This document shows, piece after piece, positions 1 to 64,000 of a stretch of DNA of 64,000 bases. The DNA is taken from the NCBI RefSeq assembly GCF_009831625.1, contig NZ_WUUS01000008.1, positions 62,001 through 126,000 on the forward strand, given 5' to 3'. How positions within the stretch are numbered: position 1 is the first letter of the stretch; every line of letters starts with the position of its first letter. Below the pieces are notes generated by a model. That model was not told the origin of the DNA, did not search any database, and saw only the letters and a list, made by a program, of their open reading frames with translations. The translations under genes were made by a program, and so were the position numbers. Origin of the DNA: Halobaculum saliterrae. Its GTDB lineage: Archaea > Halobacteriota > Halobacteria > Halobacteriales > Haloferacaceae.

Positions 1-507
1 GCACAGCTCGACGAACCGGTCGAGCGCCCGGGCGCTCGTCTCGGCGTCCGTCGACGTGATCTCCGGGAACAGGTCGACGTACTCGTGTCCGAGCCAGCCG
101 TTCGTGGTCTCGGTGCCGATCCCGGCGACGACCCCCACGAGGTTCACCCCGGCGACGCGGTCGGTCCCGCGGACGGCGAGGTAGTCGAGCGCCACGAGCG
201 ACCCGTAGGACCACCCGACGAGGACGAACGAGTCGAGGCCGAGCGCGTCGGCGACGGCGTCAACGTCGTCGGCCCACGCCTCCGGGTCGTCGTACCCGTC
301 GCGCGGCTTCCCCGAGTCGCCGTGGCCGCGCAGGTCCATCGCGACGAGGCGGTGGTCGTCGGCAAGTCCGGACCGGAACTGCTCGCGCCACGAGCGGTGA
401 CACTGCAGGTAGCCGTGGAGGAACAGGACCGGCGGCCCGTCCCGCGGTCCCGCCTCGGCGACGTGGATGTCCGGTTCGCCCGATCGCGCGACCGTCTGTG
501 AGCGCAT
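1..507 (-). CDS. Alpha/beta hydrolase, 3' end cut by window edge
   Basis: An alpha/beta-hydrolase-fold enzyme of unknown substrate, probably cytoplasmic. The 169 visible residues begin at an ATG (507) and carry the oxyanion region LFLHGY, the strand-4 segment MDLRGHGDS, and the nucleophile elbow GWSYGS, whose Ser is the expected catalytic residue. The catalytic Asp and His lie beyond the edge. The long antisense and shifted frames over this stretch are GC-driven shadows. The gene diverges from the ring-cleaving-dioxygenase-like gene at 643, with a palindrome between them. In Bacillus, hydrolase and dioxygenase genes of this kind are co-regulated in quinone/aromatic stress (mhq genes), so the pairing hints at a similar role, which is inference. 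The family call is secure; the substrate is not. Confidence 0.85.
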   Translation of the reverse strand, partial: MRSQTVARSGEPDIHVAEAGPRDGPPVLFLHGYLQCHRSWREQFRSGLADDHRLVAMDLRGHGDSGKPRDGYDDPEAWADDVDAVADALGLDSFVLVGWSYGSLVALDYLAVRGTDRVAGVNLVGVVAGIGTETTNGWLGHEYVDLFPEITSTDAETSARALDRFVELC

Positions 508-602
508 CGTGGATCCGTCTCCGTCCCGTGCCGTGAGTGTTCCCCCGGATCGACGACCGCCGCGTCGACCGGCCGGGCGTCCCTTGTGATGTCGGATCGA
601 GC

Positions 603-619
603 TTCTGCTGTCAGCAGAA
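603..619. promoter_or_regulatory. Perfect 17-bp palindrome, candidate operator
   Basis: The sequence TTCTGCTGTCAGCAGAA has two perfect 8-bp arms around one central T. It lies between two divergent genes, 24 bp upstream of the ATG at 643 and 96 bp from the ATG at 507. That spacing would place it over the TATA/BRE zone of the dioxygenase gene if its mRNA is leaderless. It has the form of a binding site for a dimeric winged-helix regulator. No regulator gene is adjacent. Confidence 0.45.
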
Positions 620-642
620 CTATGTCTGTCCGGGGCCCTGTG

Positions 643-1614
643 ATGGTAGACCACACCATGCCGAAAGTAGACGGGATCCACCACGTGACGGCGTTCTGTG
701 ACGAACCGCAGGTGAACTACGACTTCTTCACGAACGTCCTCGGGCTACGGTTCGTCAAGCGGACCGTCCGATTCGACGTTCCCGAGAAGATCTATCACCT
801 GTACTACGGCGACGAGATGGGAACCCCCGGGACCATCATCACCTACTTCCCGATGACGAACATGCCGATGGAGGACGGAATGGTCGGGAAGGGGATGATG
901 CGCTCGGTCGGGCTGACGATCCCCGAGGGGTCGATCGGGTACTGGCAGGACCGGTTCGACGACCACGGCGTCGAGTACACGATGGACGAGCGATTCGCGG
1001 AGACGGCGATCCAGTTCGAGGACCCCGACGGCCTCCCCTACGAACTCGTCACCGGCGAGTCCGACATCGAGCCGTGGACCGAGGGCAGCGACGTGCCCGC
1101 CGAGCACGCGATCCGCGGGATGCACGACGTGACGATCCACTCGTCGGACCCGGCGGGGACGATGGACGTCCTCGAGGTGATGGGCTGGGACCGCATCGGC
1201 GAGGCGACCCACCCACAGGCCGGGGACCGCGTTCGGTACAAGGCGCCGGAGGGGGCACCCTGCGGCGACCTCGTGGACGTGTTGATCCGGCCGAACGCGC
1301 CGGACGGGGTGATGGGCGTCGGGACGTTCCTCCACGTCGCCTTCCGGGTGAAGAACAACTGGGAGCAGGACGAGGTCAGCGACGCCCTGCGCGAGAACGG
1401 CTACTGGACCACCTCCCGGAAGGACCGCGACTACTTCCAGTCGCGGTACATCACCGAGCCCGGCGGAGCCGTCTTCGAGTACGCGACGATGGACCGCGGG
1501 TTCGACTACGACCAGGACCCCGACGCCTTCGGCGAGGAGATGCGGGTTCCGGACTGGCTGGACGTGGACGTCGAGCGGATCGAGGAGATACTGCCGCCGC
1601 TCGAAACGAACTGA
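643..1614 (+). CDS. VOC-family protein, ring-cleaving dioxygenase-like
   Basis: A two-module vicinal-oxygen-chelate (glyoxalase/extradiol dioxygenase) protein of about 323 residues. It opens with a VOC beta-alpha signature (DGIHHVTAFCD) and has a second module beginning IRGMHDVTIHSSD. Candidate metal ligands are the His of each module start, the His of FLHVAFR, and the Glu of GAVFEYAT near the C-terminus. The layout resembles MhqO/MhqA-type ring-cleaving dioxygenases acting on hydroquinones or catechols. Start choice is between ATG 643 (MVDHTMPK) and ATG 658 (MPKVDGIHH); the upstream in-frame ATGs at 586 and 622 overlap the palindrome region. It diverges from a hydrolase gene, as in aromatic detoxification pairs. 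The substrate is not determinable here. Confidence 0.8.
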   Translation: MVDHTMPKVDGIHHVTAFCDEPQVNYDFFTNVLGLRFVKRTVRFDVPEKIYHLYYGDEMGTPGTIITYFPMTNMPMEDGMVGKGMMRSVGLTIPEGSIGYWQDRFDDHGVEYTMDERFAETAIQFEDPDGLPYELVTGESDIEPWTEGSDVPAEHAIRGMHDVTIHSSDPAGTMDVLEVMGWDRIGEATHPQAGDRVRYKAPEGAPCGDLVDVLIRPNAPDGVMGVGTFLHVAFRVKNNWEQDEVSDALRENGYWTTSRKDRDYFQSRYITEPGGAVFEYATMDRGFDYDQDPDAFGEEMRVPDWLDVDVERIEEILPPLETN

Positions 1615-1705
1615 CCGGGCGCACGCGAGCACAACCCGGCGACCGTGCCGCGCCGGGGCGGATCGCACCGACACCGTTTTTCCCGAGCGCCCGTCCCCTC
1701 CGGTA

Positions 1706-4537
1706 GTGAACGTTCGCGGTCCGCTCCTGGAGGTCGGCGAGGTCAGAGAGGTGAGCACGCGCTACGGCGAGCGCGACCTCGTGGAGTTGACGGTCCGGCC
1801 CGACGGCGGGGCCCGCGAGGGCGAGAGGAGCGAGCCCTCGACGCGGACGGGGAGCGGAGCGACCCGTGAGCACGCCGACCCCGTCACCGTCACCCTCTGG
1901 GGGAAGTGGACCCACACCGCGGAGCACGCCGAGGAGGGCATGGAACTGCTCGTCACCGACGCCGAGCGCGACGACTACGGCGACCGCGAGGGGTACACCA
2001 CCTCCTCGGAGTCGTACGTCGTGCTCGAACCGGACTTCCTCGTCGACGTGACCGACGTCCGGTCGTGGGTGCAGTGCCCGCGGATGTACTACCTGAACAA
2101 GCTCTCTGGGATCCCGCTGAACTACCCCGTCGTGAAGGGGACGGTCGTCCACGAGGTGTTCGGCGACCTCCTCAGGGGGGTGAATCTCGAGGAATCGATC
2201 GACGACCGCGTCGCGGAGGCCGGCCTCGAACTCGGGCTGCTCGGGATGGAGCGCGAGGAGGTCGCCGACGAGGTGCGGCGAAACGCCGCCGCGATCCAGG
2301 GATGGCTCAATCAGGGGACGCTCGCCACGGACGACGACACATCGGCGGGGGGCGAGAACGCGGCGGAGAGGGACGAGAGCGGGTCTGCGGACGCCGGCGA
2401 CGGCGCGAACGCCTCGCTCTCGGAGTGGGACGGCGGTCCCGACGAGTCGGAGTGGCGCTCGGAGTACACCCTCATCTCGCCGACCTTCGGCATCAAGGGT
2501 CGCGCCGACGCGCTGCGCCGCGGACAGCCCGTCGAACTGAAGACGGGCAAGAACACGAAGCGCGACCCGCGCTTTCAGGACAAGATCCAGGCCGCCTGCT
2601 ACGCCCTCCTCCTTCGCGAGCGCGGCGTCGACGTGGACACGGGAACGCTGCTGTACACGAAGAACACCGCACTCGACCGCGGAGAGGAGTCCGGCGACCT
2701 CTCGCCGGCCAAGGAGTTCTCGGTCGGGAAGGGCCTGCTGGAGTTCGTCGTCCGCCAGCGCAACGAGATCGCCGCCGCGGAGTTCGACGTGTCCGTCCCG
2801 ACGGGGTACGAGGCCGACGCGACCTGCGAGTACTGCTTCGAGCAGGACACGTGCATGGTCGTTTCGGGCCGCCTCGATCAGGAGTCGAAGGCCGGGCAGA
2901 TCGGCACGGCGCTTCCCGAGGAGGAGCGCGAGTACTTCGATCGGACCTACCGCGCCTTGGAGGAGGAGCGCCGCGAGACTCACGCCGAGTACCGAAAGCT
3001 GTGGGAACAAACCGCCGAGGAGCGCGCGGCCGACGACCGGGCGCTGATCGATCTGGTGCCCGTCTCCGAGGAGCCGATCGGCGACGGCCGCTGGCGACTC
3101 ACCGCCCGCAAGGAGACCGACGCCGTCTCGAAGCTCCGCGAGGGCGACGTGGCGCTGGCGTCCGACGGCGACCCGGCGTCGGGACACGCCGAGTTGGGGC
3201 GAATCCGGAAACTGGGTGACGAGGTCGTCGTCGAGACGGACGAACCCGTGGAGCTGCACCGCCTCGACGTGTACCCCTCCGAACTCTCCGTCTCACGCAT
3301 GCACACGGCGGTCCACGACTTCGTGCTCAAGGGCGACCCCGACCGGAAGGACGTGCTGTTCGGGCGGCGCGATCCGGCGTTCGCCGACCGCAGTTCCGCC
3401 GGGGGGCCGTACATCGACAACAACGACGCGCAGAACGCCGCCGTCGAGCGCGCGGTCGACGCGGAGGACTTCGCGCTCGTCCACGGGCCGCCGGGGACGG
3501 GCAAGACGTACACCATCGCCCGCATCGTCCGCGCGCTGGTGGAGCGGGGCGACCGGGTGCTCCTCTCGGCGTTCACGAACCGCGCGGTCGACAACGCCGT
3601 CGAGGCGCTGCGGGAGCAGGGGTTCGAGGACGTCCTGCGCGTCGGCACCGAGACGGGCGTCCGCGGCGACATGCAGGACCTCCGCCTCGTCACCCGGGGC
3701 GAGCCGAACGACCGCGCGGCGAAACTGAACTCGGCGCCGGTCGTCGCCGCGACCACCTCCTCCTGTGGCTCGCGGACGATGCGCGAACAGGAGTTCGACG
3801 TGGCGATCGTCGACGAGGCCTCCCAGCTCACCGAGCCGGGTACGCTCGCGGCGGTGAACCGCGCCGACCGGTTCGTCCTCGTGGGCGACCACGAGCAGCT
3901 CCCGCCGGTCGTGCGCGCCGAGAACCACCTCCGAGAGTCCCTGTTCCAGCGGCTCATCGAGGACCACCCCGACGCGGGCGTGATGCTCGACCGCCAGTAC
4001 CGCATGAGCCAGCGCATCCAGGCGTTCTCCTCGCGGGAGTTCTACGACGGAAAACTCCGTCCGGCGACGCCGGAAGTCGCCGGCCAGACGCTCGCGGATC
4101 TGGGCGTCGACACCGCAGACCTCCCGCCGGAACTGCGCGATTCCGTGTCGTTCGTCGATCCCAACGGGACCCGCGAGGGCAACGCGAACCCGGTGGAGGC
4201 CGACCGCGTCGCCGAGGTCGTCGACGCCTACGTCGCCGCCGGCGTCGACCCCGACGACATCGGCGTGATCGCGCCGTTCCGCGCGCAGGTCGCCGAGATC
4301 GGTCGTCGGACCGACGTGACCGTCGACACCGTCGACCGGTTCCAAGGGTCGAGCGAGGAGGTGATCGTCGTCTCGTTCGTCGCGACGGGCGACCTCTCCT
4401 CGCCCATCTTCGAGGACACTCGCCGCGTCAACGTCGCGTTGACCCGGGCGAAGAAGGCGCTGTGTCTCGTCGGCGACGCGGAGGCGCTCGCCACCGAGCC
4501 CTTCTACGAGCGGATGCTCGAGTGGGCTCGGCGGTAG
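1706..4537 (+). CDS. dna2: Dna2-like nuclease-helicase (Cas4-type nuclease plus SF1 helicase)
   Basis: A 943-residue fusion of a Cas4/RecB-type nuclease and a superfamily 1B helicase, expected to process flaps or ends in replication and repair. An N-terminal OB-like stretch (about 1-80) is followed by the nuclease, with four cysteines placed for an Fe-S cluster (C124, C374, C377, C383) and the catalytic segment VELKTGKN. A hydrophilic Asp/Glu/Ser insert near 210-245 is haloarchaea-like filler. Walker A GPPGTGKT starts at residue 594, Walker B VDEAS is near 701, and late helicase motifs include DRQYRMS and VDTVDRFQGSS. The GTG start follows a CGGTA spacer, and no better upstream start exists. 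It sits between a dioxygenase-like gene and membrane proteins, so context gives no partner. Confidence 0.92.
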   Translation: MNVRGPLLEVGEVREVSTRYGERDLVELTVRPDGGAREGERSEPSTRTGSGATREHADPVTVTLWGKWTHTAEHAEEGMELLVTDAERDDYGDREGYTTSSESYVVLEPDFLVDVTDVRSWVQCPRMYYLNKLSGIPLNYPVVKGTVVHEVFGDLLRGVNLEESIDDRVAEAGLELGLLGMEREEVADEVRRNAAAIQGWLNQGTLATDDDTSAGGENAAERDESGSADAGDGANASLSEWDGGPDESEWRSEYTLISPTFGIKGRADALRRGQPVELKTGKNTKRDPRFQDKIQAACYALLLRERGVDVDTGTLLYTKNTALDRGEESGDLSPAKEFSVGKGLLEFVVRQRNEIAAAEFDVSVPTGYEADATCEYCFEQDTCMVVSGRLDQESKAGQIGTALPEEEREYFDRTYRALEEERRETHAEYRKLWEQTAEERAADDRALIDLVPVSEEPIGDGRWRLTARKETDAVSKLREGDVALASDGDPASGHAELGRIRKLGDEVVVETDEPVELHRLDVYPSELSVSRMHTAVHDFVLKGDPDRKDVLFGRRDPAFADRSSAGGPYIDNNDAQNAAVERAVDAEDFALVHGPPGTGKTYTIARIVRALVERGDRVLLSAFTNRAVDNAVEALREQGFEDVLRVGTETGVRGDMQDLRLVTRGEPNDRAAKLNSAPVVAATTSSCGSRTMREQEFDVAIVDEASQLTEPGTLAAVNRADRFVLVGDHEQLPPVVRAENHLRESLFQRLIEDHPDAGVMLDRQYRMSQRIQAFSSREFYDGKLRPATPEVAGQTLADLGVDTADLPPELRDSVSFVDPNGTREGNANPVEADRVAEVVDAYVAAGVDPDDIGVIAPFRAQVAEIGRRTDVTVDTVDRFQGSSEEVIVVSFVATGDLSSPIFEDTRRVNVALTRAKKALCLVGDAEALATEPFYERMLEWARR

Positions 4538-4603
4538 CGTCCCGGGAGGGCGTTCGTCCGCGTGGGCTGTCGTCCGCCGGTCGTGTCCCGGACGCACGCC
4601 GCT

Positions 4604-6568
4604 TCAGCGGGCGTCGTCGCCGTCGCCGGTGTCGGCGTCGGTGCTGTCGTCGCGTTCGCCGGTGTCGGTCGTGCGTTCGTCCCGGTCGGCGCTCTCGCCG
4701 CGACGGTCCGATCCGTCCCCGGTGTCGCCGTCCCGATCGCCGTCGGAACCAGCTCCGTTCGTCGCGACGGGGTCGACCCCGCCAGTCGACTCATCGGTCC
4801 CGCTGTCGGTCGCGGAGGCGTCCTCGGCGGCGCTCGACGGCCCCTCCGACCTTCGGTGGCGACGTTCGCGCCGCGCGCGTCGCCGGGCCACGAGATCCCC
4901 GCGCAGAGCGTCGAGCAGTTGCTCGCGAACCCCGTCGGCGGCGTCGGCGTCCAGGTCGTGGGCCACCGCGTCGCCGCCGAGCAGTCCCGAGGAGGACGCG
5001 GAGTCGCCGACGACGGACGCCAGGCGCCGCCGCCGCTGGAAGACCGTCCGCGAGACGAACACCGTCTGTAGCCGGAAGTACGGCACCAGTCGGGTGTGGC
5101 GACGGAGCACGCCCGTCCGGGTGACGAACCCGTCGGAGGCGGTCGCGTGCCCGCGGTGTGTCCACGTCAGGTGTCCCGCGAGCGGCGCCAGCGCGACGCC
5201 GACAAGCGGCGCGAACGGGAGGAGCCGCGGCAGGTCGAACGCGAGCCTGTCGACGCCGACCGCGACGGCGGTCAGCGCGAGCGCCGCGATCGCGTAGCGC
5301 GCGACGTAGCGTCGACGGGCGCGGGTCGGCGGCCGTTCGACGGTGTCGACCCCGAACGCGTCGTCGGTGGGAGCCGTGTCCGTCCCGGCGTCCGCGCCCA
5401 ACTCCGCTCGGACGTCGTCGGCGAGCGCGACGACCCGCTCGCGGGTGTCGAGCGGGACCGCCGTCTCGACGCCGCCGCCGCCTCCGCCGCTCGAGCCGGG
5501 CGCGTAGCCGGCGGTGTCGACCGCCAGGCTGGCGTAGCCGAGGCGACGCATGGCGGCGTTCTCCGAGACGGTGAGCGTCTGCACCTTCGAGAGCGGGACC
5601 GTTCCGCTGTAGCGACCGAGCAGGCCGCGCTCGTATCTGAGTTCGTCGCCGACGCGCTCCAGCCGGAAGCCGTAGTAGCGGACGAACGTCAGCGCGGCGC
5701 TGACGACCCAGACGACCAGCAGGAACCCGAGGACGCCGAGCAGCCCCAGCGACACCAAGTCGCCCGGCCCCAGCGAGGGGACGTCCCCGGGCCCCACCTC
5801 GACGTCGATGATCCCGTAGCGCACGAGGAGCCGCCCGCCGTCGAACAGCAGGTCGTCGAAGAGGCTGGCGCCGACGAACGGCGCGATCACCGCGCCCGGC
5901 CGAAAGGACACCGCACACAGCGTTGCGAACCGTCGGCCAGTGAGTTCGTACAGCGTCTCCGACGCCGGTTCGGAGCGACGCGGCTCCGTCGTCGCCTCCG
6001 CGTCGCGGTCGGCGGCGACGCCGGCATCATCAGCACCCGCCGTACCGGTACCGGTTGCACTGGCACCGGTGGTGTCCGTGGTACCCTCAGCTTCGTCTCC
6101 CGGATCGCGTTCGTCCCGGTGGTCGCTCCGGCGACCGTGGCGACCCAGTTCCTCGCGGAGCCGGTCGGCTTCCTCGCGTCCGACGGCGTCGAGGGTCGCC
6201 TCCGTCGACCCCCCACCGGCCGTCTCGACGGTGACGGTCGAGAGCCCGAGCGCGCGCTGGAGGAGGCTCCGGCGCACGTCCACGTTCTGGACGCGGTGGA
6301 GCGGGATCTCCCGGTCCTGACGGGAGACGACGCCGGAGCGGACGACCAGCCGGTCCGGGAGCGTCTCGTACTCGAAGCGGTACCACCGCGCCAGCGCGAT
6401 ACCGCCCCCGAGGACGAACGCCGCGGGGATCGCCAGCGGCGCGATCGGGGCGGCGCCGTCGCCGCTCATCCCCAGAAACGCGGTGCTCGCGAACACCGCG
6501 AACAGCGCCAGTTGGCCGCCGGAGCGGAGCGCGCTCACGGCGGCCGAGGCGGGATGGAGTCTGGGCAT
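4604..6568 (-). CDS. YdbT-like membrane protein with three bPH2 domains
   Basis: A 654-residue integral membrane protein of the YdbT family. It has pairs of transmembrane segments each followed by a bacterial-PH2 (DUF304) module: the first carries the PLHRVQNVDVRR signature, the second PLSKVQTLTVSE, the third the weaker PYFRLQTVFVSR. In Bacillus, YdbS/YdbT affect resistance to antimicrobial peptides; the archaeal role is unknown. A charged Thr/Asp/Arg-rich linker and a roughly 45-residue Asp/Gly/Arg tail are low complexity. The ATG at 6568 shares its A with the TGA stop of the upstream ydbS-like gene, so the two are coupled. A longer in-frame start at 6994 would run through that gene and is rejected. 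Confidence 0.85.
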   Translation of the reverse strand: MPRLHPASAAVSALRSGGQLALFAVFASTAFLGMSGDGAAPIAPLAIPAAFVLGGGIALARWYRFEYETLPDRLVVRSGVVSRQDREIPLHRVQNVDVRRSLLQRALGLSTVTVETAGGGSTEATLDAVGREEADRLREELGRHGRRSDHRDERDPGDEAEGTTDTTGASATGTGTAGADDAGVAADRDAEATTEPRRSEPASETLYELTGRRFATLCAVSFRPGAVIAPFVGASLFDDLLFDGGRLLVRYGIIDVEVGPGDVPSLGPGDLVSLGLLGVLGFLLVVWVVSAALTFVRYYGFRLERVGDELRYERGLLGRYSGTVPLSKVQTLTVSENAAMRRLGYASLAVDTAGYAPGSSGGGGGGVETAVPLDTRERVVALADDVRAELGADAGTDTAPTDDAFGVDTVERPPTRARRRYVARYAIAALALTAVAVGVDRLAFDLPRLLPFAPLVGVALAPLAGHLTWTHRGHATASDGFVTRTGVLRRHTRLVPYFRLQTVFVSRTVFQRRRRLASVVGDSASSSGLLGGDAVAHDLDADAADGVREQLLDALRGDLVARRRARRERRHRRSEGPSSAAEDASATDSGTDESTGGVDPVATNGAGSDGDRDGDTGDGSDRRGESADRDERTTDTGERDDSTDADTGDGDDAR

Positions 6569-7026
6569 CAGACGGCGTCGAACTCCGATTCGGTCGCGAG
6601 CTCGCGCAGGCGCTCGCGGAGGTCGCTCGCCCGCGCCGGCGTCAGCCCGGGGATCGTGATGTCGGCGCCGCGGGAGCCGGCCGTGTAGACGACGACCGAG
6701 GCCAGCCCCAGCGTGCGTTCGATCGGCCCGCGCCGGGTGTCGACGTGTTGGACGCGCACGTACGGTACCGAGGTGTCGACCCGGGTGAGGACCCCGCGAA
6801 CCAGATACAGCGAGTCGTCGCGAACCTCGAAGCGCCACACCCGATAGCGCACGAACGCGGCGGCGACGCCCAGCGCGACGACGACCACCGCGACGCCCGC
6901 GGCCGCCGTGGGCGGTATCGGGGCGCCGATCCGACCGGCGACGACGCCGATCGCGAGGATCACGGCGCCGGGGACGAGCGCCCCGACGACCCACGCGAGG
7001 CGGACCCGCGAGTTGAGTGATTCCAT
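6568..7026 (-). CDS. YdbS-like PH-domain membrane protein
   Basis: A 152-residue protein with two N-terminal transmembrane helices and one bPH2 (DUF304) domain, recognised by VPYVRVQHVDTRRGPIERTLG, the same core motif as in the downstream partner. It is translationally coupled to that partner through a TGATG junction at 6568. YdbS and YdbT are usually adjacent and probably act as one membrane complex. The ATG at 7026 gives a natural N-terminus (MESLNSRVRLAW). No function beyond the family assignment can be read from the sequence. Confidence 0.85.
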   Translation of the reverse strand: MESLNSRVRLAWVVGALVPGAVILAIGVVAGRIGAPIPPTAAAGVAVVVVALGVAAAFVRYRVWRFEVRDDSLYLVRGVLTRVDTSVPYVRVQHVDTRRGPIERTLGLASVVVYTAGSRGADITIPGLTPARASDLRERLRELATESEFDAV

Positions 7027-7116
7027 ACCCGGCGTTCGGACGCCTCCGGTAAACGATGTGGGGTCGCGAGGCGGTCGACCGGGGGCCGGTGGAGCGGTCC
7101 GTCGGCGAGACGCCGG

Positions 7117-10011
7117 TCAGTCCGGATCCGAGTCGACCGGAGTCCCCGAGTCGGCGAGCACGCCACCGACCGTCTCGGTCCCGTCGCGCCCGTCGCCGGT
7201 TCCGGACCCGTCGTCCAACTCCTCCAGCACGCGTGCGTGAAACTCCTCGAGTGCGGCGTCCTCGTCCTCGGCGATCACCGTGTCGCTGGCCGACAGCGTC
7301 GCCAGTCCGAACGCCCGCGGCGACGGCGCGTCGACCTCGTGACGGACCACCTCGACGTCACCAGCGCGGACAGATTCGAGTACCTCGCGGATCCCCGAGA
7401 GGTTGAGTTTGTCCTCGACTATCTCGCGGTACGTCTCCTCCAGCACCGCGAAGGAGTCGAGGTCCGCGGCGAAGGAGACGAGCATCTCGGCGGACACCTG
7501 CTGTTGGGCGGCCGACTTCTCGTACCCCTTGTACCGCTTCAGGATCATCAGCGACCGCGTGGCGTTGATCCGGAAGTAGCGCTGCAACAGGTCCGTCCCC
7601 TCCAGCGCCGCCCGGAACTCCGAGTACACGGACTCGGGGTCGATCGAGGCGATCACGTCGGCGACGTCGACCTTCCGGTTCAGCGGCATCGTGACCGTGA
7701 AGCCGTTGTCGGCGACGGCGACCTGCACGTTCGCGTTCGCCCGTTGGGTACAGCGATACGCCACCAGCCGCGAGAGGCCGTCGTTGAACTCGCGGCCGTA
7801 GGCGCTGTGGACGTGGTAGTGACGGCGGTACTCCGCGCGGTCGAGCACCTGCTCGACGACGAGCCGGTCGGGCGTGGAGACGCCGTCGGGCCCGAGGTAC
7901 CGACGCTGCTCGTCGAACATCCGGGTGATCGCGCGCACGGCGTTCTCGCCGAGCGGGAGTCGCCTGAGCCAGCGTCGGGCGTTCGCGGGGCCGCCGGCCG
8001 CGAGCCGGTCCATCAGTTCGCCCTGGAACGCGAGGATCTCCCGCCCGAGGTCGTAGCTGAGCGGGAGCCGTTCGGAGAACCACGAGGGCACCGTCGGACG
8101 CTGGCTCGACGGGTCGACGTACACCTTCGAGCCGCGGCGGTAGCTGTACTGGTACGTCGAGCCGCCGAGCTGGAACACGTCGCCGGACTCCAGCGTGTCG
8201 AGGTACTCCTCGTCGAGCTGGCCGACCCACTCGTCGCCGCCGCGGACGTACACGTCGATCGTGAACGAGTCGGGGATCGTGCCGATGTTCGTCATGTAGA
8301 TGACCCGCGCCAGCCGGCCCCGCTTGCCGATCAGCGGCTCGCCCACGTCGAACTCCTCGTAGTGGTGCTCCCCGTCGGGCGCGTCGTTGGTGTCGCGCCA
8401 CACCTTCGCGTACGCGTTCTTCTCCTCCATGCCCTCGTGGTCGGCCGTCAGATACCGCATGAGCTGCTCCCACTCGGCCCCGGAGTAGTTCCGGTACGGG
8501 TACGCCGAGGCGAGCGTGTCGCGAACGTCGGCCTCCCGCTTCACGCTGTTGATCGCCATCCCGTACACCTGCTGTGCGGCCACGTCCTGTGCGTTCTCGG
8601 GGACGAACACGCGGTCGACGAACCCCTCCTCCGCGCGCTGGAGCATCACCGCACACTCGACCAGCTCGTCGCGGTCGAGCGCGATCACCCGGCCCTCGAC
8701 CGTCCGCCCGAGGCGGTGGCCCGCGCGGCCGACGCGCTGGAGCAGCGAGGCGACGGACTTCGGCGAGCCGACCTGCACGACGAGGTCGACGTGGGGCATG
8801 TCGATCCCCAGCTCCAGCGAGGTCGAGGTCGTGACCACGTCCACGTCCCCCGACTTCAGCTTCTCCTCGATCGCCTCGCGGTGCTCCCTCGACATCGAGC
8901 CGTGGTGACAGCCCGAGTCGGTCTCGTCGTAGCCGTAGCGCTCGCGCAGCGTCGTCAGGACGCGCTCGGCGCCCGAGCGGGTGTTCGTGAACACGAGCGT
9001 GTTCTCGTGGTCGTCGATCAGTTCGTGGAGGCGGTCGTGGAAGCGCTCGTTCACCACGTCGCGGGGCGTGTCGATCAGGTCGTCGGTCGGGCACTCCAGC
9101 CGGAGGTCGAAGTCGCGGACGAACCGGGTGTCGACGATCTCGCAGTCTCGGGGCGTCCACGCCCCGTCGTTTTCGGCTCCGTCCTCCGCGTCGATCGTGT
9201 CGTCGCCGCCGGCGCCCGTGCTGACCTCGCCGTCTCCGGCCTCCCCTCCCACCAGGAACTTCGCCATCGTCGACAGCGGCTCGACCGTCGCCGAACAGCC
9301 GATCCGCGTCGGCGACCCGTCACAGAGGCGTTCGAGCCGCTCCAGCGAGACCGAGAGGTGGGTCCCCCGCTTGTTGTCCGCGAGCGAGTGGATCTCGTCG
9401 ACGACGACGTACTCGACGCTCCGAAGCGTCTCCTTGAACTTCGGCGAGTTGAGCAGGATGGCGAGCGTCTCCGGCGTCGTGTTCAGGACGTGCGGCGGCG
9501 ATTCGAGCATCGCCCGGCGCTCGCTGTCGGGGGTGTCGCCGTGGCGGATCGCCTGTCGGATCTCGGTGTCGTGGCCGCGGTCGGCCAGCTTCTCGGTGAT
9601 CCCGTCGATCGGCTCCGCGAGGTTGCGCGTGATGTCGTTCGCGAGCGACTTGAGCGGCGAGACGTACAGGCAGCGGACGCCGTCGTCGAGCCCGCCGTCC
9701 GCCGCCCGCTCGCGCTCGCGTCGAAAGAGGTCGTTGAGGATCGCGGTGAACGCCGACAGGGTCTTGCCCGATCCGGTCGGCGAGGCGACGAGGCAGTTCT
9801 CCCCCTCGTCGATGAGCGGGATCGCCTCGCGCTGGGGCGGCGTGAAGAAGCCGCCGTTGTCCCCGACGTACTCGCCGAACTGCTCGACCCACCACTCGCG
9901 GACGGAGGGTTCCAGTCGGTCGAGCACGTCGCCGTCGGCGATGTCGACGGTCGCGGGGTCGAAGTCGTGGTCGGCGTCGGTCGCGGCGAGGAGGTCCCGA
10001 CCGTCGGTCAT
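7117..10011 (-). CDS. Lhr-type ATP-dependent helicase
   Basis: A 964-residue large helicase-related (Lhr) superfamily 2 enzyme, expected to act in DNA repair or replication restart. The Q-motif region FFTPPQREAIP is followed by Walker A SPTGSGKT (Lys about residue 83), motif II DEIH (about 205-208), SATVEPL (motif III), and the C-terminal RecA fold with STSLELGIDMP and QRVGRAGHR. The long C-terminal part matches the winged-helix and Lhr-core region that clamps DNA. I chose the ATG at 10011 (MTDGRDLL) because the extension to 10143 overlaps the divergent gene at 10133. A hydrophilic Asp/Glu/Ala insert lies near residues 255-285. The 933-residue antisense frame across this gene is a codon-composition shadow. 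Confidence 0.92.
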   Translation of the reverse strand: MTDGRDLLAATDADHDFDPATVDIADGDVLDRLEPSVREWWVEQFGEYVGDNGGFFTPPQREAIPLIDEGENCLVASPTGSGKTLSAFTAILNDLFRRERERAADGGLDDGVRCLYVSPLKSLANDITRNLAEPIDGITEKLADRGHDTEIRQAIRHGDTPDSERRAMLESPPHVLNTTPETLAILLNSPKFKETLRSVEYVVVDEIHSLADNKRGTHLSVSLERLERLCDGSPTRIGCSATVEPLSTMAKFLVGGEAGDGEVSTGAGGDDTIDAEDGAENDGAWTPRDCEIVDTRFVRDFDLRLECPTDDLIDTPRDVVNERFHDRLHELIDDHENTLVFTNTRSGAERVLTTLRERYGYDETDSGCHHGSMSREHREAIEEKLKSGDVDVVTTSTSLELGIDMPHVDLVVQVGSPKSVASLLQRVGRAGHRLGRTVEGRVIALDRDELVECAVMLQRAEEGFVDRVFVPENAQDVAAQQVYGMAINSVKREADVRDTLASAYPYRNYSGAEWEQLMRYLTADHEGMEEKNAYAKVWRDTNDAPDGEHHYEEFDVGEPLIGKRGRLARVIYMTNIGTIPDSFTIDVYVRGGDEWVGQLDEEYLDTLESGDVFQLGGSTYQYSYRRGSKVYVDPSSQRPTVPSWFSERLPLSYDLGREILAFQGELMDRLAAGGPANARRWLRRLPLGENAVRAITRMFDEQRRYLGPDGVSTPDRLVVEQVLDRAEYRRHYHVHSAYGREFNDGLSRLVAYRCTQRANANVQVAVADNGFTVTMPLNRKVDVADVIASIDPESVYSEFRAALEGTDLLQRYFRINATRSLMILKRYKGYEKSAAQQQVSAEMLVSFAADLDSFAVLEETYREIVEDKLNLSGIREVLESVRAGDVEVVRHEVDAPSPRAFGLATLSASDTVIAEDEDAALEEFHARVLEELDDGSGTGDGRDGTETVGGVLADSGTPVDSDPD

Positions 10012-10132
10012 TGCGATCGCAAGGGGTCGCGACGGTAAGTCGGTTGTGGGGGTCGCACGCGGGTGCCGACTTCCGGTCTCGGGACGACGCTCGAACCGCA
10101 ACCACTTCCCCGCCCGACGCGGACGCACCACC

Positions 10133-10987
10133 ATGCGCGTCACGTTTCTCGGGACGGGGTCGGCGATGCCCGTCGCCGACCGCGTCCAGACCGGGCTGCT
10201 CGTCGAGGCCGCCCCGGGCGACCGGGCCCCGCTGCTGGTCGACTGCGGCGCCGGGGTCCTCCACCGGCTCTCCCAGACCGACCCCGGCTACGAGGCCGTC
10301 TCGACGGTCCTCCTGACGCATCACCACCTCGATCACGTCTCCGACCTGCTCGCGCTGCTCAAGGCCCGCTGGCTCGCGGGCGAGGAGCGCCTCCACGTCG
10401 TCGGCCCGCCCGGGACGAAGGCGCTGCTCGACGACCTGCTGTCGGTCGGGGAGTTCGAGTACCTCGACGGCCGCGCGGACCTGAGCGTCCGCGAGGTCCA
10501 CCCCGGCGCCGAGTTCTCGCTCGCCGGCCTGGATATCGAGGCGTTCGAGACGCGCCACTCGAAGCAGTGTCTCGCCTACCGGTTCGCCGATCGGGGCGAC
10601 GAAGGCGGCGGTGTGGCCGACGTGAAAGCCGAAGACGGCGGCGGCACCGAGGCCGACGGCAACGATGGCGGGGACGCCGACGGCACGGCCGGCGGCGACT
10701 TCGTCTTCTCGGGCGACTCCGAGGCGTTCGCGGGGCTCGCGAACTTCGCCGAGGGGGCGCGCGTGCTCGCCCACGACTGCTCGTTCCCCGACGAGGTCGA
10801 CGTGGACAACCACCCGACGCCGTCGCAACTGGGCGAGGCGTTGGCCGGCCGCGACATCGACCGGGTGTACCTCACGCACCTGTACCCGCACACCGAGGGG
10901 CGCCACGACGAGATGATCGAGGCCGTCGGCCGTCGCTTCGACGGCGACGTGCGGGTCGCCCGCGACGGGCTCCGGTTCGAGCCGTGA
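10133..10987 (+). CDS. MBL-fold hydrolase, RNase Z-like
   Basis: A 284-residue metallo-beta-lactamase-fold enzyme resembling ribonuclease Z (tRNA 3'-end processing). It begins MRVTFLGTGSAMP, has the metal-binding motif HHHLDH at residues 63-68, the ETRHS segment, SGDSEAF, the ligand-bearing LAHDCSF, and the C-terminal LTHLYPH. An acidic, glycine-rich loop (about 158-190) replaces part of the fold and could be a species-specific insert. The ATG at 10133 is taken; the much longer frame starting at 8981 crosses the helicase gene and is an artefact. It diverges from the Lhr-type gene across 121 bp. Other MBL hydrolases (phosphodiesterase, arylsulfatase-like) cannot be excluded. Confidence 0.85.
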   Translation: MRVTFLGTGSAMPVADRVQTGLLVEAAPGDRAPLLVDCGAGVLHRLSQTDPGYEAVSTVLLTHHHLDHVSDLLALLKARWLAGEERLHVVGPPGTKALLDDLLSVGEFEYLDGRADLSVREVHPGAEFSLAGLDIEAFETRHSKQCLAYRFADRGDEGGGVADVKAEDGGGTEADGNDGGDADGTAGGDFVFSGDSEAFAGLANFAEGARVLAHDCSFPDEVDVDNHPTPSQLGEALAGRDIDRVYLTHLYPHTEGRHDEMIEAVGRRFDGDVRVARDGLRFEP

Positions 10988-11104
10988 GCGGGGGCGACCG
11001 GGGGGAGGTCCCGTCACGAACGGGGAGGAACGACCCGTGAGCGGGAGCAACGGCCGGCCGGTGTCGCGGCCGATACGAGCACCGGAGCCCGCCGAGTTCC
11101 CTCC

Positions 11105-12004
11105 GTGAACCGCGACGCCCTCGGCTTCCTCACGCTCGCGGCCGTGTGGGGAACCGCCTTCGTCGCGACGAAGGCGGCGCTGGCGACGTTCCCGCCGGTG
11201 TTGTTGGCGGCGCTCCGCTTCGACATCGCCGCCGTGGCGCTGTTCGCCGTCGCGGCCGTCGCCGGCGACGGGCACCTCCGGCCCGGCGGTCGGGGCGACC
11301 TCGCGCCGATCCTCGCGGGCGGCACGTTCAGCATCGGGCTCCACCACGCCCTGCTGTTCACCGGCCAGCAGTACGTCCCCAGCGCGGTCGCCGCCACGCT
11401 GCTCGGGCTCATTCCGGTGCTCACGCCCGTCGCGGCGCGGGTGGTCCGACCCGAGGAGCGCCTCGACGCCGTCGGCGCCGCGGGCGTCCTCGTTGGGTTC
11501 GGGGGGCTCGTCCTGATCGTGGATCCGGACCTGGGGAACCTCTCCGCGAACCTCGGAGCCGTCTTCGTGTTCGGCTCCGCGGTCGCGTGGGTCGCCGGCG
11601 CGGTGACGACGCGGGAGGACGACACGACGCTCGGGCCGCTGGCGCTCCAGGCGTGGATGGCCGCGGTCGGGGCGCTTCTGCTCCACGTCGCCGCCGCGGT
11701 CCTCGGACAGTCGCCCGCCGCGGTCGACCCGACGATGGACGGGGTGGCGTGGCTCGTGTACCTCGCGGTCGTTCCCGGCGCCGGTGGCTTCCTCCTGTAC
11801 TTCCGGCTGCTCGACCGGCTCGGCCCGATCCGCGCGGGCCTGCTGGAGTACGCCATCCCGCCGTTCGCCGCGCTGTTCGGGTTCCTCGTGTTGGGCGAGA
11901 CGCTCGGGACGAACACCGCCTGGGGGTTCGCGTGCATCCTCGGCGCGTTCCTCCTGGTTCAGCGAGCGCCGATACGGGCGGCGCTCCGGCGACGGATCGG
12001 GTGA
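11105..12004 (+). CDS. EamA/DMT-family permease
   Basis: A 299-residue, roughly ten-helix membrane protein of the drug/metabolite transporter superfamily. The two EamA repeats are visible: the first begins LGFLTLAAVWGTAFVATKAAL, the second follows the DDTTLGPL loop and ends with GFLVLGETLG and an Arg-rich tail. Such carriers export or import small metabolites; the substrate is unknown. The GTG at 11105 starts the protein just before the first helix. A histidine kinase gene follows about 110 bp later on the same strand with its own TATA-like element, so co-transcription is not required. Confidence 0.85.
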   Translation: MNRDALGFLTLAAVWGTAFVATKAALATFPPVLLAALRFDIAAVALFAVAAVAGDGHLRPGGRGDLAPILAGGTFSIGLHHALLFTGQQYVPSAVAATLLGLIPVLTPVAARVVRPEERLDAVGAAGVLVGFGGLVLIVDPDLGNLSANLGAVFVFGSAVAWVAGAVTTREDDTTLGPLALQAWMAAVGALLLHVAAAVLGQSPAAVDPTMDGVAWLVYLAVVPGAGGFLLYFRLLDRLGPIRAGLLEYAIPPFAALFGFLVLGETLGTNTAWGFACILGAFLLVQRAPIRAALRRRIG

Positions 12005-12080
12005 CCGCGACGGATCGGACCGCGTGGCCACGCCGTCCCTCGAATCGTCCGTTCAGCGGGCGCTCGTGCCAACTCGGTGG

Positions 12081-12088
12081 GTTAATGG
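12081..12088 (+). promoter_or_regulatory. TATA-like element for the kinase gene
   Basis: GTTAATGG lies about 27 nt upstream of the ATG at 12112, the spacing expected for a leaderless haloarchaeal transcript. It argues that the earlier in-frame ATG at 12085, which overlaps this element, is not the start. Confidence 0.4.
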
Positions 12089-12111
12089 GTCTGAGCGACC
12101 AGCTAATCGGT

Positions 12112-13641
12112 ATGTACGTGACGCCCACCGATCGGGCGCTCGCGATCCTCGCGGTCGGCTTCGACGACGCCCGACCGTGTTCGCCGGGGGGGCTCGAACG
12201 TGCGCTCCCCGAGTCGTCGTCGGTCACCGCGGTCGGATCGATCGCCGCGGCCCTCGAGCGCGATCTCGACGCGCTGGACTGCGTCGTCGCGGCGTTCCGG
12301 CTGCCGGACGGCACGGCGGCGGATCTCCAGCGACGACTGTCGGAACTGGAGGCTCCGCCGCCGGTCGTGCTCGTCGTCGACGCGAGCGGCGGATCGGTGC
12401 CCGCCGCGGCCGTCTCGACCCCGTTCGACGAGGTCGTCGCCGCCGGCTGCGACGACCGGGACGAGCCCCTGCCGGCACGAGTCGCGACGGCGATCGCGAC
12501 CGTCGTTCCCGACGACGAGGGGCCGACGGTCGCGGACGGGTGTCCGCGGGACAGACGGTCGCTCGACGCCTGGAAGTCGACGCTGTTCGACCGGCTCCTG
12601 ACCGACATCCCGATGCACGCGTTCGTCAAGGACCGTGACGCGCGACACGTGATGGTGAGCGAGGCCGCCGTCGACGAACGGATCGACCGGCTCGGCGGGG
12701 ACTTCCTCGGCCGACGAGACATCGACGGCCTCCTTCCGGAAGCGGAGGCGCGCAAGTCCTACGAGGACGACCGACGGGTGATCGAGACCGGAGAGGCGAT
12801 CGTGGACAAGGAGGAGTACTACTCGTCGGCGGACCGGTGGTTCCGGACCTCGAAGGTGCCGTGGACGGACGGCGACGGCGAGGTCGCGGGCCTGATCGGC
12901 GTCGCTCAGGAGATCACCGCCCGGAAGGACCGAGAGCGCCAACTGGAGATCACCCACCACGTCGTCCGTCACACGCTCCGCAACAAGCTGAACGTCATCA
13001 TCGGCCGATGCGACCGCATCCGCCAGGGGGGGCGCGTCGCGGGCAACCTCGAGCGGATCGCGGACGCCGCGAGGTCGCTGACCGACACCGTCGATAACCA
13101 GCAGACGATCCTCGAGATGATGCTCGGGGAACCGGAGCAGGCCCCGACGAACCTCACCGATCTCGTTCGTCATCGGATCGAGGCCGCCGAGGCACGCCGA
13201 CCCGACGCCGCCATCGACGCCGTCCTCGAGAACGACGTCGTCGGGCTCGCCACCGACAGCGCCGGCCGGGCCGTCGACCAGTTGCTCCGCAACGCGCTCG
13301 AACACGCCGACGGAACCCCTCGGCTGACGGTCACCCTCGAACGGGCGGACGACGAGGTGCGGCTGTGCGTCCGCGACGGTCCCCCGGGGATCCCGCCGTT
13401 CGAGGTCGAGGTGCTGACCGGCCGCCGGTCGATCGACCACCTCAACCACACGACGGGGCTCGGGCTGTGGATCGTTCAGTGGGCGATGAAACACGCCGGG
13501 GGCGAGGTCTCGTTCGACCGCACCGACGACGGCGGCAACGCGGTCACCCTGCGGTTCCCGCGTCCGGACGAGGAGGTGGACCTCGACCAGGTCGCGGACC
13601 CCGCCGAGCGTGATGACGTTCGAGGGCCGGCCGACAGCTAA
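12112..13641 (+). CDS. PAS-domain sensor histidine kinase
   Basis: A 509-residue soluble sensor kinase. An N-terminal receiver-like region (about 1-130: alternating hydrophobic strands such as VVLVVDASG, without clear catalytic residues checked) is followed by a PAS domain (FVKDRDARHVMVSEAA to GVAQEITARKDRERQ). Next comes an H-box HHVVRHTLRNKLNVI of the type common in haloarchaeal kinases, then an HATPase domain with the N-box LLRNALEHA and a G-region TTGLGLWIV. No transmembrane helix is seen, so it probably senses an intracellular cue such as redox or light through PAS. No response regulator is adjacent. The frame is open far upstream because of GC bias. Confidence 0.85.
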   Translation: MYVTPTDRALAILAVGFDDARPCSPGGLERALPESSSVTAVGSIAAALERDLDALDCVVAAFRLPDGTAADLQRRLSELEAPPPVVLVVDASGGSVPAAAVSTPFDEVVAAGCDDRDEPLPARVATAIATVVPDDEGPTVADGCPRDRRSLDAWKSTLFDRLLTDIPMHAFVKDRDARHVMVSEAAVDERIDRLGGDFLGRRDIDGLLPEAEARKSYEDDRRVIETGEAIVDKEEYYSSADRWFRTSKVPWTDGDGEVAGLIGVAQEITARKDRERQLEITHHVVRHTLRNKLNVIIGRCDRIRQGGRVAGNLERIADAARSLTDTVDNQQTILEMMLGEPEQAPTNLTDLVRHRIEAAEARRPDAAIDAVLENDVVGLATDSAGRAVDQLLRNALEHADGTPRLTVTLERADDEVRLCVRDGPPGIPPFEVEVLTGRRSIDHLNHTTGLGLWIVQWAMKHAGGEVSFDRTDDGGNAVTLRFPRPDEEVDLDQVADPAERDDVRGPADS

Positions 13642-13743
13642 CTCGGACACCTCGCCGTCGCCGTGGGGCCGAGTCTCTCGTCCCGTTCGGTCGGCCACCG
13701 TTCCACCCGGCGGCCTCCCGCCCCGTTCCTCGCACCCGGTCCC

Positions 13744-14478
13744 TCACCCGATCCGCGTTCCGGGCTCCTCGCCCGCGAGGAACGCGTCCACGTCGTCCGG
13801 CCCGAACACGTACGCCGGCGATCCGAGCGCGAGGAGTTCGCGGACCTTCGCGGCCATCCCCCCGGTCACGTCCGTCGCGTCGCTGACGCCGAGCACGTCG
13901 GCTACCTCGTCGAACGCGTCGATCCGGGGGATCACCTCGTCGTCGCCGTCGAGCACGCCCGGGACCGTCGAACAGAGGCCGACCCGGTCGGCGTCGAGGG
14001 CGTCCCCGAGCGCGGCCACGATCTCGTCGCCAGAGAGGACGGTGACGCCCTCCCCGGCGTGGACGACCCCGTCGCCGTGAAGGACGGGGACGAACCCCTC
14101 GTCGAGCATCGTCGCGACCTGATCGGTCATCAGCGAGAGCTCGCCCTCGGCGTCGCGGGCGGCCGCCGAGAACGGATGAACCGGCAGGGCAGGAACGTCC
14201 TCGGCGTGCAGCCGGGAGAGAACGAACCGGTTCAGCGTCGTCATCGCGCCGTGGACCGCCATGACCCCGTCGACGTCGCGGATACCCTCGGTCGAGCTCA
14301 CGCCGCGTTCGGCGGCGTGGTGGTGACCGAACGAGCCGCCGCCGTGAACGACCACCAGATCCTCCACGTCGGCGGCGGCGATCGCGGCCGAAAGCGACGC
14401 CAGCGTGTCGTCGTCGAGGGTCTCGGGGCGGTCCTTCTCGGTGACGACGGAGCCGCCGAGCTTCAACACGGTGACCAT
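13744..14478 (-). CDS. Isopentenyl phosphate kinase
   Basis: A 244-residue amino-acid-kinase-fold enzyme that phosphorylates isopentenyl phosphate to isopentenyl diphosphate with ATP, the last step of the archaeal mevalonate branch to lipids. The N-terminal KLGGSVVT binds ATP phosphate, and HGGGSFGH ends in the His (H52) that defines IPK within the fold. The C-terminal region has DVTGGMAAKV, typical of the family. The ATG begins immediately after the TAG stop of mevalonate kinase with no gap, so the two are one translational unit. Length is normal. A closely related fold (UMP or fosfomycin kinase) is less likely because of the diagnostic His. Confidence 0.93.
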   Translation of the reverse strand: MVTVLKLGGSVVTEKDRPETLDDDTLASLSAAIAAADVEDLVVVHGGGSFGHHHAAERGVSSTEGIRDVDGVMAVHGAMTTLNRFVLSRLHAEDVPALPVHPFSAAARDAEGELSLMTDQVATMLDEGFVPVLHGDGVVHAGEGVTVLSGDEIVAALGDALDADRVGLCSTVPGVLDGDDEVIPRIDAFDEVADVLGVSDATDVTGGMAAKVRELLALGSPAYVFGPDDVDAFLAGEEPGTRIG

Positions 14479-15495
14479 CTACGCGACCTCCACGCGGACG
14501 CCCTCGGTCGCCAACTCGGCCCGGAACGACTGCTCGCACTCGGCGGTGTAGCCGAGCGCGTGTTCGGTCTCCGGACTCGGGTCGAGCGCGACGACGCAGC
14601 CCCCGCCGCCCGCGCCCGTGAGCTTCGCGCCGTGGGCACCCGCCTCGCGGGCGGCCCACACCATCGCGTCCAGCGACCGCGCGGACACGCCAAGCGCCTC
14701 CAGCAGCCCGTGATTGAAGTCCATCAGTCCACCCAGCTCAGCGAGGAGCTCGTCGCTCGGTTCGCTCCCGGGATCGGCGTCCGCGAGGAGCCGCTCCCCC
14801 TCCCGGGTGAGGTCGCCGACCGTCTCGACGGTGTCGGCGGCGAACGCGTGCTCCTCGCGGAGCGCGCGCACCCCCGCGACGAGTTCGCCGGTGTCGCCGG
14901 CGCCGCCGTCGTAGCCGACGACGAACGGCAGCGGGGGCGCGTCGATCGTCCGGGTGTCGTCGCCCTCGACGCGCACGGCCCCACCCATCGCCGAGCAGAA
15001 CGTGTCCGCCCGCGACGCCTGCCCCTCCTGCACCTCGTACTCGGCCTCGTAGGCGCGTCGGGCGACCTCCTCGGGCTCCAGTTCCGTCCCGAGCGCGCGC
15101 GTCGCCGCGTCGATCCCGGCGACGACGACGGCCGCCGACGACCCCAGCCCCGCGCCCAGGGGGATCGCGGACTCGACGGCGATGTCGAAACCGGCGCCTG
15201 GCGCGTCGGCCGCGTCGCGGGCCTGTTGGACCGCCGCCTCGATGTACTCCATCGCCGCCTCGACCAGCGACGCGGGCACGTCGACGTCCGGACGGTCGTC
15301 GATGCTGTCGCCCCAGGTGACGGTGAAGCCGTCCAACGAGAGGTCCGCCGCGTCGACGCGGATCCGACCGTCGTCGCGGGGGTCGACGGTCACCCGCGCG
15401 CGGCGCTCGACCGCGCAGGGAACCGCCGGCTCGCCGTACACGACCGCGTGCTCGCCGAAGAGGTACACCTTCCCCGGCGCGCTGCAGGTGGTCAT
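14479..15495 (-). CDS. mvk: Mevalonate kinase
   Basis: A 338-residue GHMP-superfamily kinase converting mevalonate to 5-phosphomevalonate for archaeal ether-lipid isoprenoids. It starts MTTCSAPGKVYLFGEHAVVYG, the mevalonate-kinase N-terminal signature. The GHMP glycine-rich motif PLGAGLGSSAAV binds ATP, and the C-terminal motif KLTGAGGGGC completes the active site. I use the ATG at 15495 rather than the GTG at 15510, because family N-termini begin just before the APGK motif. The gene abuts isopentenyl phosphate kinase downstream. A weak TATA-like GTTAGG about 27 nt upstream could allow a leaderless start. Confidence 0.95.
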   Translation of the reverse strand: MTTCSAPGKVYLFGEHAVVYGEPAVPCAVERRARVTVDPRDDGRIRVDAADLSLDGFTVTWGDSIDDRPDVDVPASLVEAAMEYIEAAVQQARDAADAPGAGFDIAVESAIPLGAGLGSSAAVVVAGIDAATRALGTELEPEEVARRAYEAEYEVQEGQASRADTFCSAMGGAVRVEGDDTRTIDAPPLPFVVGYDGGAGDTGELVAGVRALREEHAFAADTVETVGDLTREGERLLADADPGSEPSDELLAELGGLMDFNHGLLEALGVSARSLDAMVWAAREAGAHGAKLTGAGGGGCVVALDPSPETEHALGYTAECEQSFRAELATEGVRVEVA

Positions 15496-15824
15496 ACCCG
15501 CGACCAACACCCCCCGCCTAACAGCCGTTTCGACTCCGCGAGCCGAGCCTCGGTCTCGGCTTCGATACGTGCTGCGATACCATTATGTGAAGGGCTCTCC
15601 CGTGTCGGGCTGTGGTGTATGGCCACCGCACTACCGCGGGGGCGACGGCACCACGCTCGACGCCGCGGATCGGCGACCCGGGGAAAGAGGGACGCACGCT
15701 GTCGCGACCGGTCACCGGTCGGGTCGGCTCCGCGGTGTGATTTCGGCGCTCGGAGTCGCGTCTCACGGCGTGTCGCCGCCGTCACTCCCGAATTATCTTG
15801 TTTGATAACTCGGTCGGTGGAATT
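15496..15824. other. 329-bp divergent spacer with a hairpin near mvk
   Basis: This gap separates mvk (minus) from the STAS-like gene (plus). It contains an inverted repeat with arms AGCCGAG (15541-15547) and CTCGGCT (15555-15561), 46-66 nt upstream of the mvk ATG, and an AT-rich element near the right end. A 235-bp frame from the ATG at 15619 is Arg-rich and lacks any recognisable fold, so I do not call a gene. Confidence 0.5.
15793..15808 (+). promoter_or_regulatory. AT-rich promoter element with short inverted repeat
   Basis: TTATC and GATAA (15793-15797, 15804-15808) form a 5-bp inverted repeat within an AT-rich patch in otherwise GC-rich DNA, 17-32 nt upstream of the ATG at 15825. It is likely the TATA region of the STAS-like gene and may also bind a regulator. 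Confidence 0.4.
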
Positions 15825-16196
15825 ATGTCGGTCGATGTGCGACCCGTTACCATGAGTTCGACGACGCCGAACGCCGCCCCGAACGTCGATCGAAGTCGGG
15901 ACGGCACGCGCTTGCGGGTCGAACTCTCGGGTGAGTTCGAGACGGCGGACGTCGTCACGGCAATGGCGCGTGCACGCCACGTCGCCGAGGAGTGTGACGC
16001 CGAGTTCGCCGTCCTCGTCGACGTTCGGGAGTTCACTCCGCGCGGAAACGCCCTCGCCGCGCTCGGCGAGTGGGAGACGTTCCTCCGGATGGCCGGCGCG
16101 ACCGCGGTGGTCCGCGTCGGCCACGAGCAGGCCGTCGGCGGCGCGGACCGCCGTGCCTCGTCGATCGAGGAGGCCGAGCGGTTGATCTCCCGGTAA
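15825..16196 (+). CDS. Small STAS/SpoIIAA-like protein, function unknown
   Basis: A 123-residue soluble protein. After an unstructured Thr/Asn/Pro-rich N-terminus, residues from about 30 alternate strands and helices: RLRVELSGEFET, AVLVDVREFTP, AVVRVGHEQAV. The central strand ending in VDVREFTP resembles the STAS/SEC14-like (SpoIIAA-like) fold, which often regulates partners through an exposed loop. That assignment is from pattern only. The ATG at 15825 sits about 27 nt after an AT-rich element; ATG 15852 is a shorter alternative. No anti-sigma-like or transporter partner is adjacent. It ends convergently toward rps2. Confidence 0.6.
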   Translation: MSVDVRPVTMSSTTPNAAPNVDRSRDGTRLRVELSGEFETADVVTAMARARHVAEECDAEFAVLVDVREFTPRGNALAALGEWETFLRMAGATAVVRVGHEQAVGGADRRASSIEEAERLISR

Positions 16197-16428
16197 TCGT
16201 CGTCGCCGCGACGCGCGTCCCCCGCTCACCGTCTTCCGTTCCACGTCCTCCGCCCCCCGCCCTCTGTGTCCCCTCCTCCGTCGCCGCCGTCTGCGTCCAC
16301 GGCGCCGCCGACAGGACGCGTCCGACACGCGTGGATCCGGTTGCCGTGAACGAGACTCCACGGCGACCGGCGGCGCCGCCGCTGGCGACGTGATGACAAA
16401 GGAGTGATCGCGAGATCCAGCGGCCGGC

Positions 16429-17208
16429 TTACAGTTCGTCCTCGAAGTCCTCGAGGGCGTAGCCGGGTTCGGCGCCGCGGCGGTCGAGCGTCTCGTTGGC
16501 CAGCAGCCAGTAGACGACCGACAGGGCGCGGCGACCCTTGTTGTTCGTCGGGATGACGAGGTCGACGTTGCTCACCTGGTTGTTCGAGTCGCACATCGCG
16601 ATGACGGGGATGCCGACCGTGATGGCCTCCTTGACCGCCTGCGCGTCGCCGATGGGGTCGGTGACGACCACCACGTCCGGCTCGATGTAGCCGGCGTACT
16701 CGGGGTTCGTCAGCGTCCCCGGGATGAAGCGCCCGGTGCGGGCGCGCGCCCCGATGGCGTCGGCGAACTTCTCGGCCGGGAAGCGGCCGTACTGGCGCGA
16801 GGAGGTGACGAGCACCTGCTCGGGGTCGTAGTTGGCCAGGAACGAGGCCGCCGTCCGGATGCGGCCGTCCGTCTCGCTCACGTCGAGCACGTACAGGCCG
16901 TCGTCGCGGACGCGGTGGATGAACCGCTCCATGTCCTTGGTCTTCTGCTGGGTCCCGATGTGGACCCCGGCGGAGAGGTAGTCCTCGACCGGGATGAGGA
17001 GGTCCGCCTCGTCGTCGGGCATGACGTCCTCGTCGAAGCGCGGACCCTCGTCCGCCTCCTCGTCGGCGACCGCCTCGGTCGCCTCGGTCTCCTCGGGCTG
17101 TGCCTCAGTCTCGTCGGGCGAATCCTCGGCCGCGGGCTGGGTCTCCTCGACCTCCTCCTCGGCGTCGGCCGCCTCTTCGGTGTCTGCGTCGTTCTCGCTT
17201 TCGCTCAT
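16429..17208 (-). CDS. rps2: 30S ribosomal protein S2
   Basis: Small-subunit ribosomal protein uS2, 259 residues. A Glu/Asp-rich N-terminal extension of about 70 residues, common in haloarchaea, precedes the conserved core: [43 protein letters not shown] and [15 protein letters not shown]. The ATG at 17208 overlaps the TGA of enolase as ATGA, so translation is coupled at the end of a long operon. The much longer open frame to 17817 runs through enolase and is ignored. The 232-bp spacer downstream (16197-16428) is convergent with the STAS-like gene, and I see only pyrimidine-rich sequence in it. Confidence 0.97.
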
Positions 17209-18416
17209 ACTGCCTCCTCCGCGATGCGGATGAGTTCGTTCAGCTTTGCGGTGCGCTCGCCGCCGACCGTGCCCGTCTTGATGAACGAGGCGCCGGTCGC
17301 GACGGCGAGGTGTGCGATGGTGGTGTCCTCGGTCTCGCCCGAGCGGTGGGAGACGACCGCGTCCAGCCCGTTGCGCTGGGCCAGCTCCACGGCGTCGAAC
17401 GCGTCCGACAGCGTCCCGATCTGGTTCGGCTTGATCAGGATGCTGTTGGCCGCCCCCTCGTCGATGCCTCGCGAGAGACGCTCGACGTTCGTGACGAACA
17501 GGTCGTCGCCGCAGATCAGCGTGCGGTCGCCCACCCGGTCGGTCAGGTCGGCGAACCCGTCGTAGTCGTCCTCGTCGAGGGGGTCCTCGACGTACGCGAG
17601 GTCGTACTCGTCGACCAGCTCGGCCATGTACTCGACCTGCTCGGTCGAGGTGCGCTCGACGTCCCCGTAGCGGTAGACGCCGGCGTCGGCGTCGTACAGC
17701 TCCGAGGCGGCCACGTCGAGACCGAACCGGATCTCGAAGCCGACCGCGTCCTCGACGCGCGAGGTCGCCTCGTCGACGATCTCGAACGCCTCCGCGTCGG
17801 AGACCGCGGGCGCCCACGCGCCCTCGTCGCCCTTCGCGGCGGCGATGCCGCGGTCGGCGAGTATCTCCGCGACCGCGGCGTGCACGTCGGCGTTCGCGAA
17901 GACCGCCTCCGCGACCGACGGCGCGCCCACGGGCGCCGAGAGGAACTCCTGGATGTGGGTCGCGTCGGCGGCGTGCTCGCCGCCGCCGACGACGTTCCCC
18001 AGCGGGACCGGGAACGACCGGTCAGCGTCACGGAACGTGCCCCCGAGGTGCTGGAACAGCGGCGCGCCCAGCACGTCGGCGCCGGCCTTCGACGCCGCCA
18101 TGCTGATCGCGACCGCGCTGTTCGCGCCGATCTCCGAGAAGTCCTCGGTCCCGTCGGCCGCGTGCAGCGCGGCGTCGACGTCGCGCTGGTTGCCGGCGTG
18201 GACCGAGCCCTCGAGGCGCGGCACCGCGTGCTCGCGGGCGGCCGCGATGGCCTCCATCGGCGGCAGTTCGAGCGCCTCGTACTCCCCCGTCGACGCCCCG
18301 GAGGGCGCCGCCGCGCGGCCGAAGCCGCCCGACTGGGTGAGCACGTCCGCCTCGACGGTCGGGTTGCCCCGCGAGTCGAGCACGCGACGCAGCGACACCG
18401 ACTCGATCAGGGTCAT
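17205..18416 (-). CDS. eno: Enolase
   Basis: Phosphopyruvate hydratase, 403 residues, interconverting 2-phosphoglycerate and phosphoenolpyruvate in glycolysis and gluconeogenesis. The N-terminal [15 protein letters not shown] and [14 protein letters not shown] loops are canonical. The metal site is visible in [10 protein letters not shown] and [10 protein letters not shown], and the catalytic loops in [13 protein letters not shown] and [19 protein letters not shown]. The ATG directly follows the rpoK stop and the TGA overlaps the rps2 ATG by four bases. Placement of eno inside this ribosomal/RNA-polymerase operon is a conserved archaeal arrangement and suggests growth-rate co-regulation. Confidence 0.97.
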
Positions 18417-18599
18417 CTACTTCCCCTCCCGGCGGACCGTGAACGGAAGCACTCCGGCGTCGTACTCCTCGGCCGCGATGAGGATCGGCTCGGACTGCTC
18501 GCTTTCGATCAGCGCCGGCGCGCCGTACGCCAGCTGCAGCGCTCGCGCGCCCAGGATGCGGGCCTTCTCGTACCGGTTGTACTGTAGGTTCCCGCTCAT
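18417..18599 (-). CDS. rpoK: DNA-directed RNA polymerase subunit K
   Basis: A 60-residue RpoK (Rpb6/omega homolog) that promotes polymerase assembly. [23 protein letters not shown] is the conserved RpoK/omega core, followed by [21 protein letters not shown]. Length is typical of archaea. The ATG overlaps the rpoN TGA as ATGA, and the stop abuts the eno ATG with no spacer. Confidence 0.97.
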
Positions 18600-18790
18600 T
18601 GGTACGGGGAGACGACGTCGACCAGGTCGGTGTGACTCACCATCATCCGCCGACAGCAGTGGCGGTCCACGCCGAGCTCGTCGAGGACCTTCGACGGGTC
18701 CTCCTCGCCCTCCTTGGCGCGAGCCTTGAACTCCTCCCAGTGTTCACCGATGACGTTGCCGCACGTGAAACACCGGACAGGGATCATCAT
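18596..18790 (-). CDS. rpoN: DNA-directed RNA polymerase subunit N
   Basis: A 64-residue RpoN (Rpb10 homolog), a zinc-binding polymerase assembly subunit. The zinc ligands are plain: CFTCG near the N-terminus and the pair CC in [15 protein letters not shown]. Two consecutive ATGs (18790, 18787) could start it; the first gives [11 protein letters not shown]. It overlaps rpoK by four bases and follows rps9 after a 12-bp gap. Confidence 0.97.
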
Positions 18791-18802
18791 GGGTGGACCA
18801 CC

Positions 18803-19201
18803 TCAGCGGTAGGACTTCTGGTAGCGGGCGCGCGCGCCGGGCCCGCCCCACTTCTTCGGTTCGCTCTGCCGGGAGTCGTTGACCAGCAGGGAGCGGTCGA
18901 ACTCCATGAACGCGTCGCGGAGCTCGGCGTCGTTTCGGTACTGCACCAGTCCGCGCGCGATGGCCGTGCGGACCGCGTCGGCCTGCCCGGCGAAGCCGCC
19001 GCCGTTGACGGTCACGTCGATGTCGACCTCCGCGCGGAGGTCGTCGCCGGCGACGCGGAACGGCTCCAGCATCTTCAGGCGTGCCATCTCCGGTTCGACC
19101 AGCTCGACGGGCTGGGAGTCGATACGCACTCGCCCCTCGCCGTCCGTGACGGTGGCGCGGGCGACGGCGGTCTTCTTCTTTCCGGACGTGTTCGTTACCA
19201 T
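18803..19201 (-). CDS. rps9: 30S ribosomal protein S9
   Basis: Ribosomal protein uS9, 132 residues. The core [21 protein letters not shown] and the basic C-terminal tail [17 protein letters not shown], which reaches the decoding centre, are both intact. The N-terminus [14 protein letters not shown] is typical of archaea. The gene overlaps the end of rpl13 by seven bases, which implies coupled translation. Confidence 0.97.
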
Positions 19202-19662
19202 GTGACGTTGGCCCCCAGGTCCTCGGCGACCTCGCCGAGGGTGGTGAACTTGATGTTCGACAGGCGATCGAGGGAGGTGCCGTCGAGCACCTCCGGCTCC
19301 GGCGCGCCCTCGTCGGGCGAGGTCGTCTCGGACTCGAACGGGTTGCCGATGTACACGCGGACGTTCTCGAACGCCTCGCGACCCTTCGTGGTCTTGTACG
19401 GCAGCATCCCGCGGACCGACCGCTTGAAGATGCGGTCCGGCCGCTTCGGGTAGTACGGGCCCGAGTCGGAGCCGAGGTTCGCGCGCTTGCGGTACTTCTC
19501 GAGCGTCGCCTCGGTGTTGCCGGTGATGACCGTTCGCTCGGCGTTGACGATCGCGACGCGCTCGCCGTCGAGCGCCTTCTGTGCGACCTTCGACGCGACG
19601 CGACCCATGATGGCGTCGCGTCCGTCGACGACGACGTCGGCCTCGAACTCTGCGAGACTCAT
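19195..19662 (-). CDS. rpl13: 50S ribosomal protein L13
   Basis: Ribosomal protein uL13, 155 residues, an early assembly protein. [22 protein letters not shown] is the conserved N-terminal region, with [26 protein letters not shown] and VYIGNPF following. The ATG overlaps the rpl18e TGA as ATGA, and its own TAA lies inside the start of rps9. Confidence 0.97.
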
Positions 19663-20015
19663 CGGATCACCCGGACGTTCGTCGCTTCGGGGTTGTTCGA
19701 CAGCGCTTCCTCCAGCCGGACGGCGTCGCCGGCCTGGTCGATCTTCGTCTCGGCGGTGCCGGAGAAGTCGACGGCGGCGACGGTGACGTTCTTACGGAGC
19801 ACGCCCGAGCCGAGCACTTTGCCCGGCACGACGACGGTCTCGTCCTCGTTCGCGTACCGCTCGATGCGGCCGAGGTTGACCTCCGCGTGCGTGCGCCGCG
19901 GCTTTTCGAGCCGGTCGGCGACGTCCTGCCAGACGCTGGCATCGGACGACCGCGCGACCGACTTCAATTCGGCGATGAGGTTTTGAAGTCTCGGATTAGT
20001 CTTGCTACTACTCAT
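19659..20015 (-). CDS. rpl18e: 50S ribosomal protein L18e
   Basis: Ribosomal protein L18e (eL18), 118 residues, archaeal/eukaryotic specific. Recognised from [40 protein letters not shown] and [25 protein letters not shown]. It is the first protein gene after tRNA-Leu and, unlike many genes here, has a strong Shine-Dalgarno (GGAGGT, six bases before the ATG) plus a perfect hairpin upstream, suggesting a structured leader that may be regulated or processed. Confidence 0.97.
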
Positions 20016-20021
20016 ACGGAT

Positions 20022-20027
20022 ACCTCC
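20022..20027 (-). promoter_or_regulatory. Strong Shine-Dalgarno of rpl18e
   Basis: On the minus strand GGAGGT sits six bases before the rpl18e ATG at 20015. It fixes that start and shows this transcript has a 5' leader, consistent with co-transcription from tRNA-Leu. Confidence 0.7.
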
Positions 20028-20041
20028 TGAGTGGGAGTTGT

Positions 20042-20064
20042 CGACTCGGTCGGTGACCGAGTCG
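20042..20064 (-). other. Perfect 10-bp hairpin between tRNA-Leu and rpl18e
   Basis: Arms CGACTCGGTC (20042-20051) and GACCGAGTCG (20055-20064) pair perfectly around a 3-nt loop. In transcription order it follows tRNA-Leu by 17 nt and precedes the rpl18e Shine-Dalgarno by 14 nt. It could protect a processed 5' end, act as a processing mark, or serve ribosomal-protein autoregulation. Termination is less likely, since no T-tract follows and a strong ribosome site does. Confidence 0.6.
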
Positions 20065-20081
20065 TCGTGAGAGAACGGGAG

Positions 20082-20166
20082 TGCAGGGGGCAGGATTTGA
20101 ACCTGCGAACCCCTAAAGGACAGCGCCCTGAACGCTGCGCCGTTGGCCAGACTGGGCTACCCCTGC
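20082..20166 (-). tRNA. tRNA-Leu (anticodon CAG)
   Basis: The minus strand folds as a class II tRNA. The acceptor stem GCAGGGG pairs with CCCCTGC, with discriminator A at 20082. The anticodon stem CAGCG/CGCTG encloses loop TTCAGGG with CAG at 20130-20128, reading CUG. The long variable arm typical of Leu follows, then a T-arm with GGTTCAAATCC. No intron is seen and CCA is not encoded. It lies between rpoD and rpl18e inside the ribosomal block. Confidence 0.95.
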
Positions 20167-20194
20167 TCGCGTCCCGTCGTTTGCCGTCCCACCG

Positions 20195-20202
20195 GATAAC
20201 CC
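20195..20202 (-). promoter_or_regulatory. Candidate TATA box of tRNA-Leu
   Basis: Minus-strand GGTTATCC lies about 30 nt upstream of the tRNA 5' end (20166), the spacing expected if transcription starts a few bases before the mature tRNA. It could drive tRNA-Leu and the downstream rpl18e-rps2 run separately from rpoD. Confidence 0.4.
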
Positions 20203-20312
20203 CTTCGGTCCACCCCGTCCGCGCATTGCGGTGACGGCGGATCCGCTGGCCGGTCGGACCCGACGCGGGGACGAACGTTCGGTCGGTGTGGTGGGACGAC
20301 ATCATCTGTTGA

Positions 20313-21062
20313 TTAGACTGCGACCTTGTCTGCCAGTTCGTCCGCGCGGTCACGCAACGACTCGACCGCGCGGAGGGTGAGTTCCTCGACGCTCATCGAC
20401 CCGTCCGTCTCGATGTGGAAGACGAACGCGCCGGGCACGTCCTCGATCTCCAGCTCCTTGCCGGGATAGCGGTTCGTGAGGTCGGAATCGAACTCCTCGG
20501 TGTGGACGAGTTCCCCGTCCTCGGTCTCGATGACGCCGCGGAGGATGTTCGGCTCCTCGTCGTCGAACTCGTCGGCGTCGCCGACGACGGACACGCGCTG
20601 CAGGTGGCGGTAGCCGACGGCCACGCCGCCCTGGTGTTTCGCGTGTTCCTTGCCGGTGTCGAGCACCGCGTCGGCCTCGAACTCCAGCCGCTGTCCCTCC
20701 TTCAGTTCGATGATGGGGACGTTCTCGTCGGCGGGCTGGACGAGGTCGTCGGACGTCTCGATGTCGCCCGAGTACGCCGTCGCCGGCCCCTCGACGTCGA
20801 GCGCGAGGGTGGCGCTCTCGCCGACCTCGTAGTCGTCGAGCGGCGTCGTCAGGGGGACGAGCCCCAGTCGGAGTCCGACCATCTCGTCGAACATCACCGA
20901 CGAGTTCTCGACGAACCGGACGGTGTCGATCGAGAACGTCGGAACCTCCGAGAGGATCGTCCGGCGCAAGCCGTTCGCGACCGCGGGGGTGAGCCCGCGG
21001 ACGAGCAGCCGCGCGGATCGGTCGCCTCGGGTGACTACCTCGACGTCGAAGTCATCCGCCAT
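20313..21062 (-). CDS. rpoD: DNA-directed RNA polymerase subunit D
   Basis: A 249-residue RpoD (Rpb3/alpha-like), the platform subunit dimerising with RpoL during polymerase assembly. The N-terminal [27 protein letters not shown] dimerisation segment and the [24 protein letters not shown] block are diagnostic. The protein contains no cysteine at all, so the Fe-S cluster domain found in some archaeal RpoD subunits cannot bind a cluster here. It follows rps11 by three bases, as in most archaea, and ends 147 bp before tRNA-Leu. Confidence 0.97.
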
Positions 21063-21065
21063 GGG

Positions 21066-21461
21066 TTACAGGCGGTTCTTCTTGGGCGCTCGAGTGCCGT
21101 CGTGCGGGATCGGGGTCACGTCCTCGATGCGACCGATCTCGATCCCGGCGCGGGCGAGCGCGCGGATCGTCGGCTGCGCGCCCGGCCCGGGGGACTTCTG
21201 GGCGTTGCCGCCGGGACCGCGGATGCGGACGTGGACGCCCTCGATACCCTGCGCCTTGAGCTGCTCGGCGACGCCCTCGGCCATCTGCATGGCCGCGTAC
21301 GGCGACGCCTCGTCTCGGTTCTGCTTCACCACGGCGCCGCCCGAGGACTTGATCAGCGTCTCCGCCCCGGTGATGTCGGTGACCGTGATGAGCGTGTTGT
21401 TGAACGACGCGAACACGTTCGCGATCGCCCAGCGACTCTCGGTGTTCTCGGATTCGCTCAT
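21066..21461 (-). CDS. rps11: 30S ribosomal protein S11
   Basis: Ribosomal protein uS11, 131 residues, part of the small-subunit platform. Conserved segments are [46 protein letters not shown] and [10 protein letters not shown], with the basic C-terminal [10 protein letters not shown]. Its ATG immediately follows the rps4 stop, and rpoD begins three bases after its TAA, giving the classic rps4-rps11-rpoD order. Confidence 0.97.
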
Positions 21462-21986
21462 TTACTGACCCTCCGCGCGTTCGGGGTGGAGTTCGTCGGC
21501 GAGCGGGGACAGCTCGTCGAAGTCGACGAGGTCCTCCTCGACGGTCTCGACCTTGTACGACGGGCGAGTGACGCGGGCCTCCCCGACGACCACGTGGCCG
21601 TGGAGGATGAATTGCCGCGCCTGCTTCGTCGAGTTACCGACGCCGTTGCGGTACGCGACCGTCTGGAGCCGGCGCTCGAGCACGTCGGTCACGTCGAGCG
21701 ACAGGACGTCCGTGATGGCGTCCGTGTCGTCGAGGATGCCGAGGCGCTGGAGGCGCGCGACGAAGTCGGCGCCGGCCTCGTTGGCCGCCTCGACGTCGCC
21801 CTGCGCCTCGCCGATGAGGCGTCGCGCCTCGCGGCGGTAGCGGCGCAGTTCCGACTGCGCGCGCCACAGCTCCTCCTTGTTCTTCAGGCCGTAGCGGGAG
21901 AGCAGGTCCGACTCCTCGTCGATGCGCTCGCCCTGGTACGGGTGGTTCGGCGTCTCGTAGCGCTTGGTAGAGGTTCCGGTGCTCAT
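21462..21986 (-). CDS. rps4: 30S ribosomal protein S4
   Basis: Ribosomal protein uS4, 174 residues, a primary 16S rRNA-binding protein. Recognised from KRYETPNHPYQGERIDEESDLL, YGLKNKEELWRAQSELRRYRREAR and the S4 RNA-binding domain ARQFILHGHVVVGEARVTRPSY. The ATG overlaps the rps13 TGA as ATGA, and the stop abuts rps11. Confidence 0.97.
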   Translation of the reverse strand: MSTGTSTKRYETPNHPYQGERIDEESDLLSRYGLKNKEELWRAQSELRRYRREARRLIGEAQGDVEAANEAGADFVARLQRLGILDDTDAITDVLSLDVTDVLERRLQTVAYRNGVGNSTKQARQFILHGHVVVGEARVTRPSYKVETVEEDLVDFDELSPLADELHPERAEGQ

Positions 21987-22522
21987 TCGTCGTCATCCTC
22001 CGCGGCGGCCGCTTCCTCCTCGGCCTGCTCCTCGCGGATCTCCTCGACGTTGACCCCGATGGTGCCCTCGGTCCGGCCCGTGGACTTGGTCCGCTGTCCG
22101 CGGACCTTCTGCCCGCGCTTGTGGCGGACACCCTTGTAGGAGTCGATCATCTTCATCCGGTTGATGTCGTGGCGGCGCTTCTCGTTGAGGTCCCCGCCCA
22201 CGATGTGGTCGGTCTCGCCGGTGAAGAAGTCCTTCTGCCGGTTGACCATCCACTCGGGCACGTGCTCCGAGAAGTTCTCGACGACGTCGACGATGGCGTC
22301 GATGTCGTCCTGATCGAGGCGACCGATCGTGGCCGTTCGGTCCACGTCAGCCGTCTCGGCCACCAGGCGCGCCGTGCGCTGGCCGATACCCTTCATGTCA
22401 CTGAGACTGCGCTCGACGGCCTTCGTCCCGTCCAGGTCCGTCTGGCCGATTCGGACGAAGTACTGGAGGTCCTCGTCGTCCTCCTCCGCGTCGGGCGCGT
22501 TCTCTGGTTCTTCTGCACTCAT
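21983..22522 (-). CDS. rps13: 30S ribosomal protein S13
   Basis: Ribosomal protein uS13, 179 residues, contacting the large subunit and P-site tRNA. YFVRIGQTDLDGTKAVERSL and KGIGQRTARLVAE form the helix-two-turn-helix region, and the basic segment SYKGVRHKRGQKVRGQRTKSTGR is conserved. Acidic tails at both ends are a haloarchaeal trait. The ATG at 22522 is chosen over 22579, because the longer frame would run into tRNA-Ser. It follows that tRNA by 18 bp, so both likely share a transcript. Confidence 0.96.
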   Translation of the reverse strand: MSAEEPENAPDAEEDDEDLQYFVRIGQTDLDGTKAVERSLSDMKGIGQRTARLVAETADVDRTATIGRLDQDDIDAIVDVVENFSEHVPEWMVNRQKDFFTGETDHIVGGDLNEKRRHDINRMKMIDSYKGVRHKRGQKVRGQRTKSTGRTEGTIGVNVEEIREEQAEEEAAAAEDDDE

Positions 22523-22540
22523 GTCTTGGTGTGTGGTCAG

Positions 22541-22624
22541 CGTTGCGGCGGGGATTCGAACCCCGGAGGCTTGCGCCACTGAGTTAGCAACCCAGCGCCT
22601 TGGGCCAGGCTTGGCTACCGCAAC
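22541..22624 (-). tRNA. tRNA-Ser (anticodon GCT)
   Basis: The minus strand folds as a class II tRNA. The acceptor stem GTTGCGG pairs with CCGCAAC, with discriminator G at 22541. The anticodon stem CTGGG/CTCAG encloses loop TTGCTAA with GCT at 22588-22586, reading AGC/AGU. A long variable arm and T-loop GGTTCGAATCC follow. No intron; CCA is not encoded. It heads the rps13-rps4-rps11-rpoD operon. Confidence 0.95.
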
Positions 22625-22720
22625 ACCGTGTGCTGTATCGTCGCCTCGCGAGCCATCGCGGCTCCGGACTCGGGACTCGATGCCCCTACAGTGTCTGCGT
22701 TCGGTCTAACTCGGACGCCG

Positions 22721-22729
22721 TACTTAAGC
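22721..22729 (-). promoter_or_regulatory. Candidate promoter for tRNA-Ser and the rps13 operon
   Basis: Minus-strand GCTTAAGTA is a good haloarchaeal TATA box in the 196-bp spacer upstream of tRNA-Ser. It predicts a start near 22698, giving a leader of roughly 70 nt before the tRNA that would be removed by RNase P. Confidence 0.5.
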
Positions 22730-22820
22730 GTCACGAAAGGGAGAACGCCCGTGTGACCTCGTCACGACCGTGTGAACGACGGGCACGGGAACGACGCGGC
22801 AGCGGAGGGCTCCCGGTCGA

Positions 22821-24350
22821 TCAGTTCGCGTCGATGAACTCGAAGCGCGCGCCGCCCGACGCGGACTCAGTCAGCGACACCGTCCAGCCGTGCGCCTCGG
22901 CGATGGTCCGAACGATGCTCAGGCCGAACCCGGTGCCGTCGTCTCGCGAGGAGAAGCCGTGTTCGAACGCGTCCTCGCGGTCCTCGGGCGGCACTCCCGG
23001 TCCGTCGTCGGCGACGGCGAACCCGCCGGGGATCGACTCGACGACGACGTGTACGTCGGCCCCGCCGTGTTCGACCGCGTTGCGAAAGAGGTTCTCCAGC
23101 AACTGGAGCAGACGGCCCATATCCGCCGTGACCGTCGGCGCCTCGGAGGCGTCGAGCGTCGCCTCGGCGGTGTCGACGCTCGACCACGCCTCCGTGGCGA
23201 CCTCCGTCAGGTCGACCGGCTCCGGGTCCTCGACGGCGGTCCCCGTCTGGGCCATCGTCAGCACGTCAGTGACGATCCGGTCCATCCGATCGTGGGCGCG
23301 TCGTGCCTTCTCCAGGTGCTCGTTGTCGCACTCCTCGGCGGCCAGCTCCGCCTGGCCCTTCGCGATCGCCAACGGGTTGCGGAGGTCGTGGCTCACGATC
23401 GCCGCGAACTCCTCCAGGCGATCGTTCTGGCGGCGCAGGTCCTCCTCGACCACCTGTCGCTCCAGCGCCGAGGACACCCACTCGGCCATGAGTTCGACGA
23501 TGGTCACTTGCCACTCCGCGAACGGCTCCGTCCGGGGCTCGAGGTCGTAGAAGCAGAACGTCCCGTACACCGATCCGTTCACCCGGACCGGTGCCCCGAG
23601 GTAACAGGAGATCCCCCAGTCGGCGTTGCCGGCGCGGTCGGCCAGTTCGTCGTCCTCGCTCGTGTCGTTGAGCACGAGCGACTCCTCGGTGACGACGACC
23701 CGCTCGCAGTTGGTCGTCGACAGGTCGACCTCGTCGCCGGCGGCGACGCTGTCGTCGGGCGCGTACACGACCTCGAACACGTATCGGTCGTCCCGGATCC
23801 GTGAGAGCGTCCCGTACTTGGTGTCCAGCATCTCCGACCCGACCTCCAAGAGCCGCGACACGCGTTCCTCGAAGGAGCGGTCGGAGTCGGCGATCGCCTC
23901 GGTGATCGCACGCAGCGTCTCCTCGCGTTCCTCCAGTTCGTTCAGGTGCTGCCGCTCCGCCGTCACGTCGCGGAAGAACACGGACAGTCCGGACTCCGAG
24001 GGGTACGCGCGGACCTCGAACCAGGTGTCGAGCGGCCCGTAGTACTCGTCGAACTCGACCGGCTCCTGCGTCCGCATCGCCTCCCGATACCGCTCGTGGA
24101 ACACGGTGCCGACGATGTCGGGGATCGCCTCCCAGATGTTCACTCCGATGAGGTCGTCCGCGATGGACCCCTCGGCCGCCTCGCGGATCACCTCCCTGCC
24201 GCTCTCGTTGAGATACGTGAACCGCCACTCCTCGTCCACCGCGAAGAACGCGTCCGTCATCCGGTCGAGGAGGGCGGGATCGAGTACCGCGTCCACGTCG
24301 CTCCCCGGCGACGGGGTCTTCCGCGGGGACTGGTCCCCGTCCTCGTTCAT
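22821..24350 (-). CDS. PAS-GAF sensor histidine kinase
   Basis: A 509-residue cytoplasmic sensor kinase. An N-terminal PAS domain (MTDAFFAVDEEWRFTYLNES to FFRDVTAERQ) is followed by a GAF domain with CYLGAPVRVNGSVYGTFCFYD, an H-box FAAIVSHDLRNPLAIAKGQ, and an HATPase with LFRNAVEHG, DDGPGVP and GTGFGLSIV. The architecture fits intracellular signal sensing; the ligand is unknown and no receiver gene is adjacent. The ATG at 24350 (MNEDGDQS) is preferred to the upstream start at 24374 because a TATA-like TTTACGG lies 27 nt before it. Confidence 0.9.
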   Translation of the reverse strand: MNEDGDQSPRKTPSPGSDVDAVLDPALLDRMTDAFFAVDEEWRFTYLNESGREVIREAAEGSIADDLIGVNIWEAIPDIVGTVFHERYREAMRTQEPVEFDEYYGPLDTWFEVRAYPSESGLSVFFRDVTAERQHLNELEEREETLRAITEAIADSDRSFEERVSRLLEVGSEMLDTKYGTLSRIRDDRYVFEVVYAPDDSVAAGDEVDLSTTNCERVVVTEESLVLNDTSEDDELADRAGNADWGISCYLGAPVRVNGSVYGTFCFYDLEPRTEPFAEWQVTIVELMAEWVSSALERQVVEEDLRRQNDRLEEFAAIVSHDLRNPLAIAKGQAELAAEECDNEHLEKARRAHDRMDRIVTDVLTMAQTGTAVEDPEPVDLTEVATEAWSSVDTAEATLDASEAPTVTADMGRLLQLLENLFRNAVEHGGADVHVVVESIPGGFAVADDGPGVPPEDREDAFEHGFSSRDDGTGFGLSIVRTIAEAHGWTVSLTESASGGARFEFIDAN

Positions 24351-24373
24351 TGGTGTATCGGGAACACCTACCA

Positions 24374-24380
24374 CCGTAAA
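24374..24380 (-). promoter_or_regulatory. TATA-like element of the PAS-GAF kinase
   Basis: Minus-strand TTTACGG is centred about 27 nt upstream of the ATG at 24350, consistent with a leaderless transcript and with choosing that start. Confidence 0.4.
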
Positions 24381-24428
24381 CCGTTCGCCACATGTCGGAA
24401 CGAACGACTGTGATCGACCGTTCGGTCG

Positions 24429-25898
24429 TCAGTTGTCGGGCCAGCGCTCGATGTACACCGTCTCGTCGGTGTAGAAGCGCACGGCGTCGTCGCCCTGCGC
24501 GTGGAGGTCGCCGAAGAACGAGTCCTTGTCGCCGCCGAAGTGGAAGAACGCCATCGCGGCGGCGGTGCCGACGTTCACGCCGACGTTGCCGGCGTCGATC
24601 TCCAGGCGGAACCGCCGTGCCTCGCCGCCGTCGCTCGTGAACAGCGACGCCGCGTTGCCGAACTGCGAGCGGTTCACGAGCGAGAGGGCGTCGTCGAAGT
24701 CCTCCGCCCGGATCAGCGCCAGCACCGGCCCGAAGATCTCCTCGCGGGCGATCGTCGCGTCGGGGTCCACGTCGCCGAACACGGTCGGGCCGAGGTGATA
24801 TCCGGCCTCGGGCACCTCCTGGTCGCGGCCGTCGAGGAGGAGTTCGCCCCCCTCCTCGACGCCGGTCTCGACGTACTCGAGCACCGAATCGCGGTGTGGG
24901 CCGGACACGAGCGGGCCCATGTCGGTGCCCTCCTCCAGCCCGGGACCGATCTCCATCGACTCGGCCTCCGCAACGAGCAGCTCGGCGAACTCGTCGTACA
25001 CCTCGTCCTCGACGACGGCGACGGGGTTCGCGAGACAGCGCTGGCCGGCGTTGGCGAACGCCGACGAGCAGGTCTGCTCGGCGGCGAACTGCAGGTCCGA
25101 GTTCGCACTCACGACGACGTGGTTCTTCGCGCCGCCCTGCGCCTGCACGCGCTTTCCGGCGCCCGCGGCCGTCTCGTACACGTGCTGTGCGATCGGCGTC
25201 GACCCGACGAACGACACCGCCTCGATCCCGTCGTGGGTGATGAGCCGGTTCACCGTGTCCGGGCCGCCGTGGACGACGTTGACGACGCCGTCCGGGAAGC
25301 CCGCCTCGTCGACCAGCGCGGCGATCCGGTTGGCCGTGAACGGGTCGCGCTCGCTCGGCTTGAGAACGAACGTGTTGCCCGTCGCGACCGCGTACGGCAG
25401 GAACCACAGCGGGATCATCGCGGGGAAGTTGAACGGCGTCACCGCGACGACCGTCCCGAGCGGCTGGCGGACCGCCGTCTCGTCGATGTTCGGCGCGGCG
25501 TGCGGGAGGTGGCCCGCCTGCATCATCGTCGGGATGCCGCAGGCGACCTCGACGTTCTCGATGCCGCGGCGGATCTCGCCCATCGCCTCCGCCTTCGTTT
25601 TTCCGTGCTCGGTCACCAGCACCTCCGCGAGCGACTCTTGGTGCTCCTCCAGCAGTTGCTTGAAGCGGAACAACGGCTGGATGCGCTCCTCGACGGCCGT
25701 GCTCGACCACGTCTCGAACGCCTCGTTCGCGAGCGCGACCGCCTCGTCCTCGTCGTCGGCTGAGGAGAACGAGACGGAGGCGATCTCCTCGCCCGTCGCC
25801 GGGTTCGTTACCGCCTGTGACTCACCGCCGCCGGCCTCTCGCCACTCGCCGGCCACGTAGTTGTGCGCCACCTCGCCGTCCGCGATCGGCTCTACCAT
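24429..25898 (-). CDS. mmsA: Methylmalonate-semialdehyde dehydrogenase (CoA-acylating)
   Basis: A 489-residue NAD- and CoA-dependent aldehyde dehydrogenase that converts methylmalonate semialdehyde to propionyl-CoA in valine (and inositol-type) catabolism. The catalytic Cys is C288 in NAGQRCLAN. Cofactor segments TPFNFPAMIPLWF and SFVGSTPIAQHV are present, and two family-specific signatures, QGGAKNH and FHFGGDKDSFFGDLHAQG, separate it from ordinary aldehyde dehydrogenases. It is monocistronic between a kinase and gltX. A TATA-like GTATGTGA lies near 25915 upstream of the ATG at 25898. Confidence 0.9.
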   Translation of the reverse strand: MVEPIADGEVAHNYVAGEWREAGGGESQAVTNPATGEEIASVSFSSADDEDEAVALANEAFETWSSTAVEERIQPLFRFKQLLEEHQESLAEVLVTEHGKTKAEAMGEIRRGIENVEVACGIPTMMQAGHLPHAAPNIDETAVRQPLGTVVAVTPFNFPAMIPLWFLPYAVATGNTFVLKPSERDPFTANRIAALVDEAGFPDGVVNVVHGGPDTVNRLITHDGIEAVSFVGSTPIAQHVYETAAGAGKRVQAQGGAKNHVVVSANSDLQFAAEQTCSSAFANAGQRCLANPVAVVEDEVYDEFAELLVAEAESMEIGPGLEEGTDMGPLVSGPHRDSVLEYVETGVEEGGELLLDGRDQEVPEAGYHLGPTVFGDVDPDATIAREEIFGPVLALIRAEDFDDALSLVNRSQFGNAASLFTSDGGEARRFRLEIDAGNVGVNVGTAAAMAFFHFGGDKDSFFGDLHAQGDDAVRFYTDETVYIERWPDN

Positions 25899-26048
25899 AG
25901 TGATCGTTCACATACGTCGCGGCAAAGAGCTACCGTCCGCGGCAGAACGGACGCGGGACGCGTCGGCCGACGACGGGAGCCCACGTCACGCGGTACGACC
26001 GGGGAGACCCGTCGACACCGGCGCGGTTCGAACGGGTCGGGCCCGTCG

Positions 26049-27845
26049 CTACGGGTGCGCGTAGAAGGCGAGGAACTCCCCGGGCTCCGCCTCCTCGGCG
26101 CCGTCATCGGGTGCGGCGTCCAACCGGGCGAAGCCGACGCGCTCGAACTGCACCAGGTCGTCCACGTCGTAGTCCGCGTAGCCGGGCTCGGCGTACCCGA
26201 CAACGTCGCCGTCCATCGTCCGGAGCCGGACGCGGACGTGCTCGTCGTCGCCGGCCCCGACCCAGTGGACGACCGGGACTCCGTCCTCGCGCACGTCGCT
26301 GATGTCGGTGCCCGACCAGACCAACTCGTCGCCCTCGCGAAGGAAGCAGCCGAACCCCTTGAGCCAGACGCGTTCGCCGTCCGCGGGCACGTCCTCCGAC
26401 TCCAGCAGGACACCCTCGGTGGCGGGAACGTCGCGGTCGCCGCGGTCCTCGTGATTGGGGTGGAGGGGCGGATGGCCCGTGTCGGGCGCGTCGCCGGCGA
26501 GGTCGAACGCCTCGGCGGTGTCGGCGGGGAGGCGGTCGCGGTCGGTCGCGTCGGAGGCGGCGCCGTCGCGGACGAGGAACCGTCGGTCGGTGTCGTCGTC
26601 GATCAGGTCGCGGTTGTTCGCGTAGATGCTGGACATCGCGAGGTCGACGTTGCTCGTGGAGACGCCCAACTCGGCCATCGCGTCGACGATGGCCTGCCCG
26701 CGGATCCCGCGGCGCTTCACCGACGCGAGCGTCGGCGCGCGCGGGTCGTCCCAGCCGGTCAGCTCGCCCGAGTCGACCTTCTCCTTGATCGTCGAGGTCG
26801 ACATCGGCACGTCGTAGGCGTCGATCTGGACGTGGCCCCAGTGGACGACCTCGGGGTACTCCCAGTCGAAGTACTCGTAGACGAACCGCTGGCGCTTGGC
26901 GGAGTCCTGGAGGTCGATACCACGGATGATGTGGGTGACGCCCGTGAGGTGGTCGTCGATCCCCGACTGGAAGTCGAGCATCGGCCACGCACGGTAGTCG
27001 GCGGCCTCCTCGCGCGGGTGCGGCGTGTCGACCATCCGGAAGGCGACGAAGTCGCGCAGCGCGGGGTTCTTGTGCTCGATGTCGGTCTTCACGCGAAGCA
27101 CCATCTCGCCGGCGGAGTACTCGCCGTCGACCATCGCCTCGAACTCCTCGCGCACCGTCTCCACGTCCTTGTCGCGGTGCTCACAGGGCTCGGCGTCGGC
27201 CTTCAGCCCCCGGAAGTGGTCGGCCGGGCACGAGCAGGTGTAGGCGCCGCCCTTTCCGATGAGCTCGCGCGCGTGGTCGTAGTACGTCTTGACGCGATCG
27301 CTGGCCTTCAGTACCTCGTCGGGCTCGAACCCGAGGTAGTCGATGGCGTCGAGGATCTCGTCGTAGGCGTCGAGATCCGGACGCTTCGTCTCGGGGTCGG
27401 TGTCGTCGAACCGGCAGAGCATCCAGCCGTCGTATAGCTCCTTGTACGTCCCGATGACCGCCGGCATCCGCGCGGAGCCGAGGTGCCACGGGCCGTTCGG
27501 GTTCGGAGCGAGGCGCATCCGGATCTGGTCGTACTCGTCGGCGTTCGGGAGCTCGGGGAGCACCCGATCGTCCTCCTCCTCCTCGGCCTCCAGCTCCTCG
27601 ACCAGTTCGGGGTCGAGTTCGAGCAGGCGCTCGCGACGCTCGTCGTCGCTCATCCCCGAGACCTCCGCGACCGCCGGCGCGACGACGCCGGGCACCTCGT
27701 CGCCGTGCGGTCGGAAGTCGGGGTTCTCGCCCATCAACGGGCCCATGATGGCGCCCACCTCGGGATCGGAACCGTGCTTCAGGGCGTTGTAGAGGGCGTG
27801 CGTCTCCGCCTCGGCGCGCACACGCGCTCTGAGATCGTCATCCAT
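26049..27845 (-). CDS. gltX: Glutamyl-tRNA synthetase, archaeal type
   Basis: A 598-residue class I synthetase charging tRNA-Glu, and in haloarchaea probably also tRNA-Gln for later amidation. About 100 N-terminal residues form the archaeal/eukaryotic extension. The HIGH-class motif is HLGS near residue 121 within APNPNGPWHLGSAR, and the KMSKS equivalent is VPMSTST near residue 348. FRMVDTPH and DFQSGIDDHLTGVTHIIRG are typical of archaeal GluRS. The C-terminal beta-barrel binds the anticodon. An Asp/Ala/Thr-rich insert near 430-470 is a low-complexity haloarchaeal addition. The ATG at 27845 (MDDDLRARV) is used; frames extending to 28079 are open by chance. Confidence 0.95.
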   Translation of the reverse strand: MDDDLRARVRAEAETHALYNALKHGSDPEVGAIMGPLMGENPDFRPHGDEVPGVVAPAVAEVSGMSDDERRERLLELDPELVEELEAEEEEDDRVLPELPNADEYDQIRMRLAPNPNGPWHLGSARMPAVIGTYKELYDGWMLCRFDDTDPETKRPDLDAYDEILDAIDYLGFEPDEVLKASDRVKTYYDHARELIGKGGAYTCSCPADHFRGLKADAEPCEHRDKDVETVREEFEAMVDGEYSAGEMVLRVKTDIEHKNPALRDFVAFRMVDTPHPREEAADYRAWPMLDFQSGIDDHLTGVTHIIRGIDLQDSAKRQRFVYEYFDWEYPEVVHWGHVQIDAYDVPMSTSTIKEKVDSGELTGWDDPRAPTLASVKRRGIRGQAIVDAMAELGVSTSNVDLAMSSIYANNRDLIDDDTDRRFLVRDGAASDATDRDRLPADTAEAFDLAGDAPDTGHPPLHPNHEDRGDRDVPATEGVLLESEDVPADGERVWLKGFGCFLREGDELVWSGTDISDVREDGVPVVHWVGAGDDEHVRVRLRTMDGDVVGYAEPGYADYDVDDLVQFERVGFARLDAAPDDGAEEAEPGEFLAFYAHP

Positions 27846-28177
27846 TACGGCAGGATTCTCCCCGCGCGCCCAAAACGGGTCCGGATCGCGCTCGGGACGG
27901 ACCGGGCGACGGCGGTCGTGGCGGCGGCTCCACGTCGGTGAGAGACCGATCGAGCCGCCGGATCCGCCGCACGACGGGTCCACGATCCGACGACACGATC
28001 GACGGCATGCGAATAGCACACCGGGGTAGGGGCGTCCCGATCCACGGCGCTCACCGATATATGGGCGTCGACCGTTCACGTCGTTTCACGGCCGGTGCGA
28101 ACACGCGGGGGCCGGTAGTCGACGCGTACTACACCGCCCACACCGGGTTTCATGTGCTCGCGAACGGATCGCCGGCC
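27846..28177. other. 332-bp divergent spacer between gltX and the MaoC gene
   Basis: I find no coding region here. The plus-strand frame that continues into the MaoC gene is open from 27938 but Arg/Gly-rich and unlike a protein. A TATA-like GATATATGG near 28056-28064 is the only clear AT-rich element and would leave a leader of about 90 nt before the ATG at 28178. A TTTTG element on the minus strand near 27873 could serve gltX. Confidence 0.45.
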
Positions 28178-28624
28178 ATGCCGGTGTACTACGAGGACGT
28201 CGAGGTCGGAACGGTCGAGACCAACGGCGACTACGACGTGACTCGCGAGGAGGTGCTGTCGTTCGCCGAGCGGTACGACCCGCAGTGGTTCCACACCGAG
28301 CCCGACCGTGCGGCCGAGGAGTCGCCGTACGGCGGGGTGATCGCCTCCGGCTGGCACACCGCCGCGATGACGATGCGCCTGCTCGTCGAGGGAACCCTCG
28401 CCGACGCCGCGACCGTCGGCGCGAAGGGCGTCGACGAGCTCCGGTGGCCGGTGCCGGTGCGGCCGGGCGACAGCCTCCACATCGAGAACGAGGTGCTGGA
28501 GAAGGTCCCTGAGCGGCCCGAACGCGGGCTGATCCGTGCGCGGACGAGAACGTTCAATCAGGACGACGAGCGGGTGTTCTCGATGATCGGGAACGTGATG
28601 TACCTCCGCCGGAGCGACGAGTAG
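28178..28624 (+). CDS. MaoC-family hotdog hydratase
   Basis: A 148-residue single-hotdog enzyme of the MaoC/R-specific enoyl-CoA hydratase family. The N-terminal EDVEVG, the hydratase motif region FAERYDPQWFHTEPDRA (His/Asp positions expected to polarise water), PYGGVIASGWHTAAMTMRL and WPVPVRPGD are family hallmarks. Likely role: hydration of a trans-2-enoyl-CoA or a mesaconyl-like thioester in acyl-CoA metabolism; the exact substrate is unknown. The ATG at 28178 gives MPVYYEDVEVG; a GTG ten codons upstream is possible. It stands alone between gltX and the convergent trmJ. Confidence 0.88.
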   Translation: MPVYYEDVEVGTVETNGDYDVTREEVLSFAERYDPQWFHTEPDRAAEESPYGGVIASGWHTAAMTMRLLVEGTLADAATVGAKGVDELRWPVPVRPGDSLHIENEVLEKVPERPERGLIRARTRTFNQDDERVFSMIGNVMYLRRSDE

Positions 28625-28704
28625 GGACTGGTAGGGACGAACCGGCGACGGTACCCGGTCGCAGTCGGCTCACGCGCCCCCAGCAGCGAGCGCATCGATC
28701 TCCG

Positions 28705-29529
28705 TCAGCGGGCCCGCGGTTCGCCGTCGCGTTCGTCGGTGCGGTCGCCGGTGCGTTCGCGCTCGCTGTGGTCGGCGTGTTCCATGAGATCCGTCGCCCG
28801 CCGGAACACGCCCGTCAACGTCGTCACCTCCTTGCTGGTCGGGTGGGCGCGCCCGACCAGTCGGCGGATCAGACGCTCGCTGCGCTCGCGCTTGTGATCG
28901 CGCGACTCCGCCTCCGCGAGGAACGAGCCGAACTGCTCGTAGAAGCGTTCGATCTCCGGCTCGGCGGCCCGCTCGTGCTCGACGTCCGGAAGCTGGTACT
29001 CGTCGAGGAACAGCGAGCGAAGCTCGTACAGCGTCACGGTCGCCGCCTGACCGAGGTTCATCACCGGGTAGTCGGGGTTCGCGGGGATGGAGATCAGTTC
29101 GTCCAGTTGCGCCAACTCCTCGTTGTTCAGCCCGGTCCCCTCGCGGCCGAACACCAGCGCCGTATCGGTGTCGACCGTCGCCAGCGACTCGCGAAGCTCG
29201 GCGGGGGTCTTGAACGGGTATCGAACGTGGCGTCGGGCGTCCTCGCCGGTGATCGCGGTGGTGCCGACGGTGTGGTAGTTCTCGATTATCTCCTCCAACG
29301 TCACCGTGTCGGCGTTCGGGAGGACGTCCTCGCGGGCGTGGCCGGCGAACCCGTACGCCTCGCTGTCGCGGTCGATCTCCGGCGGGTCGACCAGCTTCAG
29401 GTCCGTCAGCCCGAAGTTCTTCATCGCCCGGGCGATGGTGCCGACGTTGCCCGGCGTCTCCGGCTCCACGACGACGACGACGAACTCGCGGTCGTCGTGG
29501 CCGCCTTCGCGCTCGTCCGCGTCGCTCAT
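28705..29529 (-). CDS. trmJ: TrmJ-type SPOUT RNA methyltransferase
   Basis: A 274-residue SPOUT methyltransferase, expected to 2'-O-methylate tRNA position 32. VVVEPETPGNVGTIARAMKNFG is the family N-terminal motif. VFGREGTGLNNEELAQLD, ISIPANPDYPVMNLGQAATVTLYEL form the knotted SAM site. The C-terminal part is an Arg/Asp-rich helical extension, unlike shorter TrmL. The ATG overlaps the TGA of the upstream Cys-rich gene as ATGA, so the two form an operon. Confidence 0.9.
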   Translation of the reverse strand: MSDADEREGGHDDREFVVVVVEPETPGNVGTIARAMKNFGLTDLKLVDPPEIDRDSEAYGFAGHAREDVLPNADTVTLEEIIENYHTVGTTAITGEDARRHVRYPFKTPAELRESLATVDTDTALVFGREGTGLNNEELAQLDELISIPANPDYPVMNLGQAATVTLYELRSLFLDEYQLPDVEHERAAEPEIERFYEQFGSFLAEAESRDHKRERSERLIRRLVGRAHPTSKEVTTLTGVFRRATDLMEHADHSERERTGDRTDERDGEPRAR

Positions 29530-30128
29530 GTCGGGTACTCGCGGTCGAGATCGAGGTCGAAGTCGTCCTCTTCGTCGCCGGGGGTCGAGCCGTCGGCCTC
29601 CTCCACGGCGTCGGCGGAGTCGGCGTCGCCTCCGCTTCCCCCCTCGAAGTCCGGTCGCTCGTCCGCGAGCAGGTCGTCGTCCTCGTAGAGGTCCTCGGGG
29701 TCGCGCAGGTCGGGCAGCTCCTCGGGCGCCTCCTCGACGTGCTCCATCCCGCCGTAGCCGTCGGGGGCGCGGCCGCCGTCGTCGAACCACTCGTGGAAGG
29801 CGTCGCGGAACGTCTCCTCCCCGGCGATCGAGGCGCCGCCGCGCTCGCGGAACCAGAACAGGAAGTCCGCCTCGTGTTCGTCACACAACACCAGCTCGTC
29901 GAGGGGCTCGCCGTAGACGATGCTCGCGACCCGGCACCGCTCCTTGTCCTCCTCCCCGTGGATCAGGTAGCAGGCGTCGCAGGGCTTGTTCATGACCACC
30001 TGGAGCCGCACGAGCCGATGACGGGGCTCCTTCGGGATCTCCTCCAGCGGTCGCCACCCGCCGGCGTCGGTGAAGATCTCGTCCTCCTCGAAGCGCCAGC
30101 CGCGCAGGCCGATGCTCACCTTACCCAT
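29526..30128 (-). CDS. Conserved-looking Cys-rich protein of unknown function
   Basis: A 200-residue protein I do not recognise. Residues about 1-125 look folded: MGKVSIGLRGWRFEEDEIFT, RLVRLQVVMNKPCDACYLIHG, then LVLCDEHEADFLFWFRE. The spaced Cys/His residues (CDAC, ERC, LCDEH) resemble a zinc site. The last 70 residues are an Asp/Glu/Gly-rich disordered tail. The ATG at 30128 matches the abrupt change from Arg-rich noncoding sequence. It overlaps trmJ by four bases (ATGA), so a role linked to tRNA or RNA modification is plausible but unproven. Confidence 0.75.
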   Translation of the reverse strand: MGKVSIGLRGWRFEEDEIFTDAGGWRPLEEIPKEPRHRLVRLQVVMNKPCDACYLIHGEEDKERCRVASIVYGEPLDELVLCDEHEADFLFWFRERGGASIAGEETFRDAFHEWFDDGGRAPDGYGGMEHVEEAPEELPDLRDPEDLYEDDDLLADERPDFEGGSGGDADSADAVEEADGSTPGDEEDDFDLDLDREYPT

Positions 30129-30307
30129 TTCCCTCGCCTTGCCGCGCGCAGGGGATAAGCGGCGCGCTCTGCGCCCAGCGACCCCCGGCCGTTCGTCGTC
30201 GATCCGACCGGCCGCACGTCGTCGATCCAGCCGTCCGTCCGTCATCGGCTGAGGGTGTCGCCTCCGCGATCACAACACCGAAACGCGAGGATCCCCTGTC
30301 ACGGTTC

Positions 30308-31453
30308 ATGCGAACTGTCGACGCCGCCGGCCTCCCGATCGGCGACGATCACCCGCCGCGGATCATGGGCGTGTTGAACGTCTCGAAGGAGTCGCCGTAC
30401 GACCCCAGCGTGTACGACGACCCCGGCGACGCGGCGGCGTACGTCGACGAGGAACTCATCGGCGAGGGCGCCGACATCGTCGACGTCGGGCTGGAGTCGG
30501 CGAACAAGCGCTTCGAGGTGCTCTCGGCCGAGGAGGAACTGGAGCGGCTCGACACCGCGATCGAGACGATCGAGAGCGTCTCCGGCGACGCCGTCTTCTC
30601 CATCGAGACGCGGTATCACGAGGTCGCCGAGGCGGCGCTGAACCGCGGCTTCGACATGGTGAACGACATCTGCGGGTTCGCGGATCCGGAGATGCCCCGG
30701 GTCTGTGCGGAACACGACGTCGCCGTCGCGAAGATGGCGTCGCCGCCGGACCTGGAGCGACCGGGTGCAGTCGAGGAGGTGGACGACATCTACGAGGCGC
30801 TGTCGCTCAACGGCTTCACCGACAAGACGATGATCGACCCCGCCTTCGGCGGCTGGTCCGAGGAGAAAACCCTCGAGGACGACCGGGAGACGTTCCACCG
30901 ACTTCGAGAGTTCCGCGGCTACGGTCGCCCGATCCTCGTGTCGATCAACCGGAAGAACTTCCTCCGGAGCGTCGCCGGCCGCGACACGGAGGGGGCGCTG
31001 CCCGTCTCGCTGGCGGCCACCTCGATGGCCGTCGAGCGCGGTGCTCACATCGTCCGTACGCACGACGTGGCCGAGACGCGCGACGCCGCGCTCATCGGGA
31101 AGGAGTTCGCTCGCGACCGGGCGGAACGGGGCGGTGAGGTCGCCGTCGAGGAGCTCGACGTGGCGACGATCGGAGACGCCCGCCGACACGTCGACCGGTT
31201 CGGCGGCGACCCCGCCGTCGCCGCCGACGCCGTCGCTCGCGTGTACGAGTTCGACGGACTCGGCGCCGAAGAGATCGGGGCGCTGCGCGCCGCAACCGCC
31301 GACGCGTCGGCGGTACTGGTCTCGGATGGGACGGAGTCGTCCGCACTTTTGGTCGGGACCGTCGCCGAAACCGCTGCCGCCGCAGCGGCCGCGAGCGGGG
31401 CTACGGAGTCGTTGGACGCCGCGCTGTCGTGCGTCGCACGTCCGACAGAGTAA
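30308..31453 (+). CDS. Dihydropteroate synthase-like protein
   Basis: A 381-residue TIM-barrel pterin-binding protein resembling dihydropteroate synthase, which joins a pterin diphosphate to an aryl amine. RIMGVLNVSKESPYDP is the DHPS N-terminal signature (usually NVTPDSFSDGG; here the Asp/Ser loop differs). ADIVDVGLESANKRFE, FSIETRYHEVA, DMVNDICGF and GAHIVRTHDVAETRDA follow. About 100 C-terminal residues form an extra Ala-rich domain. The changed loop leaves open a modified archaeal reaction, for example in methanopterin-like or tetrahydrofolate synthesis. A pterin pyrophosphokinase-like gene follows, which supports a pterin pathway. Confidence 0.82.
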   Translation: MRTVDAAGLPIGDDHPPRIMGVLNVSKESPYDPSVYDDPGDAAAYVDEELIGEGADIVDVGLESANKRFEVLSAEEELERLDTAIETIESVSGDAVFSIETRYHEVAEAALNRGFDMVNDICGFADPEMPRVCAEHDVAVAKMASPPDLERPGAVEEVDDIYEALSLNGFTDKTMIDPAFGGWSEEKTLEDDRETFHRLREFRGYGRPILVSINRKNFLRSVAGRDTEGALPVSLAATSMAVERGAHIVRTHDVAETRDAALIGKEFARDRAERGGEVAVEELDVATIGDARRHVDRFGGDPAVAADAVARVYEFDGLGAEEIGALRAATADASAVLVSDGTESSALLVGTVAETAAAAAAASGATESLDAALSCVARPTE

Positions 31454-31459
31454 GAAAAC

Positions 31460-31466
31460 TTATACC
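31460..31466 (+). promoter_or_regulatory. TATA-like element downstream of the DHPS-like gene
   Basis: TTATACC lies seven bases after the DHPS-like stop in an A/T-rich patch. It predicts a start near 31490, about 90 nt before the mptE-like ATG. A second element, GTATTAC at 31546-31552, is better placed for a short leader. The 128-bp spacer may therefore hold two promoters. Confidence 0.4.
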
Positions 31467-31581
31467 CGATCGGTCGATAGCTGACGGTGGAAGCCGGAAG
31501 GACACCGCGGGTAGGGGTACTCTGGTGTGCTTTCGGCCCGATCCCGTATTACTACGCGTCGCTACGTCGCTAGTCACAACC

Positions 31582-32256
31582 ATGGAGTTCACCGAGTGGG
31601 AGCCGATCTACGAGGCGATCCTCGCCGACTTCGGGTTCGACCGTGCCGCCGACGAGGCGGTCAGGGACCGCGCCGCCGTCCACGCCGAGCCGTTCGACCT
31701 CGACAGGCTGGACTGCTCGGATGCGACCGTCGCCGTCGCCGGAGCGGGGCCGTCGCTGGAGGCCGACGCCGACCTCGCACGGGAGGCGGACCTCGTGTTC
31801 GCGGCCTCGACCGCCGCCGACCGCCTCGCCGCCGCGGGCGTCGACGCCGACGCGATGGTGACCGACCTGGACAAGAACCCCGAGGCCGGCCTCGCGCGGA
31901 CCGAGCGCGGCGCGGTCGTCGTCGCTCACGCCCACGGCGACAACGGCGATCTGGTCGACGAGTGGCTCCCCCGTTACGACGCCGCGCACACGCTCGTCAC
32001 GACGCAGGCGGCCCCGGTCGACGCCGTCGCCAACTACGGCGGATTCACCGACGGCGACCGGGCGGCGTTCCTCGCCGACCGCTGCGGCGCCGAACGGCTC
32101 GTCTTCCCCGGCTGGGACTTCGACGACCCCGACGTGGACGGGATGAAGGCCCGGAAGCTGGACTGGGCCGAGCGCCTGCTGCGCTTGTTGGAGCGACGGC
32201 GTGGGGAACGGTTCGCCGTCCTCGACGGCCGCCGAGACGGGATCGACCCGCCGTGA
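31582..32256 (+). CDS. 6-hydroxymethylpterin pyrophosphokinase-like (MptE type)
   Basis: A 224-residue protein of the DUF115/MptE family, which in archaea transfers diphosphate to 6-hydroxymethyl-7,8-dihydropterin, the step before dihydropteroate synthase. Visible motifs are VAVAGAGPSLEAD, VFAASTAADRLAAAGVDADAMVTDLDKNPE, HAHGDN and VFPGWDFDDPDV with KARKLDWAERLL at the end. The ATG at 31582 (MEFTEWEPIYEAIL) is a family-like N-terminus; the frame stays open upstream to 31429 by chance. It follows the DHPS-like gene in the same direction with its own promoter-like elements. Confidence 0.88.
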   Translation: MEFTEWEPIYEAILADFGFDRAADEAVRDRAAVHAEPFDLDRLDCSDATVAVAGAGPSLEADADLAREADLVFAASTAADRLAAAGVDADAMVTDLDKNPEAGLARTERGAVVVAHAHGDNGDLVDEWLPRYDAAHTLVTTQAAPVDAVANYGGFTDGDRAAFLADRCGAERLVFPGWDFDDPDVDGMKARKLDWAERLLRLLERRRGERFAVLDGRRDGIDPP

Positions 32257-32313
32257 ACGCGGCACGGTTCGCCCGCCACTAACGTTACTATCGTCGCGCC
32301 CCTGTCCGATTTC

Positions 32314-33798
32314 ATGCGCCTGTTCTGGCACCGGCGGGACCTGCGAGTCGCCGACAACCGCGGCCTTGCGGCCGCGGCCGAGGCGACCGCCGACGGCGAC
32401 GCGGTCGTTCCGGTGTTCGTCTTCGACGACGACGTGTTGGATCACGCCGCGAGCCCGAGGGTGCGGTTCATGCTCGACGCGCTCGCGGAACTGCGCGACG
32501 ACTACCGCGAGCGCGGCTCGGACCTCGTCGTCGCCCGCGGCGACCCCGCGGAGGTGCTCCCGACGCTCGCGGCGGATCACGACGCCGAGGCGGTCGTCTG
32601 GAACGAGGACTACTCCGGCCTCGCCCGCGAGCGCGACGCCCGCGTCCGGATGGCGCTCGACGACGCCGGCGTCGCCCGCGAGACCCACCACGACGCCGTC
32701 CACCACGAGCCCGGCACGATCACGACCAACGACGGGGACCCGTACTCGGTGTTCACCTACTTCGGGAGGAAGTGGCACGACCGGGAGAAGACCGACCCGT
32801 TCGACGTGCCCGCCGGTGACGACCTCGTCGACGCCGACGCCGTCGCCGACGATCCGCTCCCGGACATCGCGGACCTCAGCTTCTCGGAGCCCGAGGCGGA
32901 CGTGCAGGCGGCGGGGACCGAAGCGGCCCGCGACCGACTCGCCGACTTCTGCGAGGACGCCGTCTACCGATACGACGACGACCGCGACTACCCGGCGAGG
33001 GAGGCGACCTCCCGGCTCTCGACGGACCTCAAGTGGGGAACGATCGGCGTGCGGGAGGTGTACGCCGCCACCGAAGAGGCGATGAGGGATGCGGAGGCGA
33101 TGGCCGATGACGACGGCGTCGCCGCCGAGGAGCACGACGCCGTCGCGTCCGTCGAGGAGTTCCGCTCCCAGCTCGCGTGGCGGGAGTTCTACACACAGGT
33201 GTTGTGGGCGAACCCGGAGGTAGTGACGGAGAACTACAAGGAGTACGAGCACCCCATCGACTGGCGCGAGAGCGAGGAGGCGATGGCGGACCTGCAGGCG
33301 TGGAAGGACGGCGAGACCGGATACCCGATCGTCGACGCGGGCATGCGCCAACTACGCGAGGAGGCGTACATGCACAACCGCGTGCGGATGATCGTCGCGT
33401 CGTTCCTCACGAAGGACCTCCTGCTGGACTGGCGCCACGGCTACGAGCACTTCAAGCGACACCTCGCGGACCACGACACCGCCAACGACAACGGCGGCTG
33501 GCAGTGGGCCGCCTCGACGGGGACGGACGCCCAGCCCTACTTCCGGATCTTCAACCCCATGACGCAGGGGGAGCGCTACGATCCCGACGCCGAGTATATC
33601 TCCGAGTACGTCCCGGAGCTTTCCGGCGTCTCAGCCGACAACGTCCACTCGTGGCACGAGCTGTCGGTCGGTCGGCGGCGACAGCTCGCGCCCGACTACC
33701 CCGATCCGATCGTCGAGCACTCCGAGATGCGCGAGCGGGCCCTCTCGATGTACAAGCGCGCCCGCGGCGAGGACGAGGAGGAGGCGAGCGCGGACTGA
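32314..33798 (+). CDS. phr: Deoxyribodipyrimidine photolyase
   Basis: A 494-residue photolyase/cryptochrome-family flavoprotein, most like class I CPD photolyase, repairing UV dimers with blue light. The N-terminal Rossmann domain (LFWHRRDLRVADN) binds the antenna chromophore. The FAD-binding helical domain includes SQLAWREFYTQVL, YPIVDAGMRQLREEAYMHNRVRMIVASFLTKDLL and WQWAASTGTDAQPYFRIFNP (about 396-418), the last covering residues near FAD and the dimer. Length is normal. The ATG at 32314 follows the mptE-like gene by 57 bp. High light exposure of haloarchaea makes the function expected. Confidence 0.93.
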   Translation: MRLFWHRRDLRVADNRGLAAAAEATADGDAVVPVFVFDDDVLDHAASPRVRFMLDALAELRDDYRERGSDLVVARGDPAEVLPTLAADHDAEAVVWNEDYSGLARERDARVRMALDDAGVARETHHDAVHHEPGTITTNDGDPYSVFTYFGRKWHDREKTDPFDVPAGDDLVDADAVADDPLPDIADLSFSEPEADVQAAGTEAARDRLADFCEDAVYRYDDDRDYPAREATSRLSTDLKWGTIGVREVYAATEEAMRDAEAMADDDGVAAEEHDAVASVEEFRSQLAWREFYTQVLWANPEVVTENYKEYEHPIDWRESEEAMADLQAWKDGETGYPIVDAGMRQLREEAYMHNRVRMIVASFLTKDLLLDWRHGYEHFKRHLADHDTANDNGGWQWAASTGTDAQPYFRIFNPMTQGERYDPDAEYISEYVPELSGVSADNVHSWHELSVGRRRQLAPDYPDPIVEHSEMRERALSMYKRARGEDEEEASAD

Positions 33799-33875
33799 GA
33801 CGGCGCCCTCGCCGCCGTGGCCGATGGCCTTGCCGTCCGCGATACGACTTTGCCCCCGGCGCTTCAGTGTCGGAT

Positions 33876-34499
33876 ATGGACATCGCCGTGCTGCTGTACG
33901 AGGGGTTCGACGAGTTGGACGCGGTCGGTCCGTTCGAGGTGTTCAAGAACGCCGAGGGCGCCGGCGCCGACTTCGACACCGAGCTCGTGGCGCTCGACGG
34001 CCCCGGGTTCGTCACCGCGAGCCATGGAATGCGTGTCGAGGCCGAGGCCGAACTGCCCGAGGCGGGCGAGGTGGACCTGCTCGTGGTGCCGGGCGGCGGC
34101 TGGAACGACCGCAGCGAGGCGGGCGCGCGAGCCGAGTACGACCGCGGCGCGATCCCAGAGGCGGTCGCGGCCCACCACGACGCCGGCGCGACCGTCGCGT
34201 CCGTCTGTACCGGCGGCATGCTCCTCTCGAAGGCGGGCGTCTTCGACGGCCGACCCGCGGTCACCCACGCCGGCGCGTTGGACGACCTCCGAGACACAGC
34301 CGCCGAGGTCCGCGAGGAGCGCGTCGTCGACGACGGCGACGTGCTCTCGGCGGGGGGTGTCACCTCGGGGATCGACCTCGCGTTGCACATCGTCGAGCGC
34401 GAGGCCGGCGCGGAGATCGCCGAGTCGGTGGCGACGACGATGGAGTACACCCGCCAGCACGACGCCTACGAGCCGGGCGCGATCGCCGGCGCGGAGTAG
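33876..34499 (+). CDS. DJ-1/PfpI-family protein
   Basis: A 207-residue DJ-1/PfpI-superfamily protein, the group that includes glyoxalase III/deglycase-like and isonitrile hydratase-like enzymes. IAVLLYEGFDELDAVGPFEVF is the family N-terminus, VVPGGGW is the Gly-rich strand, and ASVCTGGMLLSKAG is the nucleophile elbow with C111. THAGALDDL and SAGGVTSGIDLALHIV complete the fold. Many relatives of this subgroup lack the His expected next to the Cys, so catalytic type is uncertain. The ATG at 33876 is well defined after a spacer of 77 bp from phr. Confidence 0.88.
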   Translation: MDIAVLLYEGFDELDAVGPFEVFKNAEGAGADFDTELVALDGPGFVTASHGMRVEAEAELPEAGEVDLLVVPGGGWNDRSEAGARAEYDRGAIPEAVAAHHDAGATVASVCTGGMLLSKAGVFDGRPAVTHAGALDDLRDTAAEVREERVVDDGDVLSAGGVTSGIDLALHIVEREAGAEIAESVATTMEYTRQHDAYEPGAIAGAE

Positions 34500-34524
34500 G
34501 CCCGGTCGCGACTCCTCGTCTCCC

Positions 34525-35682
34525 CTACTCCCTGACGAGCGGCACGAGCGCGACCGCCGCCAGCGCCGCACAGCCCGCCAGTAAGTACCACCCGAGCGCG
34601 TAGCCACCGGTGTCGGCGAGGTACCCGAAGGCGGGAGGTGCGACGAGGCCGCCGAGGTTGATCGCCGTCTGGCCGCCCGCCGTGGCCGCCCCGACCTCGT
34701 CGTCGTCGACGATGGCGGTGAGACAGCCGTAGTACATCCCCGGGAACCCGAGCACGAAGAAGCCCAACAGCGCGAACGCGGCGGCGGCGACCAGCGGCCC
34801 GCCGACGAGCGTGACGCCGACGAAGCCGACGACGCTGACGAGCGCTTGCACGAGGAGCACGCGGGCGTTCGCGACCGACGCCGACAGCGGGAGGCGGTCG
34901 GCGACGGCGCCGCCGCCGAGGCGTCCGAGGCTTCCCGTCACCTGCACGGCCGCGAGCGTCCCCCCGGCGACGGTGGCGGAGGCGAGCACGGCGTCGGTCA
35001 TGTGGAGGACGACGTAGCCGGTGGTGGTGAACACCGCCGCGCCGAGAAAGAAGCCGGCGACGAGCAGACCGCGGTACCCCCGCCCCGAGAGCAGGCCGCG
35101 CATGTCGGGCGCCGAGAGGGTGCCCGAACCTGCTCGTCCCTCGTAGTCGCGGGCGAACGCCAGCGCGACGACGACGGCGACCGCGGCGGCGACGAGGAAC
35201 CCCGTCTCCCAGTCGTCGCCGGCGCCGGCGACGGTGATCAGGCCCGCCGAGAGCCCGGATCCGGCGGTCACGCCGACCTGTTTCACGTTCATCGCGAGGT
35301 TGCGACGGCCGGCCGGTGCGACGACCAGGACCGCGCGGTTGGTCGCCGGCATCGCCGTCGCGTAGGCGACGCCGAGCAGCACGAGCGACGCGAGCACGAG
35401 CGGGTAGGAGGGTGCCACAGCGACGGCGACGCAGCCGACGCCCATCGCGAGGAGGCCGCCGACCATCGGGAGTCGTTCGCCGTAGGCGTCGACGACCGCC
35501 CCCGCGGCGAACAGCGACAGCGTGTACCCCGCGATCACCGCCGTCACGGCCAATCCTGTCCGGAACCGCGTGAGGCCGAAGTCCTCACGGAGGAACGCCG
35601 TCGTCGCGAACACCGCGTAGAAGCAGACGCTCGCCGACACCTGCCAGCCGCCGACAAGCCCGACGCCGCGCCACTCCCGCAT
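34525..35682 (-). CDS. Major facilitator superfamily transporter
   Basis: A 385-residue, about 12-helix MFS carrier. The loop-2 signature is visible in a weak form (DAYGERLPMVGG between helices 2 and 3), and RFRTGLAVTAVIAGYTLSLFAAGAVV forms helix 2. The two six-helix halves are separated by the charged linker RDYEGRAGSGTLSAPDMRG. The substrate is unknown; cyanate, nitrate-like or drug MFS carriers all share this layout. I start at ATG 35682 (MREWRGVG); a GTG three codons upstream is possible. It ends convergently with the DJ-1-like gene, 25 bp apart. Confidence 0.85.
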   Translation of the reverse strand: MREWRGVGLVGGWQVSASVCFYAVFATTAFLREDFGLTRFRTGLAVTAVIAGYTLSLFAAGAVVDAYGERLPMVGGLLAMGVGCVAVAVAPSYPLVLASLVLLGVAYATAMPATNRAVLVVAPAGRRNLAMNVKQVGVTAGSGLSAGLITVAGAGDDWETGFLVAAAVAVVVALAFARDYEGRAGSGTLSAPDMRGLLSGRGYRGLLVAGFFLGAAVFTTTGYVVLHMTDAVLASATVAGGTLAAVQVTGSLGRLGGGAVADRLPLSASVANARVLLVQALVSVVGFVGVTLVGGPLVAAAAFALLGFFVLGFPGMYYGCLTAIVDDDEVGAATAGGQTAINLGGLVAPPAFGYLADTGGYALGWYLLAGCAALAAVALVPLVRE

Positions 35683-35788
35683 GCCCGCCACTACCGCGTC
35701 CCGGAGGCCTCCCTCCGTCGGTACCGGCGAGGCGGACCGCGACCCGAGGGTCCGGCCCTTGTCATGTGGTACCAGTCAGCTTCTCAAC

Positions 35789-35824
35789 CTTTAACAGCTA
35801 TTACGCCGTTGTAGTAGTCGGAGG
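35789..35824 (+). promoter_or_regulatory. Promoter and Shine-Dalgarno of sod
   Basis: A TATA box CTTTAAC (35789-35795) and a strong ribosome site GGAGG (35820-35824, nine bases before the ATG) precede sod. The predicted start near 35817 would leave a short leader just containing the ribosome site. The surrounding patch is AT-rich for this genome. Confidence 0.55.
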
Positions 35825-35833
35825 AATACTATC

Positions 35834-36433
35834 ATGAGCTACGAACTCGATCCGCTGCCGTACGACTACGACGCACTCGAACCGCACATTTCCGAGCAGG
35901 TGCTGACGTGGCATCACGACACCCATCACCAGGGCTACGTCAACGGCTGGAACAGCGCCGAGGAGACCCTCGAAGAGAATCGCGAGAACGGCGAGTTCGG
36001 CTCCTCGCCGGGCGCGATCCGCAATGTCACGCACAACTCGTCGGGACACATCCTGCACGACCTGTTCTGGCAGAACATGAGCCCCGAGGGCGGCGACGAG
36101 CCCGAGGGTGCGCTCGCGGACCGCATCGCCGAGGACTTCGGCTCCTATGAAGCGTGGAAGGGCGAGTTCGAGGCGGCCGCCGGCAACGCCAGCGGCTGGG
36201 CGCTGCTCGTGTACGACACGTTCTCGAACCAACTCCGCAACGTCGTGGTCGACAAGCACGACCAGGGCGCGATCTGGGGCGGCCACCCGATCCTCGCGCT
36301 GGACGTGTGGGAGCACTCCTACTACTACGACTACGGCCCCGCCCGCGGCGACTTCGTCAGCGCGTTCTTCGAAGTCGTCGACTGGGACGAGCCCGCGACG
36401 CGCTACGAACAGGCCGTCGAACTCTTCGAGTAA
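35834..36433 (+). CDS. sod: Superoxide dismutase, Fe/Mn type
   Basis: A 199-residue Fe/Mn superoxide dismutase that removes superoxide in the cytoplasm. Expected metal ligands are H27 (LTWHHDTHH), H75 (HILHDLFW), D157 and H161 (LDVWEHSYYYDY). LPYDYDALEPHI is the canonical N-terminus. The Gln/Gly pattern AIWGGHPILALDVWEH is manganese-like, and haloarchaeal enzymes are usually manganese-dependent, so Mn is favoured. It has its own promoter and strong ribosome site. A perfect palindrome lies between it and the convergent cdd gene. Confidence 0.96.
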   Translation: MSYELDPLPYDYDALEPHISEQVLTWHHDTHHQGYVNGWNSAEETLEENRENGEFGSSPGAIRNVTHNSSGHILHDLFWQNMSPEGGDEPEGALADRIAEDFGSYEAWKGEFEAAAGNASGWALLVYDTFSNQLRNVVVDKHDQGAIWGGHPILALDVWEHSYYYDYGPARGDFVSAFFEVVDWDEPATRYEQAVELFE

Positions 36434-36566
36434 CCTCGCGTTCGAGCGGCGACAGCGCCGTCGAACGGGAAGAGCCGCACCCGGCGAACGGACGACGCGA
36501 CCGTGGGCACGGCCGTCGTCGCCGGGCGCGGTCGCGGACGTCGAACCCCTCCGTTTTGCGAACCTG

Positions 36567-36584
36567 GCCGCGATCGATCGCGGC
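36567..36584. repeat. 18-bp perfect palindrome between convergent sod and cdd
   Basis: GCCGCGATCGATCGCGGC is a perfect palindrome in the 181-bp gap between the 3' ends of sod and cdd. Two more overlapping GATCGG/CGATCG motifs follow up to 36606. It could act as a bidirectional RNA hairpin at transcript ends or as a protein or methylation site (three GATC tetramers within 40 bp). Confidence 0.6.
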
Positions 36585-36614
36585 GATCCGACCGATCGGC
36601 CGATCGCAGAGCAG

Positions 36615-37046
36615 CTACCGTTGCCGGCGGCCGTCCGCAGCGTCGGTGAGCGTTTCGAGGCTGATCGTGTCCGGCAGCAGTTCTCCAAGCGTGTACGTCG
36701 TCACGCCGTCACCCTCGTCGCAGACGATCTCCATGTCGGCGTCGCAGAACTCCGCGAGCGTCTGGCGGCACATCCCGCAGGGGGTGACGCCGTCGCGGGC
36801 GTCGGAGGCGACTGCGAGGCGGTCGAACTCGGCGTGGCCGTCCTTCACCGCCTCCGCGACCGCGACCTCCTCGGCGTGCAGGGAGTTGGAGTAGTTGGCG
36901 TTCTCGATGTTACAGCCCACGTAAACGGTGCCGTCGGCGGTTCGGAGCGCCGCGCCGACCGGGTAATCCGAGTAGGGAACGTACGCGTCGGCGAAGGCGT
37001 CGCGGGCGGCGGCGATCAGCGGGTCGTCGGCGGGATCGGCTGGCAT
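36615..37046 (-). CDS. cdd: Cytidine deaminase
   Basis: A 143-residue zinc-dependent cytidine deaminase of pyrimidine salvage. Zinc ligands are H57 with the proton-shuttle Glu E59 (LHAEEVAVAEA) and C90/C93 in PCGMCRQTL. NIENANYSNS binds the nucleoside. The length is that of short tetrameric enzymes, but the first ligand is His (HAE) as in the long dimeric type, not Cys (CAE). The ATG at 37046 gives MPADPADD; the upstream frame is noncoding-like. Confidence 0.93.
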   Translation of the reverse strand: MPADPADDPLIAAARDAFADAYVPYSDYPVGAALRTADGTVYVGCNIENANYSNSLHAEEVAVAEAVKDGHAEFDRLAVASDARDGVTPCGMCRQTLAEFCDADMEIVCDEGDGVTTYTLGELLPDTISLETLTDAADGRRQR

Positions 37047-37171
37047 GCTCGGGGCGACCGCCCGCTCGCACTTAACGGTGTGTCGTCGCGGCGACGCCTC
37101 CTCGGGAGCGGAACCCGACCGCGCCGTACCGCACCCGACAGCGCCTTGACGCCGGCGACCCAAGCGGGCGC

Positions 37172-37525
37172 GTGAGCGACCGAGCGCCCGCCGACGGCGT
37201 CGACGACGGCGAGGACCGAACCGGCGAAGACCGACTCGGCGGCCAAGGGAACCTGATCGAGGGGGAGACGACCGTCATCGAGGCGTCGGGCCGGCCGTAC
37301 CTGCTCGGGGCGGCCGCGGTCGTGACGCTGTTCGCGGCCGCCGCGGGCTACGTCGTCGCCGCGAACAACGCCGTCAGCTCAGTCGCGATGTTCGGCGTGG
37401 TCACCGTCCCGGGAACGCCGGCGGCCGTCGCGGTGTACGGCGCCGTGCTCTCGATAGCGGTGCTCGCCGCGCTGTTCGGCCTCGTGACCGTCGCCTCACG
37501 GTTCGACGACGACGCGGTGAACTGA
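37172..37525 (+). CDS. Small two-helix membrane protein, unknown
   Basis: A 117-residue protein with a hydrophilic N-terminus of about 40 residues and two transmembrane helices: YLLGAAAVVTLFAAAAGYVVA and AVAVYGAVLSIAVLAALFGLV. It starts at GTG 37172. I do not recognise a family. It diverges from cdd and is followed, after a 10-nt-periodic repeat, by another small two-helix protein gene on the same strand. A respiratory-accessory or stress role is possible but not shown. Confidence 0.65.
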   Translation: MSDRAPADGVDDGEDRTGEDRLGGQGNLIEGETTVIEASGRPYLLGAAAVVTLFAAAAGYVVAANNAVSSVAMFGVVTVPGTPAAVAVYGAVLSIAVLAALFGLVTVASRFDDDAVN

Positions 37526-37570
37526 CCCGACTCGAACCGAACTGACCCGACCCGCCCGGACTCGAACCGA
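37521..37570 (+). repeat. Pentamer/decamer tandem repeat after a stop codon
   Basis: Five decamers alternate ACTGACCCGA and CTCGAACCGA types across this stretch, and nine of ten pentamers end in GA. It begins over the stop codon of the preceding membrane-protein gene. Comparable pentamer tracts occur at 53662-53730 and 59031-59095. The rest of the spacer to 37668 shows nothing notable. Confidence 0.6.
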
Positions 37571-37668
37571 GCGGATCGCTCCGATCCGGTCGGGTGGGAC
37601 CGAACGTGTGCGAGGGCGGCGGCGGCGACGAGCGGGGCGCTTTTGTGGGCGTAGGTCCGACTCGGAGT

Positions 37669-37965
37669 ATGGCCACGAGTACGGGCGAGGCGGCCGACGC
37701 CGCCGATACGTCGGACGGGTCCGACGCGCCCGAGGCGGGCGGCGACGCTCCCGACGATCCGACGGCCGAGTCGTCCGGGCGCAACAGGCGACGGGCCGCG
37801 CTCGCCGTGTTGCCGTTCCTCGTGATCGGCGTCGGCAACGTGGTGTTGATCCTGCTCCAGGGGCTCGAACCGCTGTGGGGCTTTCTCCTCCTCCCGCCGG
37901 TCCTGTTCTGCTCGATGCTCGCGTACCTCGTGTTCTCCACGGACTTCCTCGAGGGGCGGACCTGA
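37669..37965 (+). CDS. Small two-helix membrane protein, unknown
   Basis: A 98-residue protein: an acidic N-terminal region (about 40 residues, Asp/Ala/Pro-rich), then helices LAVLPFLVIGVGNVVLILLQG and LWGFLLLPPVLFCSMLAYLVFS with a short tail. The ATG at 37669 is followed by MATSTGEAAD; a longer frame from 37594 is unlikely. No family recognised. It sits downstream of a similar small membrane protein and convergent with a GNAT gene 33 bp away. Confidence 0.65.
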   Translation: MATSTGEAADAADTSDGSDAPEAGGDAPDDPTAESSGRNRRRAALAVLPFLVIGVGNVVLILLQGLEPLWGFLLLPPVLFCSMLAYLVFSTDFLEGRT

Positions 37966-37998
37966 TCGCCGGAGGCGGGTCCGTTCGCCGGGTCGCGG

Positions 37999-38586
37999 TC
38001 AGCTCCCGGTGTCGTACTTGTAGGTCGCCTCGTCGGGGTCGATGCCGAAGTCCTCGGCGGTCTCCGTCACCTCCGGCTCCGCGCCGCCGCCGTCGGCGGT
38101 GGCGGCCTTGAACCGCTCGCGGAACCGCTCGGGCAGCACGAACTCCTCGCGTTCGAGTCGCAGCGGCGTCGCGTCCTCGCCCTCGTCGGCGCGGACCTGT
38201 TCGAGTCGGTCGACGAGCGCGTCGGGGACCTCGTCGTCGTCGAGCGCCTCGAAGCCGAACCGCTCGAGGTACGGCGCCGTCGGCGTGAAGCAGTACACCG
38301 CCTCGAACTCCTGGTCGCCCGCCTCCTCGACCAGCCGCTCGATGACGTGCGCGCCGATCCCCTGCCCCCGCCACGACTCCAACACTCCGATCCCGGTCAG
38401 CTCCACGAACTCGCCGTCGTCGGTCTTGTGGACCCGTAGGCGGCCGAACCCGGCGCGGGTGTTCGACCCCTCCTCGACCGCGATCACGTAGTCGCGCGAC
38501 CGGAACGCGCGTTCGTCGAGGCCCATCTCCTCGATGTGCTCGAGCAGCCACGCCTCGTCACGGTTCTTGGCGTCGCGGACGTACAT
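37999..38586 (-). CDS. GNAT-family N-acetyltransferase
   Basis: A 195-residue GNAT acetyltransferase. Residues about 1-125 carry the fold, with AGFGRLRVHKT, ELTGIGVLESWRGQGIGAHVIERLVEEA (the acetyl-CoA pyrophosphate loop RGQGIG) and YLERFGFEALDDDEVPDAL. A C-terminal tail of about 70 residues (LPERFRERFKAATADGGG) is unusual and charged. The acceptor, a protein N-terminus, amino acid or drug, cannot be told. The ATG at 38586 is a clean start; the frame extends by chance into the SDR gene. Confidence 0.85.
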   Translation of the reverse strand: MYVRDAKNRDEAWLLEHIEEMGLDERAFRSRDYVIAVEEGSNTRAGFGRLRVHKTDDGEFVELTGIGVLESWRGQGIGAHVIERLVEEAGDQEFEAVYCFTPTAPYLERFGFEALDDDEVPDALVDRLEQVRADEGEDATPLRLEREEFVLPERFRERFKAATADGGGAEPEVTETAEDFGIDPDEATYKYDTGS

Positions 38587-38666
38587 GGGCGACAGTACGC
38601 GGCCCGGTGTGTTACCAGTTGTGGAGGGTCCTCGCCGGCGACGCGGTCCGGTTCGGGACGACCGCC

Positions 38667-39464
38667 TCACCGCGCGGTCCACCCGCCGTCGACCGCGAGA
38701 CACGCGCCCGTCACGTAGCTCGCGGCGTCGCTCGCGAGGAACACGACGGGGCCGGCGACCTCGGCGGGGTCGGCGAACCGGCCGAGGGGCGTCCGGTCGC
38801 GGATCGACTCCACCAACCGCTCGTTCCCCTCGATGTCGGCCGTGAGATCGGTGAGGACGTAGCCGGGGGCGACCGCGTTCACGCGCACCTCGGGCGCCCA
38901 GTCGAGCGCCATCGACCTCGTCGCGCCGACGAGGCCGTGCTTCGAGGCGACGTACGGATGCTGTCTGGGGAGGCCGACCACCCCTCCCACGGAGGCGACG
39001 TTGATCAGGCTCCCGCCGTCGCTCGCGTGGAGCGACTCGGCGGCCGCACGGGCACACCGGAGCGCGCCGCGGAGGTTCACGTCGAGCACGAACTCCTCGG
39101 CGTCCTCCGTTGTCGCCTCCGGCGGTCCGAGCGCGCCGTCGGGGTTGACGCCCGCGTTGTTGACGACGACGTCCGGGCCGCCGAGTTCCGCTCGGACGGT
39201 CGCCATCAGCGCGGTCACATCGTCCGTGTCGGTCACGTCGGTCGGACACGCCAGCGAGTCGACGCCGCGGGACTCGACCGCCGCGACGGCGTCGTCCACG
39301 TCCGCGGCGGTTCGGCTCGTCGGCACCACGTCGGCGCCCGCGTTCGCCAGGCCGAGCGCGATCGCGCGGCCGATCCCCCGCGTGCCGCCCGTGACGACGG
39401 CGACGCGGTCGGAGAGGTCGAGGGCGGTCGCGGGGTCGAACTCGCCGGCGGTGTCGTCGGTCAT
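38667..39464 (-). CDS. Short-chain dehydrogenase/reductase
   Basis: A 265-residue classical SDR using NAD(P)H. The cofactor motif is TGGTRGIG, the structural motif NNAG, and the catalytic segment includes NVASVGG with the Ser and YVASK with the Tyr and Lys. SMALDWAPEVRVNAVAPGYV and a C-terminal CLAVDGGW are typical of FabG-like reductases. Substrate unknown. It diverges from the acyl-CoA synthetase gene, so a shared lipid or acyl pathway is possible. Confidence 0.9.
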   Translation of the reverse strand: MTDDTAGEFDPATALDLSDRVAVVTGGTRGIGRAIALGLANAGADVVPTSRTAADVDDAVAAVESRGVDSLACPTDVTDTDDVTALMATVRAELGGPDVVVNNAGVNPDGALGPPEATTEDAEEFVLDVNLRGALRCARAAAESLHASDGGSLINVASVGGVVGLPRQHPYVASKHGLVGATRSMALDWAPEVRVNAVAPGYVLTDLTADIEGNERLVESIRDRTPLGRFADPAEVAGPVVFLASDAASYVTGACLAVDGGWTAR

Positions 39465-39568
39465 GGGGTCGACTACTCCCCCACAGTACTTCGCTCTTGG
39501 CTCGGACGGTCCCGAGGGAGCCGTCCATCGTGTAAAGCTACTTGCCCTCCCCGCAAAAACGGCCGACC

Positions 39569-41590
39569 ATGAACGAGGATCCGGACCGGGCGGTCGGCAT
39601 CGACACCGTGGTCCACGAGCCCGACGAGGCGGTCGCCGAGGCGACCAACGTCCGCGCGTTCATGCGCGAGTACGGCATCGACGACTACGAGTCGCTGATC
39701 GAGCGCACGACGACCGACATCGAGGGCGAGCCGGACTCCGGCGTCGACTGGTTCTGGGACGAGGTCGTCGACTACCTCGGGATCGACTTCTACGAGGAGT
39801 ACGACGAGGTGCGTGACGACGCGGACGGGCCGCAGTTCACCGACTGGTACCCCGGCGGCGAGATCAACCTCGCGCACAACGTCCTCGACCGCCACGCGGA
39901 GGGCGACGCCCGCGACGACGTCGCCTGCGTCTGGGAGGGCGAGCCCGGCGACGTGCGCGAGGTGACGTTCGGCGACCTCCACGAGCAGTCGAACCGCGTC
40001 GCGAACTACCTCGAATCGCGGGGCGTCGAGACGGGCGACACCGTCGGCCTCTACATGGCGATGGTGCCGGAGGTGATGAGCATCCTCTACGGCTGCTTCA
40101 AGGTCGGCGCGATCGCGGTGCCGATCTTCTCCGGCTTCGGCGTCGACGCGACCGCGACCCGGATCGACGACTCCGAGTGCTCGGTGCTGTTCACCGGCGA
40201 CGGCTTCTACCGCCGCGGCAGCGAGGTGCTCCTGAAGGACACCGCAGACGAGGCGATCGAGGAGGCCGGTCACGTCGAGGACGTGGTCGTGTACGACCGA
40301 CTCGGCGCCGGCAGTCCCGATTCAGACACCGAGATCCCGTGGGACGACGGCCGCGACGAGTGGTGGAGCGAGTCGGTCGGCGAGCGGTCGAGCGAGTACG
40401 AGACGAAGTCGCTGCCCAGCGATCAGGAGTCGATGCTGCTGTACTCCTCGGGGACGACGGGGACGCCGAAGGGGATCGTCCACACCCACGCCGGCGTGCA
40501 GCTGCAGTGCGCGAAGGAGATCCACTTCGGCTTCGACCGGAAGCCCGACGACGTGTTCTGGTGGGTCTCGGACATCGGCTGGATGATGGGGCCGTGGACC
40601 CTCATCGGGAACCACACGTTCGGCGGGACGGTCCTGATGTACGAGGGCGCGCCCGACCATCCCGGTCCGGACCGGTTCTGGGAGACCATCGATCGCCACG
40701 ACGTGACCCAGTTCGGCATCTCGCCGACGGCGATCCGCGCGCTGCGCAAGCACGGCGACGAGCACGTCGAGGGCCACGAGCTCTCCAGCCTGCGGATCCT
40801 CGGGTCGACCGGCGAGCCGTGGGACCCCGAGAGCTGGCTGTGGTTCCACGAGCACGTCGGCGGCGGCGAGCTCCCGATAATCAACATCTCCGGCGGCACG
40901 GAGATCTGCGGCTGCTTCCTCATGCCGATGCCCGACCAGCCGCTCAAGCCGTGTACGCTCGGCGGTCCGGGACTGGGGATGGACATCGACATCGTCGACG
41001 AGGACGGCGAGTCGATCGCCGACACCCACGAGCGTGGCTACCTCGTCGCGCGCGACTCCTGTCCCTCGATGACGAAGAGCCTCTGGTCGGGCGACGAGCG
41101 CTACCTCGAGGAGTACTGGTCGAAGTTCACCGACCCGCCGATGTGGAACCACGGCGACTGGGCGCAGAAGGACGAGGGCGGCTTCTGGTTCCTCCACGGC
41201 CGCGCCGACGACGCGCTCAACGTCGCCGGCCGGAAGGTCGGTCCCGCCGAGATAGAGGGCGTGCTCATCGACCACGAGGCGGTGAACCAGGCCGCGGCCG
41301 TCGGCGTCGACGACGACACCACCGGCACCGCCGTCGTCGCGTACGTGGTCCTCGAATCCGGGGTCGACCCGTCCGACGACCTTCGGGAGGAACTCCGCGG
41401 CCTCGTCGGCGAGGAGCACGGCAAGCCGTTTCGCCCCCGCGAGATCCTGTTCGTCGGGGAGTTCCCGAAGACGCAGTCGGGGAAGATCATCCGGCGGGCC
41501 ATCTCGGCCGTCCATCAGGACGAGGACCCCGGCGACCTCTCCTCGATGGAGAACCCCGAGGCGCTGGAGGCGCTGCGGGAGGCGAGCTAG
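39569..41590 (+). CDS. Acyl-CoA synthetase (AMP-forming), acetyl-CoA synthetase-like
   Basis: A 673-residue adenylating enzyme that activates a carboxylate as acyl-AMP and then forms the CoA thioester. The P-loop YSSGTTGTPKGIVHTHAG, ISGGTEICGCFL, WNHGDWAQKDEGGFWFLHGRADDALNVAGRKVGP and the late Lys region PKTQSGKIIRR are present. N-terminal FTDWYPGGEINLAHNVLDRH is of the acetyl-CoA synthetase type, so acetate, propionate or another short acid is most likely. The ATG at 39569 is taken over 39542. Its stop overlaps the stop of the next convergent gene by three bases within CTAG. Confidence 0.9.
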   Translation: MNEDPDRAVGIDTVVHEPDEAVAEATNVRAFMREYGIDDYESLIERTTTDIEGEPDSGVDWFWDEVVDYLGIDFYEEYDEVRDDADGPQFTDWYPGGEINLAHNVLDRHAEGDARDDVACVWEGEPGDVREVTFGDLHEQSNRVANYLESRGVETGDTVGLYMAMVPEVMSILYGCFKVGAIAVPIFSGFGVDATATRIDDSECSVLFTGDGFYRRGSEVLLKDTADEAIEEAGHVEDVVVYDRLGAGSPDSDTEIPWDDGRDEWWSESVGERSSEYETKSLPSDQESMLLYSSGTTGTPKGIVHTHAGVQLQCAKEIHFGFDRKPDDVFWWVSDIGWMMGPWTLIGNHTFGGTVLMYEGAPDHPGPDRFWETIDRHDVTQFGISPTAIRALRKHGDEHVEGHELSSLRILGSTGEPWDPESWLWFHEHVGGGELPIINISGGTEICGCFLMPMPDQPLKPCTLGGPGLGMDIDIVDEDGESIADTHERGYLVARDSCPSMTKSLWSGDERYLEEYWSKFTDPPMWNHGDWAQKDEGGFWFLHGRADDALNVAGRKVGPAEIEGVLIDHEAVNQAAAVGVDDDTTGTAVVAYVVLESGVDPSDDLREELRGLVGEEHGKPFRPREILFVGEFPKTQSGKIIRRAISAVHQDEDPGDLSSMENPEALEALREAS

Positions 41591-42333
41591 AGCGTCACGT
41601 CGGCGGCGTCCAGCACCCGTTCCTCGGGGACGCTCCCGTCGCCCGCGACGACCGCCGCCGTGGCGTCCTCCGCGTCGTCACCCGCCGGAAGCACGATCGA
41701 GCACCCCGTCACGAGCGGCGCGAGGACGCCCGCCGCGACCGTCCGCGGGTCCGAGAGCGACGCCCGCACGGCAACCCGGGTGTCCGTGTCGAGGTCGAGC
41801 GCGTCGGCCGCGTCGCGGGCGGCCGCGAGCAGGTCGGCGTGGGAGTACGTTCGGTCCGCCTCCGGGTCGCGGATCACGGGGTCGGCGGGATCGTGAACGG
41901 TCGGCGGGAACGCGGGGTTCTCGCTCCACACCTCCTCCTCCCAATGGGTCGTGTCCGGCCGCTCGGGATCGCCGCCGAAGGCGACGAGCTTCGAGCCGCC
42001 GGGCAGGTCGAACTCGGGCTCCCGTTCGACCGGCACGACGACCCCGCGGGCGTCGCACCCGGGATCGATGTCCGACCCGAACTCCGTGACGGCGCCCAGC
42101 AGCGCGGCGCCGAGGAAGGTGAACACCGCCTGCGGGTGCGGCGCGGCGTCGACGACGAGTCGGTCCCCCTCCCGGACGCCGACGTGGCTGAGGACGTTCC
42201 CGGCCTTGGCGGCGGTGTTGCACAGGTCGAAGTAGCTGTACGTCCGGTCGAGTTCCGCGGCGTGAAGCGCGGGGCGGTCGCTCCGGCGGTCGCGGTCGAC
42301 GAGGTCGCCGACGAGCGAGAACTCCTCGGTCAT
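41587..42333 (-). CDS. Degenerate half-length AMP-ligase-like protein
   Basis: A 248-residue relative of AMP-forming ligases. Residues about 15-110 match the N-terminal ligase fold (DRPALHAAELDRTYSYFDLCNTAAKAGNVL, LGAALLGAVTEFGSD). The region from YSHADLLAAARDAADAL to VLAPLVTGCSIVLP matches the middle of the fold. The P-loop (YTSGTTG-like) and the whole C-terminal catalytic lid are missing, so it cannot adenylate by the normal route. It is convergent with a complete synthetase. It could regulate or bind an acyl ligand, or be a decaying gene; the intact frame favours a retained function. Confidence 0.75.
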   Translation of the reverse strand: MTEEFSLVGDLVDRDRRSDRPALHAAELDRTYSYFDLCNTAAKAGNVLSHVGVREGDRLVVDAAPHPQAVFTFLGAALLGAVTEFGSDIDPGCDARGVVVPVEREPEFDLPGGSKLVAFGGDPERPDTTHWEEEVWSENPAFPPTVHDPADPVIRDPEADRTYSHADLLAAARDAADALDLDTDTRVAVRASLSDPRTVAAGVLAPLVTGCSIVLPAGDDAEDATAAVVAGDGSVPEERVLDAADVTL

Positions 42334-42399
42334 GTCGAGGCCTTGGGCCGGAGCGACCAAGAGGAACCCGGCTGGTATCCGGCGATCACGGCCGCGTCG

Positions 42400-43401
42400 T
42401 TACAACTCCAACCCGCGGATCGCGACGCCCTCGCCCTCCCCGACCGTGCCGATCACGCGGCCGTCGGTCTCGGCCGCCAGCGACTCGGCGTCGTCGGGGT
42501 CGAGCGCGGCGACGAAGCCGGTGCCCATGTTGAACGTTCGGTGCATCTCCCCGTCGGCGACGTTGCCCTGCTCCTGCACGAACTCGAACACCGGCTGGAC
42601 CGGCCACGGGTCGGTGATCTCGTAGCGGTTCTCCCCCAGTCGCTCCAGATTGGTCCACCCGCCGCCGGTGACGTGGGCCGCGCCGCGGACGCCGTGCTCG
42701 CGCATCGGCCCCAACAGGTCCGCGTAGATGCGCGTCGGCTCCAGCAGCGCCTCGCCGACGGTGTCGTACCCCCCGAACGGGCACGGGTCGGTGTACTCGT
42801 GCTCGCGAGTCGCGGCCTCGCGGGCGAGCGTGAGGCCGTTCGAGTGGATGCCCGACGACTCCCAGCCGACGAGCGCGTCGCCCGGCTCCGCGTGGCCGTC
42901 GAAGACGGCGTCCTTGGCGACGAGGCCGGCGCAGGTGCCGGCCAGGTCCAGCCCCTTGATCACCTCGGGCATCACCGCGGTCTCGCCGCCGACGAGCGCG
43001 ACGCCCGCGCGCTCGGCGCCCTCGCGGAGACCGGCGCCGACCTGTTCGGAGAACGTCTCGTCGGGCTCGTCGACCGCGAGGTAGTCGACGAACGCGACGG
43101 GGTCGACGCCGGCGGCGACCAGATCGTTGGCGTTCATCGCGATGCAGTCGATGCCGACCGTCGAGTAGTCCCCCAGCGCCTCGGCGACGATGAGCTTCGT
43201 CCCGACGCCGTCGGTCGCGAGCGCGAGGTAGCGGTCGCCGATGTCGAGCAGGCCCGCGTAGTCGCTTCCCTCGGCGCCGGCGTCGCCGACGGCGGACACG
43301 AGCGCCGCGGTCGCGGCCTCGCTGGCGTCGATGTCGACCCCCGCGTCGGCGTAGGTGAGTTCCTCGTCGGCGTCCGCGTCGTCCCCGGCGTCGTCGGTCA
43401 T
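42400..43401 (-). CDS. purM: Phosphoribosylformylglycinamidine cyclo-ligase
   Basis: AIR synthetase, 333 residues, closing the imidazole ring in step five of purine synthesis. TYADAGVDIDASEAA, ATDGVGTKLIVAEALG, GIDCIAMNANDLVAAGVDPVAFVDYL, GGETAVMPEV and AHVTGGGWTNLERLGEN are canonical PurM blocks, with TFNMGTGFVAAL late. The ATG at 43401 (MTDDAGDD) is preferred; the upstream codons to 43428 enter the repeat-rich spacer. It is separated from the ThDP-enzyme gene upstream by a 350-bp structured spacer. Confidence 0.95.
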   Translation of the reverse strand: MTDDAGDDADADEELTYADAGVDIDASEAATAALVSAVGDAGAEGSDYAGLLDIGDRYLALATDGVGTKLIVAEALGDYSTVGIDCIAMNANDLVAAGVDPVAFVDYLAVDEPDETFSEQVGAGLREGAERAGVALVGGETAVMPEVIKGLDLAGTCAGLVAKDAVFDGHAEPGDALVGWESSGIHSNGLTLAREAATREHEYTDPCPFGGYDTVGEALLEPTRIYADLLGPMREHGVRGAAHVTGGGWTNLERLGENRYEITDPWPVQPVFEFVQEQGNVADGEMHRTFNMGTGFVAALDPDDAESLAAETDGRVIGTVGEGEGVAIRGLEL

Positions 43402-43751
43402 GCTCGTGAGGGGTTCGGGCGGAAGCAAAAGCGCACCGACAGCGCGGCCGAACGAAGTGCGGCCGCGAGAGACGGCGGCGAGCTTGCGGGCGAGCCGCCC
43501 ACAAAGACAGCGCGGCCGAGCGCGAGGTCGACCGAAGGGAGACCTCGACGTGAACGGCGTGAGCCGTGAGCGGAGCGAGGCCGCCGCCCGCGGCGTTCAC
43601 AAATCGCAACGCGATTTGTGAGCTCACGAGACCGAAGGTCTCGTGAACGGCGAGGTGCATGCGGCGGAACCGCGCGGCCCGAGCCGCCCACGAAGACAGC
43701 GCGGCGACGCACGCGGCCGTTCTCCGGAGACCCACGCGCGAACCCGACCGG
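43402..43751. repeat. 350-bp hairpin- and repeat-rich spacer
   Basis: No gene is supported here. A 25-bp element occurs at 43492-43516 and 43681-43705 with one mismatch, and its last 11 bases (GACAGCGCGGC) also occur at 43438-43448. Four inverted repeats are present. Two are near-perfect hairpins: arms 43598-43607/43611-43620 (CACAAATCGC) and 43625-43633/43637-43645 (CACGAGACC), both with 3-nt loops. Two have 7-bp arms around 11-nt spacers (43443-43467, 43523-43547). Both flanking genes run leftward, so the spacer is downstream of the ThDP operon and upstream of purM. Confidence 0.8.
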
Positions 43752-45329
43752 TTACCCGTCCAACACAACGTCGATCAGCGTCAGGTCGTCGCCCCCGACC
43801 GCCCCGTCGATCGCGTCCTCGAACGCCGTGAGCGACTCGGCGCGGATCCCCTCGACGCCGAAGCTCTCCGCGAACGTCACCAGGTCCGGGTTGCCGAGCT
43901 CCGTCCCGAACGCCTCCCCGCGGTGGGCCTCCTGTTTCTCGGAGATGAGGCCGTAGTCGTCGTCGCGGAACACGACCGTCGTGAACGAACAGTCGAGCCG
44001 GCACGCGGTCTCCAGTTCCGCGGCGTTCATCAGGAACCCCCCGTCGCCGGTGCCGACGACGACGTTCGCGTCGACAGCGAGGTCGGCGGCGAGTCCCCCC
44101 GGCACGCCGATCCCCATGCTCGCGAGCCCGTTGGATATCACACACCGCCCCGCCTCGTACACGGGGAACTTCCGGGCGATCGCGGCCTTGTGGCTGCCCA
44201 CGTCGGAGACGAGCACGTCCTCGTCGGCCATCGCCGCCCGGAGGCACGGGAGGGCGTTCGCGACCGTGAGGGGCTCGTCCGGGTCGGGCCGGCGGGTCGC
44301 GTGCTCGTACACCCGGTCGTGGGCGGCCGTACACCACGCCCCGGACGGACGGTCGACCGCGTCGGCGAGGCGAGCGAGTCCGGTCGACGGATCGCCGATC
44401 ACCTCAACGTCGGGGTTGTAGTGGGCGTACACCTCCGCCGGCTCGCTGTCGAGGTGAACCACGGTCTTCTCGCGGTCGGGGTTCCACCCCGCCGGGTCGT
44501 GTTCGGCGATGTCGTAGCCGACCGCGAGCACGCAGTCGGCCGACTCGACGGCGCCGCCGGCGGCCTCCTCCGCCCCCGAATCGAGCGTCATCAGCGACCG
44601 TTCGTCGCGGTCGGGGAGCGCGCCCTTCCCCATGTACGTCGAGACGACCGGCACGTCGGTCGCGTCGACGAACGTCGACAGCGCCGCGGCCGCGTCCGCA
44701 CGGACCGCGCCGTTGCCCGCGAGCACGAGCGGCCGGTCGGCGTCCTCGACCGCGGCGGCCGCCTCCCGAAGCGCCTCCTCGGCGGGCGCCGGTCGCGAGA
44801 CGGGTCGACGGACCGGCACCGGCTCGTCCTCGGTCTCCTCGGCGGCCACGTCCTCCGGGAGTTCGAGGTGGGTCGCGCCCGGCTTCTCGTACTCGGCGAG
44901 CTTGAACGCCTTCCGCATCGACTCCGCGACGCCCTCGGGGTCCGACAGTTGCGCGTTCCACTTCACCACCGGCTCGAACGTGTGAACGACGTCCAGCTTC
45001 TGGTGGCTCTCCTTGTTCAGCCGCTCGCGACCGCCCTGTCCGGTGATCGCGACCAGCGGCGCCTTGTCGAGGTGTGCGTCCGCGACGCCGGTGATCAGGT
45101 TCGTCGCGCCCGGCCCGAGGGTCGCGAGACAGACGCCGGCGTCGCCGGTGAGTCTGCCGTGCACGTCGGCCATGAACGCCGCCCCCTGTTCGTGGCGCAC
45201 CGGGATGAACGTCACCTCGGAGTCTCGGAGCGAGAAGAGGAGTTCCTCCAGTTCCTCCCCGGGCAGGCCGAACACGTACTCCACGTCCTCCGCGAGGAGA
45301 CAGTCGACGACCAGATCGGAGACCTGCAT
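43752..45329 (-). CDS. Thiamine-diphosphate-dependent enzyme, acetolactate-synthase-like
   Basis: A 525-residue ThDP enzyme with the three-domain acetolactate-synthase/oxalyl-decarboxylase plan. The activating Glu is in RHEQGAAFMADVHGRL, the ThDP-Mg motif in VVGTGDGGFLMNAAELETA, and TLGPGATNLITGVADAHLDKAPLVAITGQ is typical of the IlvB family. The middle domain lacks obvious FAD hallmarks, and there is no small regulatory subunit nearby, so it may be a catabolic member rather than the branched-chain enzyme. I use ATG 45329; a GTG at 45335 would overlap the upstream aldehyde dehydrogenase stop. The pair is one operon. Confidence 0.87.
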   Translation of the reverse strand: MQVSDLVVDCLLAEDVEYVFGLPGEELEELLFSLRDSEVTFIPVRHEQGAAFMADVHGRLTGDAGVCLATLGPGATNLITGVADAHLDKAPLVAITGQGGRERLNKESHQKLDVVHTFEPVVKWNAQLSDPEGVAESMRKAFKLAEYEKPGATHLELPEDVAAEETEDEPVPVRRPVSRPAPAEEALREAAAAVEDADRPLVLAGNGAVRADAAAALSTFVDATDVPVVSTYMGKGALPDRDERSLMTLDSGAEEAAGGAVESADCVLAVGYDIAEHDPAGWNPDREKTVVHLDSEPAEVYAHYNPDVEVIGDPSTGLARLADAVDRPSGAWCTAAHDRVYEHATRRPDPDEPLTVANALPCLRAAMADEDVLVSDVGSHKAAIARKFPVYEAGRCVISNGLASMGIGVPGGLAADLAVDANVVVGTGDGGFLMNAAELETACRLDCSFTTVVFRDDDYGLISEKQEAHRGEAFGTELGNPDLVTFAESFGVEGIRAESLTAFEDAIDGAVGGDDLTLIDVVLDG

Positions 45330-45331
45330 GG

Positions 45332-46762
45332 TCACACCACGCTCCCGTCGTCGTCCGGGTCGCCGGCGCCGAGCTCCTTCTCCTCCTCCTCATGGAACCC
45401 GTGTTGGACCCAGATCGTCTTCCGGTTCACGAACTCGCGGATCCCGTCCCGAGAGAGCTCCCGGCCGTATCCGGAGTTCTTGACGCCGCCGAAGGGGAGC
45501 CGCGGGTCCGACTTCACGGGTTCGTTCACGAAACAACACCCCGCCTCGAACTCCCGGGCGAAGCGCTCGCCGCGCTCCGGGTCGCCGGTCCAGACGCTCG
45601 CGCCCAGACCGAAGTCGGTGTCGTTGGCGAGCGCGAGCGCCTCCCCCCCGTCGTCGACCTCGAACACCGCGGCGACGGGGCCGAACGTCTCCTCGGTCGC
45701 GGCGGCGGCGTCGGTGGGCACGTCCGTCAGCAGCGTCGGCGGGTAGTACGGCCCCTCCCGATCGAGGGGCTCGCCGCCGAGCGCGAGCGTCGCGCCCGCC
45801 TCGACGCTGCGCTCGACCTGGTCGTGCAGGTCCTCCATGAGGTCCTCGCGCGCCTGCGGCCCCACGTCGACGTCCTCGTCGATGGGGTCGCCGACGGTCA
45901 GCGCCTCCAGCTCCCGGCGGAAGGCGTCGACGAACGAGTCGTACACGTCGGTATGGACGACGAACCGCTTCGCCGCGATGCACGACTGGCCGTTGTTCTT
46001 GATGCGGGCGTCGGCCGCCTTCCCCGCGGTCGCCTCGACCGGGGCGTCGTCGAGGACGACGAACGGGTCCGAGCCGCCGAGTTCCAGCACCGACGGCTTC
46101 ACCTCGCCCCCGGCGCGCTCGCCGACGGCGCGGCCGGCGCCCTCGCTTCCGGTGATCGTCACCGCCCTGACGCGGTCGTCGCTGATCAGCCCGTCGACGC
46201 GGTCCGAGCCGATCAGGAGCGTCCGAAACGCGCCCTCGGGGACGCCGGCGTCCCGCAGCACCTCCTCGATGGCGAGCGCACAGCCGGGCACGTTCGAGGC
46301 GTGTTTCAGGAGGGCGACGTTGCCGGCCGCGAGCGCCGGCGCGATGAACCGGAACGCCTGCCAGAACGGGAAGTTCCACGGCATCACCGCGAGCACGGGT
46401 CCGAGCGGCTCGTGGCTGACGAGCGTCCGCGCGTCCGGCTCCGTCCCGATCACCTCGTCGGAGAGGTGGTCGGGCGCGCGCTCGGCGTAGTAGTCGCACA
46501 CCCACGCGCACTTCTCGGCCTCGGCGCGCGCGGCCGCCACGGGCTTCCCCATCTCCCGCGTCATGAGCCGCCCGTACTCGTCGGCCCGCTCCGACAACAG
46601 CTCCGCCGCCCGTGACAGCACCCGACACCGGTCCTGAATCGGCCGCTCGGCCCACGCGGGGAACGCCTCGGCCGCGGCATCGAGGGCCTCGTTCACCTCG
46701 GCCTCGGTGTGCTCGTCGTAGCGTTCCAGCGACTCACCGGTCGCCGGGTTGCTGCTCTCCAT
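45332..46762 (-). CDS. NAD(P)-dependent aldehyde dehydrogenase, succinate-semialdehyde type
   Basis: A 476-residue aldehyde dehydrogenase oxidising an aldehyde to its acid. LAVMPWNFPFWQAFRFIAPALAAGN and ITGSEGAGRAVGERAG bind the cofactor, and NNGQSCIAAKRFVVH holds the catalytic Cys. EELGGSDP is written here as LELGGSDPFVVLDD, with the catalytic Glu. The closest recall is GabD-like succinate-semialdehyde dehydrogenases. The ATG at 46762 (MESSNPATGE) is standard. Its TGA is followed two bases later by the ThDP-enzyme ATG, so the two probably act in one pathway, for example decarboxylation then oxidation. A weak TATA-like CATCTATCC lies upstream. Confidence 0.88.
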   Translation of the reverse strand: MESSNPATGESLERYDEHTEAEVNEALDAAAEAFPAWAERPIQDRCRVLSRAAELLSERADEYGRLMTREMGKPVAAARAEAEKCAWVCDYYAERAPDHLSDEVIGTEPDARTLVSHEPLGPVLAVMPWNFPFWQAFRFIAPALAAGNVALLKHASNVPGCALAIEEVLRDAGVPEGAFRTLLIGSDRVDGLISDDRVRAVTITGSEGAGRAVGERAGGEVKPSVLELGGSDPFVVLDDAPVEATAGKAADARIKNNGQSCIAAKRFVVHTDVYDSFVDAFRRELEALTVGDPIDEDVDVGPQAREDLMEDLHDQVERSVEAGATLALGGEPLDREGPYYPPTLLTDVPTDAAAATEETFGPVAAVFEVDDGGEALALANDTDFGLGASVWTGDPERGERFAREFEAGCCFVNEPVKSDPRLPFGGVKNSGYGRELSRDGIREFVNRKTIWVQHGFHEEEEKELGAGDPDDDGSVV

Positions 46763-46905
46763 ACGGGCCGGCACGCGAACCGAACGGATAGATGTGAGAC
46801 ACCATCGCACTGTCGCGGGAACGCGAGTCGCCGGAACATGGCGGGACCGCGAGACGCCGAACCGTCACGGGAGCACGGGCGGCGACGGTCCGTCGACGCC
46901 CGAGG

Positions 46906-47607
46906 TCAGAACAGCAGCGTGAGCGCGAACCCGACCGCGAGCGCCGCGCTCGGGAGGAACGCCGCGAGCCACACCGGCGTCGACCACGCCCGGACGGTCG
47001 CGCCGTCGAGCGGCCCGAACGGGATCAGGTTGAACGCCGCGAGCAGGAGGTTCACCGCGACGCCGTAGGTCCCGACCGTCAGCGCGAGCGACGAGAACCC
47101 CGCGAACCCGACCAGCAGCAACGGCGCGAACAGGGCCGCGAGCACGAGGTTCACGACGGGGCCCGCGAGCGCGATGAGTCCGTTCTGGCGCTTCGTGATC
47201 CGACCGACGTGGTGGACCGCGCCGGGGGCGGCGAACAGGAAGCCCGCCGTGGCGGCGACGATTGCGAGGAACAGCATGCCGTAGTCCGCGCGAAAGGCCG
47301 CCCGCTGGCCGTATCGCACCGCGACGACCTTGTGTCCGAGCTCGTGCAACAGGAACGCGATGCCGGCGGTGACGAGGCTCACGACGAACAGTCCGCCCAG
47401 CGAGCCGATCGCGCCCGCCGCCAGCGTGTTGATCACGACCCTTCCGCCGCCCGCGAAGAACACCGCGAACGCGACCGACAGGGCGATCCACGCCAGCGCG
47501 AGGTCGCGGAGCTCACGGGTCGAGAAGGAGAGCCCGCCGGCGACGAGAGCGCCCCCGGACGAACTCGACGCAGCGCCCCTCCTCCCGCCGTCGCCGGGGC
47601 GGCTCAC
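46906..47607 (-). CDS. M50-family membrane metalloprotease (site-2 type)
   Basis: A 233-residue multi-pass membrane zinc protease. HELGH (H88-H92) lies in a transmembrane helix after AGIAFLL, and the second metal motif is in NLIPFGPLDG with the Asp near the end of another helix. This is the minimal S2P/M50 core without PDZ or CBS domains. Such enzymes cleave transmembrane helices in regulated intramembrane proteolysis. It starts at GTG 47607, overlapping the TraB-family stop as GTGA, so it is translated with that membrane protein. The long open frame to 48144 belongs to another reading frame of the TraB gene. Confidence 0.88.
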   Translation of the reverse strand: MSRPGDGGRRGAASSSSGGALVAGGLSFSTRELRDLALAWIALSVAFAVFFAGGGRVVINTLAAGAIGSLGGLFVVSLVTAGIAFLLHELGHKVVAVRYGQRAAFRADYGMLFLAIVAATAGFLFAAPGAVHHVGRITKRQNGLIALAGPVVNLVLAALFAPLLLVGFAGFSSLALTVGTYGVAVNLLLAAFNLIPFGPLDGATVRAWSTPVWLAAFLPSAALAVGFALTLLF

Positions 47608-49430
47608 GCGACGGCCCCCCAGACGATCCGCGCCGACTCGCGTGCACCCTGGATCATCAGGTCGGTGATGCTCGCGTCGAGCGACCCGGCGAACACCGGG
47701 ACGACGTACGCGGCGAACAGCAGCGAGGCGATGATGCTCCCGACGTTCGTCGCCGCGACGACGACGATCAGCCGGAACAGCGGCACGTCGAGCATGTCGG
47801 AGAAGATGTCGCGGATCGGTCGCGACTCGTCGGACAACAGCTCGTTCAGCGTGCCGATGTCGGAGACGTTCACGGTGAGGTGGCGCAGCTCCATGTACCC
47901 CGTGAACCACCCCGGCGCCAGCAGCGGGTTGACCGAGGTCATCCACGCGACGGCGCCGCCGACGCCCGCCGAGCGCCACCGCGCGCCCGCGAGCTTCGCC
48001 AGCCCGGCCGCGAAGGCGCCGTTGATGAGGAACCACGCGGCGAACAGCGTGAGCAGCTGCTCGTTGCGCACGCCCGCCATCGCCAGCAGGACGAAGAAGG
48101 CGATGAACGCCGCAGAGATGCCGAACGCGGCGATCTTCCCCCACGGGATCCCGCCGGAGTCGGCTTGGCCGACCAGCGAGTCCATCGGCGGCAGCGACTC
48201 GGGGGTCGCGAGATACGACTCGATACCCGCGCGGTGACCCGCGCCGACGACGGCGACCACGTCGTACCCCTCGTTTCGGAGCCCCACGAGCTGGTGGGCG
48301 ATATACGCGTCGCGCTCGTCGATGAGCGCCTCGGCGCCGCCGGGGGAGAACTCCCGGAACTCCTCCATCATCGCCGTCACCACGTCGGTGTCGGTCAGGT
48401 CGTCCGGATCGAACCCCTCGAGGTCGTCGGCGTCGTCGTCGGGCGCGAGGTCGAGCGCGCCGATGGCGACGGCCGCGAGCGCGCCGACGAACAGTCCCGC
48501 AACGAGTCCCAGCGCGAGACTCCCGGCCGCGCGAACGAGGGTACCCGAGAGCAGTCCGGCGACCGAATCGACGCCGGCACCGGTGACCGTCACCGCGGCG
48601 GCGACGGCGACCGCGACGATCGCGCCGGCGCCGAGCGTGGTCGCGCCCCCGGACCCGTCAGCGTCACCGCCCCCCACCGACAGCGACGCGGCGCGGTAGC
48701 CGAGATATCCCGCGACGACGCCGGCAAGCGCGCCGACGCCGACGCGGGTGAGCACGGCGTCGGTGATCCCGACGGCGCCGCCGAACAGTCCGATCGCCGG
48801 GCCGAGCAGGACGCCCACGAGCAGCCCGAACGTGATGCCGGCGACGCGCGGGTCGGTCACGCCGAACGCGAGCGCGCCGACCATGCGCAGTTTCTCGATC
48901 AGCGAGAGGCGCGCCCAGAAGCGCTGGATCGTCGTCTGGATGTCGCGGTCGACGAGCGCGACAGAGATGCCGAGGTCCTCGGCGGTCTCGACGGCCGCCA
49001 GCAGCTCGGCGCCGGGCTCGATGTCGAACCGGTCGCCCATCCGCGTCTGGACGTACGAGAGCATCCAGTACGCGAGGAACTGGAAGACGGTGTTGCCCCG
49101 GAGCAGGTCCCCCGGCTCGAGGTCGTCGGGCGTTTCGCCCTTCATCTGACGGTAGCGTCCCTCGTCGAGCTCGACGGCGACGATGTCGGGGTCCTCCTCG
49201 GCGACGGTCTCCTCGACCTCGCGGACGGACGCCTCCGAGACGTGGGCCGTGCCGACGACGCGGACGCTGCCCTCGCCGCGCTCGTTGGAGGGCCGCGGCG
49301 CGGTGCCGGGGGCGGGGCCGTCGGCCGACGGTGCGGACGCTGTGGCGTCGCCCGCGTCGGACGTGTGGTCGCCGACCGTGTCGGAGGCGGGTGTGTCCGC
49401 AGCGTCAGGGTCGCGGCTCACGCCCGCCAC
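47604..49430 (-). CDS. TraB/PrgY-family membrane protein
   Basis: A 608-residue protein of the TraB/PrgY/GumN-related family, whose members include pheromone inhibitors and Tiki-type metalloproteases. The N-terminal domain starts SVRVVGTAHVSEASVREVEE and contains DIVAVELDEGRYRQM and SVALVDRDIQTTIQRFW. A block of about four hydrophobic helices is inserted near residues 190-340, followed by the second conserved half (DAYIAHQLV, VAVVGAGHRAGIESYL) and further helices to the end. GTAH and GAGH carry conserved His. The start may be GTG 49430 or a nearby GTG. It overlaps an M50 protease gene by four bases. Confidence 0.85.
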   Translation of the reverse strand: MAGVSRDPDAADTPASDTVGDHTSDAGDATASAPSADGPAPGTAPRPSNERGEGSVRVVGTAHVSEASVREVEETVAEEDPDIVAVELDEGRYRQMKGETPDDLEPGDLLRGNTVFQFLAYWMLSYVQTRMGDRFDIEPGAELLAAVETAEDLGISVALVDRDIQTTIQRFWARLSLIEKLRMVGALAFGVTDPRVAGITFGLLVGVLLGPAIGLFGGAVGITDAVLTRVGVGALAGVVAGYLGYRAASLSVGGGDADGSGGATTLGAGAIVAVAVAAAVTVTGAGVDSVAGLLSGTLVRAAGSLALGLVAGLFVGALAAVAIGALDLAPDDDADDLEGFDPDDLTDTDVVTAMMEEFREFSPGGAEALIDERDAYIAHQLVGLRNEGYDVVAVVGAGHRAGIESYLATPESLPPMDSLVGQADSGGIPWGKIAAFGISAAFIAFFVLLAMAGVRNEQLLTLFAAWFLINGAFAAGLAKLAGARWRSAGVGGAVAWMTSVNPLLAPGWFTGYMELRHLTVNVSDIGTLNELLSDESRPIRDIFSDMLDVPLFRLIVVVAATNVGSIIASLLFAAYVVPVFAGSLDASITDLMIQGARESARIVWGAVA

Positions 49431-49597
49431 CCTGCGTGCGGTCCGATTCCGGTACTCATTGGGGGCGTTTTTCCGTCCGGTCGGTATACGCCTGTCGGAG
49501 TCTCACCTTCCGTGGTGCGGACGGCCGCGACAGTGACCGGCCGCCTCGGCTCGGGGCGCCGCGGTAGGTATTCATGCTCGGCGCGCGTGGTGTCCGT

Positions 49598-50134
49598 ATG
49601 AACCACGAGGCCGAGGTCGCCGGCATCGGCGTGGGGTCCGGGCCGGACGGCGAGGAGGTTCCGGCGGTCGTGCTCCGGGCCCGCGGGGAGTTCCTCCCGA
49701 TCTTCGTGACGCCGGACCAGGCGCGATCCATCCGCGACGCGCTCTCGGGCGAGCCGTTCGACCGGCCGCTCACCCACGATCTGCTCGTCGAGATGGTGAC
49801 GGAGTTCGGCGGCGCGATCGACTCCGTCCGCATCGACGACATCGCGGGGGGAACGTTCTACGGCAAGCTCACCGCCGAGCGCTACGTGGACGGGGAACCG
49901 GACCAGTTCGTCTTCGACGCGCGCCCCAGCGACGCTATCGCCGTCGCCGTCCGGCTCGAGTGCCCGATCCACGTGAGCGACGAGGTGGTCGACGCCGCCG
50001 GACAGCCGCTGGACTCGTTCGACGTCGACGGCGATGCCGACGGCGGCCACCGAGGGCCTCCCGGGTCCGGTGCCCGCGATCGTGACCGCGGACCCTCGGA
50101 GTCGGACACGGACGACGACTTCCGCTATCGGTGA
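49598..50134 (+). CDS. DUF151/bifunctional nuclease-like protein
   Basis: A 178-residue protein of the bifunctional nuclease (DUF151) family. The core includes VLRARGEFLPIFVTPDQARSI, LTHDLLVEMVTEFG and FDARPSDAIAVAVRLECPIHV, the last being diagnostic. Bacterial and plant homologs have reported RNase/DNase activity; the archaeal role is unknown. The C-terminal 45 residues are disordered Asp/Gly/Arg. The ATG at 49598 lies about 27 nt after a TATA-like GTATTCAT near 49568, supporting a leaderless start; an in-frame ATG at 49574 overlaps that element. Confidence 0.85.
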   Translation: MNHEAEVAGIGVGSGPDGEEVPAVVLRARGEFLPIFVTPDQARSIRDALSGEPFDRPLTHDLLVEMVTEFGGAIDSVRIDDIAGGTFYGKLTAERYVDGEPDQFVFDARPSDAIAVAVRLECPIHVSDEVVDAAGQPLDSFDVDGDADGGHRGPPGSGARDRDRGPSESDTDDDFRYR

Positions 50135-50146
50135 GCGTCGTTCGGA

Positions 50147-50383
50147 TCAGCTCCCCTCCTCGATCTCCACTCCGTCGTTCGCTCCGTCCGCAGTCCCCGA
50201 CGCTTCGTTCCCCCCGTTCTCCCCGTTCTCTCCGTTCGCTCCGTCCGCCGTCCGAGTCGCTCGAACGCGCAGCGCCGCCGCGATCTCGTCGTCGGCGACG
50301 CCGTTCTCCCGTGCGGAGTCGACCAGTTCGTCGAGGGCCTCGTCGAGCAGTTCACGCGACGCGATCTCGCGGTTCGTTATCAC
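50147..50383 (-). CDS. Small acidic protein with Gly-Glu-Asn repeats, unknown
   Basis: A 78-residue protein starting at GTG 50383 (ITNREIASRELLDEAL). Residues 1-45 form helices (LLDEALDELVDSARENGVADDEIAAALRVRA) resembling a short DNA- or protein-binding helix bundle. The tail is NGENGENGGNE-type low complexity followed by acidic residues. I do not recognise a family. Minus-strand GTTATACC (50406-50413) is centred 26 nt upstream, a good leaderless promoter, which argues for this start and against the long Arg-rich frame up to 50761. It is convergent with the DUF151 gene. Confidence 0.65.
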   Translation of the reverse strand: MITNREIASRELLDEALDELVDSARENGVADDEIAAALRVRATRTADGANGENGENGGNEASGTADGANDGVEIEEGS

Positions 50384-50405
50384 GGATCCCGCTTCGGTCG
50401 ATCTC

Positions 50406-50413
50406 GGTATAAC
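50406..50413 (-). promoter_or_regulatory. TATA box of the small GTG-start gene
   Basis: Minus-strand GTTATACC is centred about 26 nt upstream of GTG 50383, which supports a real, leaderless small gene. Confidence 0.5.
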
Positions 50414-50503
50414 GGTTCGGCCGGCCGACCGCTCACCCCGCCCGCCGAGCCTCCCGGTGCGACATCGCGGGGGTTGATACCGACGCCGTCGCAAGGACCG
50501 GGT

Positions 50504-51058
50504 ATGACCGACGCGGACGACGCCGTCGACGGACGCCTCGACGGAGCGGGGAGCGACGCGGTCGATGGAGACACGCCGGGCGACGGGGAGGGGACCCTCG
50601 CCGCCTCGTACACGGAGATGACCGAGCTCCTGCTCCCCAACGACACGAACAACCTCGGGCGGGCGCTGGGGGGCGCGGTGCTCCACTGGATGGACATCTG
50701 CGGCGCCATCGCGGCGATGCGCTTCTCGCGGCGCCAGTGCGTCACGGCGTCGATGGACCACGTTGACTTCATCGCGCCGATCGACCTGGGCGAGGTCGCG
50801 GTGCTGGAGGCGTACGTGTTCAACACCGGCCGCACCAGCGTCGACGTGAAGGTCGACGTCCGCGCGGAGAACCCCCGGACGGGCGAGGAGCGGCGGACGA
50901 CCACGTCGTTTCTCACGTTCGTCGCGCTCGACGAGGACGGCACGCCGACGCCCGTGCCCGACCTCGAGTGCCCGACGCCCGAGGAGGCGGCGCTGCGCGA
51001 GGAGGCCGTCGGGGAACGCCGGGCACAGTTGACCGACGTGAGCGAACGCCTCGGGTGA
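50504..51058 (+). CDS. Acyl-CoA thioesterase, YciA/hotdog type
   Basis: A 184-residue hotdog-fold thioesterase that hydrolyses acyl-CoA. LLPNDTNNLGRALGGAVLHWMDICGAIAAMRFSR is the YciA/BACH signature, with the catalytic Asn/Asp region, then CVTASMDHVDFIAPIDLGEVAVLEAYV. About 40 N-terminal residues are acidic and likely disordered. The ATG at 50504 (MTDADDAVDG) is used; the earlier ATG at 50474 adds a noncoding-like stretch. It diverges from the small GTG gene. Confidence 0.9.
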   Translation: MTDADDAVDGRLDGAGSDAVDGDTPGDGEGTLAASYTEMTELLLPNDTNNLGRALGGAVLHWMDICGAIAAMRFSRRQCVTASMDHVDFIAPIDLGEVAVLEAYVFNTGRTSVDVKVDVRAENPRTGEERRTTTSFLTFVALDEDGTPTPVPDLECPTPEEAALREEAVGERRAQLTDVSERLG

Positions 51059-51225
51059 GCTCCGCCGCCGGCGTTCGATACCGGTCCCGCGCCGAGCTCG
51101 TTCGAGGCTCCCCGAGACCTTCCGCCGCCTCCGGTGGTTCGCGGTAACACGGGTCGGCCGAGACCGTTTTCTGGAGTGATATCTGGGGAGTTGATCGTAA
51201 GTACCGCTTCCCGATACGGTGGTAC

Positions 51226-53667
51226 ATGAGTCGCATTCCAGACGTTCTCAGGCGAACGTACCTCCGGAAGTTCACGGCGCTCACGCTGGCGACGCTGCTC
51301 GTCGTCACGGCCGCCGGGTTCGCGCTGCAGGGGCAGGTCGCCGCGACGCTGACCGATCAGACGCACGACGACCTCAGCTCGAACGCGGAGACGACCGCCA
51401 GCGAGGTGTCGAACTGGGTCGACAACAACGAACAGACGGTCAGACTCGTCTCCCAACAGCTGAAGGCGGACGCCGGCGACGGGGAGGCGGTGCAGACGAC
51501 GATCGAACTCGAGTTCAGGCGGCTGTCGGAGGGAGTCGTCGCCCTCCATTACGTCGACATGAACTCGATGGAGGTCGACCGCAGCACGACCGACGACGCC
51601 GTCGGCACGACGCTGAGCGGGATCGAGTGGGAGACCGGCGAGACGGACCTCTCGGCGCTCCCGCCGACCGGCGCCGTCGTCTCGTCGACGTACGAGTCCG
51701 ACGGCGCTCACCGGATGGCGTTCGCGAGCTGGGTTCCCGGAACCGACCGCGCGCTCGTGATGACCGTCGACGCCGCCGCCGTTGCGGGTGACGCGACGGC
51801 CAGGACCGGCGGGAACCTCCAGATCGTCGACGCCGAGAGCGCCGTTGTCATGTTCAGCTCGGACGCCGAAGCGATGGGCGAACAGTTCGGCGGGGGCGAG
51901 GACTCACACGCGCTCAACCACGGCACCGAGATGGCTGGTGCCCACGACATGGCGGGAATGAACACGGTGATGGCGTACGCGCCGGTCGACGGAACCGACT
52001 GGGTCGTCATCAGATCGGTGCCGCAGTCGGCCGCGTACGCGGTCGTGTCGCAGGTCCGGCTCGCCCTCGGCGCAGTCATCGGTATCGCCGCGCTGGGGTT
52101 CATCGTTATCGGCGTGACCATGGGCCGGTCGACCTCGCGGAACCTGCGGGACCTCGCGGCCCGCGCCGAGGCGCTCGCGGCCGGCGACACCGGCTCGGCC
52201 GCCGGCGAGACCGACGACCGGATCGACGAGGTCGGCGCCGTCCAGGAGTCGTTCGAGGAGGTCCGACGCTACCTCGCGACCGCGACCGCGCAGGCGACTG
52301 TCGTCGCCGACGGCGAGTTCGACGCGCCCGTGCTCGACCGGGACGTCCCCGGGGAGCTGGGCGAGGCGCTCGCGGAGATGCGCGACGACCTCGAGTCGCT
52401 GATCGAGGAGATGCGGGCGACGAACGAGGCGCTCGCGACCGCCGCCGAGTCGTACGGCGAGACCATGGAGCGGGCGGCCGAGGGCGACCTCACCGCCCGG
52501 ATGGACGCCGACGTGGACGACGAGGCGATGGCGCGGATCGCCGCGGAGTTCAACGAGATGATGGACGAGCTGTCGGCGACCGTCGGGGAGGTCGACCGCG
52601 TCGCCGCCGTGGTCGCGGACGCCAGCGAGGAGGCGGACGCCGGCGTCGCCGAGGCGGAGCGCGCCGCCGGCGAGGTGGCCGACTCGACCGACGAGATCGC
52701 CGCGGGCGTCGACAAGCAGGTGAGCCACCTGCAGGAGGTGACCGGCGAGATGTCCGACCTCTCGGCGGCCGTCGAGGAGGTCGCCGCCACGGCCGACCAG
52801 GTCGCGGACGTGAGCGAGGAGGCCGCCGAGCGGGGCGACCGCGGCGCCGAGCTGGCGGACGAGGCCGTCGATGAGATGGCCGCCATCGAGGAACAGACGG
52901 AGTCGACCGCCGAGGTCGTTCGCGGCCTCGAGTCCGAGGTGACGGCGATCGGCGACATCGTCGACTTGATCGACGACATCGCCGAGCAGACGAACACGTT
53001 GGCGCTCAACGCCTCCATCGAGGCCGCCCGCGCCGGCGCCGACGGCGACGGCTTCGCCGTCGTCGCCGAGGAGGTCAAGACCCTCGCCACCGAGACCCGC
53101 GAGGCGACCGGCCGGATCGAGGACCGGATCGAGGCGGTCCAGTCGTCGACCGCCGACGCCGTCGAGGACATCGAGGAGACCACCGAGCGCGTCGAGGAGG
53201 GCGCCGAGACGATCGAGGCGGGGCTGGACGCGCTGGGCGACGTGGTCGATGCCGTCGAGGAGGCCAACGACGGCGTCCAGTCCATCTCCACCGCGGCCGA
53301 CGATCAGGCCGCAAGCGCCGAGGAGGTCGTCGCCATGGCCGACGAGGTCGCGAGCGTGAGCGAGGAGGCCGCCGCGGAGGCCGACAGCGTGTCGGCGGCG
53401 GCCGCCGAACAGTCCGCGTCGCTGAACCAGGTGAGCGGCGAGGTCGAGCGACTCGCCCGGCGGGCGGCCGACCTGCGGGAGTTGGCGGGGAGCTTCGAGA
53501 CGGACGAGGGGGCGGACGCCGAGGGCGGCGTCGAGCCTCGGCAGGCCGACGGCACGGTCGACGGACGCGGCGACTTCGAGTTCGGCGACGGCGAGGCGGT
53601 CGCCGACGGCGGCGCACCCGACGAGCCGGCCCACGACGCCGCCGAGACGGGGAGCGACGAGAACTGA
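51226..53667 (+). CDS. Methyl-accepting chemotaxis transducer
   Basis: An 813-residue membrane transducer for taxis. Helix 1 (about 16-36) precedes an extracellular sensor domain of about 240 residues with [15 protein letters not shown] and a PAS/Cache-like core ([18 protein letters not shown]). Helix 2 (about 278-299) leads into two HAMP-like units (300-350, about 405-455). The signalling hairpin tip [31 protein letters not shown] lies near 587-617. Glu/Gln-rich methylation helices flank it. A TATA-like GTAAGTAC about 27 nt before the ATG suggests a leaderless transcript. No che genes are near, so it feeds a distant array. The ligand is unknown. Confidence 0.93.
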
Positions 53668-53730
53668 ACGAACAGAACCGACTGAACCGCACGGAACGGA
53701 GCCGAATCGAACCGCGACGACGGGAGTCGA
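53662..53730 (+). repeat. Pentamer-periodic GA-rich tract at transducer 3' end
   Basis: Starting at the transducer stop codon, successive pentamers read ACTGA, ACCGC, ACGGA, ACGGA, GCCGA, ATCGA, ACCGC, GACGA, CGGGA, GTCGA, mostly ending in GA. The tract fills the convergent gap to the HtrA gene. It resembles the tracts at 37521-37570 and 59031-59095. Confidence 0.55.
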
Positions 53731-53737
53731 CCGAGGT

Positions 53738-54841
53738 TCAGATGCCGGGGTCGGGTCGCTCCCCGAGTTCGAACGAGACGGTCGTCTCCGACCCGTCACG
53801 GAGCACGGTGAACTCCACGGCATCGCCGGGATCGGTCTCCAGGGCGAGGTAGTTCGAGAGGTCGGCCTGCACCTCCACGTCGGTGCCGCCGATCCCGACG
53901 ACCACGTCGCCGCCGGTGGGGACGCTGACGCCGTCGACGGTGGTTTCGCCGTCGGTCCCGCGGAGCGTCCCGGCGGCGGGCCCGTCCTCGAGCACCTCGA
54001 CGATGAGCACGCCGCCCACGTCGTCGATGTCGTACGCCTCCGCGATGACGGGTGTCACCTCGAGGAGACGAACGCCCATGTAGGAGTGTCGGTACTCGCC
54101 GTCCGCCGCGAGCGCGGGGACGACCTGCTTCGACAGCTCGGCGGAGACGCCGAACCCGAGGTTGTCGCCGCCGCCGCGGGCGGCGACCGCCGCGACGTCC
54201 CCGCCGAAGGTGACGACGGGACCGCCCGAGTTGCCGGGGTTGAGCGCGGCGTCGGTCTGTACGGAGTCGGCGACGGTGAAGTTGTTCGGCGCCGACAGCA
54301 CCCGGTCGATCCCGGAGATGACGCCGGTGGAGGCGGAGCCGCTGAAGCCGTACGGCGATCCGATCGCCATCACCGGGGTCCCGACCGGCGGCTCGGGGTC
54401 GGTGTCGACCCACGACAGCGGCGTCGCGAACTCGGGGCGGTCCTCGGCGCGCAACACAGCGAGGTCCGAGTAGGCGTCCGTGCCGACGATCTCGGCGTCT
54501 CGCCACGTGTTGCCCTGAAAGCGGAGCTTCACTTCGGTCGCGCCGGCGACGACGTGCTGGTTCGTGACGACGTAGCCGTCGCCCGCGACGAAGCCGGAGC
54601 CGCTGCCCTGCGGGCCGTTCGGGCCGTAGTTGAGGACGCCGACGACCGACTGGATGGTCGACCGGTACACCTCGGTCTCGGTCGCCGCGGCGTCGCCGCG
54701 GCTCCCGGCACCGGAGTCCGCCGTCCCGTTCGAGTCGCCCGCCTGCGGAGCGGCGTCCGAGGAGCCCACCTGCACGCAGCCTGCGGCGCCGACGGCGCCC
54801 GCGCTCGCGAGTCCCGCCAGAACGTCGCGTCGTGTTGGCAT
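53738..54841 (-). CDS. HtrA/DegP-type serine protease, Tat lipoprotein
   Basis: A 367-residue extracytoplasmic serine protease with quality-control character. The signal has twin arginines (R4-R5) and a lipobox ending in C22, so it is a Tat-exported lipoprotein anchored outside the membrane. The catalytic triad is readable: H96 (VTNQHVV), D126 (YSDLAVL), S205 (NPGNSGGP). A single PDZ domain follows (MGVRLLEVTPVIAEAYDIDDVGGVLIVEV). The ATG at 54841 (MPTRRDVLAG) is fixed by the signal; the open frame to 55156 is spurious. An Asp/Gly/Ala linker (29-55) spaces it from the membrane. Confidence 0.95.
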   Translation of the reverse strand: MPTRRDVLAGLASAGAVGAAGCVQVGSSDAAPQAGDSNGTADSGAGSRGDAAATETEVYRSTIQSVVGVLNYGPNGPQGSGSGFVAGDGYVVTNQHVVAGATEVKLRFQGNTWRDAEIVGTDAYSDLAVLRAEDRPEFATPLSWVDTDPEPPVGTPVMAIGSPYGFSGSASTGVISGIDRVLSAPNNFTVADSVQTDAALNPGNSGGPVVTFGGDVAAVAARGGGDNLGFGVSAELSKQVVPALAADGEYRHSYMGVRLLEVTPVIAEAYDIDDVGGVLIVEVLEDGPAAGTLRGTDGETTVDGVSVPTGGDVVVGIGGTDVEVQADLSNYLALETDPGDAVEFTVLRDGSETTVSFELGERPDPGI

Positions 54842-54962
54842 GAACCACGGTACGGCCCTGACCCGAATAACTCCGGCGCTCTCCGCACATGCGTCACGCG
54901 ATCCCGCCGGGTCCGTCGTCCGCTCCGGCAGGCATTTGCCCCGTCCGGCGGTACGGACGGGT

Positions 54963-55415
54963 ATGAGCCTCGACGCCGACACCCCGCCGACGCCGACCCT
55001 CTCGACGGTCGACCCGAGCCAGTACGACGACACGGAGGTCGCCGGCGACGAGTACCACCGCGAGGAGCTGGAGTCGTTCCTCCAGGAGGGCGCGTGGGAG
55101 GCGGCGTTCGATCGGTGGGCCGCGGACGCCGACATCGACGCCGACACGTGGCGCATCGCCGGCGAACTGGCGTTGTTCGAGCGGTTCGACTTCTTCTGGG
55201 ACGACTTCGCCGACCGCGTCGGCTACCACGCGCCCGGGCTCCCGGAGGACTGGAAGGAGCGCGACCTCCACCCGGATCTCCGGAGCTGGGAGCAGGTGTC
55301 GGCGATCAACGCCGCGTTGACCGAGTTCGGACAGGTCGTCTGCGAGGTGCTGAAGGAGGAGTACGTCGACTGGGAGAGCGAGTTCGAGGCCCCCGACGAC
55401 CTCCCCGACTTCTGA
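54963..55415 (+). CDS. Acidic protein of unknown function
   Basis: A 150-residue soluble acidic protein, likely helical from about residue 30 on: YHREELESFLQEGAWEAAFDRWAADA, TWRIAGELALFERFDFFWDDFADRVGYHAPGLPED, AINAALTEFGQVVCEVLKEEYVDWESEF. I do not recognise the family. The single Cys and abundance of Trp/Phe suggest a compact helical fold. The ATG at 54963 diverges from htrA across 121 bp. No motif links it to the protease. Confidence 0.7.
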   Translation: MSLDADTPPTPTLSTVDPSQYDDTEVAGDEYHREELESFLQEGAWEAAFDRWAADADIDADTWRIAGELALFERFDFFWDDFADRVGYHAPGLPEDWKERDLHPDLRSWEQVSAINAALTEFGQVVCEVLKEEYVDWESEFEAPDDLPDF

Positions 55416-55495
55416 CTCGGCGACCGCGTCGTCCCCGACGCCGATGACCGCACGGCGCCGGTAGCGATTTACCCTCGGCGCGCCGAATGCTACCT

Positions 55496-55630
55496 ATGGT
55501 CACGGCAACGGAGCGTGACGACATGACTTGGTACCAGTGTGACGCCTGCGGCCTGCTGTTCGACGATCCCGACGACGCCGAACAGCACGAGGAGCACTGT
55601 GACGCGGAGGACCCCTCCTACCTTCAGTAG
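55496..55630 (+). CDS. 44-residue C2H2-type zinc-finger protein
   Basis: A very small protein reading MVTATERDDMTWYQCDACG and then a helix-like segment ending EQHEEHCDAEDPSYLQ. The spacing C-x2-C, about 14 residues, H-x2-H followed by C is a zinc-finger pattern of the kind common among haloarchaeal small proteins, which often regulate transcription or stress and biofilm traits. Start may be ATG 55496 or ATG 55523 (MTWYQCDAC). It lies 80 bp after the acidic unknown gene on the same strand and could share its transcript. Confidence 0.8.
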   Translation: MVTATERDDMTWYQCDACGLLFDDPDDAEQHEEHCDAEDPSYLQ

Positions 55631-55675
55631 GGCCCGCTGGCCGAGCCATCGCGCCGTGGGCGGTCCGACGGGCGA

Positions 55676-55909
55676 TCAGAAGCGATCGTCCGCGAGGCGT
55701 TCCGCGTGGTCGCGCGACTCCGCGACGAGCCATCGGACCCTCGCGGCGTCGCCGTAGGCCACCGCCTCCTTCACCTCGTCGCGGAGGACGCCGACGCCGT
55801 ATCCGACCGACTCCCCGTCGCCATCGCCCAGTTCGTAGACGCCGTAGCGATCGGGCGCCGCGGCGGCCGCCGACCGGTCGAGATCGCGCCACGGTTTCCG
55901 AAGGCTCAT
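55676..55909 (-). CDS. Small protein of unknown function
   Basis: A 77-residue protein: KPWRDLDRSAAAAAPDRYGVYELGD, then SVGYGVGVLRDEVKEAVAYGDAARVRWLVAESRDHAERL. The PDRYGVYELG and GYGVGVLRDEV segments read like two short strands resembling a GIY-YIG-like beginning, but the catalytic residues of that family are not evident, so I leave it unassigned. The ATG at 55909 overlaps the TGA of the gene upstream as ATGA, so the two form an operon. Confidence 0.7.
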   Translation of the reverse strand: MSLRKPWRDLDRSAAAAAPDRYGVYELGDGDGESVGYGVGVLRDEVKEAVAYGDAARVRWLVAESRDHAERLADDRF

Positions 55910-56385
55910 CGCTCGTCCTCGTCCCCCTCGCCGTTCGCGTCGCTGACGTCGTCGCCCGCGACGAACTCGTAGCTCTCCTCGCCCCAGTCGTCCTCGACGA
56001 ACGCGAACACGCGGCCGCCGGCGACCTCGGGGTCGGCCTCGATCTCGGTGCGCTGACCACCCGGGCGCCGGGCGGTGACGCCCGGGAACAGCTCCTCCTC
56101 GTCGCCCTCGCCGAGGATGACGCGACCGACGCCGGTCTGTTCGAGGATGTCGTCGTGGGTCTTCAGGTCGTTCACGTACAGCAGGACCCCCTCCGTCTCG
56201 GTGGGGTCGGTAACGAGCACGTGGGTCTCCTTACCGGGGGCGGTCGTGAGAGTGTCCTCGACGACCTGCGGCACGCCGCGGTAGAAGGTGACGCGGCCGT
56301 CGAGGTACTCGACCTCGACGCCCTCCTCCCGGAGGGCGACCGAGACGCTCGCGGGCGCGATGTCGTTGCGGTGCGGGGCGCTCAT
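55906..56385 (-). CDS. DUF5796-like haloarchaeal protein
   Basis: A 159-residue acidic protein resembling, from memory, the haloarchaeal DUF5796 family: VSVALREEGVEVEYLDGRVTFYRGVP, HVLVTDPTETEGVLLYVNDLKTHDDILEQTGVGRVIL, and RVFAFVEDDWGEESYEFVAGD. Beta-rich, no catalytic residues visible, with an acidic tail. It is cotranslated with the 77-residue gene downstream. Function unknown; the family name needs a profile check. Confidence 0.7.
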   Translation of the reverse strand: MSAPHRNDIAPASVSVALREEGVEVEYLDGRVTFYRGVPQVVEDTLTTAPGKETHVLVTDPTETEGVLLYVNDLKTHDDILEQTGVGRVILGEGDEEELFPGVTARRPGGQRTEIEADPEVAGGRVFAFVEDDWGEESYEFVAGDDVSDANGEGDEDER

Positions 56386-56613
56386 GGTTCCGAATGGGTG
56401 GCGGACGCGAATAAGCGCGGCGAGAGCGAGGCCGACCGGAGGGAGGACCCGGGACGGCGGCGGAGCGGTCCTGTGCCGCTCCGGCTATTCCCTGCGTCTG
56501 CTGGGAGCGAACCGAGCGCCCGGAACGGCGACCGGCGTCCGAACGCCCAGCCTCGCGAACGCGGCGTTGACGCGACCGCCACGCTTTACCCCGGCGAACG
56601 CACGCCTCGACGC

Positions 56614-57489
56614 ATGGAAGAACGCGCCGCCGCGCCGGGCGCCGGGACCGTCGTCAACGCGCTCGCGACGGGCCGCGGCGCCGCGTTCGCGCTGGATCTG
56701 GAGACGACCGCGACGGTCGCGCTCGACCCCGACGCCGAGGGCGTGACCGGCACCATCGCCGGCGCGCCCGACGGGGACACGACGCTGATCGAGCGGTGCG
56801 TCGAGCGCGTCGTCGACCGCTACGGCGCGGACGAGGGCGGGGCCGTCGAGACCGAAAGCGAGGTGCCGACCGCGGCGGGGCTGAAGAGCTCGAGCGCGGC
56901 CGCGAACGCGACCGTCGTGGCGACGCTGTCGGCGCTCGGGCTGGAGGTGGCGGACGACCCCGACGCCGACGTGACGAGGACCGAGGCGTGCCGCGTCGGC
57001 GTCCGCGCCGCGCGCGACGCCGGCGTCACCGTCACCGGCGCGTTCGACGACGCCTCGGCCTCGATGCTCGGCGGGGTCACCGTCACCGACAACGGGGCGG
57101 ACGAACTCCTCGCCAGCGACGACCCGTTCGCCGAGCACGCGCTCGTGTGGACGCCGCCGGAGCGAGCGTACTCCGCGGACGCGGACGTCTCCGCGTGCGA
57201 ACGCGTCGCGCCGATGGCGGAACTGGCGACCGAGTTGGCGCTCGATGGCGACCACGCCCGAGCGATGACGGTGAACGGCCTCGCCTTCTCGGCGGCGCTG
57301 GGGTTCCCGACGGACCCGGCCGTCGAGGCGATGGCCGACTGCGCCGGCGTCTCGCTGTCGGGCACCGGCCCGAGCGTCGTCGCGGTCGGCGAGCGCGAGG
57401 CGCTGGCGACGGTGCGCGAGCGGTGGGACGAACGGGACGGAGAGACGCGACTGACCGAGACTCGCGAGACCGGCGTCCGGGTGCTGTGA
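56614..57489 (+). CDS. Shikimate kinase, archaeal GHMP type
   Basis: A 291-residue GHMP-superfamily kinase phosphorylating shikimate in the aromatic amino acid pathway, replacing the bacterial AroK fold. The ATP motif PTAAGLKSSSAAANA (about 84-98) and the late motif SGTGPSVVAVG are diagnostic. GAGTVVNALATGRGAAFALDL is the family N-terminus. The ATG at 56614 has a TATA-like CTTTACC about 27 nt upstream, which excludes the long frame from 56155. Chorismate mutase follows 28 bp later in one operon, a common haloarchaeal pair. Confidence 0.95.
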   Translation: MEERAAAPGAGTVVNALATGRGAAFALDLETTATVALDPDAEGVTGTIAGAPDGDTTLIERCVERVVDRYGADEGGAVETESEVPTAAGLKSSSAAANATVVATLSALGLEVADDPDADVTRTEACRVGVRAARDAGVTVTGAFDDASASMLGGVTVTDNGADELLASDDPFAEHALVWTPPERAYSADADVSACERVAPMAELATELALDGDHARAMTVNGLAFSAALGFPTDPAVEAMADCAGVSLSGTGPSVVAVGEREALATVRERWDERDGETRLTETRETGVRVL

Positions 57490-57517
57490 CCGGACGACGA
57501 ACGCACGACATCACACA

Positions 57518-57829
57518 ATGAGCTACGACGACACGAGCCAACCCCCCGAGGAACTCGAGGAGATGAGTCTGGACGAACTGCGCGAGGAGATCGCCGACAT
57601 CGACCGCGAGTTGGTCGAACTCATCGCCCGGCGGACGTACGTCGCCGACACCATCGCGGGCGTGAAGGAGCGCCGTGACCTCCCGACGACCGACGAGACG
57701 CAGGAGCAGGCGGTGATGGACCGCGCCGGCGAGAACGCCGAGCGGTTCGACGTCGACGCGAACCTCGTGAAGGCGATCTTCCGACTGTTGATCGAGCTGA
57801 ACAAGGTCGAACAGCGGGAGAGCCGGTAG
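57518..57829 (+). CDS. Chorismate mutase, AroQ fold
   Basis: A 103-residue AroQ-type chorismate mutase converting chorismate to prephenate for phenylalanine and tyrosine. LREEIADIDRELVELIARRTYVADTIAGVK gives helix 1 with the active-site Arg, and QEQAVMDRAGENAERFDVDANLVKAIFRLLIELNKVEQRE completes the three-helix fold. It follows the shikimate kinase gene by 28 bp, so flux into aromatics is likely co-regulated. The ATG at 57518 is well supported. Confidence 0.95.
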   Translation: MSYDDTSQPPEELEEMSLDELREEIADIDRELVELIARRTYVADTIAGVKERRDLPTTDETQEQAVMDRAGENAERFDVDANLVKAIFRLLIELNKVEQRESR

Positions 57830-57903
57830 CCGCACGTCGGCCGGTCTCCCTCCCTCTCGCCCTCGGGTGACCGGTGTGGCCTCGGTCAGGATCCGCGCTC
57901 GGG

Positions 57904-58965
57904 TCACTCGACGATGCCGATCCCGCCCTCGTTCCTCGTGAGGTGGTAGCATACGAACGAGGAGAGCCAGTGCGACCCGTCGTAGTCGTCGGTGAACGCC
58001 TCGTCGACGCCGCGGCGTGCGTGTTCGACCGCGCTCTCGCGGAGGGCGGTCGCGCGCGATCCGGCCGGGAGCGCGTCGGCGACGCCGGCGAGCATCCACG
58101 CCCGCGAGACGTTCAACCCGACCAGGTGGAGCGCGACGCCGGACTCCCCGTCCGCGACCGAGACGGGCGCGGGAAGCGCGTCGACCTCCGGGAGGAACTC
58201 CGAGAACCACGCGGCGAACTCGTCGGCGTCGAGGACGCGTCGCATGAGGTCCGCCTCCGCGAGCGCGGGCGAGAGGAAGTCCCAGCCCCGCGGCTCGTCG
58301 CCGACGGGCGCGTCGGCGTCGTCGCGGTAGAACGCCAGCGCCGTCTCGACGACGCTCCGTTCGAGGGCGTCGTCGTCGACCGACCGTGCGTGATCGAGGA
58401 CCAGCGAGAGCGAGAACGCGGAGTTCCCGTGCGTCCCGACGCGGAACGGACGATCCATCGGGAGGAAGCGCTCGCGGACGAGCGAACGGATCCGCTCCTC
58501 CAGCGGGCGGAGCGTGTCCCCCCATCGGGCGGCCCGCGGGTCGTCCCACCGGTCCAGTTCGGCGGCGAGCGCGAGCAGCCACGCCCAGCCGTACGGCCGC
58601 TCGAACGTTCCGTGCTCCTCGAACCACGCGACCTCGCCGGCGACGCGCTCGGACGTCAGTCGCTCGTCGATCCCGGCGGCGATCTCGTCGCGGTCGGGAT
58701 GGTCGGGGAACAGCCGCAGCGCGCGCACCAGACACCAGTGGCTGTGGACCGCCGAGTGCCAGTCGAAGCAGCCGTAGAAGACGGGATGCCGCTCACGCGG
58801 CGGCGTCACGTCCTCGGGACCGTCGATCGCGCCGGTCGCGTGCGGGTACTCGGTGTCGACGCCGTCGAGCGGATGGGCGGTCAGGCGCGCGGCCGCGTCG
58901 TCGCCGATCCAGTCGGATCGGCCGGCGATCAACGCCGCGTCGTCGGAGGGAGGGAGCTCGTTCAT
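57904..58965 (-). CDS. DUF2891-family protein
   Basis: A 353-residue soluble protein resembling DUF2891, an alpha/alpha-barrel-like family. Features are YPHATGAIDGPEDVTPPRERHPVFYGCFDWHSAVHSHWCLVRAL near the N-terminus, FERPYGWAWLLALAAEL, RVGTHGNSAFSLSLVLDHA and LNVSRAWMLAGVADALP. The His and Trp richness suggests sugar or glycoside binding, which is inference. The ATG at 58965 is used. A hairpin and a pentamer tract separate it from the carbonic anhydrase gene upstream. Confidence 0.85.
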   Translation of the reverse strand: MNELPPSDDAALIAGRSDWIGDDAAARLTAHPLDGVDTEYPHATGAIDGPEDVTPPRERHPVFYGCFDWHSAVHSHWCLVRALRLFPDHPDRDEIAAGIDERLTSERVAGEVAWFEEHGTFERPYGWAWLLALAAELDRWDDPRAARWGDTLRPLEERIRSLVRERFLPMDRPFRVGTHGNSAFSLSLVLDHARSVDDDALERSVVETALAFYRDDADAPVGDEPRGWDFLSPALAEADLMRRVLDADEFAAWFSEFLPEVDALPAPVSVADGESGVALHLVGLNVSRAWMLAGVADALPAGSRATALRESAVEHARRGVDEAFTDDYDGSHWLSSFVCYHLTRNEGGIGIVE

Positions 58966-59005
58966 GTACGGGGGTGCGTCCGGGCCGTGTTCAATCGGTC
59001 GGGTC

Positions 59006-59022
59006 CGTGACTTTCGGTCACG
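59006..59022. other. Short hairpin upstream of the DUF2891 gene
   Basis: Arms CGTGAC and GTCACG enclose a 5-nt loop. It lies about 40 nt upstream of the DUF2891 ATG and downstream of the carbonic anhydrase stop, so it could end the anhydrase transcript or shape the DUF2891 promoter region. Confidence 0.4.
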
Positions 59023-59030
59023 TTCCACGT

Positions 59031-59095
59031 GGGACGGAACGGAGTGGAGCAGACTGAAGCGGAGCGGAGTAGCCCGGAGTGGATTGGAATGGAAT
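59031..59095 (-). repeat. GGANN pentamer tract after carbonic anhydrase
   Basis: Plus-strand pentamers read GGGAC, GGAAC, GGAGT, GGAGC, then AGACT, GAAGC, GGAGC, GGAGT, AGCCC, GGAGT, GGATT, GGAAT, GGAAT, so most begin GGA. As RNA from the minus strand this is a pyrimidine-rich tract right after the carbonic anhydrase stop. It resembles the tracts at 37521 and 53662. Confidence 0.6.
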
Positions 59096-59098
59096 GAG

Positions 59099-59788
59099 TC
59101 AGTACGTCCAGAGTCGGCCGATCCGGTCGGCGACCTCCGCGTGCTCCGTCCGCAGCGCATCGGGGTCGCGTTCGCCGTCGACGTTGATCACGTGGACCTC
59201 GCCGCGCTCGGCGCCGTAGACGTCCTGGAAGTCGTAAACGACGCCGACCACGCTCGCGTCGTCGGGCACGTCGTCGCTGCCGACGAGGTGGTCGACCTGC
59301 CGGTCGACGTTGTACTCGACGAGCCGGTTCACGGCCTCGGTGCGGTCGAGCCCCTCGGGAAGCAGTCCGACGCCCGGTTCGAGGTGGGGAGCGAGCAGCC
59401 CGACGCAGTGGCGGATCCCCGGCGGCTCGCTGTCCGCGTCGATGTCGCCCGTGAGCACGCCGTACGTCGCCGTCACGGCGCCGCACCCGGTGTGGCCGAC
59501 GACGATGGCCGTGCGAGTGCCCGTGTGCGCCAGCGGGTACAACACGTCGCCGGAGACGACCTCGCCGGCGTCGGTGCGCTGGACGACGCGGTTGCCGATG
59601 TTGCTGCAGGTGAACAGTCGCCCGGGCGTGTCGTTGCCGAACAGCTGGTCCTGCAACACTCGCGAGTCCGAGCAGCAGACCGTCACCGCCTCGGGATGTT
59701 GTCCGTCCTGCACCTCGTCGAACCGACCGGCGAAGGCGTCGGCGTGTTCGGCGTTGTCGGCCAGCAACTCGACCACCGTCCGGTTCAT
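59099..59788 (-). CDS. Beta-class carbonic anhydrase
   Basis: A 229-residue beta-carbonic anhydrase interconverting CO2 and bicarbonate. Zinc ligands are C39 (CCSDSR, with D41/R43 as the Asp-Arg dyad), H99 and C102 (GHTGCGAV). SNIGNRVV is typical. The C-terminal half (VYDFQDVYGAERGEVHVINVDG) is longer than minimal enzymes. The ATG at 59788 lies about 27 nt after a strong TATA-like element (CATATTTGTA on the minus strand), supporting a leaderless transcript. It may supply bicarbonate to biotin-dependent carboxylases. Confidence 0.93.
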   Translation of the reverse strand: MNRTVVELLADNAEHADAFAGRFDEVQDGQHPEAVTVCCSDSRVLQDQLFGNDTPGRLFTCSNIGNRVVQRTDAGEVVSGDVLYPLAHTGTRTAIVVGHTGCGAVTATYGVLTGDIDADSEPPGIRHCVGLLAPHLEPGVGLLPEGLDRTEAVNRLVEYNVDRQVDHLVGSDDVPDDASVVGVVYDFQDVYGAERGEVHVINVDGERDPDALRTEHAEVADRIGRLWTY

Positions 59789-59810
59789 GGCGGCACGGTT
59801 CGCGTCCGGC

Positions 59811-59822
59811 TACAAATATGTG
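59811..59822 (-). promoter_or_regulatory. TATA region of the carbonic anhydrase gene
   Basis: Minus-strand CATATTTGTA is one of the clearest AT-rich TATA elements in the window, centred about 28 nt upstream of the ATG at 59788. Confidence 0.55.
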
Positions 59823-60005
59823 CCTCGTCGCGGGTTGAGCGCGTTCGCCACCGGCTGAATCGAGGGACGGGAGGGCACGCTCGTCCCCGGCCGACCCGTC
59901 GGCGCCGAGAAGGTACGCTCGATCCGGCGAGGCTGGACACCGTCGGGGGATCCCGGCCGATCGACCTCCCGGATCTGATCGGACGTGTGGTCGTCTCTCG
60001 AATGT

Positions 60006-60023
60006 ATATTATCTTCCTAATAT
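60006..60023 (+). promoter_or_regulatory. AT-rich inverted repeat, promoter/operator candidate
   Basis: ATATTA and TAATAT (60006-60011, 60018-60023) form a perfect 6-bp inverted repeat around TCTTCC within the most AT-rich patch of the window. It resembles a TATA box overlapped by a dimer-binding site, and predicts transcription starting near 60035, just before the leader-peptide ribosome site. The rest of the 301-bp spacer from 59789 shows nothing else. Confidence 0.5.
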
Positions 60024-60048
60024 GGTATGGTGTGTCTAAGGGAGATTC

Positions 60049-60093
60049 ATGCAACGCTCAAATACCGGGAGACGCTTTTCAGAGCCACGATGA
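60049..60093 (+). CDS. Possible 14-codon leader peptide
   Basis: A short open frame encodes MQRSNTGRRFSEPR. A GGGAG ribosome site (60040-60044) lies four bases before its ATG, which is unusual in this largely leaderless genome. Its TGA overlaps the ATG of the next small gene as ATGA, the arrangement expected of translational coupling or of a regulatory upstream frame. The Arg content could permit arginine-dependent attenuation, which is speculation. A chance frame of this length is possible; the ribosome site and ATGA junction are the arguments for it. Confidence 0.4.
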   Translation: MQRSNTGRRFSEPR

Positions 60094-60227
60094 CAGAACG
60101 AACCATGGCAGACGTCAGCCACACCGCACCGCACGGTGCCTCCGCCGACCGAGTCTGGGAGCGAGGCAACGAGAAACCCGAACCCCGAGCGGACGGCGGC
60201 GACCGCGACGACCGCGACGACGACTGA
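60090..60227 (+). CDS. Small acidic protein of unknown function
   Basis: A 45-residue hydrophilic protein, MTERTMADVSHTAPHGASADRV by its first residues, with VWERGNEKPEPRADGG in the middle and an Asp/Arg-rich end (DRDDRDDD). No helix is hydrophobic enough for a membrane, and no Cys is present. ATG 60090 (coupled to the leader frame) or ATG 60105 (MADVSHT) could start it. It lies 187 bp upstream of an ABC export operon on the same strand. I do not recognise a family. It could be a small regulator or a substrate of the exporter; neither is shown. Confidence 0.55.
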   Translation: MTERTMADVSHTAPHGASADRVWERGNEKPEPRADGGDRDDRDDD

Positions 60228-60414
60228 GTTCTCACGGCGACTGATCGGCCTCCTCGCGACTACTTGCACCGGAGCGGCCGCCACGTCGTATCGGCCGATC
60301 GAAGCGCTCCGGTCGGCGAAACGCGACGACCGCGGACGCGAGACGACCGCGACGCGTTCTCACGCCCGATAGGCGCGGCGACGGCCTCTTGTCGCCGCAT
60401 GCGAATCGGACGGT

Positions 60415-61374
60415 GTGATAACCGTCGACGGCCTGCGGAAGGTGTACGGCGACTTCGTCGCCGTACAGGGGAGTACCTTCGACGTGGAGCCGGGGGAGAT
60501 ATTCGGCGTCGTCGGCCCGAACGGGGCCGGGAAGACGACGACGCTCAAGACGCTCGCGGGGCTCATCGAGCCGACGGCCGGCGCAGTCCGGGTCGCCGGC
60601 GAGCCCGCGGGCGACCCTGAGACGCGCACCGCGTTGGGCTTTCTCCCGGAGGAATCGCCGCTGTACGAGGACATGACCGCGCGGAGCTACCTCCGCTTCT
60701 TCGCCGACCTGTACGACGTGCCGCGGGAGACCGCGAACCAGCGGATCGAGACCGCGCTCGACGACCTCGAACTTGAACACCGCGACCGACGGCTCGGGGA
60801 CGTCTCGAAGGGGATGAAGCGGAAGGTCGCGATCGCGCGATCGCTGGTCAACGACCCGGACGTGCTCATCTACGACGAGCCGGCCTCCGGGCTCGACCCG
60901 CTCACGACCAACTACGTGCTGGAGTACGTGCGCGAGCTCGCCGACGCCGGCAAGACCGTACTGTTCTCGGCGCACAACCTCTATCACGTCGAGTCGGTGT
61001 GCGACCGCGTCGTGATCATGAACGAGGGCGAGATCGTCGCACGCGGCACGGTCGAGGAGATCCGCGCGGAACACGGCGAGACGACCTATCGCGTGTTCAC
61101 GACGGTCCCCGTCGACGGCAGCGAGCCCGACGGCGACCGCCACGTGTCGACCGTCGACTCGATGGACGCCGTCGAGGGGATTCGCGAGGCGGCCGCCGAC
61201 GCCGGCGGCGAGGTCGTCGACATCCGCACCCGCGAGTCGACGCTGGAGGAGATATTCCTCGACGTGGCCGGCCAGCCGATGCCCGGGAGCCGGCGTGTCT
61301 CCCCCGGCGCGACCGACGGTGACCGGAGGCGCGAGCCGTCGGAGCCGCCCGAGCCGCCGGAGGCCGCGGAGTGA
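60415..61374 (+). CDS. ABC transporter ATP-binding protein
   Basis: A 319-residue ABC ATPase of the NatA/drug-export type that powers the two ABC-2 permeases encoded next. Walker [10 protein letters not shown] begins at residue 34, a Q-loop region [12 protein letters not shown] follows, the signature is [10 protein letters not shown], Walker B is [13 protein letters not shown] and the switch His is in [11 protein letters not shown]. The C-terminal 80 residues form a regulatory tail ending in Glu/Pro repeats ([12 protein letters not shown]). Start is GTG 60415 ([11 protein letters not shown]). Its TGA overlaps the next GTG as GTGA. The signature Ser-Lys-Gly variant (usually LSGGQ) is typical of this exporter group. 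Confidence 0.92.
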
Positions 61375-63197
61375 GCGTCTCTCCCCGGAAGCTGCTCCGG
61401 GTCGCACGCTGGGAGGTGTCCCGGGCGACCGGCAGCCTCGACCGGAGGACGGCGGTCCTCGGCGCCGTCGCGCTCCTGTTGACCCTCGGCGTCGCCGCGG
61501 GCGGCGTGCTCGCCGGCGGCGTCGCGCTCGACGAGGACATCTACGCGGTCGCGGTCAGCCCGGACAGCCCGTACCACGAGCCGGTCAGCGACTCGACCCC
61601 GCTGGAGGCGGTACCGGCGGGCGCGCCGAACGCCGACGTGTACGTCGACGACAGGGACCCGTCGGACCGGGAGGCGACCGTCTCGGTGGCGAACACGCGC
61701 AAGGGACAGGCCGCACTCGGCGCCTTCCGGTCGGCCGTCGAGCGGCACAACAACCGGCTGTTGCTCGCGGAGGAGAACCAGTCGGCCGCCTTCCCCGTCG
61801 GCGTCACCCTCAGCTACGTCGAGCGCGCGACCCAGCGGGTCGGCGCCAACGACGGGACGGCAGGGGCGGGCGGAGACGACGCGACCGGCGACGACGGAAC
61901 CGGTGACGCCGGCGGGGGCGACGCGGGCGAGGCGGGCGACGGAGCGGACGGGTCGGGGACCGGTGACGGTGGCGCCGGGAGCGGGCTCGGCGTCCCGGAC
62001 CTCGGCGGCGCGGCTGGGTCGCTGTTCGGCGGCCAGCCGACCGGGTCGCCGGCGGAGATATCGCCGCCGTTCCCGTTCTCCTCGCTCGTGCTCGCGTTCG
62101 CGTTTCTCGTGCCGATGAACTTCGTCATCCAGGCGTACGGGTCGACGATCCTCAACGAGCGGATCAACCGACGGGGCGAGCTGCTGCTCGTCGCGCCGCT
62201 GTCGCGGACCGACATCGTCGCGGGCAAGACGCTCCCGTACGCCGGGATCGCGCTCGCGGCGACGACGATCATCGCCGTCGCCGTCGGGGGCGGGCCCCTC
62301 TCGGTGGCGGCGGTGTTCCCGATCGCGCTCGTGTTCCTCGCGGCAACGTTCGTCGGCGCGATGTTCGCGCGGTCGTTCAAGGAGCTCACCTTCGTCACGG
62401 TCACGGTCTCGGTGGCGCTGACGACGTACGCGTTCGTTCCCGCGATCTTCGCGACCGTGACGCCCGTCGCGCTCATCTCGCCGCTCACGCTCGTCGTCCG
62501 CGACCTGCAGGGCGAGGCGGTGTCGATCGCGGAGTACCTGTTCTCGACGGGGCCGTTCTACCTCGTCGCGGGCACCCTGTTCGCCATGGGGGTCGGCGTC
62601 TACCGCGAGGAGGACATGTTCACCCAGCGGGCGGTGCCGCTGAAGTTCCTCGACGCGCTCGCGGTGCACCTGCACCGCCCCCGCGACGTGGCGCTGCTTG
62701 CGGCGCTGTCGATCCCGTTCGTGTTCGTCGCCGAGCTGCTCGGGATCGCCGTGTTGTTCGCGCTCCCGGAGGGCGCCGCGATCGTCGCGCTGCTCGTCGT
62801 CGTCGCGGTCGTCGAGGAGGTCGCGAAGGGCGTCGGCGTGTACGCCGGGTTCCACCAGTCGCGCTTCGAGCGCGACCTCCCCACGGCGCTGAAACTGGGC
62901 GCGCTGTCGGGCGCGGGCTTCTTCGTCGCGGAGAAGGCGACCGCCGTCGTACAGGTCGTCGGGCTCGGCTCGCTCCCGTTGGGTCAGGCAGCCTTCGGAA
63001 CTTCGGGCGTCGGGTCCGGCCTGGGCCCGGCCGCCGGCCTCGCGCTGTTGGCGCTCCCGCTCGCGCTCCACGTCGTCACGGCGGCGATCGGCGCCGTCGG
63101 CGCGACGCGAGGGCGGCGCGCGTGGGCCGGGACCCTGCTCGTCGCGATGGCGATCCACTTCGGCTACGACCTCACGGTGGTGAGCACCCTTGGATAG
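61371..63197 (+). CDS. ABC-2 permease fused to a PrsW-type intramembrane protease
   Basis: A 608-residue fusion. Residues about 1-430 form an ABC-2 permease: helix 1 near 26-50, an extracytoplasmic region including a Gly/Ala/Asp-rich linker (about 155-210), then helices around SSLVLAFAFLVPMNFVIQAYG and the conserved NERINRRGELLLVAPLSRTDIVAGK. Residues about 440-608 match the PrsW glutamic-type intramembrane protease: E482-E483-x2-K486 (VVEEVAK), F517-x3-E521 (GFFVAEKA) and H596-x3-D600 (AIHFGYD), all three motifs intact. It starts at GTG 61371, overlapping the ATPase gene. The fusion implies that export and membrane proteolysis act on one substrate or regulate each other, which is inference. 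Confidence 0.88.
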   Translation: MSVSPRKLLRVARWEVSRATGSLDRRTAVLGAVALLLTLGVAAGGVLAGGVALDEDIYAVAVSPDSPYHEPVSDSTPLEAVPAGAPNADVYVDDRDPSDREATVSVANTRKGQAALGAFRSAVERHNNRLLLAEENQSAAFPVGVTLSYVERATQRVGANDGTAGAGGDDATGDDGTGDAGGGDAGEAGDGADGSGTGDGGAGSGLGVPDLGGAAGSLFGGQPTGSPAEISPPFPFSSLVLAFAFLVPMNFVIQAYGSTILNERINRRGELLLVAPLSRTDIVAGKTLPYAGIALAATTIIAVAVGGGPLSVAAVFPIALVFLAATFVGAMFARSFKELTFVTVTVSVALTTYAFVPAIFATVTPVALISPLTLVVRDLQGEAVSIAEYLFSTGPFYLVAGTLFAMGVGVYREEDMFTQRAVPLKFLDALAVHLHRPRDVALLAALSIPFVFVAELLGIAVLFALPEGAAIVALLVVVAVVEEVAKGVGVYAGFHQSRFERDLPTALKLGALSGAGFFVAEKATAVVQVVGLGSLPLGQAAFGTSGVGSGLGPAAGLALLALPLALHVVTAAIGAVGATRGRRAWAGTLLVAMAIHFGYDLTVVSTLG

Positions 63198-64000
63198 CGA
63201 TCGCGGGGACGACGCGGGGGACGCTCCCCGGGACGCCCCGAACCCGATCCCGGGAACCGTCGCCGCGGGCGACCGTGCGAACCGGGACCCGCGCTGGACG
63301 ATCGCGAAGCGGGAGCTGGCGTCGTTGCGCTCGGAGAAGACGATCCTGCTGGCGCTGCTGATCCAACTGTTCGTGGCGGCGTTCTCGTCGTTCCTCGTGG
63401 TCGGGCTCGTCTCGCTGTACGATCCCGGCGCCGCGGCGGGCTACTCGGTCGAGACGGCCGTCGCCGGCGACGACGCCGGCGATCTCGCGGCCGCGGTCGG
63501 GGGAACCGACGGGATGGAGGCCCGGCGGTACCCGACCCGGGAAGCCGCCGTCGACGCCTTCTCCGAGGGCCGGGTCGACGCGGCGATGCTGTCGACGGCG
63601 ACCGAGCGCGGCACCGTGGAGGTCCGCGTGCTCGTTCCCGACGGCAACGTCGGGACGACGCTGGTCGTCGTCCGCGCCCGCGAGGCGCTGCGGGCGTTCG
63701 AGCGACTGGAGCGCGACCAGCGCTCCGCCTCGCTGACCGCGGAGACGCTTGAACTGCCGCCGCGGGCCGGCTCGTCGCCGTACTTCGGCTTCACCTACAC
63801 CGTGCTCGTCCCGCTGCTGTTGTTCCTCCCGGTGTTCATCGCCGGCTCGGTGACGGTCGACTCGCTCACCGAGGAACTGGAGCGCGGGACGCTGGAACTG
63901 CTCCGGGTCGCCCCCGTCACGATGACAGACATCGTCGAGGGGAAGCTGCTGGCGGCCGCCGGCCTCGCCCCGATCCAGGCGGCGCTGTGGCTCGCGCTGC
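63190..64000 (+). CDS. ABC-2 permease, 3' end cut by window edge
   Basis: The second permease of the export system, about 270 residues visible. A hydrophilic N-terminus precedes WTIAKRELASLRSEKTILLALLIQLFVAAFSSFLVVG (helix 1), a large extracytoplasmic domain, then YTVLVPLLLFLPVFIAGSVTVDSLTEELERGTLELLRVAPVTMTDIVEGKLL, the ABC-2 signature with the coupling segment, matching the permease half of the preceding protein. No in-frame ATG or GTG exists near the start; TTG 63190, overlapping the upstream stop by eight bases, is the best start. The remaining helices lie beyond the window. Confidence 0.85.
   Translation, partial: MDSDRGDDAGDAPRDAPNPIPGTVAAGDRANRDPRWTIAKRELASLRSEKTILLALLIQLFVAAFSSFLVVGLVSLYDPGAAAGYSVETAVAGDDAGDLAAAVGGTDGMEARRYPTREAAVDAFSEGRVDAAMLSTATERGTVEVRVLVPDGNVGTTLVVVRAREALRAFERLERDQRSASLTAETLELPPRAGSSPYFGFTYTVLVPLLLFLPVFIAGSVTVDSLTEELERGTLELLRVAPVTMTDIVEGKLLAAAGLAPIQAALWLAL

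Follow-up and report, generated by a model that had tools for sequence, protein, structure and literature searches.

The window analysed here, a stretch of 64,000 nucleotides from Halobaculum saliterrae, ends in three overlapping genes on the forward strand. The first encodes an ABC ATPase of 319 residues (60415–61374, +), which matches PF00005 with 107 bits and carries a Walker A motif (GPNGAGKT), a signature-like VSKGM and a Walker B motif (LIYDEP); its nearest NCBIfam model is DrrA (239 bits, under the DrrA cut-off). The ATPase stop codon overlaps by 4 nt the start of a 608-residue protein (61371–63197, +), in which an ABC-2 permease is followed by a PrsW-family intramembrane protease domain. 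Pfam matches cover both halves, which lie in a single uninterrupted frame of 608 codons with a GTG start. The stop of this fusion gene overlaps in turn by 8 nt the TTG start of a second ABC-2 permease of 388 residues (63190–64000, +, running past the window end; L031:5191-6357; PF12698, 54 bits). An exporter context is supported by the ATPase directly upstream and the second permease directly downstream of the fusion. The fusion had been proposed in an earlier note on this DNA, with whose frame, coordinates and residue numbers our reading agrees, including the NERINRRGELLLVAPLSRTDI segment at residues 262–282 and the motifs EEVAK, FFVAE and HFGYD.

Scans of the intact 608-residue chain against Pfam and NCBIfam reported no PrsW domain, which becomes visible once the C-terminal part is scanned separately. 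Residues 441–608 alone match PF13367 (PrsW-protease) with 31.4 bits (E-value 1.7e-7, cut-off 23.5), residues 420–608 match it with 31.6 bits, again above 23.5, and a whole-genome PF13367 search finds the fusion's C-terminal part with 31.7 bits, also above the cut-off; the PrsW-type identity that the earlier note had assigned to this part is thus borne out by the profile. At E ≤ 0.01, 19 of 34 fusion-family members are matched by the same model. The ABC half scanned alone passes the PF12679 cut-off of 27.2 with 29.7 bits, and scores 26.6 bits against PF12698, under the cut-off of 31.6. Phmmer and profile searches against solved structures returned no useful relative. The only annotated record that we found for the protein carries the name "ABC transporter permease subunit". 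Because the intact-chain scan is silent and the annotation names a permease only, the protease domain is easily overlooked.

Two further genes in the window were identified by eye. Upstream of the module, a gene on the reverse strand (59099–59788, −) resembles a β-type carbonic anhydrase and neighbours the module in close relatives only. At 53738–55156 (−) a serine protease of the trypsin-like (HtrA/DegP-like) type is encoded, which seems to have a signal or lipobox region; its true start probably lies downstream of the listed one.

Predicted architecture of the fusion

AlphaFold2 modelled the whole chain with a mean pLDDT of 77, the membrane parts being confident and low values falling mainly in the loop 140–233 and in the short loops 47–53 and 541–549; residues 420–608 modelled alone have a mean pLDDT of 89. 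The ABC-2 (type V) permease half (residues 1–411; 61371–62603, +), assigned from PF12679, the predicted helices and weak type V fold neighbours, comprises TM1 (residues 25–47), a large extracellular part and TM2–TM6 (residues 236–410). The Gly/Asp-rich section of the extracellular loop (residues 140–233; 61788–62069, +) is predicted to be disordered, with pLDDT values below 50 nearly throughout, and differs in length among members. The NERINRRGELLLVAPLSRTDI segment (62154–62216, +) is placed in the cytosolic loop after TM2 and contains eight residues that are invariant in 34 Halobacteria (E263, R264, R268, G269, E270, L273, V274 and P276); this loop is expected to contact the ATPase.

In the PrsW-family domain (residues 437–608; 62679–63194, +; 31.6 bits with PF13367), helices are predicted at residues 437–462, 467–495 (containing EExxK), 503–532 (FxxxEK), 553–578 (H567) and 582–607 (H596). 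Basic residues cluster in the loops 496–502 and 579–583, and nearly none are found in 533–552. The helix layout and topology of the fusion are supported by the model, and helix positions taken together with the charge pattern would locate the junction between the halves and both basic loops on the cytosolic side, with the active-site residues in the middle of the membrane. When the full model was submitted to Foldseek, type V ABC transporters were returned as neighbours of the ABC half, NosY and members of the ABCG, ABCA and ABCH groups among them. As these scores were weak and the protease half was missed, the protease domain was modelled and searched separately; its best PDB match is the γ-secretase subunit APH-1B (probability 0.54, E-value 1.7), a weak one. 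The fold matches of both halves agree with the sequence assignment, short of proving it.

The junction itself (residues 411–436, YREEDMFTQ...K..DA; 62601–62678, +) is conserved and near indel-free: residues 404–449 show zero length change in 32 of 34 Halobacteria, Y411, R412, E413, E414 and D415 are invariant in all 34, and E414 reaches 98% phylum-wide. This bears on the idea, raised in the earlier note as an exporter set by self-proteolysis, that the PrsW domain might cut its own chain, or the partner permease, and thereby switch or mature the exporter, in line with the autoproteolysis that has been proposed for the PrsW domains of polymorphic toxins (PMC3482391). In Halobacteria the junction ranks among the most conserved, indel-free stretches, quite unlike a variable linker made for cleavage, and we regard self-processing as improbable.

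Conservation of the putative active site

Motif 1, EExxK (EEVAK, residues 482–486; 62814–62828, +), lies inside helix 467–495. Motif 2, FxxxEK, consists of FFVAE and K522 (residues 517–522; 62919–62936, +), motif 3, which in PrsW proteases is a conserved histidine of the fifth transmembrane helix, is H567 (63069–63071, +) and motif 4 is HxxxD (HFGYD, residues 596–600; 63156–63170, +), which reads HxxxN in most relatives. We aligned 44 family sequences, whose members are 23–69% identical to the window protein. The alignment contains 21 invariant columns, 8 of which fall within the 172-residue protease domain (E482, E483, K486, E521, K522, P563, H567 and H596), and F517 is 98% conserved. Among 103 Halobacteria sequences E482, E483, K486, F517, E521, K522, H567 and H596 are conserved to 100%; at position 600, 91 of them have N and 12 have D, the window protein belonging to the D minority. 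The catalytic motifs listed in the earlier note were correctly positioned and the active site is intact as it had claimed, but its HxxxD is HxxxN in 91 of the 103 sequences, and H567 and K522 had been missed. Five of its seven motif positions are among the eight invariant columns of the C-terminal domain (hypergeometric p about 1e-6, indicative only, since the sequences are related).

Overall divergence is greater in the protease half than in the ABC half (mean pairwise distances of 0.65 versus 0.58), and the fixation of seven putative catalytic residues against this faster divergence speaks for selection on catalysis. Across the family, the distances measured in one half correlate with those in the other (rho 0.74; 0 of 2000 permutations), and therefore both halves evolve as one unit. 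These patterns also bear on a non-proteolytic reading, in which the PrsW-like domain would be a scaffold structurally needed by the exporter, much as APH-1 is in γ-secretase. APH-1, the best if weak fold neighbour, belongs to the same superfamily (PMC6588880), and extra membrane helices could well stabilize a permease. The motif residues, the EE pair included, are invariant phylum-wide, however, a constraint beyond what a scaffold should require, and we give this reading very little weight.

Very divergent members of only 520–524 codons occur in one family of small genomes (L155, L157 and L158, from G461, G394 and G412); all of the invariant protease residues are kept in them.

A conserved three-gene module in Halobacteriota

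At E ≤ 0.001 the fusion finds matches in 291 of 391 Halobacteria genomes. Six of these matches are weak and, in a profile search, turn out to be isolated PrsW-like stretches or disappear; a seventh, in a genome of the same genus (G184), is a remnant. The Halobacteria survey suggested in the earlier note thus puts the fusion in about 284 of the 391 genomes, with flanking conservation confined to the trio; about one genome in four lacks the module. Several Haloferax species carry it. Across 393 genomes of the phylum, 202 match the family profile at E ≤ 1e-8, many families outside Halobacteria included, and 34 of the phylum-wide matches were read as complete genes, each of which is a single frame, with lengths of 520–716 codons. 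Of the distinct family sequences examined, all have a continuous frame but that of the draft genome G417, whose parts are spread over two overlapping frames. More than 100 distinct sequences of the family share this open frame, which excludes both a frameshift between the halves, one of the findings that the earlier note had said would undo its proposal, and an assembly artefact. The fusion is real, conserved and under-annotated. Outside Halobacteriota the search covered plasmid and phage collections, with zero matches among the phages and a single Haladaptatus plasmid among the plasmids.

We then compared the neighbourhoods of 80 named haloarchaeal loci from many genera and of 20 methanogen-side loci. 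The order ATPase–fusion–second permease is kept in nearly all of the haloarchaeal loci (second permease in 79/80, ATPase in 77/80), those lacking part of the trio being two short contigs (L040 and L101) and one exception (L060). In most loci of methanogens and relatives (L165–L184) the ATPase gene is divergent beside the fusion–second permease pair. The trio has outlived this change of layout, as it is still adjacent in methanogens despite the divergent ATPase, compared with the single-strand operon of haloarchaea. At E ≤ 1e-20 the second permease has matches in 286 of the 391 Halobacteria, all inside the fusion-positive list, and the genome lists of fusion and second permease, compared by reading, agree once weak matches are set aside. 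The remnant in G184 (L193, G184:C2:68000-79000, around 4201–4918) consists of residues 1–43 of the ATPase, 358–436 of the fusion and 316–388 of the second permease; the module has collapsed through internal deletions beside intact flanking genes. Since only fragments of all three genes are retained there, the trio was lost as a block.

The exception L060 (5989–7923), from Halorussus salinisoli, is an orphan extra copy of the fusion that has neither ATPase nor second permease and has an intact active site. Its surroundings include repeat-containing proteins and a gene that, by eye, looks like an IS605-type transposase.

Beyond the trio, no gene is conserved adjacent on both sides of the phylum in the 80 haloarchaeal and 20 methanogen-side loci. 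Nor did these loci contain linked precursor peptide, immunity or modification genes, in a clustering of ORFs of at least 90 residues that a very small peptide gene could escape. The earlier note had placed the fusion in a peptide-export locus of the bacteriocin type. Its recognition of an ABC-2 permease/PrsW fusion with a conserved active site in an exporter context stands, but this part of its interpretation does not: only the trio is conserved, a precursor gene was not seen travelling alongside, and we reject a bacteriocin locus for lack of linked genes in the 80 and 20 loci at this ORF size. A housekeeping role accords better with the wide distribution than a bacteriocin role does, and any housekeeping role must be dispensable, because the module is missing from a sizeable share of Halobacteria.

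One such role would be membrane quality control: membrane proteins or lipoproteins that are damaged or stalled would be drawn by the ATPase-driven permease towards the protease and degraded there instead of being exported. It would suit a wide, mostly single-copy distribution and the absence of a cargo gene, and sits less well with the genomes, about one in four, that manage without the module; moreover, no ABC-2 exporter is known to feed a protease. We consider quality control distinctly unlikely.

The neighbourhoods bear equally on a signalling function. The founding member of the PrsW family acts as a site-1 protease in signalling (PMC4602095; PMC3482391), the Bacillus subtilis enzyme acting on RsiW in regulated intramembrane proteolysis, and other PrsW domains are fused to PilZ, cyclic-nucleotide-binding and FHA sensing domains (PMC3482391). 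By the same logic the ABC part might sense membrane stress, a drug or a peptide, and, through a conserved junction able to pass on a conformational change, let the PrsW domain cut a separate membrane-bound regulator or effector. We found no conserved regulator or membrane-anchored target gene nearby in the 80 and 20 loci, and two full permease subunits with a canonical ATPase exceed what a sensor needs, so that a transport-coupled sensor appears unlikely, if less so than quality control.

Proposed function and related systems

We consider the cutting and export of a substrate, also suggested in the earlier note, to be the most likely function of the fusion module. Specifically, we propose, with somewhat less than even confidence, that the module forms a heterodimeric exporter into which a glutamic intramembrane protease is integrated, membrane-embedded peptides being cut by the protease and the product expelled. 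The exporter would contain the ATPase in two copies and both ABC-2 permeases as a heterodimer. The permease half of the fusion would end in the cytosol, from where the protease half would re-enter the membrane, so that the protease site (E482/E483/K486, E521, H567, H596) would come to lie mid-membrane, beside the transport path. There it could cut a peptide or segment embedded in the membrane, for example the remains of a signal peptide or a small membrane protein, whose cleavage product the two permeases, driven by ATP, would extract or expel. Overall, the module would work like bacterial Eep/RasP with EcsAB, yet in one chain and with a glutamic protease. The fusion, its invariant active site, the conserved trio and the joint divergence of the halves are observed; we infer the proteolytic activity, the assembly into one complex, the direction of transport, the kind of substrate and the coupling of cutting to transport.

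In favour of cutting and export we count the invariant residues, the correlated halves, the near indel-free junction, the conserved trio and its joint decay, the genome distribution common to fusion and second permease, the charge pattern, the AlphaFold2 models, which are confident in the membrane parts, and the analogues discussed below. Against it stand the absence of a linked substrate gene, the weak fold match of the C-terminal domain (APH-1B) and the dispensability of the module; in addition, the invariant residues would be equally expected if the protease only cut a regulator in response to the state of the transporter. Because a cargo gene is absent and the distribution is broad, general substrates such as signal-peptide remnants seem more plausible than a bacteriocin. 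A wider version of the proposal, that the fusion acts across Halobacteriota as a single-chain cut-and-export machine clearing or releasing signal-peptide remnants, lipoprotein leaders or small membrane proteins, and is an independently evolved covalent counterpart of Eep/RasP with EcsAB, we put forward as a rather doubtful possibility.

One of the two strongest functional parallels comes from Firmicutes, where the intramembrane protease Eep/RasP and the ABC exporter EcsAB jointly cut and export membrane-derived peptides; in Staphylococcus aureus both Eep and EcsAB are required to cut and export lipoprotein-leader peptides (PMC7157817). In contrast to the fusion, these are separate proteins and the protease is an RseP-type site-2 zinc metalloprotease of another clan, and we do not claim homology. 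In PCAT exporters, the cysteine protease at the N-terminus lies in the cytosol, and the ABC exporter has another fold. With their C39 peptidase domain these peptidase-containing exporters (named in PMC13252029) resemble the fusion in joining protease and ABC exporter in one chain. In TMcin biosynthesis, the second of the strongest parallels, a transmembrane peptide is cut in the membrane by TmcP and then extracted by the type V ABC transporter TmcBC (PMC13252029), but here the proteins are separate, the protease belongs to the S2P clan and a dedicated precursor gene cluster is present. DrrAB/NosFY-type (type V, ABC-2) exporters share with the module a separate ATPase gene, for which DrrA is the best match, and NosY is among the weak fold neighbours; the module differs in having two different permease subunits, one of them with a protease domain.

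An ABC-2 permease fused to a protease of the CPBP/PrsW/APH-1 superfamily has a precedent in NCBIfam, whose model NF041647 (ABC_perm_CPBP, 636 positions) describes an N-terminal ABC-2 permease followed by a C-terminal glutamic intramembrane protease of this superfamily, at a length similar to that of the present fusion. Its protease is of the CPBP type (EExxxR), whereas that of the fusion is of the PrsW type (EExxK). Membership of the fusion in NF041647 was rejected: the fusion is not listed at E ≤ 1 and its halves are not listed at E ≤ 10, the model cut-off being 435 bits, and this cut-off is reached in none of 20 relatives' genomes. The second permease of the module weakly matches the ABC half of the model (9e-9). 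Judged by these comparisons, the fusion family lies outside the NF041647 model and draws on the PrsW branch. In PMC3482391 the partners of fused PrsW domains are toxins, PilZ, cNMP, FHA, Zn-ribbon and DUF2324 domains, with no ABC permease among them, and our literature searches, which had partial coverage with subscription papers outside their reach, found no description of an ABC-permease/PrsW fusion.

The targets of archaeal intramembrane proteases are largely unknown (PMC9263693), and the present system would assign a function to one of them. How and why ABC exporters cooperate with intramembrane proteases, as EcsAB does with Eep/RasP, is difficult to work out on separate proteins; since exporter and protease are joined here in one chain with an invariant active site, their coupling could be tested by point mutants of one gene in tractable haloarchaea. 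The PrsW-like protein HVO_0408 of Haloferax volcanii, whose function a review lists as unknown (PMC9263693), could be of the fusion or of the stand-alone type. A canonical stand-alone PrsW of 338 residues that has no ABC half is encoded in the Halobaculum genome as well (G000:C9:94899-95468; L032:1351-2367, −). It aligns with the fused domain in EExxK, FxxxE, the motif 3 histidine and the final HxxxN/D, and differs from it in profile score (157 versus 31 bits) and in FxxxEN as opposed to FxxxEK; its last motif, HATYN, has the N that most relatives of the window protein carry. The FxxxEK of the family, set against the FxxxEN of the genome's canonical PrsW, suggests that the fusion family forms a distinct PrsW subfamily.
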